DNA of 39,736 nucleotides, taken from positions 1 to 39,736 of the IMG/VR virus record IMGVR_UViG_3300044695_001732; one strand, given 5' to 3'. The notes below the pieces were generated by a model. The model made no database searches. It worked only from the letters and a program-made list of their open reading frames with translations, and was not told the DNA's origin. The translations under genes were made by a program, and so were the position numbers. Origin of the DNA: a virus. Numbering within the stretch: position 1 is the first letter of the stretch; the number at the start of each line of letters is the position of its first letter. Shown here piece after piece: positions 1 through 39,736 of this stretch.

Positions 1-155
1 AATGATTCCAGTTGTGCTGGTTCCGTTTGATGCGTTGGCATTCAATGGTGCGCGTGGTGTCTCAATGAAACGAACCGACTCAAAAGTGCCGATTTCGCCA
101 TTGTAGATACCTGCTGTGTCCACGTTGACGTGAGGTGCATTCCATGCAGCGTTAC
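1..155. repeat. Terminal direct repeat, left copy (matches 39582-39736)
   Basis: Bases 1-155 match 39582-39736 with two differences: base 127 is G here and A at 39708, base 139 is A here and G at 39720. The repeat lies wholly inside the capsid gene. A repeat of this size at contig ends usually means an assembler closed a circular or circularly permuted molecule. Because both changes are silent, it looks like two strain variants meeting at the assembly joint rather than a true packaged terminal repeat. Confidence 0.93.
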
Positions 156-744
156 CGGTTTCACGACGAAGATCGTATGAAACGTCTGGGTGAATGTAAC
201 CCATGTAGTAGCCGTTGAATGTTGCAACGTTTGCTGAACGCAAAGCTGCTGTCTGCTTACGAACATCGTTTGCAGTCAAAATTGCGTCAACCTTAACCGA
301 CTCACGGCTTGTTGGAACTGCTGCGCCACCCGTAGCGTAAGCCACGTTTGTGCCTGCACCCAAAACTGCTTGAACAACTGTGTCGATCGAAAGACCAGCG
401 TTGTAGCCAATCAAGTTTGCGGCAGTTGCATCAACATCAAGGAACGCTGTTCCACGAAGTTTTGCAGTTGTCTGAACGGTGTTACCGTATTCAGCAAGAG
501 TTACAGTTACTTGGCTGTCACCCATTGTTGCAGGGGTGAGGTCCGAAGTTTCGGTGAGTGTTGAGGTAGCTGCTGCCAATTCGGAGAAAATCGTGAAGAT
601 CACCGAAGAACCAGGCATAGCCTGATTGGTTGCTTGGACATCTGCTGCTTGGTCAAACAACAGTTCTGAACGGAGAGCGAAATACGCTAACCGGTCGTAC
701 GCCGCCTGGTCGACACTGAGTGAACTTGCTTGTGTAATTGCCAC
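1..744 (-). CDS. Major capsid protein, N4-gp56-like (N-terminal 248 codons; runs off the window start)
   Basis: Forms the icosahedral head shell. The frame opens at GTG 744 (first residues VAITQASSLSVDQAAYDRLA) with AAAGGA about seven bases upstream, and stays open to base 1. Through the 155-base end overlap it continues in frame into 39581-39357, giving 322 residues in all. The joined protein has the layout I associate with N4-gp56 family capsid proteins: a bundle of Ala-rich helices, a TSDLTP segment, a central YYMGYIHPDV stretch, then EIGTFESVRFIETPRAP and a C-terminal RRIEGASSIG. It directly follows the scaffold-like gene, the usual capsid order. Family assignment is by motif memory, not by search. 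The two base differences between the end copies (127 and 139) are third-position and silent. Confidence 0.85.
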   Translation of the reverse strand, partial: MAITQASSLSVDQAAYDRLAYFALRSELLFDQAADVQATNQAMPGSSVIFTIFSELAAATSTLTETSDLTPATMGDSQVTVTLAEYGNTVQTTAKLRGTAFLDVDATAANLIGYNAGLSIDTVVQAVLGAGTNVAYATGGAAVPTSRESVKVDAILTANDVRKQTAALRSANVATFNGYYMGYIHPDVSYDLRRETGNAAWNAPHVNVDTAGIYNGEIGTFESVRFIETPRAPLNANASNGTSTTGII

Positions 745-795
745 TATGTTTCCTTTGGGGTAGCCCCAGAAGGTAGTGCGCCTACTGGAGAGTGA

Positions 796-1248
796 TTAGT
801 ACTTTTCTGCTTCTGCTCTAGCCTGAGCCAGTAAAGCCATCACTTCATCTGCGGATTTAGCGTTGTTAAAACGCTGCACATAATCAACCGGTGCATCACT
901 TGTCTCGCCTGCACGACTGGCCTGAGCCACCCGATTCCATGCCTGCTGTTCGGCAGCCACTTCTTTTTTCTGTGAAGGTATGAGACTTGCTTCTTCGGCT
1001 GCTGCACGGATCGCTTCGGCTGTTAGCTCACCGTCGTAGCCTTTAACGAAATATTTGGCTGCTGCTGAATCAGGATCAACTCCTGCTTTAACAAACGCCA
1101 ACTCTCGTTGGGCTGCTTCGGCTTCTTTGGCTTTCGCCTCAAACGCCTTGACCTGTTGCTCCAATTCACGCATTCTGGCGCGTACTGGATCTTTCCGTGC
1201 TGCTTGGTCTTGTGCTTCATCCTCAAACTCAAAGTCTGACTCTGACAT
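796..1248 (-). CDS. Putative capsid scaffolding protein
   Basis: 150 residues, strongly charged and Ala/Glu/Lys-rich. It has an acidic N-terminus (SESDFEFEDEAQDQ), a heptad-like helix at about residues 22-55 (RARMRELEQQVKAFEAKAKE) and a second helical part ending AQARAEAEKY. It starts at ATG 1248 with AAGGAG upstream and ends 51 bases before the capsid start. Size, coiled-coil character, acidity and position immediately upstream of the major capsid gene fit a scaffolding protein that templates procapsid assembly and leaves afterwards. No protease gene is adjacent and no protease motif is seen. The role is inferred from context; the sequence itself is low in diagnostic motifs. Confidence 0.65.
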   Translation of the reverse strand: MSESDFEFEDEAQDQAARKDPVRARMRELEQQVKAFEAKAKEAEAAQRELAFVKAGVDPDSAAAKYFVKGYDGELTAEAIRAAAEEASLIPSQKKEVAAEQQAWNRVAQASRAGETSDAPVDYVQRFNNAKSADEVMALLAQARAEAEKY

Positions 1249-1399
1249 GACCCACTCCTTCTGCCCACACTCTGACCGGAGGGTTCAGAATGGCTGCAAA
1301 TCTCACCCCTTTTAACGCATCGAAGACGGGGGGCTTCCGATGGGTGTTCTGTTGAACACTCTCAGTATACACACACCCACTGTCGGTGAGTCAAGTACC
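1249..1399. other. 151-bp gap before the scaffold gene, with a short palindrome
   Basis: No gene is seen. The gap contains a 6-bp stem, GTGTTC/GAACAC with loop TGTT, at 1344-1359, next to an alternating GT/AC stretch (1367-1379). No T-run follows on the minus strand, so it is not a standard intrinsic terminator. It may be an mRNA processing or partial termination signal between the 374-residue virion protein and the highly expressed scaffold/capsid pair, or carry a capsid promoter, but I cannot pick out convincing -10/-35 boxes. Confidence 0.4.
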
Positions 1400-2524
1400 C
1401 TATTCGGCTGTGCCAACCGACAGTCTTGTTGCACCAGAAGTTTCACCTTGTGTACGAGCAAACCCACCACCACCAGCAAACTCACCTACACGGCGACGAC
1501 GACGCTTCTCTAGTTCTAGTGTTGAACCTGTGTCTATACCAAACGCTCCAGTAACAATGTCTTGTTGGCTTAGGGCGGTTTCGCCACTTAGTGTTGTTTT
1601 GAGTTCTCCAAGTTTGCCTACGTCTTGGAACGCAGACATGATTTGTCCTTCAGAGAAACCACGGTTAGCAAGGTCTTCGTAAAGGGTTCTGGCTTCGTCT
1701 GAGGCAAGGTTTACGCCACCTTGTTCCACGGCGCGGGCCGCAATATTGGCTGCTTGGGCTTGACGAATAATTTGTTTGTTTTCGATTATCGGTTTGGCGC
1801 GTGTTGGATCTATAAAGTATGCAGCAAGATCTGATTTGGTTACCCCGTACAAAGATTCCATTTGACGTGTTACTTCTGGATCGGCGTTGGCTACAGCATT
1901 GTAGCCTTTTTCAATTCGTTCTTGTAGTTCGCTTGGCGCAATGTCTCCCTCAATAAATTTGGCAAAGTCTTCTTCTGGGTTGTCATAGAAGTTGTCTGGT
2001 AGACCGTTGGAACGCAACGTGGCTTTGTACGAGTTTTCTAAACCAATGTATGTTCCTGGGCTTAGTTCTGGAAGCTTGTTTTTAAGTCTGGCAGCATTGG
2101 CTGAAAACCGCTTTTGGTATTCTGGACGGTCTTTGATCATTGCCACAAACATGTCTTGGTTTGCGTTTACCAGTTTGTCTGAAGCAATGAGTTCATATAC
2201 AAATGGGGTAAGTGAGTCAAGTTTGTAGTCGGACAATGTTTTTGCTAAAAGAACGCGTGCATCATCTTTTGCTCTTGCTTTGTTAAGTTCTGTTTGTTGT
2301 TTTTGAAATTCGGTGTATGGATCCAATGGGGTAACTTTTGTAGTGGTATCCGTGGTATCGGTAGTATCAGTGGTGCTTGATGTAGTTGCTTCACTGCTAG
2401 TTAATAAACTGTTTCGGTAGTTGTATTGTGCGTCACTAGCGGCTTGTAGTTCTTCTTGCGACGGAACATCAATCATTGGTCCTGGACCTGGACCAGTCCA
2501 GTTGGGGTCACGCATCATTACCAT
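1400..2524 (-). CDS. Putative internal virion protein, 374 aa
   Basis: Not assignable to a named family by eye. It has a Pro/Gly-rich N-terminus (PNWTGPGPGP), a Ser/Thr/Asp low-complexity linker at about 45-62 with TDTTDTTDTT, a long helical Ala/Glu/Lys-rich body, and an odd tail: a run of five Arg (LEKRRRRRVGEF) followed by AGGGGFARTQGE. A basic C-terminus of this kind could contact DNA. The start ATG (2524) overlaps the upstream stop as TAATG, so it is translationally coupled; nearby in-frame ATGs at codons 3 and 4 are alternatives. It lies between the large ejection-type genes and the scaffold gene in the head block, hence the call as a virion or internal-head protein. Confidence 0.6.
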   Translation of the reverse strand: MVMMRDPNWTGPGPGPMIDVPSQEELQAASDAQYNYRNSLLTSSEATTSSTTDTTDTTDTTTKVTPLDPYTEFQKQQTELNKARAKDDARVLLAKTLSDYKLDSLTPFVYELIASDKLVNANQDMFVAMIKDRPEYQKRFSANAARLKNKLPELSPGTYIGLENSYKATLRSNGLPDNFYDNPEEDFAKFIEGDIAPSELQERIEKGYNAVANADPEVTRQMESLYGVTKSDLAAYFIDPTRAKPIIENKQIIRQAQAANIAARAVEQGGVNLASDEARTLYEDLANRGFSEGQIMSAFQDVGKLGELKTTLSGETALSQQDIVTGAFGIDTGSTLELEKRRRRRVGEFAGGGGFARTQGETSGATRLSVGTAE

Positions 2525-4143
2525 TATTGAACCTTTCCAAAGGTACGAGCAATCATTGTTGCCGTATCCAAAGCCTGCGAATTAGCAGCCTTAGTGTACT
2601 GCCAACCATAATCGGCGTTAGTTTTTAGCATGGTTTGCCAATCACCCAAACTCATCAACGACGGATTGCCAGCAGCATCCTTGCCAGAGAACGCCACCCG
2701 ATACTGGGCATCTGCCATATTAATTGTTGTGTCATCCTTTTCAAGAATGGTTCCAGCCGTAGCCGCATACTGATCCGAGATTGCCTTAACGCTTACACCC
2801 TGATCAATAAGTTGTTTTAACGCTGGATACATTGTTGATGTCAAAGCACGCGCTTCGCGTTTAACATCTTCCAATGTAATTTCACCAGTGGCGTAACGCT
2901 TAATAGCATTTTTGTCCGGTGCTAGCAGATAGTCATTGTAAATTTTGTTTACGTCTTGACCGACCTTTCCTGCTTCGATACGCGCAATAACAGACGTACG
3001 ATCAGCGGTTGGGTCAGCGTTATAAACGTATGAATAGATAGCACGTTTTTGCTGCTCGTTTGTGTAACCGTTGCGGGCAGATTCTCTGGCAAGGTTAAAC
3101 AGTTCTTGATCGCTTAAACCTGGCGTATCCCCGTTTTGACCAAAGTTTCCGTATGTTGACCTAATCAAATCAAGTTGATCCGAAACTGATTTATTTTGAT
3201 CTGCCATAGTTTTAGCGTCAAATGCTTTTTGGGTTGAGTTAGTTTTTAATCCGTACGCGGTTTTGCCAAGTTCACGCGCAAATACTGACAGTCCAACATC
3301 TCCGTACTTAAACCATTGTTCTTCCATTGCGCGTTGAAACACTTGTGTGACATCATCGCCATACATTGGATCTGTCAAGTATTGAGCGTATTGCGGATAC
3401 TCGGCAATGAACCGCTCTTTCCAATCCGAAGAAAGCCCTGGTTGTTTTACTAATTCCTGTCGAATTGTTTTACGGTTTTCAGGTGTGTCTGGTAAACCAC
3501 GCAGTTCTAGTTGTGCAACAATCTTGTCTACGGATACTGCACCTTTTGGAACCACTATTTTTTCAGAAATTATTTTGTCTGTTATTACTGTTGGTTTATC
3601 TGGAGCAAGTCCTTCGGCATACGCCCTAGATTCTGCTGGGGTTAACACACGACCAGGTGTAGCAGTTGGTGTTTCGGCTTGCTCGTCAGCAGGAACAAAA
3701 CCGCCGTCCGTGGTTGGTTTAATAATCCTTGGTAGTTGAAGACCTGCTTCATCAGCATTGTTATACGCGCTATTTAAATTTGTGCCCGCCTCTTTTAGTT
3801 TGTCTCTTGTGCTGTAGCCTTTTGCTAATCCTTTACTGCTTGGATTTTTATTAAATTCTTTTAAGGCTTTTTCATATCGGCCTTCAAAAATTCCTACTTG
3901 TTTTTTTGCAAAATCTTGGGCATTTTTTGAACCAGTTTCAGTTAAACCTTGGGTTCTTTTTAACTTGTCACGTTCGCCTGTTAGGTCGGTAAGGGTGTCG
4001 TCGGCGTTGTTACGCTTTATAAGTAAAGCATCATAATCTGAGTCGCTCAATTTTGGGTTGGCTAACTGCGCATCCAAATCATCAACGAGCGTTTTTGCTG
4101 CGGCAACTTCTTTTTCAAGTTCCTCTATAGTTTTTTCTTCCAT
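2524..4143 (-). CDS. Putative internal virion protein, coiled-coil N-terminus, 539 aa
   Basis: The first ~90 residues are a strong coiled coil (EELEKEVAAAKTLVDDLDAQ ... GERDKLKRTQ). A variable Pro/Thr-rich link follows (about 165-185, with ETPTATPGRVLTP), then a helical C-terminal half with regular Tyr/Ala patterns. There are no catalytic motifs or membrane segments. It sits in the unbroken series 10002-1400 of four genes with 1-2 base gaps or overlaps, downstream of the 1687-residue protein. In podoviruses this place is taken by internal core or ejection proteins, which is my inference here; a scaffold role is possible but less likely given length and position. Confidence 0.6.
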   Translation of the reverse strand: MEEKTIEELEKEVAAAKTLVDDLDAQLANPKLSDSDYDALLIKRNNADDTLTDLTGERDKLKRTQGLTETGSKNAQDFAKKQVGIFEGRYEKALKEFNKNPSSKGLAKGYSTRDKLKEAGTNLNSAYNNADEAGLQLPRIIKPTTDGGFVPADEQAETPTATPGRVLTPAESRAYAEGLAPDKPTVITDKIISEKIVVPKGAVSVDKIVAQLELRGLPDTPENRKTIRQELVKQPGLSSDWKERFIAEYPQYAQYLTDPMYGDDVTQVFQRAMEEQWFKYGDVGLSVFARELGKTAYGLKTNSTQKAFDAKTMADQNKSVSDQLDLIRSTYGNFGQNGDTPGLSDQELFNLARESARNGYTNEQQKRAIYSYVYNADPTADRTSVIARIEAGKVGQDVNKIYNDYLLAPDKNAIKRYATGEITLEDVKREARALTSTMYPALKQLIDQGVSVKAISDQYAATAGTILEKDDTTINMADAQYRVAFSGKDAAGNPSLMSLGDWQTMLKTNADYGWQYTKAANSQALDTATMIARTFGKVQ

Positions 4144-4144
4144 G

Positions 4145-4939
4145 TTACGCTCCTAACGATTTCTGAAACCATTCGCCAAGGGTTGCTGCACCTTCGACCT
4201 CGGCTTGTTTGGGATCAGCGGAATATACCTTTTGGGTAATTGCATTCATTAGCGACGCTGGTTGTACCGCAGTTCCAGACGCGTTTGCGTATGCGGCGGT
4301 TTCACCTTGGATCTCTTTAACAATTCGTGCCTTAACTTCTGGTGACAGGATACGACCAAGATACTTTAAGGACAACTGATCGGTAACAGGATTGATGTCG
4401 TTTGGGTTGTCAACAGTAATCTTTTTTCCACCGCCGGAACCAGTGGCGTATTTGCCAAAGTTGGTTACCATGTAATCAAGCGCAACGTCGTATGTTCGAC
4501 CCATTGTGTTTGCTTGACGCAGCACAAGACTCATAGCCTTAATGTCTGTATCCTCAATACCAAGTCGTGATGGTTTGTAATTGGCTGTGCCACCTAAACC
4601 TTTTGCTACTTCGCCCAAAAGTATTGCACGATCTTCTGCACTTAAACCAGAAAGAATGTTTTCTGCGTCAATCAATTCGTCATATCTGCCAAGTGCTTGA
4701 CCAGTGCGAAGATCAATGTCAAATTGGTTATCTGCCGTAACTCGATTTGAGCCAGTGTAATCAACAATTGATTTTGTGTTGCTCATCGCTGGTATGCGAC
4801 GGCTGCCAGAATAGGCAATAGGATTTACTGTGCGTTTAGGGGCACCAACGGCAACGGTTCCACCAGCGATGTCTCCTGGTTGGGTGTTTGCCAACGCATC
4901 CGAACCAGCGGTTTGTGAATTGTCTTTATCGCTAGCCAT
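4145..4939 (-). CDS. Putative internal virion protein, 264 aa
   Basis: The Ser/Thr/Gly-rich N-terminal ~75 residues (ASDKDNSQTAGSDALANTQ) look disordered. A helical middle (YDELIDAENILSGLSAEDRA) follows, with a glycine loop (GSGGGKK) near 172. There is no recognisable domain. The ATG at 4939 overlaps the last base of the stop of the 1687-residue gene, and the next gene starts two bases after this one stops, so all are one transcript. Its place between two long coiled or helical proteins suggests a small member of the same internal core or ejection set, or a head-tail joint part. The function is not shown by sequence. Confidence 0.55.
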   Translation of the reverse strand: MASDKDNSQTAGSDALANTQPGDIAGGTVAVGAPKRTVNPIAYSGSRRIPAMSNTKSIVDYTGSNRVTADNQFDIDLRTGQALGRYDELIDAENILSGLSAEDRAILLGEVAKGLGGTANYKPSRLGIEDTDIKAMSLVLRQANTMGRTYDVALDYMVTNFGKYATGSGGGKKITVDNPNDINPVTDQLSLKYLGRILSPEVKARIVKEIQGETAAYANASGTAVQPASLMNAITQKVYSADPKQAEVEGAATLGEWFQKSLGA

Positions 4940-7900
4940 TAGTTTTGCTCGTATTGCATAAGTTCAGCCTGTAGTTTCTGCTCAAAGACACGTTTAAATT
5001 CTGGATATTTAGCAATGAGCGCATCGCCAATACTAGCAAGGTAGTCGCGAAGAGGTGCTGTAGCGCGAGACTTGATCGTCAAATAACCAGCCTGGCCTGC
5101 TTGCGCTAGCACTTCATCACGTTTCTTCAAATAGATTTTGGAAGCAATAGCAACTTCGTTGTTTGCCACTTTTGGATCTGCTATCAACTGCTTTAAGTTC
5201 TCAACAAACGTTGGAAACTCAGAAGGATCAAACGAAGCAATCTCTGGGAACCCAGGCAACTCTGCGTGCAACGCTGCTCGATACGAACGAAGCCAGGTGC
5301 GTTGTTCTGAGGTTGGGTATGCCCCAAACTTTAGGCGGGCTGCACGGAACTTGGCTGAACCAACCATAAGTTCAGACTGGTCAAGAATTTCTCGTGCCGT
5401 TAAACGTGATCGGTCGCCACGGTCAATCTGTTTCTTCCATACAGCAAAAGAGAAATCGCTTTCTCCTTCGGCAAGGAATCCAGCCACGCCTTTGTACTGT
5501 GCCATCAACTCTTTGTTGTCGTTTGCCCATGCTTCAAATGCGTCGGTTGGGGTAAGTCCGCCAATTTCGCTACGGCTTTTACCAGAAATGTAAAGCATCA
5601 TGTCGTCGCCAAATTGCTCTAAGAATTCTGGTACAGCGTTATCGTAACTTTTTGCTTGAAGGTCTTGGAACTGTTTTACAAGTTGTGACATGTAAACATC
5701 ACCCTCATCGCTTTTTACTTCAAACTTTACGGTTCCCGCAGCTGGTCCGAAGAATTGGTTTACTGCCCTAAATATTGATAGAATTTTTGCTTTGCCTTTA
5801 GCATCGTTTAGCAACTTCTCGCGTTGTATTGGATCAGCCGTGTTGTAGTCCCCTGTTGCGTATAGCGCGCGAACAGTTTCTACATAAGTTTGGGCGTACT
5901 GTGTTTGCATTTTCTCTGGATCTGCCCTTAATGCGTCAAATGTTTTACGCAAGTAACCTGGAGCAAAATCGGTAAGACCGCTTCCTGGTGTTCCATAAGG
6001 AAGAAACACTCTCCTAAATTCGTTTTCTTTTGGAACAAACGGCAAGATGGTGTTTGCTGCAATCTGTCCAACTGGTCCAAGTGCTGGCATGTAGGTTAAA
6101 CCAACAGAAAGTCCTTTGATTGGGGCGGTAAGCGGGGCCGTAAGTCCAGTAAATACGCGCGATAATTTGTCAGACATTGGATAGTTAAAGTTGTATTGCC
6201 CTGTTTGTGGGTCTTTGTAAAAGAAACCAGTGCCGTCGTTTTCTAGGTCAACTTTGGTTGCACCAGTAAATACGCGTTCAACTTTACGGATGTTGGTTGG
6301 GTCATCCGCAATTTGTTTTACATATTTTGTGATGACTTCTCGCCATGCTGCACCAAACGGAGCAAGGATTCGCATAGTGTCTTCTAGGTTTGTTTTTTCC
6401 GCTGCATCAAACAACAGATCTTTCATAGATTTTAGAGAAACAATTTGGGCGTACTTATCCAACTGTTGAACAGTTCCAACACCAGTTGCTTTACTTTCTT
6501 TTGCCAACAATCGAGCAAACTCTTTACCGCGTGGGTTACCACCAATGTAAGCGCTTTCGGTTATCCCCAAGCGTTTTGCCCCGTCGCGAATGCTTTGAAC
6601 CATTGTTTGAAATTCTTTTTGCGATAGCAAGTCAGCATTTTCTGTTGCGTACTTGTAGTAGTACTGACGATAAATAGGGGATTTCTCAAGTTTTTCCATG
6701 GTTGATCCGACAATTGTTCCAAAGAATACGTTTGTAATGTCTTTCCATTTGGACATAACTCGACCCAAGTTGTCTTTGTCTGCCATATTTTGACGCACCA
6801 TATATCCTGTTTCGGCAGGAATTAATTCATTGGCTTGGTTATCAACGCTGTTGTAAATTTTGTTAATTACATCAATTGCTTCGTTATCGTATGGTTTTCC
6901 ACGAACCATTTCGTTACCGCCGCTTGGAACCCATGCAGTGCGTTCTTTGTGAATACGCATTGTGTCCCACACTTCGCGTTCAGCGGTAGTTCCGTCTACG
7001 CGAATCATGCGTTGTGTTTTTCTTACACCTGTAACAACTAAGTCATAACCTTCGTTTTTTGGACCAGCAATAATTGAGCCAACTCCTGGTTTGCCTTCCA
7101 TTGAAATAACTCTTTTAGAAATTGCTTCGCCGTCTATGGTGTCAACGTTTGGCATGACATCGTCAATAAACGCCCTAGATGCTCCAGGCTCAATAACTGG
7201 AACACGGTTGTGCATTGCCATAACAGATAGTTCTGGTGTGTTTTTCCATTTTTCAATTCGACCACCAACTTCTGGAGTTAACCATTCTGTTAACAATTCT
7301 TCGTCGTTTAAACCTTTTCGTGTTTTTAGAACAGTGGCACGGCCGTTGTCAAGTCCAAATCGTGGACCGTCTTTAGCAATAGCCAAAAGTTCTCGGCGCA
7401 ACTGTGGATTTTTTTCTAAATCACTAAGTGCTTTTTTGACGTCATATGTTCCATCTTTAGCAAACTGCACAAATCCTTGACGCACTTCTGGGGATTTATA
7501 CAACATTCTTAATTGGTCTAAAATTCCGTATGTATGCGCTTCTGCGTTTTGTAGCCTAGAAACGTTTACATAGTCTCCAGTTGTAATTACTTTTTCTGCG
7601 GCGTTGGTTGGGTCACCAGTCCATCTTGAAGTGTTTCTGGCTACAGCATCAAACCAGCCTTCTTGCTGTTTAAAATTTAATCCGGTAATGTCTTCGGCGC
7701 CACGTTTGTTCATAACCCACGAATAAAATGCAATTGGGTTGTTAAACATTCCCGATAGGTTTCTGTCACCAGAAAGCGCAACGTGGAATTGTCCGTCCAT
7801 TAAGTTACGAACCAAATATCCAGGGTTAAGCAAGGTCAATGGTTTCCATAAATCGTTTTGCAACCATTCAGCCATATCAACAATTGCCCGAGCATCACCT

Positions 7901-10002
7901 TCTTTGGTTGCCAGCAATTTTCCAACGCGTACTTTTCCGCCAGTTGCTTTAGCAATTGTTCGTTGAAAGAATGGATCTTTGGTTAAACGACGCAATTTCC
8001 GTGGATCTGGCAAAAATTGAACCGTATCCATTAATTCGGCAGAAATGGTTGGACTAATAACTTTTGCGCTTAACTGAGAAATGCTTGTTATTCCACTACC
8101 CTGCGCTCCGAGTCGTCGAATAATTTCGTCTTCTGTCAAATCCAACATTCCAGAATCAATTAATCCGCGAACCAAATCGTGGCCTGTGTCTTCGCCAAGT
8201 TCTGTTGCAATTCGAGCGCGCAATTTTGTAACTTGTTGCGTATATTCAGTCATCATTTTATCAATGGCTGCTTTTGGAACGTTGTGTCCTTTTTCCAATA
8301 CCTCACGAACAACAAGTTGGATTTCTTTTTGCACATCGTAAACTGCTGTCCTGCCACCACCGACTTCTGAATACGCTCCAGCAACACGACCCATGATATT
8401 TTGATATGTAGCATCATCAATTTTTGATCTAACAGAATCAAGCAAACGACGCACGTTCTGTACTGCTTTATAACGGGACGTTGGATCGCCTTTAACAATC
8501 ATTTGTTTTGTTGCGGCTTTGCCAATAAATCGTTGTGCATACGCTTCTACGCGAGGAACTCGATAGATTGTTGCGTTTTTAAATTGTGTTGACGCTCGTG
8601 CGCCTGGAAGTTTGCGAATATCGGTTGGAAACTGACCAACCATTTCTGTTTCTTCACCTTTTAGGCGTGATGCGGCTTCAGCAATAACATATTTTACTTT
8701 GTCGCCTTCTCCGTTGTCGACCAAACGGAGCGCGTCTTCGTGCGTAATTGTTCCGTCAAATGCTTTTGATCTAATTTCATCAGCGTAGAAATGGCGCAAG
8801 GTTCCAACTTCTTCAGCAGTTTTACCTTTTTTGGCGGCTGAAAAACCATCAACAAAACCTTGAATGCTTTGTTCCATACGGCGTGCACCACGGGTTTGTC
8901 CCCACCATTCCGAAAATTTGGTGTTATCCCACGTTTGTGTCTGTTCAGAAATGTTTCCTGCGGCAGCGCGTGCTTCTTCTACCGTTGGAGGCATAGGTTT
9001 GTTTAAAAAAAGTTTGCTTGTTTTATCTTTAATTAAACGCAACTCCTCGGTTTGTTTAGCAATTTTTTCTTCAAGGATTGCTGTTGGTTTTCCACCACCT
9101 TTAAGAGTTTTAACCAGTTCTTCTGTATCGCTAATACTTTTTGCAAGCCTTGATGATGTTCTGCGCAATCGAGTAATTTCTTGCCCCACACCAACAATTT
9201 TTGCTAATGCTTTTTCTGCGTAATCTGCTTCAGCTGCTTTTCCTGCTACCCGCAATGCTTCAATTTCTTTTAAAGCAACACCAGTATCGGGAATAGTATT
9301 TCTAACAACCCGTGCTTGTTTAATTGCTTTACCTGCATACAATGTTGGATCTGAATACCAACTGACCGCTCCGTCTACTAAACCGGATACAAGGTTGTAT
9401 GCAAAGGATTTGTCTGGAAGTACTAGACCAGCAGCAAAACGTCCTGCGGTAAATGCGTGTTCGCCAGCATCGTCAATAGTCCCTCGGAATGCTCTTGCTC
9501 GTTCACCTTGCAGTTTTTGTAGTTCTTCACCAGCAAAAAACCCTGAACCTTGTTTGTCGCCATCTTCAAGAAGTGTGCCAAGTTCTGTTGATTGAAAAAT
9601 ACCTCCAAATCCTTTCGGGCGGTTTCGTGAGTTAACCACAGAGGCAATAACGTTTTGTGCAATGTCGTCAGAACTACCAAGTGCAGCAAATGTATATCGA
9701 CTGGCTTTTTTGATGTTTCCAAATACGTTACGTTGAAACCAGTTTTCTGGATCTGGTGTTTGTTCTTGCATTGCCAACGACGACGATGTTTGGTTTGCTG
9801 CATCTACGGCATCCAATGACGCGTTTGATTTTGCTAACGGAAGAACAACGGTTGGTGGTAGGAACTGTCCGCGTCTGTAAACCCCAGCAATGGTTTGTGA
9901 TATTTGTGGGGTAACGCTTGCCTGAATACGCGAACGAAATTTTTCTTTAGCCGCAGCCTCTTGTAGAACTGGACCAGCAAGATCAGGATGTAAAAAGCCC
10001 AT
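4939..10002 (-). CDS. Very large putative internal virion / DNA-ejection protein, 1687 aa
   Basis: The longest gene in the genome, about 13% of its length. It is mostly helical. Notable pieces: a charged coiled-coil region at about 250-330 (RLRRTSSRLAKSISDTEELV); a hydrophobic-aromatic patch at about 724-738 (LLNPGYLVRNLMDGQ), a type I associate with very large phage virion proteins; a second conserved-looking stretch further on (RILAPFGAAWREVITKY); and a Gly/Pro-rich amphipathic stretch (LTAPLTAPIKGLSVGLTY) that could enter membranes. I see no polymerase, transglycosylase or peptidase active site, so it is neither a clear N4-type virion RNA polymerase nor a T7 gp16 with a visible SLT domain. 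The position next to the portal and small head genes suggests it is packaged and ejected with DNA. No tape-measure gene is present elsewhere, which fits a short-tailed virion. Confidence 0.6.
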   Translation of the reverse strand: MGFLHPDLAGPVLQEAAAKEKFRSRIQASVTPQISQTIAGVYRRGQFLPPTVVLPLAKSNASLDAVDAANQTSSSLAMQEQTPDPENWFQRNVFGNIKKASRYTFAALGSSDDIAQNVIASVVNSRNRPKGFGGIFQSTELGTLLEDGDKQGSGFFAGEELQKLQGERARAFRGTIDDAGEHAFTAGRFAAGLVLPDKSFAYNLVSGLVDGAVSWYSDPTLYAGKAIKQARVVRNTIPDTGVALKEIEALRVAGKAAEADYAEKALAKIVGVGQEITRLRRTSSRLAKSISDTEELVKTLKGGGKPTAILEEKIAKQTEELRLIKDKTSKLFLNKPMPPTVEEARAAAGNISEQTQTWDNTKFSEWWGQTRGARRMEQSIQGFVDGFSAAKKGKTAEEVGTLRHFYADEIRSKAFDGTITHEDALRLVDNGEGDKVKYVIAEAASRLKGEETEMVGQFPTDIRKLPGARASTQFKNATIYRVPRVEAYAQRFIGKAATKQMIVKGDPTSRYKAVQNVRRLLDSVRSKIDDATYQNIMGRVAGAYSEVGGGRTAVYDVQKEIQLVVREVLEKGHNVPKAAIDKMMTEYTQQVTKLRARIATELGEDTGHDLVRGLIDSGMLDLTEDEIIRRLGAQGSGITSISQLSAKVISPTISAELMDTVQFLPDPRKLRRLTKDPFFQRTIAKATGGKVRVGKLLATKEGDARAIVDMAEWLQNDLWKPLTLLNPGYLVRNLMDGQFHVALSGDRNLSGMFNNPIAFYSWVMNKRGAEDITGLNFKQQEGWFDAVARNTSRWTGDPTNAAEKVITTGDYVNVSRLQNAEAHTYGILDQLRMLYKSPEVRQGFVQFAKDGTYDVKKALSDLEKNPQLRRELLAIAKDGPRFGLDNGRATVLKTRKGLNDEELLTEWLTPEVGGRIEKWKNTPELSVMAMHNRVPVIEPGASRAFIDDVMPNVDTIDGEAISKRVISMEGKPGVGSIIAGPKNEGYDLVVTGVRKTQRMIRVDGTTAEREVWDTMRIHKERTAWVPSGGNEMVRGKPYDNEAIDVINKIYNSVDNQANELIPAETGYMVRQNMADKDNLGRVMSKWKDITNVFFGTIVGSTMEKLEKSPIYRQYYYKYATENADLLSQKEFQTMVQSIRDGAKRLGITESAYIGGNPRGKEFARLLAKESKATGVGTVQQLDKYAQIVSLKSMKDLLFDAAEKTNLEDTMRILAPFGAAWREVITKYVKQIADDPTNIRKVERVFTGATKVDLENDGTGFFYKDPQTGQYNFNYPMSDKLSRVFTGLTAPLTAPIKGLSVGLTYMPALGPVGQIAANTILPFVPKENEFRRVFLPYGTPGSGLTDFAPGYLRKTFDALRADPEKMQTQYAQTYVETVRALYATGDYNTADPIQREKLLNDAKGKAKILSIFRAVNQFFGPAAGTVKFEVKSDEGDVYMSQLVKQFQDLQAKSYDNAVPEFLEQFGDDMMLYISGKSRSEIGGLTPTDAFEAWANDNKELMAQYKGVAGFLAEGESDFSFAVWKKQIDRGDRSRLTAREILDQSELMVGSAKFRAARLKFGAYPTSEQRTWLRSYRAALHAELPGFPEIASFDPSEFPTFVENLKQLIADPKVANNEVAIASKIYLKKRDEVLAQAGQAGYLTIKSRATAPLRDYLASIGDALIAKYPEFKRVFEQKLQAELMQYEQN

Positions 10003-10004
10003 TG

Positions 10005-10376
10005 TTACTGTGCTTCTGATGTCATTGCGTTAAGCAAGTCCGCCAAATCTTCGTTGGGATACATCGAGTAGATTGCTCGTAGTTCTTCTTTTGCTTGCAT
10101 TTGAGCGTTCATCATGATTGGAATCCCTGCTGCCATAGCGTTTGGTCCTGCTCCGAAGTTTGCTCCTGCGGTGATTGGTTCGTTGGGACGTTCTGTTGGG
10201 CGATTAAATGCGCCAAGCGTTCCAGGAATCGAGTACTGGGGTGCTGGAGCGCCCTTTCCCATGTCTGTTGGGGATTGACCCATTGGGACTGCTCGTTGAG
10301 CATCTTTTGCTTTTTTGATGTCACCGTATGTTCCTTGTGATGCGTTCAAATCAGTTCTATTTGCGTATGCTGCCAT
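10005..10376 (-). CDS. Small head-region protein after the portal, 123 aa
   Basis: It opens MAAYANRTDLNASQGTYGDI, then a Pro/Gly/Ala-rich flexible middle (QRAVPMGQSPTDMGKGAPAP) and an acidic helical end with YSMYPNEDLADLLNAM. The TDL / AVPMG.SPTD pattern is one I associate with small proteins encoded between portal and internal proteins in actinophage-like genomes; this is recollection, not a search. The start codon overlaps the portal stop (TAAATGG), so the two are translated together. It could be a portal accessory or head-completion protein; no biochemical role is visible. Confidence 0.6.
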   Translation of the reverse strand: MAAYANRTDLNASQGTYGDIKKAKDAQRAVPMGQSPTDMGKGAPAPQYSIPGTLGAFNRPTERPNEPITAGANFGAGPNAMAAGIPIMMNAQMQAKEELRAIYSMYPNEDLADLLNAMTSEAQ

Positions 10377-12176
10377 TTATAATCCGCCCCCCATTGGTGG
10401 TTGACCGCCGCCTCCGCCACCAAGAGCAGCTAATAGGCCGCCTATGTCTTGTGGTGGTGCTGCTGGTGCTGTTTGTTGTTGTGCGCCCATCCCTGGCATT
10501 CCAAGTCCTGGCATTGTTTCTGGTGCACCTGCTGGTGCCATTGCTGCTTGACGGTCTTTGGCACGTTGATCGGTGCGTTTTACGGCATCAAACAGCGTGA
10601 CATCTTGTTCTACAACAAGTTTGGTTAGATATGCCAAATCTTCTGGCTGATATGGACCATCAGGGTTTGAAGCTTGTTGTTGAATGCTTTGAAGTAACGC
10701 ACTTTCCACCCCTTCTGCAATAATACGGTCATGTTCTAGGTCAGGGTCGGATATGAGTGGGTCCGCTTCACGCGCTGATTCTTTACTCATTAAGCCCGTA
10801 CCGAGTCTCTGACCTAAACCTACGATCAAACTGTTTACGTCTGATCCTGCTGCCGAATATGCAACATAATGGAAATCTGTTTGCCAAATTTTGTTTGCTT
10901 GATATGACTCCATGCCAACTGATTGTTTACCACCCATATAGAATGTTTTGGTGGTGTTACCCCAATATGCTTTTTCGATTGCAATAGCGATCTTGTCTTC
11001 AGCAAATAGTGATTGCTCAAAGGTTGCTTGTGCTTCTTGAACACGGAAATCTACTGTTGCTGAAAGAACTGATTCTCCGCGACGACCAGTTCGGATGTTG
11101 GACGCTGATTCACCGCCGAACTCTGCAGGAATTGCACCCTCTAAACGTTCTTGACGCTCCAACCGATCTAGTGCGGTATCGGTCTTATAGCCAGGGTTAA
11201 GTTGCAACTGTTGAATGTCGCCACCTTTGACGATACCCAACTGTCCTTGTTTGCCGTTTGCTACTTGCATGATTTCAGGGTTTTCACCTGGTCGTGCAAT
11301 CAGATATTCTTCAGGGAAGATGCCTCGCTCGATAGCAATTTCTGTAAGTGCTTGTAGTCGTGCGCGCGTGTAATACATGCCCATCACACCGTCAAACTGG
11401 CCGCGAGGTTTATCTAGGGTAATGCGGTTTGCTACAACAGCCAACGGCATGTTGGTGCGGTTTGGAATGTACTCGATGCTGAGTGCTTCAACACCGGCAC
11501 GTTCTGATGCGGTAAGGTTTGGGCTATCTTCTGCGCCAAGAACTACTAAATGGATACACTCTGGTGAAACATATTCAAGCATCGTGTACTTTGTTGAGCC
11601 ATCTACTTTGCCCATACGGAGTTTGCCAACAACAAGATTGCCATAGTTCTGAAGCAGGTATGTTGCTGTGGCTTTGAACGTAAAGATGCAGTCTTCTGGG
11701 ACTGGGTTGTCTGGGTCGTCACTAAACGCAGGGAAGGTATCTAGTGGGTTGCGTACAGTCCACACTGGCATCAAGGTTTTAAAGTCTGGTTTTAGAACTA
11801 CAGCCGATTGTGAGTAGCCAAGAAGGTGACGTGCACGGCGACGCATTTTCATTTGCATACGGTTGTGATCCCAAATGGAAAGCATTGCCCGTTTACGCAT
11901 TTTGGCTGTGGACTTGGAACGGTCTGAGCCTTCTTTAACTGGCGGGAAATATGGGGATGGCATGGTCGATGCAACACGCATAGACATTTGATCCAAGCCT
12001 TGCACCAACAGGTTTGCTACAGAAGCTTTAGCATTCTTATCTAGTTCGTTTAGTGGAACGATTACGTCACCGTTGGCAAGATCCCGTACACGGCGCATTT
12101 GTTCCTGCACTGGACCCTGTGATCTACGCCTATGTTCGTAAAGCGCAACGATTTCTTCAGTGGTAAGCAAACGCAC
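10377..12176 (-). CDS. Portal protein, 599 aa
   Basis: Forms the dodecameric ring at the head vertex through which DNA is packaged and released. Signs: the N-terminus LTTEEIVALYEHRRRSQGPV, a basic segment RKRAMLSIWDHNRMQMKMRR near 95-115, then WTVRNPLDTFPAFSDDP, and a long helical region toward a Pro/Gly/Gln-rich C-tail (GLGMPGMGAQQQ ... LGGGGGGQPP). About 600 residues is usual for portals of this kind, and it lies immediately after the terminase. The GTG at 12176 has its AGGA touching it, which is too close. TTG at 12170 is spaced five bases from AGGAG and is the better start, making the protein two residues shorter. Confidence 0.87.
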   Translation of the reverse strand: MRLLTTEEIVALYEHRRRSQGPVQEQMRRVRDLANGDVIVPLNELDKNAKASVANLLVQGLDQMSMRVASTMPSPYFPPVKEGSDRSKSTAKMRKRAMLSIWDHNRMQMKMRRRARHLLGYSQSAVVLKPDFKTLMPVWTVRNPLDTFPAFSDDPDNPVPEDCIFTFKATATYLLQNYGNLVVGKLRMGKVDGSTKYTMLEYVSPECIHLVVLGAEDSPNLTASERAGVEALSIEYIPNRTNMPLAVVANRITLDKPRGQFDGVMGMYYTRARLQALTEIAIERGIFPEEYLIARPGENPEIMQVANGKQGQLGIVKGGDIQQLQLNPGYKTDTALDRLERQERLEGAIPAEFGGESASNIRTGRRGESVLSATVDFRVQEAQATFEQSLFAEDKIAIAIEKAYWGNTTKTFYMGGKQSVGMESYQANKIWQTDFHYVAYSAAGSDVNSLIVGLGQRLGTGLMSKESAREADPLISDPDLEHDRIIAEGVESALLQSIQQQASNPDGPYQPEDLAYLTKLVVEQDVTLFDAVKRTDQRAKDRQAAMAPAGAPETMPGLGMPGMGAQQQTAPAAPPQDIGGLLAALGGGGGGQPPMGGGL

Positions 12177-12210
12177 TCCTAGATATGAGAATTAGAACAA
12201 AGATACCACA

Positions 12211-14184
12211 CTAAATCCAAGTGGGTCGCCACTGTTTTGGTGGGGCAACGGCAGCACGCAAATGTGGCATGTGTAGTTCAGCAAACCAATGTGCCATCAC
12301 AAGGTCAGTACCGTTCTTTTTATTTCTAGTCCACGTTGACATCTCATCAATGAATGCCATTGTCTTCCAGTTGTCTCTCATCGAGGGCAATCGCACTTGC
12401 CCTGTTCTCCATAGCGGCGGCAAAAGAGCCTCAACTCCAAGGTTTTCATCCAGCTTGTTCCTAGACGTAGTGTGCGGCACGACATTGACGGTGTGTAACG
12501 CTTGCCATTTGCGAACGAAATCATGTGCCAAAAGAAACCTTTGCGCCGCATTAACTTCCACCACCCAATGTGAAATCGGATAACCCATCTCAAAGGAACG
12601 ATTTTGCCAATCCTCCATAATGCCAGAATAGGTGCGGCTTCCTGTATCAAACCCAAGGAGTTCTTCCGCTGTGAGCCGAATTCGTTCAACATCTACTAAG
12701 TATCTTAGGTTAGTTTCCGGTTGGAACAACCACCATTGGATAGCCCAGAACTGGGTTGGCGAAGGGTCAACTGACGCAATCGAAATGATCGGTGGACGTA
12801 ACCCAGGTGGGATATACCCTGGTCTACGGTCCGCATCAATACACCCTGGGTACATGGTGCCGTCGTTTCCGATACCTCCAGTAGCCCAAGTGCGCTCAAT
12901 CAGGTACGCACCTTCAGCCATGTTCTCCTGTTGATACACAATCTTAAACTTGGCTGGGTTGTTGTACCGAACATACGATAGATCTTTCCAAGAAAGCCTA
13001 AAGGGGTCAAGCATTGGACCGTCAGGCCATGGTGGGGCCGACTGTTTCCTAGAAGCAGGCCCAGTGTCCAACTCCTCGTAATAGGCTTTGTAGATTAGGT
13101 GATGATATTTATGTTTCTTAGTTGGTTCAACAGTAGGTTCATCTATGGTGGTCACATCTGACCCGTCATAGGTGTCTTCAAAGTCGTCGTAAGTAATTTT
13201 TGATAGGCAATGCGCGTACAAATCTTGTGGTCCAAGCCTCTGCCCAATCACAGCCAGCACACCACCTGGATCTACACGGGCTTCAGCCATCGAATCCCAC
13301 CGTTCCAGCAACTTATCCCTAGAAATAGACTCTTTAGAGTTTTCAGGGGAAGCAACGTCGTCAAATAGCACCAGATCGGCACGGTGACCAATGAACTCTG
13401 AGTCAATACCGTAAGCAGAGACGGTAGGTTCCTTGTTGTCCAGACCACCAATGTTCTGTTGCTCAACAATAAACTCCTCGGCACGCCACAAAGCGTTCAC
13501 AGTATTGGGTTTAAACCGCCCATAATCTAACGACAAGCATGATTCAGCGTTTAAAGCTAACCCTCGACGCACCATATCGGGGTCAGGGTGCAAAGGGACA
13601 GTCCTTTCAAGGGTGTCCCTGATACGACGCGAGTACATCTTAGCCAAAGTTTGTGATACAGAACCGATCATCACACGGATAGCCCTATTACGAACAATCA
13701 TCCACACAGCCACATCATGAAACAACGTGGACTTACCAGCACCAGGAGGAACATTCAACACCAAAAACTCTTTTTCCTCAGATTGCAAATACTCCACAAT
13801 CTTGTAAGCCGCATCAACCTGCCAAGGAGACGGAACACGACCCAAATAAACCCTACGGAAATAATCGAAATCATCCAACCCACGTTGCGCCCGCTCAGAC
13901 AAACGACCCGTAGGAATAACAGGAGGCAAACTATCCCCAGCCACCACCTGCTTCGCTACAGCACGCTGACGCTTACCACCATGAGACGCATCCTCCTTAC
14001 CTTCAAGCAAAGAAACCTCAGCCAACTCCGCTTTAGTTCTCTTAGCCTTATTAGACCAATTAATCGCAGTACGATAATTGATACCCGCAATCTTCGCAGC
14101 TTCAGTAATAGACAACCCAGAATTTAAAGCCTGCCAAAAAAGTGCACGATCATTAGCAGAAACAGTGCGTTTACCTTTAGTCAT
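12211..14184 (-). CDS. terL: Terminase large subunit with N-terminal HTH domain, 657 aa
   Basis: ATP-driven DNA packaging motor and nuclease. Residues about 18-46 form a helix-turn-helix (SGLSITEAAKIAGINYRTAI) like those of small terminase subunits. A linker follows, then the ATPase: Walker A PPGAGKST at 146-153 and Walker B ADLVLFDDVA at 269-278. The C-terminal RNase-H-like nuclease has SIASVDPSPTQ (Asp 473), a VDVERI strand (Asp 498) and VVEVNAAQRF (Glu 543). No separate small subunit gene is seen, so the HTH may supply DNA recognition. The ATG at 14184 has only a weak ribosome site; a perfect AGGAGG about 40 bases upstream lies in a hairpin. The first ~165 codons prefer T/G at the third base while the rest prefers C/A more, hinting at a recombinant origin. 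Confidence 0.92.
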   Translation of the reverse strand: MTKGKRTVSANDRALFWQALNSGLSITEAAKIAGINYRTAINWSNKAKRTKAELAEVSLLEGKEDASHGGKRQRAVAKQVVAGDSLPPVIPTGRLSERAQRGLDDFDYFRRVYLGRVPSPWQVDAAYKIVEYLQSEEKEFLVLNVPPGAGKSTLFHDVAVWMIVRNRAIRVMIGSVSQTLAKMYSRRIRDTLERTVPLHPDPDMVRRGLALNAESCLSLDYGRFKPNTVNALWRAEEFIVEQQNIGGLDNKEPTVSAYGIDSEFIGHRADLVLFDDVASPENSKESISRDKLLERWDSMAEARVDPGGVLAVIGQRLGPQDLYAHCLSKITYDDFEDTYDGSDVTTIDEPTVEPTKKHKYHHLIYKAYYEELDTGPASRKQSAPPWPDGPMLDPFRLSWKDLSYVRYNNPAKFKIVYQQENMAEGAYLIERTWATGGIGNDGTMYPGCIDADRRPGYIPPGLRPPIISIASVDPSPTQFWAIQWWLFQPETNLRYLVDVERIRLTAEELLGFDTGSRTYSGIMEDWQNRSFEMGYPISHWVVEVNAAQRFLLAHDFVRKWQALHTVNVVPHTTSRNKLDENLGVEALLPPLWRTGQVRLPSMRDNWKTMAFIDEMSTWTRNKKNGTDLVMAHWFAELHMPHLRAAVAPPKQWRPTWI

Positions 14185-14205
14185 GTTATGCTCAACGCTA
14201 GCAGT

Positions 14206-14254
14206 TCCACAGGGTTAAAGGATATGTCCTCCTCGTGGTTGTGGTCCCTGTGGA
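14206..14254 (-). promoter_or_regulatory. Hairpin in the terminase leader enclosing an AGGAGG
   Basis: A 9-bp perfect inverted repeat, TCCACAGGG (minus strand) against CCCTGTGGA, arms 14206-14214 and 14246-14254. The loop carries the strong ribosome-binding sequence AGGAGG, which can itself pair locally (AGGA.CATA.TCCT). It lies 22-70 bases upstream of the terminase start. It may control terminase translation or be part of a terminase recognition site; either is inference from structure and position. Confidence 0.4.
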
Positions 14255-14270
14255 CTGCTACAGTATTAAC

Positions 14271-14341
14271 TGTTGGTGGGTGTGCCTGTAGAGATAGTTT
14301 CGTCGGGTTACTAACTCCAGGGTTCCCCTCACCCACCAACA
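14271..14341. repeat. 12-bp perfect inverted repeat upstream of the terminase
   Basis: TGTTGGTGGGTG at 14271-14282 pairs exactly with CACCCACCAACA at 14330-14341, separated by 47 bases that contain GTTACTAAC and GGG.TT.CCC mini-palindromes. Neither side has a T-run, so a terminator is unlikely. Next to a terminase gene with its own HTH, this is a reasonable candidate for a pac or cos recognition structure. Confidence 0.5.
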
Positions 14342-14539
14342 TTAAAAACATCTGCTACACTCAACACACACTCGTCGGGAAGACGACACACAAAAACTCC
14401 ACGGTCGTACCCTCGTTGCACAGGGCGGGACACAAACCCACGGGAACGTGGTCTTACCCACATGCGTCGACATGAGGGAGCAGCGTAATGAACGCCACAT
14501 CATTAAAACAAAAGTGTCGGTCCACAAGACTACGGCGAC

Positions 14540-14560
14540 TTTTCCACAACCTGTGGATAA
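14540..14560. promoter_or_regulatory. Inverted pair of DnaA-box-like sequences
   Basis: TTTTCCACA at 14540-14548 faces TGTGGATAA at 14552-14560. The second is, on the minus strand, TTATCCACA, the consensus bacterial DnaA box; the first differs at one position. The two are three bases apart and sit beside an A/T-rich stretch (14586-14672) that could melt. This suggests a host-DnaA-dependent origin or a DnaA-regulated promoter. A single pair can arise by chance, so confidence is limited. Confidence 0.4.
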
Positions 14561-14773
14561 ACAGTGGGGGGAACACCGCACACCCCAAATGCATATAAAA
14601 GGTGAACAACCGCAACCCCTCAAAGAGCCCCTTAATACGCAAATATACGGGAACGCTTATAGATATATACCAGACCCGTGCTGACGGCATACCCCCAGTC
14701 CTCAACACGGACATACGGACATGCTTTTGTGTCGCACACTACACGGATGACGTCCGATTGGGACTGCAACCGA

Positions 14774-14816
14774 GGCGCGCAACGAGTCGCCTCTTGGCGA
14801 CGAGATTGCGCGCGCC
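14774..14816. repeat. Two-tier stem-loop, GC-rich
   Basis: The outer arms GCGCGCAA (14775-14782) and TTGCGCGC (14806-14813) enclose an inner perfect stem GTCGCC TCTT GGCGAC (14786-14801), with short internal bulges. Such a long stacked hairpin with a four-base loop is unlikely by chance. There is no flanking T-run, so it is more likely an RNA structure, a protein-binding cruciform or a processing site than an intrinsic terminator. Confidence 0.55.
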
Positions 14817-14857
14817 CACAAAACGGATATAACAGATACACGCAGCGAAGTCAATAT

Positions 14858-15273
14858 CTAACCGACTTACACCGAGTCGCGGCATTTTTTTTAGGGCGCC
14901 TGGTGCACACGAATACGGCACAACTAGATCGACGTCCTCGAGTCGGTCGAGTCCTCGAGGTTGCCTAGTCGAGTTGGTTGGTTGGTCGTCTCGACTTCTG
15001 ATTGTGTTGGTTTGCCCTGGGCACTTGTCGCGTGTTTGTTTTTTGGTGTTGTCTCGTGGCTTCTGTGTGCGTGGTTTTTTGGTCTGGTGCGTGTTTTCGT
15101 CTAATCGACTTAGTCTCGATGTGTGCCGGAGTTTGGTTGTCGAGTTTTGCTCGAGGTCGAGTGTCTAATCGTTTTAGATGTTTGCGCGTTGGGGCCGGTA
15201 GTTCGCGAGTTCTAATCGACTTAGTTGTTTTGTTTGTTCGAGCTGCGTAATTTGCGATTTGTAATCGAGTTAG
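14858..15273. promoter_or_regulatory. Array A: five 13-bp palindromic sites downstream of the MoxR/VWA operon
   Basis: Sites: 14858-14870 CTAACCGACTTAC, 15101-15113 CTAATCGACTTAG, 15165-15177 CTAATCGTTTTAG, 15212-15224 CTAATCGACTTAG and 15261-15273 GTAATCGAGTTAG. Positions 2-4 (TAA) and 10-12 (TTA) never vary. The last four are spaced 64, 47 and 49 bases apart, and parts of the spacers repeat (CTCGAGGTCGAGTGT at 15150-15164 and 15302-15316). They lie between the last operon gene and the terminase. Operators or stoperators for a repressor are the simplest reading. The binding protein is unknown. Confidence 0.7.
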
Positions 15274-15487
15274 TTTGTTGCGTCGAGTTTTGTTTCGCGC
15301 GACTCGAGGTCGAGTGTTGTGTCGGGTTTTGCCCTGGGGGATTGTGTCGAGTTGTTTGTTTGCGTCGCTCTAATGCGTTCCTATTGCGTGTTTTTTTGTG
15401 CTGGAACGCGAAACGACCTCAAGTCCGACTCGCCAGGGGATTGCGCGAATGGGACTCGAGGTCGTCGAGTGTTGAGACGTGCGCCGA
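15274..15487. other. Gene-free spacer at the 3' side of the island operon
   Basis: No believable gene. The sequence is dense in TCGAG words and holds further copies of CTCGAGGTCG (15302 and 15453 areas) and an incomplete palindrome half (CTAATGCG near 15370). No intrinsic terminator (GC stem plus T-run on the minus strand) was found after the stop at 15488, so the operon may read through toward the terminase. Confidence 0.5.
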
Positions 15488-16423
15488 TTAGTTGTCGGGG
15501 TCGTTGTCTCCGAGTTTGTTTCCTGCGACTGCTGTCCTAATAAAGAACGTCGCGAAGTGTTCGGCGAGTTTGCCGTACTTCCCTTTCATGACGTCGAGGA
15601 CGGCGTCGAGTGTTCCTTCGTCGTCTGCGATTGTGTTGTGTAGTGGTGTCTCCCAGTCTGTGTCGTTGTCGACTCGAGCAAACACTTCCATGCCGTAGGG
15701 GTGCGCGATGAGAAGCGTCCGAGCGTGTAACGGTTCGTCGATTGGTTCTCGAGTCTCGGGGTCGACGGCTTGCGCTTTGCCCCAGGTCAAGAGTGCGACG
15801 ATGTCGGGCGCGTACGTTTTGCCGAGTTGCTTCGAGGCTTCCTCGCTGTCGAGTAAGTCCATTAGTTCGTTCTGATCGGCTTCTCGTAGTAGTTCGATTG
15901 AGACGGCAACGGACTCACCTCGACCGAGGTCGGGATCGTTGAGTTGTTTTCGTTCCTCGATCGTGACCTGGAATAATGCGTACTCGCCTCGTTCCTTTTG
16001 TGGGAATGCTTGCATGAGTTGACGATCGATCTCGGGCATGAGTAGACGATTGACTGCTCGAGCCTGGCGCTCCTCGTCGCGTGACTTGGTCGACATCTCC
16101 TCGATCTGCTCCTCGGCACTCGCTACCTCGTAGGCGTCGAGCGCGTCGAGTTGTGGCATGTTGTCGAGGAACGTGTCGATCATGTCGACGGTTTTCACGT
16201 CGTCGAGTTCGATCGCCAGGTTCTTGGCTCGAGTTGCTACCTGGATTAGTTGAGCGCGTAACGCGACGATACTCGAGTGCCGATCCCGAGCGTGTTCCTC
16301 GTTGTCTGTCGACTTGTGCTCGAGTGCTTCGCTAATCGTGTTCATAGTTGTTTCTGTGAGATCGCGTAGGCGTCTCTTTGTGTTCTCGAGCGTGGCTCGT
16401 TTTTGGTTGTCGTTGGTTGTCAT
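15488..16423 (-). CDS. Unknown protein, last gene of the MoxR/VWA operon, 311 aa
   Basis: Not recognised. ATG 16423 (MTTNDNQKRATLEN) is chosen because AGGACC lies seven bases upstream and the ATG overlaps the stop of the 60-residue gene as ATGA; the open frame extends 36 codons further with no ribosome site. The N-terminal half is helical and charged (about 5-150, with RDEERQARAVNRLLMPEIDR). The C-terminal half looks like an alpha/beta domain with APDIVALLTWGKAQAVDPET, TLLIAHPYGMEVFARVD and KLAEHFATFFIRTA. Acidic overall, no membrane segment. Phage operons with a MoxR ATPase and a VWA protein often carry a third protein thought to be an adaptor or client. That parallel is inference; no homology is claimed. 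Confidence 0.75.
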   Translation of the reverse strand: MTTNDNQKRATLENTKRRLRDLTETTMNTISEALEHKSTDNEEHARDRHSSIVALRAQLIQVATRAKNLAIELDDVKTVDMIDTFLDNMPQLDALDAYEVASAEEQIEEMSTKSRDEERQARAVNRLLMPEIDRQLMQAFPQKERGEYALFQVTIEERKQLNDPDLGRGESVAVSIELLREADQNELMDLLDSEEASKQLGKTYAPDIVALLTWGKAQAVDPETREPIDEPLHARTLLIAHPYGMEVFARVDNDTDWETPLHNTIADDEGTLDAVLDVMKGKYGKLAEHFATFFIRTAVAGNKLGDNDPDN

Positions 16424-16602
16424 TTGGGTCCTGCTTTCTTTTGTTGGTTGTGGTTTATTTTCTCGCGCCTGGCTCTGATGAGTTCGGCGTTTCGATTTGT
16501 GCGCTCCTCGAGTGTTGGTTTGTTTGCCCACTCGATGAGCATGCAGAGAGCGATCGCGCTCGCTGGTGGTGTTAATGCGATGACGTAATATCCAATTTCC
16601 AT
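16420..16602 (-). CDS. Small single-pass membrane protein in the island operon, 60 aa
   Basis: Starts at ATG 16602 (MEIGYYVIALTPPASAIALC) with AAAGGA eight bases upstream; a longer same-frame reading to 16971 has no support. The first ~24 residues are hydrophobic and could span the membrane once. The rest is charged (EERTNRNAELIRARREKINH) and would be a cytoplasmic tail. The stop overlaps the start of the 311-residue gene by four bases (ATGA). Together with the 27-residue peptide just upstream it makes a tandem pair of tiny membrane proteins inside a MoxR/VWA operon. It could anchor the complex at the membrane or be holin-like; neither is shown. Confidence 0.72.
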   Translation of the reverse strand: MEIGYYVIALTPPASAIALCMLIEWANKPTLEERTNRNAELIRARREKINHNQQKKAGPK

Positions 16603-16606
16603 ATTT

Positions 16607-16690
16607 TTATCCTTTCCAAATATCTTTAAGATGTCGTAGTCCGATTGCAACGATGATGATGATGAATAGTCCGAGGTCATTTGTTGGCAT
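16607..16690 (-). CDS. Putative 27-residue membrane peptide
   Basis: ATG 16690 lies inside the last codons of the VWA gene (14-base overlap) with GGAG ten bases upstream. The frame reads MPTNDLGLFIIIIVAIGLRH and ends LKDIWKG-stop, four bases before the next ATG; the ribosome site of the 60-residue gene is made by its last codons (AAA GGA). The core LGLFIIIIVAIGL is very hydrophobic, long enough for one short span, followed by basic residues. Tight coupling on both sides argues for a real gene despite its length; only protein or ribosome data would settle it. Confidence 0.55.
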   Translation of the reverse strand: MPTNDLGLFIIIIVAIGLRHLKDIWKG

Positions 16691-18152
16691 TGCGTCGCGT
16701 CTCCATATAGTGAGCCGTTGCGATGTCGTTCGACCTGATTGTCGCTTCTCGTGCGCTCTGTGGAACGCCGATCTGCGCGTGGTGGTAGAGATGCGCGTGA
16801 ATCTGTGGAGCGACTCGATGACCTCGAGACATTTTCTCGATGAGGTGAATCGCTTCGCGTGAGTTCAGACAATGAATCGCTCGAGCCTGGCGAAGTTTGT
16901 CGATCATGTCTCGAGCGAGTGCGCTCGTTCCATAGTTGCGCGTTCCCGAGATGTCTCCGTCGCTCACCCAAATAACTGGCATCGATGACGACTTGCGATA
17001 TTTGTCGAGCGCGTACTTAAACGCCGAGCCGTCGCAGTCGTTGCCACCAGGTACGTCGGGAAGTTCCTCGACGCGATGTCCGTCTTTTGCGAGGATCCAA
17101 ACGTTCGGGGAATCTCCACCAGTTCCCGAGTAGCCGAGCACGACTGCACCTCGAGCCGACTCGATCATCTCGTCGAGTTCCTCGGGTGTGTAGTCCATGC
17201 TTCCCGACATATCGAGCACGACGAGCGCCGATTTGCCTCGTCCTTTTGTGCCGTAAATTCGACGCTGTGGATCTGTCATGAGTCGCGACGGATAACGAAC
17301 AGCACGACCTCGATCGGTCGAAGTTCGCTTCGTTCCGATTTTGCCGACGTGCTTTCGCTTGAGGTTTAACGGCGCGAGTACGACGTCATGCCATGCCGAG
17401 CCGTCGCCAAATTGTGGCGCGAGTTTCGCTTTAAAGTGATCGAGATCGGTCGAGTCGTTCTCGTCGCCTGGCTCGGCTTGTGAGCCTGGCTTTCCTCGTA
17501 GTGCTTCCTCGTATCGTTCTCGACCTCTCGAGATCATCTCGCAAACTTTCAAGATTAGATTCTCGTCTCGACGGCATGGTGAGCCGTCGACTCGTCTCGT
17601 GTGAGTGATCTCCGTCGACGGCTTCGACATATATGTCTCGAGGAACTCGGTCGCGTCTTTGCGTAATTCGTTTAACGCTTTGACGGCGTCCTTGTTTGTT
17701 TCGCCGATCGTGCGAAGTATTGCTCGAGCCTGTTGCGTCATGAGGTGAGGCAACGCACTCGAGAACGCTTGCTCGATTGGAATCTGCGACACTTGCTCGG
17801 CGAGTGCCGAGCCTGTGCCGTCGATCCAGGCGTCGCGCTTCACGTCGAGGACTAAGTTCGTTAGATGTTGAGTCCACCAAACTCGAGCGATTTGCAAGTC
17901 GCGCTCGCTTACTCGTTGTTGTTTTGCGACCTCGACGGGATCGGTGAAGTCGTAACGCGCCTGCACGAGTGCAAAAGTGCGTAACAATTTCCCTAATCGA
18001 GTTGGGTCGTTCGGTGCGATGAGTTGCCCGAGTTTCGCGTTTGCCAGGACGCTCGAGATGAGTGGAACGCCTGTCGAGACGCTCCACGAGTTCGGGTTTT
18101 CATCTTGTCGGCGCGACAAGTATTCGGGTCTTGCTCGTTGTGGCTGTGTCAT
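16677..18152 (-). CDS. VWA-domain (CobT-like) protein, partner of the MoxR ATPase, 491 aa
   Basis: The C-terminal part is a von Willebrand A domain: strand ALVVLDMSGSMD with the metal site DxSxS at 314-318, a second metal loop GGNDCDG at about 369-375 and a third strand VIWVSDGDISGT at about 394-404. The N-terminal ~300 residues are helical with a charged hinge (EPGDENDSTD, about 227-236) and a basic run before the VWA domain (KRKHVGKIGTKRTSTDRGRA). This layout resembles CobT and other VWA proteins that work with MoxR-type AAA+ ATPases as metal chelatases or remodelling chaperones. It starts two bases after the ATPase stop. Arg codons are CGA/CGC and Leu codons CTC, unlike the CGT/TTG use of flanking genes. 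The substrate is unknown. Confidence 0.88.
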   Translation of the reverse strand: MTQPQRARPEYLSRRQDENPNSWSVSTGVPLISSVLANAKLGQLIAPNDPTRLGKLLRTFALVQARYDFTDPVEVAKQQRVSERDLQIARVWWTQHLTNLVLDVKRDAWIDGTGSALAEQVSQIPIEQAFSSALPHLMTQQARAILRTIGETNKDAVKALNELRKDATEFLETYMSKPSTEITHTRRVDGSPCRRDENLILKVCEMISRGRERYEEALRGKPGSQAEPGDENDSTDLDHFKAKLAPQFGDGSAWHDVVLAPLNLKRKHVGKIGTKRTSTDRGRAVRYPSRLMTDPQRRIYGTKGRGKSALVVLDMSGSMDYTPEELDEMIESARGAVVLGYSGTGGDSPNVWILAKDGHRVEELPDVPGGNDCDGSAFKYALDKYRKSSSMPVIWVSDGDISGTRNYGTSALARDMIDKLRQARAIHCLNSREAIHLIEKMSRGHRVAPQIHAHLYHHAQIGVPQSAREATIRSNDIATAHYMETRRNANK

Positions 18153-18154
18153 GT

Positions 18155-18871
18155 CTAGAGTTCCAACGAGTTCACAGCGTGAGCCGTTGTCAATGTCTCG
18201 ACGTGTTGAGGTGCGACGAGTTCGACGGCACGTTGTACGCCGAGAGTGTTCGACAAGTGAGCGATCGCCATGAACGCGCGAAGTGAGAGACGATCGTCGT
18301 CGGTCGACTTGCAGAGTTGACGCGCTGGTTCTTGCAACCAGGTAGGCAACTGTGCGATCGCGTTCGGGTGCGCTTCGTTAATCTCGATGCAGACAGGGAA
18401 TCGATCTCGTAGTGCTTCATGCAACGAGTTCGGGTGCGAGTTCGTTGTCACGACGACGGTGAATCCCGACGCAGGTCGAACGATTTCGCCAGTGAGAGGG
18501 TGATCCCAACGTGCTGTCGCTTCGCTGTCGCAGAATTGGAGCAACGAGCCGAGTGCGTCGCCTGACGCCTTGTCGATCTCGTCGATGATGAGTCGCCCAC
18601 CATTGCGCCAGGCTTGAGGAGCCGAGCCCTCGAGAAACGCCGACTCTGTGAGTGACGGCTTCATCATGCCCTCGATCTGTGCCGTGGTCATGTCATCGGT
18701 GCAACCGATCTTAAATGAGCCACCAGCGCCGAGATGTGCTGTTTGTGCCGTGTATGTTTTGCCGATACCTGGCAAGCCGTACACAAGGACGTGATCGAGT
18801 TTTGCTCGCAACGTGTCCTCGAGTGCTTGCCAACAGGCTGGCAGAGTTTGAGTGTTATCTAGTGTTTCCAA
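18155..18871 (-). CDS. MoxR/CobS-like AAA+ ATPase, 238 aa
   Basis: ATP-driven remodelling enzyme. The TTG at 18871 (METLDNTQTL) is chosen because AAGAGG stands six bases upstream; the open frame runs to 18964 through a palindromic operator and has no ribosome site there. Motifs: Walker A GLPGIGKT at 32-39, Walker B RLIIDEID at 93-100, sensor 1 VVTTN at 140-144, arginine finger ALRDRF at 153-158, then a helical lid. A GSAPQAWRNGG segment before Walker B is typical of the MoxR/CobS clade, where an insert contacts the VWA partner. At 238 residues it is a minimal version. It is first in the operon, with palindromes 54-290 bases upstream of its start that are likely to control it. Confidence 0.88.
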   Translation of the reverse strand: METLDNTQTLPACWQALEDTLRAKLDHVLVYGLPGIGKTYTAQTAHLGAGGSFKIGCTDDMTTAQIEGMMKPSLTESAFLEGSAPQAWRNGGRLIIDEIDKASGDALGSLLQFCDSEATARWDHPLTGEIVRPASGFTVVVTTNSHPNSLHEALRDRFPVCIEINEAHPNAIAQLPTWLQEPARQLCKSTDDDRLSLRAFMAIAHLSNTLGVQRAVELVAPQHVETLTTAHAVNSLEL

Positions 18872-18924
18872 TGTATGCCTCTTTCGTGGTTGGTTTTCAT
18901 GGACTATCGTCCACGTCGTTAATA

Positions 18925-19162
18925 CTAACCGATTTAGACGCCTGGGTGGTGCATCGAGCTGCAACGTTGGCGCGAAGTAATTGGGTTAGATCGCCTTTGT
19001 TTATCGGGTCGAATTGCCGTCGAGTCCAGGTCGAGCCGTCCTCGAGCGAGGTCGAGGATCTAATCGACTTAGGTCGAGGAATTGCACTCTGGGGCAATTT
19101 TCGGATCTAACGCGCTTAGATGAATTTTCCGCGATGGGGCTCGAGCCGTCTAATGCCATTAG
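18925..19162. promoter_or_regulatory. Array B: five 13-bp palindromic sites upstream of the MoxR/VWA operon
   Basis: Sites: 18925-18937 CTAACCGATTTAG, 18977-18989 GTAATTGGGTTAG, 19060-19072 CTAATCGACTTAG, 19107-19119 CTAACGCGCTTAG and 19150-19162 CTAATGCCATTAG. The 19060 copy is identical to 15101 and 15212 in array A. Spacings are 52, 83, 47 and 43 bases. Spacers share TGGGGC words (near 19090 and 19136, compare 15190). The whole 18872-19313 stretch lacks genes, so it is the promoter region of the ATPase operon with an operator array. A promoter box could not be placed with confidence. Confidence 0.72.
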
Positions 19163-19283
19163 TCGCCGATTTTCTTCGCTTAGGGCCGGAACGCTGAGAG
19201 TGAGATTCCGAACGCGCAGAGTGAAGTTACCGGCCAGTAACCGAACGTTTGTTCGCGACCTGCGACCCCCCTGTTACGCATAC

Positions 19284-19311
19284 ATCGGTAGCGCAGATAT
19301 CGGTAGCGCAG
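19284..19311. repeat. Two tandem 13-bp direct repeats at the 3' end of the methyltransferase
   Basis: ATCGGTAGCGCAG occurs at 19284-19296 and 19299-19311, a 15-base period, ending three bases before the methyltransferase stop codon. The period is between one and two helical turns, so it is not an ideal dimer site. It could be the last trace of a junction between the native phage DNA and the island, or a small iteron-type element. Confidence 0.5.
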
Positions 19312-19313
19312 TC

Positions 19314-20390
19314 TTACAACTTAATGATTTGTTCTGCTATCCATTTTGCTACCGGTGATGCAACTCCGTTACCTATCTGTTTAAATCTTGCGGTGTCTGA
19401 TTGTTCTGTTCCGTCAGCACGATACTTTGTGTGGTCGTCCCGCCAGCCCATCAGCCGTTCGCACTCTAATGGTGTTAGTCGACGCACTGCCATCGTTGGT
19501 TCAGCTATAAACATTTGTGCGTGATGTGATTGAGTTGATGGTTGCAGCGCAGATAGCGAGTTTGAGTAATCTAATTCGGTTGCACTGAAGTTCTTTGCTT
19601 TTGCATCTTCTCGGATTGAGTATGCGATAGCGGTGGTGGCACGAATATCTCCAATGTCAAATTGATTTAGTGTTGGAATTATTTCTCCTTCAACCCAGGT
19701 TTCGTGGTCGTTTACTGATTGTGCTCTTCTTGACTTTGTGAATGTAATGCTTTCTCCAGTTGTTCTGGCAGTTTTTTCCCGTGTCGTTGTGCTCTTTTTA
19801 ATATTCCCTGACAGGCTTCGGGCGACAGGTAGTATCGGATTGGGACATCTATCGGCGATAGTAGGATCGAACGCAGCGAGCACAAAAACCCTTCTCCGTC
19901 TGTGGGGTACTCCAAAATATTGTGCGTCCAGCACTGACCATTCTTGGACCAACGCCCCTGCTTTAGCCATTTCGTCGAGGATAACCCCGAAGTCATTGCC
20001 GTTGTTGGAAGTGAGTGCTCCGACGACGTTTTCCCAAATAGAGATTCTTGGATACTGTCCATTAGTTAAGTCCCTTAGTTCTTTGATGATCCGGATACCT
20101 TCGTAAAACAGGTTAGATTGTTTTCCTTCTAAGCCTTCTCGTTTTCCAGCGACGCTGAGGTCTTGACATGGGCTTCCCCATGCAACAACATCTATCTCAG
20201 GTGCGTGTTTAAGTATGTATGCGCCAGTTAATGTGGATACATCGCCCCATCTGGGGACGTCAGGCCAGTGACGCTCTAAGACGCTTAGACAGTGCTTGTC
20301 GTATTCGCATTGGAATACTGTTTCCATTCCTGCTGCTTCTAAACCCATATCAAATCCCCCCACTCCCGAAAAAAGTGAGAGGACTTTCAT
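19314..20390 (-). CDS. DNA (cytosine-5) methyltransferase, 358 aa
   Basis: Transfers a methyl group from S-adenosylmethionine to C5 of cytosine in a short DNA target. All main motifs are present: I LFSGVGGFDMG (6-16), IV GSPCQDLS (72-79, catalytic Cys 75), VI WENVVG (119-124), VIII QYFGVPHRRRRVF (157-169), then a target-recognition region of about 100 residues, IX RRLTPLECERLMGW and X QIGNGVASPVAKW. The ATG at 20390 overlaps the upstream stop (ATGA); a TTG three codons earlier is less likely. No endonuclease gene is adjacent, so this is an orphan enzyme, most likely shielding phage DNA from host restriction. Its composition matches the phage, not the neighbouring island. The target site cannot be read from the sequence. 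Confidence 0.93.
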   Translation of the reverse strand: MKVLSLFSGVGGFDMGLEAAGMETVFQCEYDKHCLSVLERHWPDVPRWGDVSTLTGAYILKHAPEIDVVAWGSPCQDLSVAGKREGLEGKQSNLFYEGIRIIKELRDLTNGQYPRISIWENVVGALTSNNGNDFGVILDEMAKAGALVQEWSVLDAQYFGVPHRRRRVFVLAAFDPTIADRCPNPILPVARSLSGNIKKSTTTREKTARTTGESITFTKSRRAQSVNDHETWVEGEIIPTLNQFDIGDIRATTAIAYSIREDAKAKNFSATELDYSNSLSALQPSTQSHHAQMFIAEPTMAVRRLTPLECERLMGWRDDHTKYRADGTEQSDTARFKQIGNGVASPVAKWIAEQIIKL

Positions 20391-20635
20391 ACTAAGCAAT
20401 CTTCTGTGATTGAGAACCAGTCAGTCCATATTTCTGATGGGTGCATACCTAGTTTGCATGCGTATCTGTCTGCTAGGTAAGCGTTGATCCATGCATCTTT
20501 AGCACACCAGTACGACACAGTCGAGTGCTCTACGCCAAGTGCTAAGGCAATGGAACTATACGATGTGTCTGACGGGAATGTGGAAACGATGTTTCGGGCG
20601 AGATATGTGCGTCGGGGTTCTCGTTTTTTTCTCAT
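20387..20635 (-). CDS. Small HTH DNA-binding protein, 82 aa
   Basis: A basic N-terminus (RKKREPRRTYLARNI) precedes a helix-turn-helix at about 27-44 (SSIALALGVEHSTVSYWCAK). A second segment (ADRYACKLGMHPSEIWTDWF, about 55-74) resembles the C-terminal helix pair of small actinophage HTH proteins. It starts at ATG 20635 with AGGA six bases upstream, overlapping the previous stop (TAATG), and its own stop overlaps the methyltransferase start, so they are co-expressed. Possibly a transcription regulator and a candidate binder of the palindromes upstream of the island, though nothing links them directly. Confidence 0.78.
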   Translation of the reverse strand: MRKKREPRRTYLARNIVSTFPSDTSYSSIALALGVEHSTVSYWCAKDAWINAYLADRYACKLGMHPSEIWTDWFSITEDCLV

Positions 20636-20793
20636 TAGAATCCTTGGTTGTTTTCTTTTTCCCAGACATCTAATGCGTAAAAGATTTCTTCGTCGGTGAG
20701 TTCTTCTTTAACGTATTCAGTTTTGTATATCGGCATGCATGGCATGACCGGAATCGATCGCATGCTTGGGTGGTTGTGTCGTTTGTTTGTCAT
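20635..20793 (-). CDS. Hypothetical small protein, 52 aa
   Basis: Start ATG 20793 (MTNKRHNHPSMRSIPVMPCM) has AAGGAG seven bases upstream; an in-frame GTG-type start 27 bases earlier lacks one. The N-terminus is basic and Met/Pro-rich and the C-terminus acidic (EELTDEEIFYALDVWEKE). No domain is recognised. It overlaps the end of the zinc-ribbon gene in another frame by 77 bases, unusually long for this phage, so one of the two may end differently or be weakly expressed. Confidence 0.6.
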   Translation of the reverse strand: MTNKRHNHPSMRSIPVMPCMPIYKTEYVKEELTDEEIFYALDVWEKENNQGF

Positions 20794-20956
20794 TTCTTTC
20801 TCCTTGTGGTTGCATCTCAACAGGTGTACTGCTGTGTGTTTTTGGGTTTTGACATACTGGTTTATACGACAATGTTATGTGTGTGAGGATTGTCTCCCCA
20901 CACACAGGACACTGCCATTTGGTTGATTTATTTTTCAATTGACCAGAGTTCGGCAT
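20717..20956 (-). CDS. Small zinc-ribbon-like protein, 79 aa
   Basis: Contains CPVCG at about 16-20 and a second Cys/His part (KPVCQNPKTH, about 32-41). The pattern Trp-x-Cys-Pro-x-Cys-Gly ... Cys-x-Asn-Pro-x-x-His is one I associate with small actinophage proteins. The residues after about 48 are low in structure and lie over the following gene. It probably binds one zinc; role unknown. Confidence 0.6.
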   Translation of the reverse strand: MPNSGQLKNKSTKWQCPVCGETILTHITLSYKPVCQNPKTHSSTPVEMQPQGERNDKQTTQPPKHAIDSGHAMHADIQN

Positions 20957-21110
20957 CTTCGAACTTTGCTGCTCGTTCTCCGAGAATTGCTTGCTTGACT
21001 TCGCCTTTGCTGTTGGTTACTTCAACTGTTTCTCCGACCATTCCTTGGTGGCGTACTTTGACTCCCCAAGTTTCGTCTTTCAGTTTGTACCATTGCGCTG
21101 GTTGGCTCAT
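20928..21110 (-). CDS. Hypothetical small beta-rich protein, 60 aa
   Basis: ATG 21110 preceded by AGGAG six bases upstream. The sequence alternates charged and hydrophobic residues (WYKLKDETWGVKVRHQG, then GETVEVTNSKGEVKQAILGE) like a small SH3-like or OB-like barrel. It overlaps the zinc-ribbon gene by 29 bases. No catalytic motif. The function is unknown; it sits in the early small-gene series. Confidence 0.65.
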   Translation of the reverse strand: MSQPAQWYKLKDETWGVKVRHQGMVGETVEVTNSKGEVKQAILGERAAKFEDAELWSIEK

Positions 21111-21140
21111 TTGTTTCTCCTCTGTTGTTTGGTTTATGTA

Positions 21141-21356
21141 TTACAACTCTACGCCTTGTGCGATGTGATTACGCAGGCGTGATATGACGGATTCTGCTTG
21201 CTTGATTGTTGCTTTGCATGCGTCTAGTTCTTGTGCTAGTGATTCGGCTGCATCCATGTAGCGATCGCGTTCTTCTTGTAATGCTTGGTTGGTTACAGCC
21301 AATGCATCAACTCGATCTTGCCAGTATTCCAGTTCAAACTCTGTGTCTGTGCTCAT
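21141..21356 (-). CDS. Small coiled-coil protein, 71 aa
   Basis: Nearly all helix with heptads: YWQDRVDALAVTNQALQEER and a following stretch to ISRLRNHIAQG. Starts at ATG 21356, three bases after the WhiB stop. No named family. It could be a dimerisation or adaptor protein acting with neighbouring regulators. Confidence 0.65.
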   Translation of the reverse strand: MSTDTEFELEYWQDRVDALAVTNQALQEERDRYMDAAESLAQELDACKATIKQAESVISRLRNHIAQGVEL

Positions 21357-21359
21357 GTA

Positions 21360-21680
21360 TTACACAATACCTGGGCGTCTAACACTTTGCAAGTATCGTT
21401 TTCTTTCGTTGGCTGACCGACCACCCCAGACACCTTCCATGATCTTGTTCTCAATAGCGAAGTCATAGCATCGTTTCTTCTTGGGGCATTTAGCGCACAC
21501 CAGTTTGGCTTCTCGGCAGTTGCCGTTCTCTGGGAAGAAGGCTTCTAACTCCAAGCCTCTGCATGCCGCCCCATCCATCCACGACATGTCTTTATCTATT
21601 AACGCAAAATCTGAGAATAGTTCCATATAGTTATAGTCCCCACGGTCTAAACCCATTGCCTGTTTTTTTCGAGTAGTCAT
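21360..21680 (-). CDS. WhiB-family transcription regulator, 106 aa
   Basis: WhiB proteins hold a redox-sensitive [4Fe-4S] cluster and bind the host sigma factor. The four cluster cysteines are Cys 40, 62, 65 and 71 (CxxC followed by x5C), with an extra Cys 55, then the family turn GVWGG at 83-87 and a basic tail (RSANERKRYLQSVRRPG) that would touch DNA. WhiB proteins are known only from actinobacteria and their phages, so this gene is the best single clue to the host. It likely shifts host transcription or phage gene timing. It overlaps the transglycosylase gene by 50 bases. Confidence 0.93.
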   Translation of the reverse strand: MTTRKKQAMGLDRGDYNYMELFSDFALIDKDMSWMDGAACRGLELEAFFPENGNCREAKLVCAKCPKKKRCYDFAIENKIMEGVWGGRSANERKRYLQSVRRPGIV

Positions 21681-22137
21681 AAAGCGCCTTTGCCGCAGTC
21701 AGGTTGACTAACGGCTTTAGTAGATCTTTACAATATTCTACAATCCCTAATGCTTGCAAGTAGCCGTCTTTATAGTAGCGACTTGGCAGACACCATGAAC
21801 GGTCGTTGATCTGTGTTAACCCGTAATCTTGTGACCCGTTACGGTTCAACGTGGTGTTGTGGGCTTTGGGCTGACACCTGGATTCCCGGTTCATAATCAG
21901 GTCTAAGGTCATTAGATCTTCTTCGGCCCATCCAGCTGCCCGTGCCGTGTCCCAATGTTGAGGGCACTTGGCTGTTTTGGGCACACGGTGGGTGAGTCGA
22001 TATGCCCTCTCAGACGCGTTGAGAGCCACGCTAAGAGGTTGTGGGGTCACCAAAGGGGCTTTGGCTGCTGAAGCGATGCTGCCGAAGGTGATAATCCCTA
22101 CCAAAGAAACGGCAAATAGCCGTACAAGGTTTCGCAT
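21631..22137 (-). CDS. Exported lytic transglycosylase-like protein, 168 aa
   Basis: Start ATG 22137 (MRNLVRLFAVSLVGIITFGS) is six bases from GGAG; an upstream TTG is rejected. Residues 1-24 are a signal peptide ending ASA-A. The domain at about 70-155 has the lysozyme/SLT features IMNRESRC with catalytic Glu 85 and QDYGLTQIND (103-112), plus four Cys that could form disulphides outside the cell. It would cleave the glycan strands of peptidoglycan. It is unusual in lying among regulatory genes, about 5 kb from the holin/endolysin cluster. It could be virion-associated, a second lysin, or act late through its own export. Confidence 0.83.
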   Translation of the reverse strand: MRNLVRLFAVSLVGIITFGSIASAAKAPLVTPQPLSVALNASERAYRLTHRVPKTAKCPQHWDTARAAGWAEEDLMTLDLIMNRESRCQPKAHNTTLNRNGSQDYGLTQINDRSWCLPSRYYKDGYLQALGIVEYCKDLLKPLVNLTAAKALYDYSKKTGNGFRPWGL

Positions 22138-22188
22138 TAGTATCTCCAATCATAGCAAAATAGTCGGGTTGCTTACTGGTAAAGGGTT

Positions 22189-22524
22189 TTAGAACTCTGT
22201 GATGTTAAGTAACCGCATCAGATCTTTCACGGTTAACACGGCGTACTGGTCCTCTGCTTTACCATATCCTTTTCTTTTCGCAACAACAACCCCAACTTCT
22301 GCATTGGCGTTAATTCTTTCTATCTCTGCTTCTTTAAGCCAACCAGAGAAGTTAAGGGTGTTGTGCGATTTGCATTCAAAGACCAGCCTGTTATCCACAC
22401 CTGTGATGTCTCCTTTGTCTAGCGCACCTTGTAGGGCACGCCGTTCGCAGTTCGGGTAGAACTGTTTAAGGTAGTCAACTATGAGTGTTTCAAAGGCTGT
22501 GCCTTTAGATTTGTTTTTACTCAC
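22189..22524 (-). CDS. PD-(D/E)XK nuclease, Holliday-junction-resolvase-like, 111 aa
   Basis: Features in order: GTAFETLIVDYLKQ (Glu 12), the basic CERRALQGALDKGDITGV with the Asp of GDI, LVFECKSHN (ECK, the D/E-x-K part), and a later KEAEIERINANA helix. Length and order fit compact resolvase-type nucleases that many phages use on branched DNA before packaging. The start is GTG 22524, overlapping the previous stop by eight bases. It lies two genes below the exonuclease pair, consistent with recombination-linked replication. Confidence 0.78.
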   Translation of the reverse strand: MSKNKSKGTAFETLIVDYLKQFYPNCERRALQGALDKGDITGVDNRLVFECKSHNTLNFSGWLKEAEIERINANAEVGVVVAKRKGYGKAEDQYAVLTVKDLMRLLNITEF

Positions 22525-22672
22525 TAGGTTTTTCGTTCTTCAACAGTTGCATCAACGCAACACGAATCATGTATGACCTGGACTGTTGATGTTCAATCGA
22601 ATAGGTGTCTAGTTGTTCTGCAATCTCTGGCTCAATACGGAACGCTATGAGTGCTCGTTTCATCTCTTTCAT
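22517..22672 (-). CDS. Ribbon-helix-helix protein, 51 aa
   Basis: Reads MKEMKRALIAFRIEPEIAEQ, then LDTYSIEHQQSRSYMIRVAL. The beta strand KRALIAFRI followed by two helices with SRSYMIRVAL matches the CopG/MetJ ribbon-helix-helix fold, a dimeric DNA binder. The ATG at 22672 overlaps the previous stop (ATGA) and the stop overlaps the nuclease start, so it belongs to the recombination operon. It may repress that operon or the palindromic sites elsewhere; untested. Confidence 0.72.
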   Translation of the reverse strand: MKEMKRALIAFRIEPEIAEQLDTYSIEHQQSRSYMIRVALMQLLKNEKPSE

Positions 22673-23310
22673 TTCGGAGCCATACCTAACAAACTAATAA
22701 GTTCTGAGGCTTCTTGTTTGTTGAGTTGCTTTAGGTCTGTAATGGGACGACCAGTGTGTGATGATGCCAACTCCAGGCGTTCTTCCTGCTTGTAGTTCTG
22801 GCTCATGCACATACTAACGATCTTACCTACCTGAGCTGCCGACGCCGGATCATTTGTTTTTCTAACACGGTTAGATCCTGGGTTCTCGTCGTACACGGTA
22901 GCTGATTTAAACACGTTAGTTATTTCACGCAGCGCAGCAACGTTGTCAATGACTGACATCGCTGGTGCTGCCTGTTGTTGTCCTCGTGCAACCTTTTCCA
23001 TTTCTTCACGGCTTGGTCGTGCACCTTTGGGTGCGTATCCGCAGTTGGCTAGTCCGCGTCCCGTTGACGACGTTTCCGCATTTTCGAGGTGGCTTGTCTT
23101 GTTGACAGGACTTGCTCCTCTAACTTCTTCGGCGAACCCTGTGGCTTTAGGGAACTCATCTGCTGCATCAAAGTAAATGGATGTCTTGAACACGACTTTG
23201 TTGTCGTCGTAGTGCACCATTTCGGTAAAGATGCGACCGTTTGGGTGGTCGTTCCAGAATCGGACTAGACGATCCTCGACTGTTTCGTAGTTATCTAAGT
23301 TGAATCCCAT
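22669..23310 (-). CDS. Putative ssDNA-annealing / recombination partner protein, 213 aa
   Basis: The segment SPVNKTSHLENAETSSTGRG at about 68-87 recalls the VN-TS-LEN-ETS-GRAL signature found in Erf/Rad52-like annealing and ssDNA-binding phage proteins. It is preceded by VVFKTSIYFDAADEFPKATG and followed by a linker (about 100-120), then a helical C-terminal domain from SAAQVGKIVSMCMSQNYKQE. It sits directly downstream of the YqaJ-type exonuclease (two-base gap), the usual partner order in which the exonuclease makes 3' tails and the annealing protein pairs them. The signature is weaker than in classical members, so an ssDNA-binding protein is an alternative. Confidence 0.6.
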   Translation of the reverse strand: MGFNLDNYETVEDRLVRFWNDHPNGRIFTEMVHYDDNKVVFKTSIYFDAADEFPKATGFAEEVRGASPVNKTSHLENAETSSTGRGLANCGYAPKGARPSREEMEKVARGQQQAAPAMSVIDNVAALREITNVFKSATVYDENPGSNRVRKTNDPASAAQVGKIVSMCMSQNYKQEERLELASSHTGRPITDLKQLNKQEASELISLLGMAPK

Positions 23311-23312
23311 GA

Positions 23313-24248
23313 TTATTTTGCTCCTTTGATGTTGAATGTTCGGTATGTGGTTTCTTTTCTGAACTTTGCTACTAACGCTGGGTGTGCTACTTCTAATGCT
23401 TTTGCGTCCAATGAGTTACGGCGTGATGTTTTCCATGTGCACACAACGCTTCCGTCTATTGAACCGTATTGCGCATCACCAAGGGCAGCACACACAGTTG
23501 TTTTTAATGTTTCTTCTCTCTCTTCTAACTCTTTTATAATCTTTTTAGTTTCTGCCAATTCGGACAGAACATCTTTGAACTCGTCAGATAGAACCATAGT
23601 TATATCTTGGCTCTCTGGGTGGTCAGCAGCAACATGGCGGTATTCAAGTTTGCAGTTTGCCGGATAGTTCCCAGTGTCTATCGCACTTAGAAATTCGCGG
23701 CACGCATCTATGTGCATTTGACGTTCATCAGATGTGACGATCTGGGTGTAACGCTTCAGTTCCATTTCACCGTCAAAGATGACCCATTCAATCTTGTCTA
23801 CGTCGGCGCAGATTGCTTGTTGCACACCTTGCCAGTACCAGTAGCGAGGTAGTACGCCACTCCAACGGGTCTTAGATGTTTTGACTTCGTACACATCACC
23901 GTTCTCATCTATGGCATCAAGCGTGGCGATTAGGCGCACTGCTGGTTCGTCGTATGCGTACATCACTTCTGGTGTGTGCAGTTGGATGTTCTCCATGTCA
24001 GCGACCCACTCAATCATCACTGGTTCTAAACGGTTGCCACGTTCCATGGCTTTGTTTGGTGCTACTGGTTCTGGTGGATGTATTGCCAATAGTTCATTTG
24101 CAAGATCTGCAGCTGATTTAAACGGATGTTCGTTGTGTACTGCTGCTGCTACGGATGCTGATATTCGAGCAACACCGTGTTCGTTTTGCCATCTAAGTGC
24201 CAGCCATGCTGGGGTTCCGTGTAGTGGTTTGTTAATTGTGTAACGCAT
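23313..24248 (-). CDS. YqaJ-type viral exonuclease, 311 aa
   Basis: PD-(D/E)XK-fold exonuclease of the lambda-Exo/YqaJ group, degrading one strand from DNA ends for recombination. Motifs: the N-terminal HGTPAWLALRWQNEHGVARI with the Trp/Arg of this family, AMERGNRLEP (Glu 75), RLIATLDAID (Asp 111), YEVKTSKT (Glu 121, Lys 123) and GVQQAICA helix (Gln before the active site helix). The C-terminal ~110 residues are a coiled coil (KKIIKELEEREETLKT) and a basic end. Start ATG 24248 with AGGAGG-type site upstream and a likely promoter at 24268-24297. It heads the 24248-19314 group of genes. Confidence 0.87.
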   Translation of the reverse strand: MRYTINKPLHGTPAWLALRWQNEHGVARISASVAAAVHNEHPFKSAADLANELLAIHPPEPVAPNKAMERGNRLEPVMIEWVADMENIQLHTPEVMYAYDEPAVRLIATLDAIDENGDVYEVKTSKTRWSGVLPRYWYWQGVQQAICADVDKIEWVIFDGEMELKRYTQIVTSDERQMHIDACREFLSAIDTGNYPANCKLEYRHVAADHPESQDITMVLSDEFKDVLSELAETKKIIKELEEREETLKTTVCAALGDAQYGSIDGSVVCTWKTSRRNSLDAKALEVAHPALVAKFRKETTYRTFNIKGAK

Positions 24249-24267
24249 ATGTTCCTCCTGTAGTTGG

Positions 24268-24297
24268 TGTATAACAGCGTATAACGCCGAGATACAA
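24268..24297 (-). promoter_or_regulatory. Putative promoter for the exonuclease operon
   Basis: On the minus strand, TTGTAT (24297-24292) and TATACA (24273-24268) are 18 bases apart, close to sigma-70-type boxes. The spacer holds the palindrome GCGTTATACGC, and the -10 region repeats TTATAC, which may be an operator. The AGGAGG ribosome site and ATG follow within 20 bases, making a very short leader. This is one of the few real gaps (57 bases) in the early region. Confidence 0.4.
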
Positions 24298-24305
24298 AAA
24301 GCAAC

Positions 24306-24560
24306 TTACAACAGGGGTGTAACAGACTTAATGTTGCGGATCATCGCTACAGGGATATGCAAGATGTGATCCAAGTCGTCGTCCTCTGTGCGCGACTGAT
24401 AGATAGTGACATGGTTTTCTTTGCCACCGTCACCCACTGCCAAAAGATACCCAGATGATTTAATGATGTACTCGGCTTGATCTATCTCACTGATCGGTGT
24501 CCAACCCGTACCACCTGAATGTGTGTCAGCCCAAGTGATTTCAACAATAGTTTCAGTCAT
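24306..24560 (-). CDS. Hypothetical protein, 84 aa
   Basis: Starts at ATG 24560 with GGAG nine bases upstream; overlaps the 32-residue gene by eight bases. Beta-strand pattern with acidic loops: TETIVEITWADTHSGGTGWT, then DQAEYIIKSSGYLLAVGDGG and a C-terminal LHIPVAMIRNIKSVT. It resembles small phage proteins that may form a barrel, but no named family is recognised. It lies at the end of the series 26542-24306 of small early genes. Confidence 0.65.
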   Translation of the reverse strand: MTETIVEITWADTHSGGTGWTPISEIDQAEYIIKSSGYLLAVGDGGKENHVTIYQSRTEDDDLDHILHIPVAMIRNIKSVTPLL

Positions 24561-24651
24561 CGTCTTCTACTCCTCGATCACCGCAGAACGGTGGCTTAGG
24601 CATAGGTTCCCTGCACGCGCAAGGATTGTTACGACGACCGAAGGCAGTCAT
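24553..24651 (-). CDS. Putative 32-residue Cys-containing peptide
   Basis: Reads MTAFGRRNNPCACREPMPKP, then PFCGDRGVEDDD-stop. Both ends overlap neighbours: its ATG overlaps the stop of the gene before (ATGA) and its last codons contain the ATG of the gene after. Three Cys (CAC and C) may bind metal. Neat coupling supports it as a real microgene; the short length limits confidence. Confidence 0.5.
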   Translation of the reverse strand: MTAFGRRNNPCACREPMPKPPFCGDRGVEDDD

Positions 24652-24839
24652 TCTGGGTATTCAATTACGGATATATCGGATTGTGAATAGTGAACTAGCC
24701 GACCATCTTTGCCAATACCAACCCACGTCGGAGCGTCCGAATCGCACAAACAACTGGTCAAATAATCCTTGCTGTGGACTACCGCAGCCTTACATGTGTT
24801 ACAACGAACTTGGTAGATCACTGTTCGTCCGCCATCCAT
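24648..24839 (-). CDS. Small Cys-rich protein, 63 aa
   Basis: Contains CNTC (about 13-16) and CLC (about 30-32), a likely zinc-knuckle pair, then PTWVGIGKDGRLVHYSQSD and an end SDISVIEYPE. The start may be ATG 24839 or GTG 24821, which overlaps the preceding stop as GTGA and would shorten it by six residues; neither has a strong ribosome site. Function unknown. Confidence 0.6.
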   Translation of the reverse strand: MDGGRTVIYQVRCNTCKAAVVHSKDYLTSCLCDSDAPTWVGIGKDGRLVHYSQSDISVIEYPE

Positions 24840-24994
24840 GGTTCAATTTCATCTTCAGGTACATCAACAGCAAGCATGAATGTGTTTCCGTAACGCACAT
24901 CGTATTTGTTTCCTGTACCGTCCACGATCACAGACTCGATAGTCCCTGACTCGTCATCAATGATTACTCTGTCACCCACATTAAACAATCTCAT
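24818..24994 (-). CDS. Hypothetical small protein, 58 aa, SH3-like strand pattern
   Basis: Reads MRLFNVGDRVIIDDESGTIE, SVIVDGTGNKYDVRYGNTFM and a tail to MADEQ-stop. The repeated V-G-D-R-V / G-T-I-E-S / Y-D-V-R-Y pattern is like a KOW/Tudor-type small barrel that in other proteins binds nucleic acid. The ATG at 24994 overlaps the previous stop (ATGA) and its stop overlaps the next gene. It is too short to catch most length cut-offs, but its codon structure and coupling are good. Confidence 0.65.
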   Translation of the reverse strand: MRLFNVGDRVIIDDESGTIESVIVDGTGNKYDVRYGNTFMLAVDVPEDEIEPWMADEQ

Positions 24995-25173
24995 GATTGT
25001 TGTTCCATTACATAGATCTGTTCAGACAATGTTTTAATCCGTTCACGTTTAGCATCAACATTATTTGTTATGCGCTGAATCTCCATTTTTAATTTTCTAA
25101 TTTCTTCTGCTTGTTCAGCAATAGTGAACCTTGCCATTTCTTGCATTTGTGCTAAGTCTTTCATTGCACTCAT
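24991..25173 (-). CDS. Small coiled-coil protein, 60 aa
   Basis: Start ATG 25173 (MSAMKDLAQMQEMARFTIAE) because AGGAGG lies six bases upstream and the ATG overlaps the phosphoesterase stop. It is continuously helical with heptads through AEEIRKLKMEIQRITNNVDA and KRERIKTLSEQIYVMEQQ. It may form a dimer; no known family. A longer frame to 25218 is not needed. Confidence 0.68.
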   Translation of the reverse strand: MSAMKDLAQMQEMARFTIAEQAEEIRKLKMEIQRITNNVDAKRERIKTLSEQIYVMEQQS

Positions 25174-26156
25174 TTGTTTCCTCCTGGGTTGTTTGATAAA
25201 TAATCTTTGCCACGCCACCTAGCCCAACCATCCCTGATTGGCACTAACTCCAAATTGAAATTACCATCTCCTGGTTCGTATTCCACCACAGCAATACCTT
25301 GTTGCCAATCCTCTGAACGGTACAACGGTCGCCCGTCAAGATCATGACCGCCTCTGGTGCTTGGTACAGCCCCGTCGGTTCTTGCCAAACAGCCAGGTGA
25401 TGCAGCCAAAATGGTTCTAGCCCCATCGTGGTCATCACGGGTTCGTTCAGCCCATTCGCGCCTGTGGATATGACCAAAAATCACCGAGGTCTTTACTGTT
25501 GCCAAGTATTTGTGTGCTGTGGAACCGCCCGAAGCAACCTTGTCGCCATGAATAACATGCAACCGTTCGTTGATCCAATGTGCACCTGTCGGGTATCCGC
25601 TCAGATACGTCACCTCAGATTCATCTAAGCGACATAGATACGGAACGGACATCACCGGCCATTCGTGCGGGACTTTGCCACGACGCAACCCAAACGCCGC
25701 TGCTGCCGAGTCCAACACATAGTTGCCTAAGCGTTCTTCATGGTTGCCTGCAATCCAAACAATCTTTGCTTGGGGTGCAATCGTTCGTAACTGTGCGCAT
25801 AGTTCGGTAGCACGATCAATTGTCGCTTGTGTTGTTCGAGCAAACGCAGGTGTGTAACGGTATTTTCCAAACTCACACAAGTCCAGGTTGTCTCCAACTA
25901 ACACGATTTGATCTGGCTTTGCTGCTTTAACAATTCGCAACGCAACTTCGATAGCCTGCTCGTCGTGTATCGGTTCTAACGCATCGTTGTTTGCATGGAA
26001 GTAACCAAGTTGCATATCTGGCAGGATGACTGCTGTTTGATATTTAGATTTGGAAGCAACACTTGGCGTTAGTTTTGGCACTCGGTATTGTTTACCCTGT
26101 TTGATAACGGGCCAAGCGGGTGCGTCTGTTTTGCGTAATTCATCAGCCAATGACAT
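25170..26156 (-). CDS. Calcineurin-like metallophosphoesterase, 328 aa
   Basis: Two-metal phosphoesterase acting on nucleotides, nucleic acids or phosphoproteins. Start ATG 26156 (MSLADELRKTDAPAWP) with GAGGAG nine bases upstream. Motifs: LPDMQLG (Asp 47), VGDNLD (Asp 89), AGNHEE (Asn 138, His 139), VIHGDK (His 203) and FGHIHRRE (His 229, His 231): the whole metal-binding set of the family. The first Asp-x-His is replaced by Asp-x-Gln (PDMQ), seen in some phage members. Phages carry such enzymes next to recombination genes, where they may act in DNA-end or nucleotide processing; the substrate here is not known. Confidence 0.88.
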   Translation of the reverse strand: MSLADELRKTDAPAWPVIKQGKQYRVPKLTPSVASKSKYQTAVILPDMQLGYFHANNDALEPIHDEQAIEVALRIVKAAKPDQIVLVGDNLDLCEFGKYRYTPAFARTTQATIDRATELCAQLRTIAPQAKIVWIAGNHEERLGNYVLDSAAAAFGLRRGKVPHEWPVMSVPYLCRLDESEVTYLSGYPTGAHWINERLHVIHGDKVASGGSTAHKYLATVKTSVIFGHIHRREWAERTRDDHDGARTILAASPGCLARTDGAVPSTRGGHDLDGRPLYRSEDWQQGIAVVEYEPGDGNFNLELVPIRDGWARWRGKDYLSNNPGGNK

Positions 26157-26406
26157 GTATGTATTCTCCTCGTCGGTATTGATTAATTGCACCAATACTT
26201 ATACGATGCCCACGTTTTTCTAATGCTATGCAAATGGACGGTGTTGGAATTGTTGAATCTTTAAGTGCGTTAATAAGATCTTCTTTGTCTTGTTTTTCAA
26301 GTTTGTTTATGATCTGAAAAAGCAATGGAATTCTTCCACGGGTTGGACGATTATTTTTTATCTCGTCCATCAGACTTTGTTTCACGGATTCTTTTTGCGT
26401 TTTCAA
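26143..26406 (-). CDS. Small HTH-like DNA-binding protein, 87 aa
   Basis: Start TTG 26406 has GGGAG seven bases upstream. A basic helix (MDEIKNNRPTRGRIP) leads to a helical repeat (LEKQDKEDLINALKDSTIPT), and the last 30 residues (ICIALEKRGHRISIGAINQY) look like a helix-turn-helix of the type 'A-L-x-x-R-G-x-x-I-S-x-x-A-I-x-x-Y-R-R'. It probably binds DNA. It overlaps the preceding 63-residue gene by 56 bases and the phosphoesterase by 14. Confidence 0.65.
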   Translation of the reverse strand: MKTQKESVKQSLMDEIKNNRPTRGRIPLLFQIINKLEKQDKEDLINALKDSTIPTPSICIALEKRGHRISIGAINQYRRGEYIHVIG

Positions 26407-26542
26407 CGTGCGCTCCCTCGATTGTTTTGTTGAGTTTTTCTATTACTTCCCACAACTCGTCAGCTTGGTTTCGTGAAGGTGTGACCTTCAGTAAACAGTC
26501 GCGGATAAGCATGAGTTCAACGGTAGTGAATCCCCTCGCCAT
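26351..26542 (-). CDS. Hypothetical helical protein, 63 aa
   Basis: Starts at ATG 26542 (MARGFTTVELMLIRDCLLKV) and is helical and charged to a basic end (RIRETKSDGRDKK). No domain is recognised. The 56-base overlap with the next gene is large, so its C-terminus may be under-constrained. It opens the early gene group that follows the lysis cassette after a 22-base gap. Confidence 0.55.
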   Translation of the reverse strand: MARGFTTVELMLIRDCLLKVTPSRNQADELWEVIEKLNKTIEGAHVENAKRIRETKSDGRDKK

Positions 26543-26564
26543 TTACAAGCACCTTTCAATCGGT

Positions 26565-26771
26565 TTAGTTGTGCTTAGACCTTAGATGATCTGTGAGCGC
26601 GGTGTCAATTCTATCTACTTTGTCTTCGGTTCGGTTCAAAGATTTGTGCATGGTGCGCAGGATGCCTTGTACCACTTGGTGGTCTGCATGGTTTTCTTTG
26701 CCTAGTTTGGCAATAATGATTGCTAGCAGACCAAAACTACCAGTAACGACAGCAGCCCAAACAGCATCCAT
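26565..26771 (-). CDS. Small N-terminal-anchored membrane protein, holin-like, 68 aa
   Basis: Start ATG 26771 (MDAVWAAVVTGSFGLLAIII), three bases after the endolysin stop region; a longer frame through the endolysin gene is rejected. Residues about 3-22 are one transmembrane span, followed by a charged helical tail (KLGKENHADHQVVQGILRTM, then NRTEDKVDRIDTALTDHLRS). Placement directly after the endolysin suggests a second holin, an antiholin or a lysis timer. Confidence 0.7.
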   Translation of the reverse strand: MDAVWAAVVTGSFGLLAIIIAKLGKENHADHQVVQGILRTMHKSLNRTEDKVDRIDTALTDHLRSKHN

Positions 26772-26772
26772 G

Positions 26773-27300
26773 TCATACGGCTTTCGCAGCAACGAAGGCT
26801 GCAACCGCAGGCGGAACTTGGTTTCCTTGGGTGTAGCGGATGTGCCACGGTTCGGATTGGACTTCGTGTGAGAAGCCGTAGAGGTGTTCATTGGCTAACA
26901 TCCAAGCAAGTCTAGGTCCTGATGCTGTGGACACATCGACTGCGATACCGAGGTTGTGCTGGCTTTTGCCTGGTGTTGCCAGCATCGCCAAACCTTTTTT
27001 CAGATACCAAGTTTTACCCTCGAATGTTTTGGTGCTGGTTCCGTCTACTTTGTCAAGCGTGTAGCGTGTGAGGAAGCCCCGCTTTTGGGTTTCGTAATCT
27101 CGATATGTGTCACCGCTACTCGTCGGAGTCAGTTTGATACCAGCCTTATCAGCCGCATCAACCATTGCTTCCCACGCATCAGCAGCACAATGATGCAACG
27201 TACCACCAATGGTTTTGCGTAGTTTGTCTGCGGCTAGTTTGCCTGGGACAGCGTTCTTTAGATGGTCACAAAGTTTGACCGGCACAACTGGATATGCCAT
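26773..27300 (-). CDS. Endolysin, M15-type D,D/L,D-peptidase, 175 aa
   Basis: Zinc peptidase of the VanY/M15 group that cuts peptide stems of peptidoglycan. Motifs: SSGDTYRDYETQKRGF (about 61-76, substrate Arg/Asp), SQHNLGIAVDV with zinc ligands His 115 and Asp 122, and SEPWHIRY with catalytic Glu 150 and zinc ligand His 153. No signal peptide or wall-binding repeat, so it needs the holin to reach the wall. It follows the holin by four bases. There is no LysB-like esterase, which argues against a mycolate-containing host. Confidence 0.9.
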   Translation of the reverse strand: MAYPVVPVKLCDHLKNAVPGKLAADKLRKTIGGTLHHCAADAWEAMVDAADKAGIKLTPTSSGDTYRDYETQKRGFLTRYTLDKVDGTSTKTFEGKTWYLKKGLAMLATPGKSQHNLGIAVDVSTASGPRLAWMLANEHLYGFSHEVQSEPWHIRYTQGNQVPPAVAAFVAAKAV

Positions 27301-27304
27301 AGTT

Positions 27305-27541
27305 TTACTTGGCTGGTTTTGCGCCGAACGCGCTGTTGATTTCTTCCATTGTCAACTTGCCGTCGAGCGAGGCGGCTGCGAGTTTCTGAATTACGGCGGC
27401 ACATGCGGCGAATCCTGCGAGGGCTGCTGCCTTAAACACGCTTAGTTCTGGAGCAAGAATTGCACTACCGCCAACGATAGCCAATGCTGAGGACAGGAAC
27501 ACTGCCACGATACGACCGAGGATGTCTTGTGCTTTCTTCAT
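27305..27541 (-). CDS. Holin, two membrane spans, 78 aa
   Basis: Reads KKAQDILGRIVAVFLSSALA followed by IVGGSAILAPELSVFKAAAL; hydrophobic spans at about 10-30 and 35-55 with a short turn, then a charged end (LDGKLTMEEINSAFGAKPAK). Size, topology and place just before the endolysin match small class II holins. The ATG at 27541 overlaps the previous stop (ATGA). Confidence 0.8.
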   Translation of the reverse strand: MKKAQDILGRIVAVFLSSALAIVGGSAILAPELSVFKAAALAGFAACAAVIQKLAAASLDGKLTMEEINSAFGAKPAK

Positions 27542-27705
27542 TCTGTTTCCTTTGTGCTAAGAGTTAAAGCTGCGTGTAACACCAATGATACACCAACCAC
27601 CCAGATCGCTTGCCGGAGTGTAGGGCCTGACAACGTAATCAGGACTAGTCCTGTGCCTGCGTATGTCCATGCGTTGTCTTTGATGAGGTTGGTGAGGCGT
27701 TTCAT
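27538..27705 (-). CDS. Small membrane protein before the holin, 55 aa
   Basis: Reads MKRLTNLIKDNAWTYAGTGL, VLITLSGPTLRQAIWVVGVS and LVLHAALTLSTKETE. A basic start is followed by two short hydrophobic segments. Its ATG overlaps the stop of the exported Thr/Pro-rich gene and its stop overlaps the holin ATG. Candidate antiholin or second holin. Too short for many gene finders. Confidence 0.68.
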   Translation of the reverse strand: MKRLTNLIKDNAWTYAGTGLVLITLSGPTLRQAIWVVGVSLVLHAALTLSTKETE

Positions 27706-29168
27706 GGTCGTCTCATTCTACTACCTGCTGCTGTGAGGGTTGTCCCTGCTGCGATGGCGATGAGGGTTCGGCGTTCTCCTACAGGGATATTGGAGCCTGT
27801 TGGCACATAGTCGTCGAATCCGCCGAAGATGTCTATGGTTTGTTCAAACACTTCTTGGACAGCCAAAGGTGCGTCTTGGATTGCTGCTGTGAGTTCGGCT
27901 ATCTGGGTTTCGTCTAGTTGTTGGACTTCAATAGTTTCAAAGATTTCTGTGGCTTGTTCTTCGGTGATGACAGCCAACACTTCGGGGTTGGAGGCGAGGG
28001 CTTCGGCTTGGTCGGCTGTGACTGCGGTGGCAAGGATTTGGGTGATGAGTGCTACTGCTTCTTCGGGGGCTAGGTTTTTGATGGTGTCTACAACGGTGTC
28101 GAACTGTTCTTCGGTGAGGGGGATGTCTGTGTCGCCAGCGTCTAGGAGGGCTTCTACGAGTTCGGGTGGTAATTCCTCAATAAGTTCCATTGGGGGCATT
28201 AGAGGGGGTTCTGGTGCGTCTAGTGGCATGTCTGGTGGCAAAGGCATGGTGTCGGGTGGCAGAGGCATGGTGTCTGGAGGCTCTGGTAGTAGCCCGACAA
28301 ACGGTAGCGTATCGGGTGGATAAACAGTAGGGTATGTGTCCACAGGGTAAGGCATTGTGTCCACAACGTCGGGTGGGAGATTTAATGTTTCTGGTGGATA
28401 TGTTTCAATCTCTGGTAGTACGAGGGGTGGTATCTCTGGCATGGCTGGTGGCTCTATTTGTGGTAGAGGAACCGTTGCTGGCGGCTCTGGCATTGTTGGC
28501 TCTACTGGGATTGTGGCGATTGTTTGAAGTGTCGTAGTAGTCAAGTTTGGTGGTACATCCACAGTCGTAGAGGGTGCAATAGTAGTAGTGGTCGTCGTTG
28601 TAGTCGTGGATGTTGTTGTGGATTCCCATGAGGTTGTTGTCTCCTGAATAGTGGTAGTCGTATCTGGGATAGTGGTATCTGGAACCGTGGTTGTAGTGGT
28701 TGTTAATCCATCCCAAAGAGAAAGATTGCTGATAGTTAAATGCCCTGGCTGGCAGCAAGAGTCTGTCGAGTACTGACGAAACGTAAAGATGTCACCCTCT
28801 TGAACAGGTATTGACATTGAACCTGTCGCATTGTTTTGTTGCGTAATCAACGTGTAAACCCCATTGACACCGTACTGTGGTGGGTCGTATGACCACCCGT
28901 CATTGGTCTGGTATGCCCAAGTAAAATCTATTGTGTCCACATCCGCAGGGATTGTGGTTTCAATCTTCACCCAATGCGCCTGACCGCTGCAACCACCGTA
29001 GTCAGGTCCGTGAAGGGTAATCGAAGTACCAACTACTTCAACAGAACCGTTGCATGCTTGCGATTGGCTGTATGTCCAGTCTCCTGTAACGTCTGCTTTG
29101 GCGGGTTGTGCGAGTAGCGCAAGTATTGCTACTGGCGCAAATATCAGCCAACGGGTGCTGCGACCCAC
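27702..29168 (-). CDS. Exported Thr/Pro-rich protein with C-terminal anchor-like tail, 488 aa
   Basis: GTG start at 29168 (25-base overlap with the previous gene). Signal peptide RSTRWLIFAPVAILALLAQP cut after PAKA (about residue 25). Domain 1 (26-155) is a beta-rich, Cys-containing sandwich (CNGSVEVVGTSITLHGPDYG). Then a Thr-rich linker (155-220, TTTTTT runs), a Pro-rich stalk with PPDTMPL repeats (to ~325), an acidic helical domain (330-455), and a C-terminus with VPTGSN, a hydrophobic stretch TLIAIAAGTTLTAAG and basic RMRRP. That end has the order of a wall-sorting signal but lacks a true LPXTG. Thr-rich stalks recall secreted proteins of Acidimicrobiia-type actinobacteria. It sits between fibre and holin genes; a surface-exposed or lysis-phase role is inferred. 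Confidence 0.75.
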   Translation of the reverse strand: MGRSTRWLIFAPVAILALLAQPAKADVTGDWTYSQSQACNGSVEVVGTSITLHGPDYGGCSGQAHWVKIETTIPADVDTIDFTWAYQTNDGWSYDPPQYGVNGVYTLITQQNNATGSMSIPVQEGDIFTFRQYSTDSCCQPGHLTISNLSLWDGLTTTTTTVPDTTIPDTTTTIQETTTSWESTTTSTTTTTTTTTIAPSTTVDVPPNLTTTTLQTIATIPVEPTMPEPPATVPLPQIEPPAMPEIPPLVLPEIETYPPETLNLPPDVVDTMPYPVDTYPTVYPPDTLPFVGLLPEPPDTMPLPPDTMPLPPDMPLDAPEPPLMPPMELIEELPPELVEALLDAGDTDIPLTEEQFDTVVDTIKNLAPEEAVALITQILATAVTADQAEALASNPEVLAVITEEQATEIFETIEVQQLDETQIAELTAAIQDAPLAVQEVFEQTIDIFGGFDDYVPTGSNIPVGERRTLIAIAAGTTLTAAGSRMRRP

Positions 29169-29473
29169 GCCAATGTTTCTTCATCCCACATGTAGTTACC
29201 TTCAGGTTTTGGTGTTGGTGCTTGCCAATCGTTGTTGTCGTCTAGTGACCATGATGCGTATGGTTGTGGTGCTACGAACTCATCTGCGTCAGCGTCATAG
29301 GTGTAGTCGATACCTGCATACTGTTTGCGAATACGGTTGTTGTAACTGGTTTGAACCCATGTGCCACCAAGAAGGTTGTTGCACCACTCTGCGCCGTTGG
29401 TTTCGTGTTCGTCTGCTACAACGATTACTCGTAGGACTTTGTTGTTTGAATCTATTTCTGCAAAATGTGCCAT
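29144..29473 (-). CDS. Tail fibre-associated protein, 109 aa
   Basis: Reads MAHFAEIDSNNKVLRVIVVA, with later GTWVQTSYNNRIRKQYAGID and WDEETLAWV. This is a familiar small phage protein near tail-fibre genes (MAHFA-ID-NN-V-VIV ... GTW-QTSYN ... YAGI-YTYD ... ASW-L). Its exact function is not known; it may be a fibre tip, chaperone or virion surface protein. ATG 29473 has AAAGGA upstream. Confidence 0.82.
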   Translation of the reverse strand: MAHFAEIDSNNKVLRVIVVADEHETNGAEWCNNLLGGTWVQTSYNNRIRKQYAGIDYTYDADADEFVAPQPYASWSLDDNNDWQAPTPKPEGNYMWDEETLAWVAAPVG

Positions 29474-29484
29474 ATTTTTTCCTT

Positions 29485-31182
29485 TTATCCGATTGGGTAT
29501 CTAATAATAACAATGCCAGAACCACCAGCACCTGCGCTTGGACCTGAACCTCTGTCACCACCGCCACCACCACCAGTGTTCGCTGTTCCACTAACACCAC
29601 TTGAAGATGCGTCTGTTCCTCCTGCACCACCGCCACCTGCGCCACCTGCGCCACCTGCACCACCGTCACCTGCACTCGCACCACCACCGCCACCATAAGT
29701 GACAGATGTACCCGTAATGGATGATGCAGTTCCCGCACCACCAGCACCACCGTTTTGAGTTGAAGTAGTGACACCTACAGCACTAGCACCGCCACCGCCA
29801 CCACCGCCAGTAGTACTCGGACTACCAGTGTAACCACCACCAGCAAAACCCTGTCCCGAAGTTCCTGCACCAAACGAAGTACCACTAGCGTTGTTTCCAG
29901 AAGCACCACCGCCCGAACCACCAGTTGATGCAGAAACAGAACCACCGCCACCGCCACCACCACCAGTTGAGGTGATAGAACCAAATACGCTATTACTACC
30001 ACTTGTTCCAGCCACAGATGTTGAAGTAGAACCAGCACCGCCACCACCAACAGTCACCGTATAAGAAGTTCCTGCCGTGAGGGATTGCGTGCCTGCAAGA
30101 AGTCCTCCTGCGCCACCACCACCACCACGACTAAAGCCACCACCACCACCGCCTGCGACAACCAAATACTCTGCGTTCACCAACGAAGGCGGAGCAAAAG
30201 TCACAGTAACCGTACCCGTAGCCGTAAACGACCAAACCGTATATGCACCCGAAGTAGTTACAGTTCCACCTGCAGAGAAAACAGTCAAACGTTGTTTGGA
30301 CGCATCGGCTGTTAGATAACGGAAAATGACAATCCCAGAACCACCTGTACCACCACCAGCAGCATTACCACCACCGCCACCACCAGCACCACGGTTTGCG
30401 GTTCCAGCAGAACCAGCAGTGTTAAGACCTCCATTACCACCACCACCAGTACCACCCGCACCAGCAGTTCCACTAGTAGTAACACCACCACCACCGCCAC
30501 CACCATAAGCAACAGACGAACCACTAATACTGCTAGAAAGACCTGCACCACCAGCACCAGCAACAGTTGTTGCAGACGGAGACACACCTACAGCACCAGC
30601 GCCACCACCACCGCCAGACGGCCAGTACGGACTACCACGCAAAACCAATAAACTTGCACCAGCAAAACCTTGATTCGCTGTTCCTGCTCCGCCCGTGAAA
30701 AGAGTTGCACCTGAACCTCCAGCACCACCACCAGAACCACCAGCAGAACCGTTTGCGGTTCCTCCTGCGCCACCACCAATGGAAGTAATAGAACCCAAAA
30801 CAGAATCAGTGCCATTAGAACCAGCAACACCACCAGCACCAACGGTTACCGTATATGTTCCTGCGACAAGTGAAAGTTTGCTTTCAGCAGAACCACCACC
30901 ACCAGTTGATTCACCTGTTACGGAACTCCGATAGCCACCAGCACCACCACCACCGCCATCGGCTGCACCACCACCACCACCAGCAATAACTAAATACTCG
31001 GTATCCAAACTTTCTGTAGGTTGCGAACCAAACGACAAAGTACCTGTCGCACTAAAAGTATGAACCTTATAGAACACGCCAGCCACAGAAATATATGACT
31101 CAATGCCACCATTAAAAGTTTGTTGCAACTTGTAACGAGGATTCACGTTCACATACTGTGAAACTTTTGTTCTACTACGCAT
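29485..31182 (-). CDS. Glycine-rich tail fibre / adhesin, 565 aa
   Basis: A short N-terminal part with SYISVAGVFYKVHTFSATGT, then two similar halves each beginning EYLV(I/V)AGGGGGG and ending SGIVI(F/I)RY, filled with poly-Gly sheets (GGGGGAGGYRSSVTGESTGG) and TYTVTVG(A/G)GG repeats. Such proteins form poly-glycine-II-like bundles at the tips of phage adhesins and are strongly variable. The start ATG overlaps the stop of the previous fibre gene (TAATG). Together they likely form the receptor-binding apparatus. The internal halves point to duplication. Confidence 0.83.
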   Translation of the reverse strand: MRSRTKVSQYVNVNPRYKLQQTFNGGIESYISVAGVFYKVHTFSATGTLSFGSQPTESLDTEYLVIAGGGGGAADGGGGGAGGYRSSVTGESTGGGGSAESKLSLVAGTYTVTVGAGGVAGSNGTDSVLGSITSIGGGAGGTANGSAGGSGGGAGGSGATLFTGGAGTANQGFAGASLLVLRGSPYWPSGGGGGAGAVGVSPSATTVAGAGGAGLSSSISGSSVAYGGGGGGGVTTSGTAGAGGTGGGGNGGLNTAGSAGTANRGAGGGGGGNAAGGGTGGSGIVIFRYLTADASKQRLTVFSAGGTVTTSGAYTVWSFTATGTVTVTFAPPSLVNAEYLVVAGGGGGGFSRGGGGGAGGLLAGTQSLTAGTSYTVTVGGGGAGSTSTSVAGTSGSNSVFGSITSTGGGGGGGGSVSASTGGSGGGASGNNASGTSFGAGTSGQGFAGGGYTGSPSTTGGGGGGGASAVGVTTSTQNGGAGGAGTASSITGTSVTYGGGGGASAGDGGAGGAGGAGGGGAGGTDASSSGVSGTANTGGGGGGDRGSGPSAGAGGSGIVIIRYPIG

Positions 31183-32048
31183 TATTGCACCGTCACAGTC
31201 GTTGAACCAGTCGAAGTAAACGAATGAATCGTGTACCCACCCGAAGAAGTTATTGTTCCACCACTCACCGAGATACCTGCTGAAGATGCGTCAGAAGTTA
31301 GGTAACGGAAAATCACAATACCGCTACCACCTGTACCACCATTAAAACCAATAATAGCAGCACCACCGCCACCACCAGTGTTTGCTGTGCCTGCTGCACC
31401 TGCACCGCCCGTACCACCGCCACCGTCACCACTCAAACCAGCACCACCACCACTAAGTCTGCCTGCGCCACCACCGCCACGAGTTACAGCCGAACCAGTA
31501 ATTGAACTTGATAAACCGTCACCACCTGCAGAAGTACTGTCAGTGTTACCTAACTCTGATGCACCACCGCCACCGCCAGAGTTGCTAGACGAACCTGCAC
31601 CACCGTTAAAACCTTGAACTGGTGACGCTGTTCGTGTGCCACCTGCAGCACCGCTACCGCCGCCGCCGCCGCCCGACCCGCCTGCCGAACCAGCCGTTGT
31701 AGAAAACCCACCACCACCACCACCAGTAGCAGTAACGCCAGCAATAGAACTAGATGTACCGCTTGTACCAGCAGCAGCAGAAACCGCGCCCGCACCACCA
31801 GCACCAACAGTGACCGTGTATGTGCCAGCACCAATACTTACAGCAGAACGATTTTCTGCGCTACCGCCACCACCAGTTGTTTCACCTACAACGGAGTTTA
31901 TATATCCGCCAGCACCACCACCACCACCAAATTCTAGCCCGCCACCACCACCACCAGCGATAATCAGATACTCAATATCAACAGACGGATTAATCCAGTT
32001 CTTAACCGACTGACCAACCCGCGACCGAGTATCGTAACGAAGCACCAT
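31182..32048 (-). CDS. Glycine-rich tail fibre protein, 288 aa
   Basis: Same architecture as the next gene: EYLIIAGGGGGG start, poly-Gly loops with GGGGSAENRSAVSIGAGTYT, SGIVIFRYLTSDAS near the end and HSFTSTGSTTVTV. It matches one repeat unit of the 565-residue protein, so the two came from tandem duplication and then diverged. It has the N-terminal VLRYDTRSRVGQSVKNWINP attachment-like piece, which may join the fibre to the tail. Confidence 0.8.
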   Translation of the reverse strand: MVLRYDTRSRVGQSVKNWINPSVDIEYLIIAGGGGGGLEFGGGGGAGGYINSVVGETTGGGGSAENRSAVSIGAGTYTVTVGAGGAGAVSAAAGTSGTSSSIAGVTATGGGGGGFSTTAGSAGGSGGGGGGSGAAGGTRTASPVQGFNGGAGSSSNSGGGGGASELGNTDSTSAGGDGLSSSITGSAVTRGGGGAGRLSGGGAGLSGDGGGGTGGAGAAGTANTGGGGGAAIIGFNGGTGGSGIVIFRYLTSDASSAGISVSGGTITSSGGYTIHSFTSTGSTTVTVQ

Positions 32049-32057
32049 GCTTCGACC

Positions 32058-32420
32058 CTACGAAATCTGGTTGACGTAGCCAGTAAGAAGAATCACATCA
32101 GCAGTAGCAGCAAACGCCTTCACAACCTTAGTGTTCTGCAAAATCAAACCAGGAACAACAAGAACCAAACCCGACTCAGCCGCAATAGTCAACTCAATGT
32201 TGCCATCAGCAGCCGTAGCAGTACCCCACTCCAACGTGAGTTTCACAGCCGAAGAAGAAGTATTGTTCGCATACATCCAAATCTCATCAAACAAACCAGC
32301 AGTAGTCACCGTTGTGTAACAAGTGTGAACTGTTACCGTGGCAGCAGTAGACGTACCAGTGACCTTGATAGCCATACCATCAGTAGAACCCGATAGTTTC
32401 TTTTTCGTAAATGTTGCCAT
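32058..32420 (-). CDS. Small beta-rich virion protein, 120 aa
   Basis: Reads ATFTKKKLSGSTDGMAIKVT and later ELTIAAESGLVLVVPGLILQ; Thr/Ala-rich beta sandwich with no Cys pairs. Resembles small head-decoration or tail-surface proteins of phages. ATG 32420 with AAGGAG six bases upstream. Between the nozzle-type protein and the fibres, so a tail-fibre anchor or minor tail protein is plausible. Confidence 0.68.
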   Translation of the reverse strand: MATFTKKKLSGSTDGMAIKVTGTSTAATVTVHTCYTTVTTAGLFDEIWMYANNTSSSAVKLTLEWGTATAADGNIELTIAAESGLVLVVPGLILQNTKVVKAFAATADVILLTGYVNQIS

Positions 32421-32429
32421 GATTGCTCC

Positions 32430-32933
32430 TTAACTAAAGACTTGGATTGCCATAATGTTTTGGTCATCATCAAAAGTTACTGGTGAAGCCGCAACAGCCC
32501 ATGCTACACCGTTCGCAGCCGACGAATCAGCCGTCAAAACATGCGTGTCAGTACCAACAGGCAAACGATTCAACACCGACCCCGTAGTAACCAACAAATC
32601 ACCCTTAGTCGTCAACTTAGAAGCCAACTCATTTGCTTCATCAGCATCATCAGCTGTAAACACCGGATAGATCGTCGCACCAGAACTATGTGCCACAGCA
32701 GTCGTATCATCAGCTGCGCGAGTCAACGTCAAAGTAGAACCCGAAATCGTTGCTGAACACTTCTCCTCAGATGAAGTACCTGGATCAATCACCACATAAA
32801 ACGGAACACCAGCAGTAGACGGCCAACCTGTAGTCGCAGTCAACGTAACCGACGTGTCGGCAATACTCAAAGAACTAGAGGTCGTGGTGGATGCCGCAGC
32901 ACCTTTGTATTGTCGTCTAATTACAGCAGCCAT
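32430..32933 (-). CDS. Beta-rich virion protein, 167 aa
   Basis: The N-terminal half (SLSIADTSVTLTATTGWPST ... FYVVIDPGTSSEEKCSATIS) is like the small Ig/fibronectin-type module seen in phage structural proteins: strand, WP, VVID-GT-EE. The C-terminal part (ELASKLTTKGDLLVTTGSVL ... VLTADSSAANGVAW) is like the 'TTKGDLLV' modules found in phage fibre/tail baseplate proteins. Probably a tail or fibre base component. Confidence 0.72.
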   Translation of the reverse strand: MAAVIRRQYKGAAASTTTSSSLSIADTSVTLTATTGWPSTAGVPFYVVIDPGTSSEEKCSATISGSTLTLTRAADDTTAVAHSSGATIYPVFTADDADEANELASKLTTKGDLLVTTGSVLNRLPVGTDTHVLTADSSAANGVAWAVAASPVTFDDDQNIMAIQVFS

Positions 32934-32952
32934 AGTTGTCCTTTATCATACA

Positions 32953-34785
32953 CTATCTAACCGAACGCATAATTACCGTACATGTGCCATCCCAATCCCA
33001 CTCGTTATGGGAATGAGCCGAGTCCACAGGTTGCCAGCGCACGTCTTCAACAATCACCGAATAGGTATCCAAGTTCTCCTGATAGGTGATGACCGATGGG
33101 GTTTCCACCAAAGATCGCAAACGGAACAGTTCGTCATCCACATCAAAAAAGTAGTCTCGACCTTTCACATTGATTTTGTGGTGCAACAGCAAAGGAACAC
33201 TAAAGATTTGTGAACGCAACGGAGCCGCATACGCCCGACCCATCCAGCGTGTCAACACAGGACCAACCGTGGCAGAAGCCGAACGTGTCATAGTGAGCCG
33301 AACCTCAGCCTCAAAAACTCTTGTCTCAAACCCATCAAACGTGGATTCCAAACTGTTAGCAATTGACTGTGTGCCAACCGTGGCATACGACCCACCATCA
33401 GAAGCCACCGCCAACGAAATAGAACCATTCAACTGCTCGGTACGCAAATCCCACTTAGGAACAAACTTGCTGTCCGGTACACCCCAACGATAAATACCTG
33501 AATCAATGGTTCCTGACGCAACAAGATCAGTGGCATGCTCACAATAAACACCAAGCCCTGTAACCGTGAACACTGGGCGCGTACCATACAAACTGATCGA
33601 AGGCACAGCACCTTGACCTGCGACCATCAAATCTGCTGCCCAAGCAGGCTGGTTGGTGGCAACCTGTGAACTGATGTCCATACGCCCCAAGCCTGTAGAT
33701 GTCGCATCAAGGTTCTTGTATGAGAACCAAACAAACCGACCTTGTGAAGCAAACGCATCCACCTGTCCAACCTCGATCAACGGTCCTACAACAAGGTTGC
33801 CGTTGTCATCAGATGACGCAAACCTGAACCCTGTAGTCGTACCGATTAGCACATAACCCAAATACGAATCTATTGCTGTGACGATTTCGCCTTCAGGTAG
33901 TTCGGCTGCCACAGTTGGTGAATCCAGAGCCGATCCATCTGTTTTGATAGTTGTCTTGTAAATCAACGATGTTTGACCTGCGTACCCTGCTGCATAAATA
34001 TGATTTTGTCCACCAGCAAACCCCACCCATGACCAAGTGCTGTTCCCATGAGTGAACAACCCTGCGCCTGGACCGCCCGAACTAATAAAGTTGTAGATCG
34101 TGGCACCAGCAGCAGCCATCAAACGGCCTTTAGTGTATTTGATTTTGGTGAACGTGTCTGTGCCTGAGATGTATGAACTGAACGCACCCGTAGATGTGTT
34201 GGTTACATGAATACCGTGAGATGCAAAACCAACCCATACGTTGTAACCGTCGCTTGTCATTGAACTAACATTGCCAGCAGGTTCAGAAGTACACGATGTA
34301 GGGCTAGCAGTAAGGCTCGTGTAGAACGTGACATTGCCACCCGAAGCCACATACAGGCGTGTTCCAGCAACAATAGATTTTAATGTCGCAGCAGCATCAG
34401 CCAGGATTTGGGTAGTGTCTTTCAATAACGACAACTTGCCACGATCCCAAACATTTACACCCTTACTAGAACGGAAACGGTATGCCTCAGCGTCAGCGGT
34501 ATCCGAATAGTTTTGACCTGCACCGTAATGCCAAGACGACTGTGAACGCCTCCACAAACCTTGCGGGTTTATAGCAGCCTCACCAGGTTCAGCCGACTGG
34601 TCAACCGAGTCACGAACACGCGCATCAAACTGGCGTGTGAAATCATTAGATTTTGTGTCAATCAAATATGGTCGACCGTTAATAGCAACAGGAAAAACAA
34701 ACGGAACAAGTTGCGTTGTGCCAGTACCCGTATAAAACGATGCACCACCAAGAAACGGGCTACTAAAATCTAAAACGTATGCCAC
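32953..34785 (-). CDS. Large tail protein, nozzle-like (beta-propeller), 610 aa
   Basis: Rich in repeated beta strands of about 45 residues with aromatic/Gly turns: SMTSDGYNVWVGFASHGIHV, then TYTKG-like RLMAAAGATIYNF, and IDSYLGYVLIGTTTGFRFAS, a blade-like pattern. The last third (RVFEAEVRLTMTRSASATVG onward) is a separate beta domain. GTG start 34785 follows AGGG. In short-tailed phages such a protein, placed next to the head-tail adaptor, forms the tail nozzle. Called by fold pattern and position only. Confidence 0.7.
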   Translation of the reverse strand: MAYVLDFSSPFLGGASFYTGTGTTQLVPFVFPVAINGRPYLIDTKSNDFTRQFDARVRDSVDQSAEPGEAAINPQGLWRRSQSSWHYGAGQNYSDTADAEAYRFRSSKGVNVWDRGKLSLLKDTTQILADAAATLKSIVAGTRLYVASGGNVTFYTSLTASPTSCTSEPAGNVSSMTSDGYNVWVGFASHGIHVTNTSTGAFSSYISGTDTFTKIKYTKGRLMAAAGATIYNFISSGGPGAGLFTHGNSTWSWVGFAGGQNHIYAAGYAGQTSLIYKTTIKTDGSALDSPTVAAELPEGEIVTAIDSYLGYVLIGTTTGFRFASSDDNGNLVVGPLIEVGQVDAFASQGRFVWFSYKNLDATSTGLGRMDISSQVATNQPAWAADLMVAGQGAVPSISLYGTRPVFTVTGLGVYCEHATDLVASGTIDSGIYRWGVPDSKFVPKWDLRTEQLNGSISLAVASDGGSYATVGTQSIANSLESTFDGFETRVFEAEVRLTMTRSASATVGPVLTRWMGRAYAAPLRSQIFSVPLLLHHKINVKGRDYFFDVDDELFRLRSLVETPSVITYQENLDTYSVIVEDVRWQPVDSAHSHNEWDWDGTCTVIMRSVR

Positions 34786-34786
34786 G

Positions 34787-35671
34787 TTAAACCCTAATGG
34801 TTAGTGGGTATTGCCGAGCCAGCTTAGAAGCCTCAGCAATAATGCGGTCGCGCCTAATCCTCAAAATGTTTGTAACCGAATTAGAAATAGAACCAGCAGG
34901 AACCTCATCAGATCTACGAGTGTCACCTTGCGATTCAATAAAGTTACGTTTCACTTCACGCACAGACAACATGCGAGCCATCACACCCATCTCAACAATA
35001 TCTTCCATGTTTATCGGCATCAAACAAACCGACTGAATATCTGACGACGTGGTAGACGCACGAACAAATGGGGCTTTGTATCGAACACGCAAAGTACCTG
35101 CCATAGACACCTCATCAAAAGTTAAAGCAAACCCTGACGCAAAATCGGATGTAGGCAAATCCCTTGACAAACGAACCCCACGCAACACCGGATAATCAGA
35201 AGACAAATAGCGTAACCGCACATCAATCAAATCGATAATCGTGGTTGCGCTAGTCAAGTTAACCTGACGGTCAGAACCGTTGTAATCAACATTCGCCGCA
35301 ATCACCCGAAACAAACCGTTAGATGGGCTAGACAAATCATCTAGTTCCTGGTTGAACGAATCCAACAGTTGTTGCTGAGGAAAACGTGGGTTCAAAATAG
35401 CAAGTGCGCCAGCCGTGTGCGCTGCTGCCGTAGTACCTAAATAGCCTCGCTCAACAGTCAAAGTTTTAGAACCTGACTCAGCAACCCAAACATACATGAG
35501 TTCCGAATCAATTTCAAACACTGATCCAGCGCGCAAACCAGCCAAGTCATAAGACATGACAATAGAAGTATCTGACGATGTAACGGTTGTTGCTAACTTG
35601 TTCCGTTCCTCAATCGTTCCAGATAACAGTTGCCGTGACACCCTGTTGATGAGCGCACCAGCAGTAGACAT
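34787..35671 (-). CDS. Head-to-tail adaptor / tail tubular protein A-like, 294 aa
   Basis: The N-terminal TAGALINRVSRQLLSGTIEE is helical, then a module with FEIDSELMYVWVAESGSKTL and ERGYLGTTAAAH, the short beta domain found in other phage adaptors (IDSE-M-V ... RG--GTTAAAH). A helical C-terminus (EDIVEMGVMARMLSVREVKR) follows. Located immediately upstream of the nozzle-like gene. It likely joins portal and tail. Confidence 0.7.
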   Translation of the reverse strand: MSTAGALINRVSRQLLSGTIEERNKLATTVTSSDTSIVMSYDLAGLRAGSVFEIDSELMYVWVAESGSKTLTVERGYLGTTAAAHTAGALAILNPRFPQQQLLDSFNQELDDLSSPSNGLFRVIAANVDYNGSDRQVNLTSATTIIDLIDVRLRYLSSDYPVLRGVRLSRDLPTSDFASGFALTFDEVSMAGTLRVRYKAPFVRASTTSSDIQSVCLMPINMEDIVEMGVMARMLSVREVKRNFIESQGDTRRSDEVPAGSISNSVTNILRIRRDRIIAEASKLARQYPLTIRV

Positions 35672-35785
35672 TTACTTCTTTTTCTTGGCCTTCATCATCG
35701 GTTTGTCCATCTTCTTGGCCATTTTCTTTGCGTCAGCCTTACCTTTGGCGGTGTAAGGGAATTTCATTTTTCCAACTTTAGGCAT
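35672..35785 (-). CDS. Small Lys-rich basic peptide, 37 aa
   Basis: Reads MPKVGKMKFPYTAKGKADAK followed by KMAKKMDKPMMKAKKKK-stop. About 38% Lys, with five Met in addition to the start. Its stop and the adaptor ATG are adjacent (TAAATG). Lysine-rich peptides with a PYTAKGKA segment are common in phage structural blocks, probably binding DNA in the head or acting as assembly factors. Confidence 0.65.
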   Translation of the reverse strand: MPKVGKMKFPYTAKGKADAKKMAKKMDKPMMKAKKKK

Positions 35786-35826
35786 AATCGTTCCTTTCAA
35801 GGTTTAGAAAAACAGATTACCACACA

Positions 35827-36087
35827 TCAACAATCCCATTTGCGTAACGCCAAAGCCTTCCGAGTCGGCTTTCCCTTGCTGTCCTTCAACGGACCTGGCA
35901 TGCCACCCATACGCGCACAAAACGATTTACGTCGAGCAGCCGCTTTAGGTGACTTCGCTGCTTGCTTCGCTGACACAGGTGGTTTCAGATTCATACCTTG
36001 CGCTTTGGCAGATGCACGACCTTTAGCGTTCAAACCACCAGCAGGATTCTTGCCTTCTTTGCGTTGCCAGGCAGCAGTCTTAGCCAC
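35827..36087 (-). CDS. Small basic virion-block protein, 86 aa
   Basis: GTG start 36087 reads MAKTAAWQRKEGKNPAGGLN, then AKGRASAKAQ and PLKDSKGKPTRKALALRKWD. The pattern TAAWQRKEGKNP-GGLNAKGR and ARMGG MPGPLKDSKGKPTR is a recurring phage protein of unknown role. Very basic, no membrane segment. It may bind DNA or RNA in the head. Confidence 0.75.
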   Translation of the reverse strand: MAKTAAWQRKEGKNPAGGLNAKGRASAKAQGMNLKPPVSAKQAAKSPKAAARRKSFCARMGGMPGPLKDSKGKPTRKALALRKWDC

Positions 36088-36241
36088 GCTTCTTTGCGGC
36101 CTTCATGTTGTCAATCAAATTAGGGTACGGGCGACCAGCAGCTTTAGCCGAAGCCTTCGCAGCAGCCTTCTTCTTTGGGGACAACTTCTTAGATTTCTTT
36201 TTAGGGTTTGGTGTATCCCAAACTGCTTTAGGTTTCATCAT
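36080..36241 (-). CDS. Small Lys/Ala-rich basic protein, 53 aa
   Basis: ATG 36241 overlaps the glycosyltransferase stop (ATGA); ATG 36238 is one codon later. Reads MMKPKAVWDTPNPKKKSKKL, then SPKKKAAAKASAKAAGRPYP and NLIDNMKAAKKRG. A histone-H1-like Lys/Ala/Pro tail. It overlaps the next gene by eight bases. Third small very basic protein in a row; probably DNA-binding. Confidence 0.65.
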   Translation of the reverse strand: MMKPKAVWDTPNPKKKSKKLSPKKKAAAKASAKAAGRPYPNLIDNMKAAKKRG

Positions 36242-37362
36242 GCCAATACTCCTGCGTTTAATAGGACATCTCTGACATTTAACACTACACGATGCTTCAT
36301 TCCTGGTAGCAGTTCCACACGATGTTGACCGATGGTGGCTTGCACCCGTTTAGATACCTCGATTTCGCATGTAGGTTCAAACGGTTTCCACACCCCAGTA
36401 GACCTGTTAATGGTTGGCTGAACGATCTGTAGCACTTGTTCGGCTGCTGTGTCCCAGTTAAACGCCGCTGTTTGTGGGGCTGTCAGGAACGCCTGACGAC
36501 GGTACTTGTCACGTTTGTTGTACAAGTCTTTGATGGCTTCAGCCAATGCTTCAGGGTCAGGTTCATCCCAGTTGCCCATGTCCTGCCAAACACCTTTAGC
36601 GGTCGGGACACTGGTGGTTGGTATGCGATGGGTGGCAAGATCAGCGAACTCTCGATGCCCATGAGCGTTAGACAGGATCGTTGGGATACCCGCTGAGACA
36701 GCCTGCAACGGCATGAGACCGAACCCTTCACCACGGGACACCGACACAAACCCATCCATAGAACGAACCAAATCACGTTCCTGTTCAACAGTTAACCATT
36801 CACGATGAATCACCACATTCGGGTAATCCAAATTCTTTGGTGCAGACAGGTGAGGTGGCACAATCTTGATATGCAGTTCAGCGTCAGGTAGCTGCAACTT
36901 GTTAAACACTTCTAGCACCACATCCAAGCCTTTGCGATACCACTCTGAACCGCCGCACATGATCCGGAACTTGCCATCAGGTTTATCTTCAGATGGACAC
37001 CAAACATCACGGTCAACACCCAACGGGATCATGTGAACATTGTCGTGGAACTGTGAGAACAAGTCATAGTTGTGCATGGATGGCACAATGATCGTTTCTA
37101 TTAGCGGGATGTATTCGTAAAACTGTGGTGGCAACCAGTTTGTTTCCCACATGGTTAACACCGACACACGCTGGTCATCAAACCACCCTGCAATCAGATT
37201 AGGTCGCAAAGCAAACATCACAGTTTCGGCGCGATCATCAAGTGTTACCTTTTCCGATAACGCTGTCTTCAACCCTTGCACCATTTTCCCGTAACCGATA
37301 TGCGGGATGTTTACACCTTCAACACTTAAAAGTCGGGAAGTATCCCTGATTCTGCCTGCCAT
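36238..37362 (-). CDS. GT4-type glycosyltransferase, 374 aa
   Basis: Rossmann-fold sugar transferase of the GT-B/GT4 group. Hallmarks: an N-terminal domain with GYGKMVQGLKTAL, HMIPLGVDRDVW (the I-P-x-G-V-D hinge), KFRIMCGGSEWYRKGLDVVL (donor domain start) and VSVSRGEGFGLMPLQAVSAG. In the last motif the second Glu of the usual E-x7-E is Gln. Its activity could be normal with this variant or altered. It sits between tail-joining genes, so it may add sugars to virion proteins or the host wall. The N-terminus overlaps the previous gene by 37 bases. Confidence 0.85.
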   Translation of the reverse strand: MAGRIRDTSRLLSVEGVNIPHIGYGKMVQGLKTALSEKVTLDDRAETVMFALRPNLIAGWFDDQRVSVLTMWETNWLPPQFYEYIPLIETIIVPSMHNYDLFSQFHDNVHMIPLGVDRDVWCPSEDKPDGKFRIMCGGSEWYRKGLDVVLEVFNKLQLPDAELHIKIVPPHLSAPKNLDYPNVVIHREWLTVEQERDLVRSMDGFVSVSRGEGFGLMPLQAVSAGIPTILSNAHGHREFADLATHRIPTTSVPTAKGVWQDMGNWDEPDPEALAEAIKDLYNKRDKYRRQAFLTAPQTAAFNWDTAAEQVLQIVQPTINRSTGVWKPFEPTCEIEVSKRVQATIGQHRVELLPGMKHRVVLNVRDVLLNAGVLA

Positions 37363-37610
37363 TTTTCTGTTGCTCTCGATTCCACGTTTGCAGCACCATC
37401 AATTTTTCTTGGTTGGATACCGTCTTGACGCAACCGTTTATATGCGTCTAAGTCCTTTTCTAGCACACGATCCTTCTGTGCGATGGTTGCTGACCGTGAA
37501 GAACCTGTACGGGTGGGCATAAGTTCTGCGCTGAATCCGACTGCTGACACTTTGCATCCGAAACAACCCTCAACATCCAGGTCAGGATGTGTCTCTTGAT
37601 GTTTGATCAC
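37326..37610 (-). CDS. Conserved-looking phage protein with CxxC, 94 aa
   Basis: GTG start 37610 (overlaps the previous stop as GTGA). Reads IKHQETHPDLDVEGCFGCKV near the start (Cys 16, Cys 19), then LEKDLDAYKRLRQDGIQPRK and GAANVESRATEKWQAESG. The pattern HPDLDVEGCFGCK ... DAYKRLRQDGIQP is one I associate with actinophage genomes in the tail block. Cys pair may bind metal. Role unknown. Confidence 0.72.
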   Translation of the reverse strand: MIKHQETHPDLDVEGCFGCKVSAVGFSAELMPTRTGSSRSATIAQKDRVLEKDLDAYKRLRQDGIQPRKIDGAANVESRATEKWQAESGILPDF

Positions 37611-37903
37611 GTTATGTAACTCCCATATCCTGCTGCTGTTAACGATGCTACCTCAGTAGCATCCACCTCAATGTCATGCCCACCGTAGTACACCTTGATT
37701 ACTGTTGACATGTTAGACGGTTGGTTCTCTGTGTATGACAGGTCGGTTAACTGGTACACGTTACGGCCACGCGCTGTCGGTTGGCGATGTCGAGCCAATC
37801 TGTTAGCAAGCCGTTGTTCTTCAGATAGACGGTTCCCTCTAATGTCAAAATCAGCCAACACTGGGGTCACAAAGTTGTCGGTTGGTGTACGGAATATTGC
37901 CAT
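37607..37903 (-). CDS. Small virion protein, 98 aa, paralogue of the C-terminus of the next gene
   Basis: The C-terminal ~50 residues (NVYQLTDLSYTENQPSNMST, then VIKVYYGGHDIEVDATEVAS) align with the end of the 321-residue protein (NLYKLTDNSYTIVDQRDLGQ, VKKVWYGGRDHFLTAAEVTE), including the last GYGSYIT/GFGAYIT. This is a duplicated domain within the virion block. The N-terminus FRTPTDNFVTPVLADFDIRG is different. Likely part of the same tail appendage. Confidence 0.72.
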   Translation of the reverse strand: MAIFRTPTDNFVTPVLADFDIRGNRLSEEQRLANRLARHRQPTARGRNVYQLTDLSYTENQPSNMSTVIKVYYGGHDIEVDATEVASLTAAGYGSYIT

Positions 37904-38868
37904 CAGGTTATGTACGCTCCAAATCCGTCTGCTGTAAGTTCTGTTACTTCTGCTGCTGTCAAGAAGTGGTCACGCCCACCATACCAAACTTTCTTTACTT
38001 GACCTAGATCACGTTGGTCAACAATCGTGTAACTGTTGTCGGTCAACTTGTAAAGGTTTCTTGTTCGAACATTACTTTTAATGTAAGACCCCAAACGGTT
38101 TGCCCCATCAAAATCGTTGAAAAATCCGCCAACATACTGGTAGGTGTATGGGACACGGAATATGCGTGACTTCACCCAGTCAGCGGTATCGGTTCCTGTG
38201 CCGGAACCTGTGGCTGAACGGAAGTATGCGACACCGCCAAGACTGACCGAAGTTCCTTCGCCTGATCCTGTGGCTGTACGAATGTTGATAACAAGATCAA
38301 CACCGTCACCTGATCCAACACCTGAACCTGTGGCAACACGGATAGGGATACGAATGAACGTGACTACAGAATCCCCTGTACCGCTACCCACAGCCGTTCT
38401 AACAGGGGTTATCCTGCCAACAGTAGTATCAGAGCCAACACCGCTACCTGACGCTGTACGAGGCGCGATATGCAACCCTGTGGAATCCATAGTTCCCACA
38501 CCAGAACCCGTAGCAGAACGAATACGAACAGACAGTGCTACCGCAGTAGCATCACCGACACCACTACCTGTGGCTTGACGTTGGCGTAGCACCTGTGCGA
38601 CAGACGATGCTGTACCCAAACCGTCGGCTGTAGCAGTAACCGTAAGAACAGCACGAACACCAAGATAAAATCTTCCACCAGAACGGAACGGGAAACTAAA
38701 GTCAGTTAACTGACCCAAACGTATCTGTGCTGAACCATGAGCAACAGACGAAGTGCCATCACCAGAACCAGTCGCGGTACGACCAACAACAGCAAAATAG
38801 GTTCCCCGATAAAACGGGTGAGTATTTAAGAACGGTTCTGTAAACCCCGCAACAGCAGTTATAGCCAC
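37903..38868 (-). CDS. Repeat-containing tail/fibre protein, 321 aa
   Basis: GTG start 38868. The middle has about eight copies of a ~23-residue unit marked R-x-A-T-G-S-G-x-G (RTATGSGDG, RQATGSGVG, RSATGSGVG, RTASGSGVG, RTAVGSGTG, RVATGSGVG, RTATGSGEG, RSATGSGTG), flanked by valine-rich strands. This is a beta-solenoid or fibre-shaft pattern. The C-terminal ~55 residues match the neighbouring 98-residue gene. Repeat number may vary between strains. Probably a tail fibre shaft or surface appendage. Confidence 0.78.
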   Translation of the reverse strand: MAITAVAGFTEPFLNTHPFYRGTYFAVVGRTATGSGDGTSSVAHGSAQIRLGQLTDFSFPFRSGGRFYLGVRAVLTVTATADGLGTASSVAQVLRQRQATGSGVGDATAVALSVRIRSATGSGVGTMDSTGLHIAPRTASGSGVGSDTTVGRITPVRTAVGSGTGDSVVTFIRIPIRVATGSGVGSGDGVDLVINIRTATGSGEGTSVSLGGVAYFRSATGSGTGTDTADWVKSRIFRVPYTYQYVGGFFNDFDGANRLGSYIKSNVRTRNLYKLTDNSYTIVDQRDLGQVKKVWYGGRDHFLTAAEVTELTADGFGAYIT

Positions 38869-38882
38869 TAGGGGCTACCTAC

Positions 38883-39251
38883 CTAATCGAGTGACAGCGT
38901 GAGCGAAGTGATCTGAAAAGTATCGCCAGCAGTCACAGCCGCCGAAGACGACAACGCACCAGTCCACAAACAGTTACCAGCAGTAGAAGCATCCCACATA
39001 GACCAATGGCTGTACGTTTCCGTAGCAGCAACGTTAGTCCACTCCAAAGTTGCTGAAGTAGCAATCGAACCCGAAGCAGCAGTAGCCCACGCAGCAACCT
39101 TACGAGTTGTCTCAGTAGCAGCCGCAGTAGTACCAGCCTCACCAGCATCCGCAGTATGCAACTTCACATAAACATTCGTCGGAATAGTCCACGCAGTCTT
39201 ACCAGTCGTGTGTTCCAGAATCTTCAATTCTGCATAGTTAGAAATAGACAT
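38883..39251 (-). CDS. Small virion (tail) protein, 122 aa
   Basis: Reads SISNYAELKILEHTTGKTAW, then TIPTNVYVKLHTADAGEAGT and a Ser/Thr/Ala-rich beta end. The N-YAE-KILEH--G-TAW-IPT-VYV-LHTADP-like pattern is a common phage tail protein. First gene after the terminator, with GAAAGG before ATG 39251, so it probably opens the tail operon. Confidence 0.8.
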   Translation of the reverse strand: MSISNYAELKILEHTTGKTAWTIPTNVYVKLHTADAGEAGTTAAATETTRKVAAWATAASGSIATSATLEWTNVAATETYSHWSMWDASTAGNCLWTGALSSSAAVTAGDTFQITSLTLSLD

Positions 39252-39285
39252 ACAAACCTTTCGACAAAAACATCATACACCAAAC

Positions 39286-39331
39286 AAAAAAGTGGGGCGG
39301 CCGAGGTCGAGGGGAACCAGGGCCGCCCCAC
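39286..39331 (-). terminator. Strong intrinsic terminator after the major capsid gene
   Basis: On the minus strand, a perfect 11-bp stem GTGGGGCGGCC (39331-39321) / GGCCGCCCCAC (39302-39292) with an 18-base loop, followed at once by TTTTTTG (39291-39285). It lies 26 bases beyond the capsid stop at 39357 and 35 bases before the next gene start, so it closes the head/capsid transcript and separates it from the tail operon. Confidence 0.93.
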
Positions 39332-39356
39332 ACTTTGGGGTAACTAACGCAACTTA

Positions 39357-39736
39357 TTAGGAAGCGTTTGCACCAATGCTTGATGCGCCTTCAATACGAC
39401 GCAACGAGGCTTCGCGGAAGCGACCGTAGCCACCCAACCAGTACCAACCGATTGGATTGAAACGGAGCAAACTGTCCACGACAGGACCACGAACAACCTT
39501 TGGAACAACACCGTTACCATCGATTGCTGAGTAAGCCTTAGCCAAAGCCTGACGGCCCATGATCAAAGTGCTGTAAACGTCAATGATTCCAGTTGTGCTG
39601 GTTCCGTTTGATGCGTTGGCATTCAATGGTGCGCGTGGTGTCTCAATGAAACGAACCGACTCAAAAGTGCCGATTTCGCCATTGTAGATACCTGCTGTGT
39701 CCACGTTAACGTGAGGTGCGTTCCATGCAGCGTTAC
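39357..39736 (-). CDS. Major capsid protein, C-terminal part (continues from 744-1 across the contig ends)
   Basis: The same gene as at 1-744: the frame entering from 39736 reads VNVDTAGIYNGEIGTFESVR, then FIETPRAPLNANASN and an end GASSIGANAS with stop at 39357. The frame matches the left copy, so closing the circle gives one 322-residue protein. The last ~75 codons after the overlap hold the C-terminal helices (VRGPVVDSLLRFNPIGWYWL) of the N4-gp56-like capsid fold. The terminator follows 26 bases downstream. Confidence 0.88.
   Translation of the reverse strand, partial: NAAWNAPHVNVDTAGIYNGEIGTFESVRFIETPRAPLNANASNGTSTTGIIDVYSTLIMGRQALAKAYSAIDGNGVVPKVVRGPVVDSLLRFNPIGWYWLGGYGRFREASLRRIEGASSIGANAS
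39582..39736. repeat. Terminal direct repeat, right copy (matches 1-155)
   Basis: Identical to 1-155 except A for G at 39708 and G for A at 39720. Both positions are third codon bases in the capsid gene (Val GTC/GTT and Asn AAT/AAC). See the left copy. Confidence 0.93.

Follow-up and report, generated by a model that had tools for sequence, protein, structure and literature searches.

A candidate MoxR-VWA remodelling cassette with two predicted micropeptides and a third protein in a phage genome

INTRODUCTION

Many tailed viruses encode a MoxR ATPase paired with a VWA protein (cobST-like pairs; PMC8651126, PMC7824862), and several functions have been attributed to such pairs. In NorQ-NorD, a MoxR AAA+ ATPase and its VWA partner together insert iron into the membrane-bound NO reductase; a finger-in-pore mechanism has been shown for NorQD, which targets a membrane enzyme (PMC13036017). 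The p618/p892 pair of ATV is a precedent for a virion chaperone (PMC4124505), and the same role has been proposed for jumbo phages (PMC7824862). For the cobST genes of tailed viruses, a cobalamin function has been suggested (PMC8651126), and bacterial MoxR-vWA ternary conflict systems, which are fast-evolving, exist as well (PMC7159879).

Here we analyze a locus in a 39,736-nucleotide viral sequence (IMG/VR record IMGVR_UViG_3300044695_001732, positions 1 to 39,736), referred to below as the window. The first-pass annotation had called this locus a candidate undescribed system. That description holds for the five-gene arrangement, which is real, conserved, and apparently undescribed; however, the ATPase-VWA core is not new, because such pairs are already known from many tailed viruses.

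RESULTS

Positions 15488 to 18871 of the window carry five contiguous minus-strand open reading frames (ORFs). All of them, together with their junctions, lie where the first-pass annotation had placed its five coupled genes: the ATPase and VWA genes are separated by 2 bp, the VWA gene overlaps that of the 27-amino-acid peptide by 14 bp, a 4-bp gap follows before the 60-amino-acid peptide, and the latter overlaps the gene for the 311-amino-acid protein by 4 bp. The cassette is located just upstream of TerL. No Rfam families or tRNAs were found in the window, where promoter-like sites were no more frequent than in shuffled sequences and terminator-like sites only slightly more so. A WhiB-like ORF at positions 21360-21680 (assigned by eye) suggests an actinobacterial host; a scan of genome contigs for relatives found none and hence yielded no host or prophage.

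The first gene (P0001, 18155..18871, minus strand; 238 amino acids, TTG start) encodes an AAA+ ATPase of the MoxR/CobS-like clade. Its Walker A motif, GLPGIGKT (residues 32-39; 18755..18778, minus strand), has G32, G35, and GKT conserved in the alignment; the Walker B motif, LIIDE (residues 94-98; 18578..18592, minus strand), was identified by reading the motif and by alignment. Sensor-1 (TTN), the arginine finger (LRDRF), and sensor-2 (SLRAF) are also present, so that the intact Walker motifs and arginine finger proposed earlier were borne out. The protein scored 61.5 bits against Pfam AAA_5 (cutoff, 22) and 22.7 against the MoxR model AAA_3, below its cutoff of 27; with an AAA_5 domain, both Walker motifs, a sensor, and an arginine finger, it has the features of the MoxR-type/AAA_5 clade. 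PHROG matches were phrog_16448, "ATPase" (117.7 bits), and phrog_249, "porphyrin biosynthesis" (57.7 bits), and no CobS model was among the NCBIfam matches. The ATPases of contigs L002 and L003 are 74% identical to P0001. By eye, MTTAQIEGMMKPSLTESAFLEGSAPQAW occupies the place expected of the helix-2 insert that engages a VWA finger.

The VWA protein (P0002, 16677..18152, minus strand; 491 amino acids) consists of an N-terminal domain homologous to phage zincins that lacks the zinc site, a low-confidence linker, and a C-terminal VWA domain (AlphaFold2 [AF2] model pLDDT, 82). The predicted DxSxS metal site proved to be intact: the MIDAS motif is DMSGS (residues 314-318; 17199..17213, minus strand), DxSGS is invariant in a 25-row alignment, and so are N371, D374, and D398. 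When the VWA part of the model (residues 302-448) was used for the fold search, VWA chains filled the list; the top solved match was 9qh8 (Z, 8.5), the NorD VWA domain from the NorQ-NorD complex, and other VWA domains scored approximately 7 to 8.2. P0002 therefore combines a VWA fold with a DxSxS MIDAS, as is expected of a VWA partner. It matched phrog_33218 at 185 bits, VWA_CoxE was matched by 8 of 25 homologues (best E value, 3.2e-4), and no CobT family was found in Pfam or NCBIfam at E values up to 1.

Alignment of 86 nonredundant phage VWA proteins placed RTFALVQARY (residues 58-67; 17952..17981, minus strand) at the position of the lost HExxH site. This zinc site is present in 50 of the 86 proteins and in three outgroup VWA proteins, and it is absent from 36, including that of the window; a pattern search of the whole protein flags HExxH in the VWA protein of L025, but its aligned columns lack the zinc site. 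The N-terminal domains with and without HExxH are still homologous (hhalign E value, 6e-15). A third protein is encoded beside the VWA gene at no fewer than 29 of the 36 siteless loci (31 if L026, a weak case, and L083, which is cut by a contig end, are added) and at none of the 50 HExxH loci; only two to three state changes are seen on the ATPase trees, so that the association reflects few independent events. The pairing of zinc-site loss with a third protein appears from these alignments to be new.

In the window, the third protein is P0005 (15488..16423, minus strand; 311 amino acids). Its AF2 model (pLDDT, 75) has long N-terminal helices followed by an alpha/beta domain. The protein had been described as unrecognized, and it stayed so after remote-homology and structure checks: Foldseek gave no match in the PDB below an E value of 1e-3, Pfam and NCBIfam gave nothing above chance level, PHROG gave no convincing match, and a PDB sequence search gave no natural match of note. 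The VIA rows cover the N-terminal helices only, where Z scores of up to approximately 13 are uninformative. Homologues are encoded by L002 and L003 (47% identity), L050, L025, L079, L080, and, weakly, L026. A weak join (hhalign E value, 1.1e-4; probability, 56%) links proteins of the window type to third proteins of 220 to 240 amino acids, and the third proteins of siteless loci form two families that are possibly related. Mean identity is 19 to 29% for the third protein versus 76 to 85% for TerL. Searches by tblastn with the VWA protein and the third protein found no match in cultured or GenBank phages.

Micropeptide 1 (P0003, 16607..16690, minus strand; 27 amino acids, MPTNDLGLFIIIIVAIGLRHLKDIWKG) has a conserved start, then a hydrophobic core and a charged tail. 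M1, P2, T3, N4, D5, and L8 are invariant in a six-row alignment, the MPTND start is near-invariant, and further relatives are present in L079 and L080. Micropeptide 2 (P0004, 16420..16602, minus strand; 60 amino acids) has a hydrophobic segment followed by a basic tail, and positional counterparts are found in seven contigs, including the window. Both predicted micropeptides are under purifying selection and evolve as proteins: dN/dS is 0.03 to 0.05 for the 27-amino-acid peptide and 0.22 to 0.24 for the 60-amino-acid peptide, compared with approximately 0.4 and 1.2 for the remaining two frames across this stretch. Lack of conservation would have counted against the peptides; both ORFs are conserved. 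They are confined to the sublineage of the window, many relatives having the ATPase, VWA, and third-protein genes without them, and the addition of two predicted membrane peptides in this sublineage appears to be new.

Nor is the gene order peculiar to the window, the other outcome that would have spoken against a system. Six other phage contigs have the full five-gene order (VWA identities among full-order contigs, 33 to 62% where aligned), and an eighth contig carries micropeptide 1; judged from the sequences, this recurrence is more than chance. The closest relative of the window has a terminase that is 99% identical, yet the two phages diverge sharply along the entire locus. The dS between the two ranges from 0.9 to saturation in the cassette and from 0.16 to 0.41 in five other genes, and DNA identity is approximately 67 to 69% in the cassette and 83 to 91% in most flanking blocks. 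Such a divergent island in otherwise near-identical phages indicates that close relatives swap the cassette in one piece, and this exchange of the whole locus appears to be new. The core virion-region genes (those for TerL, the portal, the 374-, 539-, and 1,687-amino-acid proteins, and the 610-amino-acid tail protein) are present in all 10 cassette carriers and all 6 noncarriers; therefore, relatives that share them can be without the cassette.

DISCUSSION

Our preferred explanation, which we advance tentatively, is that the cassette encodes a NorQD-like, membrane-associated remodelling module whose target is not the virion but a protein of the host (or of a rival phage). This reading draws on the intact motifs of the ATPase and the MIDAS, the NorD top match (barely above other VWA domains), the loss of the zinc site in loci with a third protein, the conserved and selected peptides, the unit swap, and the noncarriers; that the proteins form a complex, that it lies at the membrane, and what it acts on are what we infer. 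By analogy with NorQD, a hexamer of the ATPase would grip the VWA protein, and ATP turnover would twist a cargo held by the VWA MIDAS face and the N-terminal domain. The third protein may be an adaptor or a client, having taken over target engagement, and the two hydrophobic micropeptides could hold the complex at the cytoplasmic membrane or form part of the target there. Exchange of the cassette in one piece, and its absence from relatives that share the core virion genes, make a nonvirion target the more likely one. Rather improbable as a whole is a fuller evolutionary account, in which the zinc site of an ancestral VWA-metallopeptidase was lost, a separate, fast-evolving targeting protein and membrane micropeptides were then coupled to the motor, and the resulting cassette, now traded between phages, serves to disable or rebuild a membrane protein of the host.

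It is unlikely that the cassette is instead a chaperone of virion assembly or maturation that, like ATV p618/p892, acts on a protein of the tail, capsid, or ejection apparatus, with the third protein as substrate or structural part. The ATV precedent (PMC4124505), the jumbo-phage proposal (PMC7824862), the position next to TerL, and a 264-amino-acid virion-region protein found in 10 of 10 carriers but only 3 of 6 noncarriers are all consistent with this role. The virion maturation suggested in the first-pass annotation is nevertheless disfavored, because the locus is missing from relatives that have the same set of core virion genes; moreover, most virion genes are approximately 83 to 99% identical to those of G001, while the cassette allele has been replaced (47 to 76% in the large proteins). 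Since noncarriers may infect other hosts, their lack of the cassette counts only in part against a virion role.

An equally unlikely alternative is superinfection exclusion, in which a membrane-tethered remodeller would block the entry or assembly of rival phages. Rapid evolution of the third protein, unit exchange, and the hydrophobic peptides would fit, and the bacterial ternary conflict systems offer a parallel (PMC7159879); however, PADLOC models matched short P-loop or coiled-coil stretches only, and none of the five proteins has an effector domain in Pfam or NCBIfam. Two selected hydrophobic peptides might also be holin- or pinholin-like, with the ATPase-VWA pair timing lysis or membrane permeabilization, but this is very improbable: lysis-type genes lie elsewhere (peptidase-like, 26773-27300; holin-like small protein, 26565-26864; both by eye), and most relatives that keep the pair lack the peptides. 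Least credible is that cobaltochelatase subunits borrow host CobN to raise the cobalamin supply, as the phrog_249 match and the proposal for tailed-virus cobST (PMC8651126) might suggest, since the VWA protein matched no CobT model in Pfam or NCBIfam, the ATPase matched no CobS model in NCBIfam, and both the third protein and the peptides are left unexplained.

Tailed phages commonly carry CobST/MoxR-VWA genes, which often receive cobalamin-related names by similarity alone. In the lineage of the window, the metal site of the peptidase-like domain has been lost, a dedicated partner is present, and the set is swapped between otherwise near-identical phages, which together argue against a cobalamin reading here. 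Being small, the system could help to find what phage MoxR-VWA machines really act on, with two selected micropeptides (27 and 60 amino acids) gained in a clear genetic context.

Among known systems, the MoxR-vWA ternary conflict systems (VMAP, iSTAND) resemble the locus in that a single operon combines MoxR and vWA with a third component that evolves fast. The published order is VMAP-MoxR-vWA, whereas that of the window is MoxR-VWA-third protein, and a VMAP-type system was set aside because P0005 matched no VMAP or effector family in Pfam or NCBIfam. A catalogued defense system and a cobaltochelatase were likewise set aside, on the PADLOC matches and on the missing CobT and CobS models, respectively. 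ATV p618/p892 is similar, according to the literature, as a virus-encoded MoxR ATPase with a VWA partner; ATV, however, is an archaeal virus with extracellular tail growth, whereas the window locus is absent from relatives that share its core virion genes. Phage and archaeal-virus cobST pairs and the jumbo-phage MoxR-vWA-metallopeptidase have the same two families adjacent, and the N-terminal domain of the window VWA protein shares homology with the domain that carries HExxH in other ATPase-paired phage VWA proteins. Unlike the cobST or metallopeptidase-fused pairs, the window locus has lost the zinc ligands, with RTFALVQARY in place of the N-terminal HExxH of the fused type, and has gained a third protein and micropeptides; its order is ATPase-VWA, whereas in two cyanophages examined a peptidase gene precedes cobS. 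Finally, NorQ-NorD and the window share a two-gene core, in which a small AAA+ ATPase is paired with a protein whose VWA domain is C-terminal. Unlike NorQ-NorD, the window locus is phage-borne, is without NO reductase, has a phage-zincin-related N-terminal domain, and adds a third protein and two micropeptides to that core.

RESULTS

All five genes of the cassette (15488-18871) lie on the minus strand where the first-pass annotation had placed them in the 39,736-base virus record, and reading of the encoded proteins upheld its description of the catalytic motifs as intact. A capsid-like ORF is truncated at both ends of the window (1-744 and 39357-39734), with the same residues repeated; therefore, the window is circular or permuted.

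The gene order is not confined to the window, a point on which the first-pass annotation had staked its proposal: the complete set occurs in the same order in two other phage loci, L002 and L003 (L024 lies on the same contig as L003, G001). Identity to the window in these loci is 74% for the ATPase, 60 to 62% for the VWA protein, 47% for the third protein, 89% for the 27-mer, and 71 to 72% for the 60-mer. A terminase-based scan gave 54 loci, 19 with a VWA match, and a VWA-profile scan gave 80, in part the same ones. Both micropeptides are found in seven contigs (the window, L002, L003, L050, L025, L026, and L079). L080 has a variant first micropeptide, beginning MPTDPISL, and different short hydrophobic ORFs, unlike the MPTND peptides, directly follow the VWA gene in L057/L074 (65 aa) and L070 (25 aa). 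An additional stretch in L003 (6656-6876; ORF of ~73 aa), not found in the window or L002, separates the 60-mer from the third protein.

Peptide conservation, which the same annotation had left to be checked, was evident across contigs. A six-row alignment of the 27-mer shows no variation at M, P, T, N, D, and L8, even without overlap with the VWA gene (e.g., L025), and dN/dS is low (0.03 to 0.05 for the 27-mer, from two pairs with few sites, window versus L002 and versus L024; 0.22 to 0.24 for the 60-mer); on these grounds, both peptides are very probably real genes.

The zinc site HExxH occupies one aligned position in 50 of 86 nonredundant VWA proteins, accompanied in nearly all by a downstream EExRVN, and is missing from 36, including the window's. 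N-terminal domains with and without the site are homologous (hhalign E, 6e-15), and HExxH is present in three VWA proteins from the outgroup, so that the change was probably a loss; ATPase trees need just 2 to 3 state changes, which argues for few events, not 36.

Third proteins matching profile A (window type) or B (220 to 240 aa) above 25 bits were found in 29 of the 36 HExxH-less loci and, by the same profiles, in 0 of 50 HExxH loci. Among other HExxH-less loci, L026 has a weak profile match, L083 ends at a contig edge, and L057/L074, L070, L125, and L151 have other partners or no recognized one. The link between families A and B is weak (E, 1.1e-4; probability, 56%). The model of the window's third protein had four BFVD matches below E 1e-3, phage proteins of 150 to 234 aa without known function. 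In many loci (L031, L032, L043, L048, L061, L076, L107, and others), a B-type paralogue also lies upstream of the ATPase gene, so that two copies flank the ATPase-VWA pair.

DNA identity between the window and G001 is ~67 to 69% over the cassette and ~83 to 91% in most aligned blocks; outside it, TerL and portal are 99% and 95% identical, and within it the VWA protein is 60 to 62%, the ATPase 76%, and the third protein 47% identical. dS is 0.9 to saturated inside the cassette and 0.16 to 0.41 in five genes outside it (TerL, portal, ERF-like, YqaJ-like, and VRR-like), and dN stays below dS throughout. These comparisons indicate that the cassette's ancestor is older than that of its surroundings and that it was replaced as a unit, not merely fast-evolving. 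TCGA content per kb (23.6 for the cassette of the window versus 2.5 for that of L024, and 21 to 33 for those of L050, L025, L026, and L079) fits import and suggests a recently imported allele; the L002 cassette is TCGA-poor, as is that of L024. TCGA is concentrated at 14000-20000, and so are the window's CTCGAG sites, all 27 of them.

Nearby, a cytosine-methyltransferase-like gene (19314-20390; best match to G001, 61%) has a middle part without a DNA match, and the DNA downstream of it is ~90% identical to G001. Between the third protein and TerL lies ~1.1 kb with no convincing gene (14352-15487), of which the ~920 bases nearest TerL share 85% identity with L024; an Rfam search of this interval gave no match. 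Glycine-rich tail-fiber-like ORFs (29200-32000) form a second divergent island, where the DNA matches G001 little or at low identity.

DISCUSSION

As to a role in the virion, 16 near-full-length genomes, picked by length and not randomly, were compared: the window plus 15 recovered with the terminase. The ATPase-VWA pair is carried by 10 and absent from 6. All 16, carriers and noncarriers alike, have TerL, portal, the 374-, 539-, and 1,687-aa proteins, and the tail protein of 610 aa. The hosts of the 6 noncarriers may differ from those of the carriers. A precedent for a virion chaperone is ATV p618/p892 (PMC4124505).

The best match of the VWA model (pLDDT 82) was the VWA domain of NorD, with a Z score of 8.5 that slightly exceeded those of unrelated VWA domains. 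NorQD acts on a membrane enzyme by inserting a VWA finger into the pore of its ATPase and stretching a linker (PMC13036017). The sequence comparisons show the gene content, the motifs, selection, exchange, and zinc-site loss; beyond these, we postulate that the phage pair forms a complex with the same mechanics, and that the third protein and micropeptides would supply target choice and membrane location, with a putative membrane tether and a putative host-side target.

Tests for membership in CobT, CobS, VMAP systems, and PADLOC defense systems were negative. No published description of the five-gene arrangement was found in the literature searched, the coverage of which was limited. The nearest kin are cobST-like pairs in tailed viruses (PMC8651126) and a jumbo-phage MoxR-vWA with a metallopeptidase (PMC7824862), with VMAP systems as an analogue in bacteria (PMC7159879). 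The core pair belongs to a known kind.
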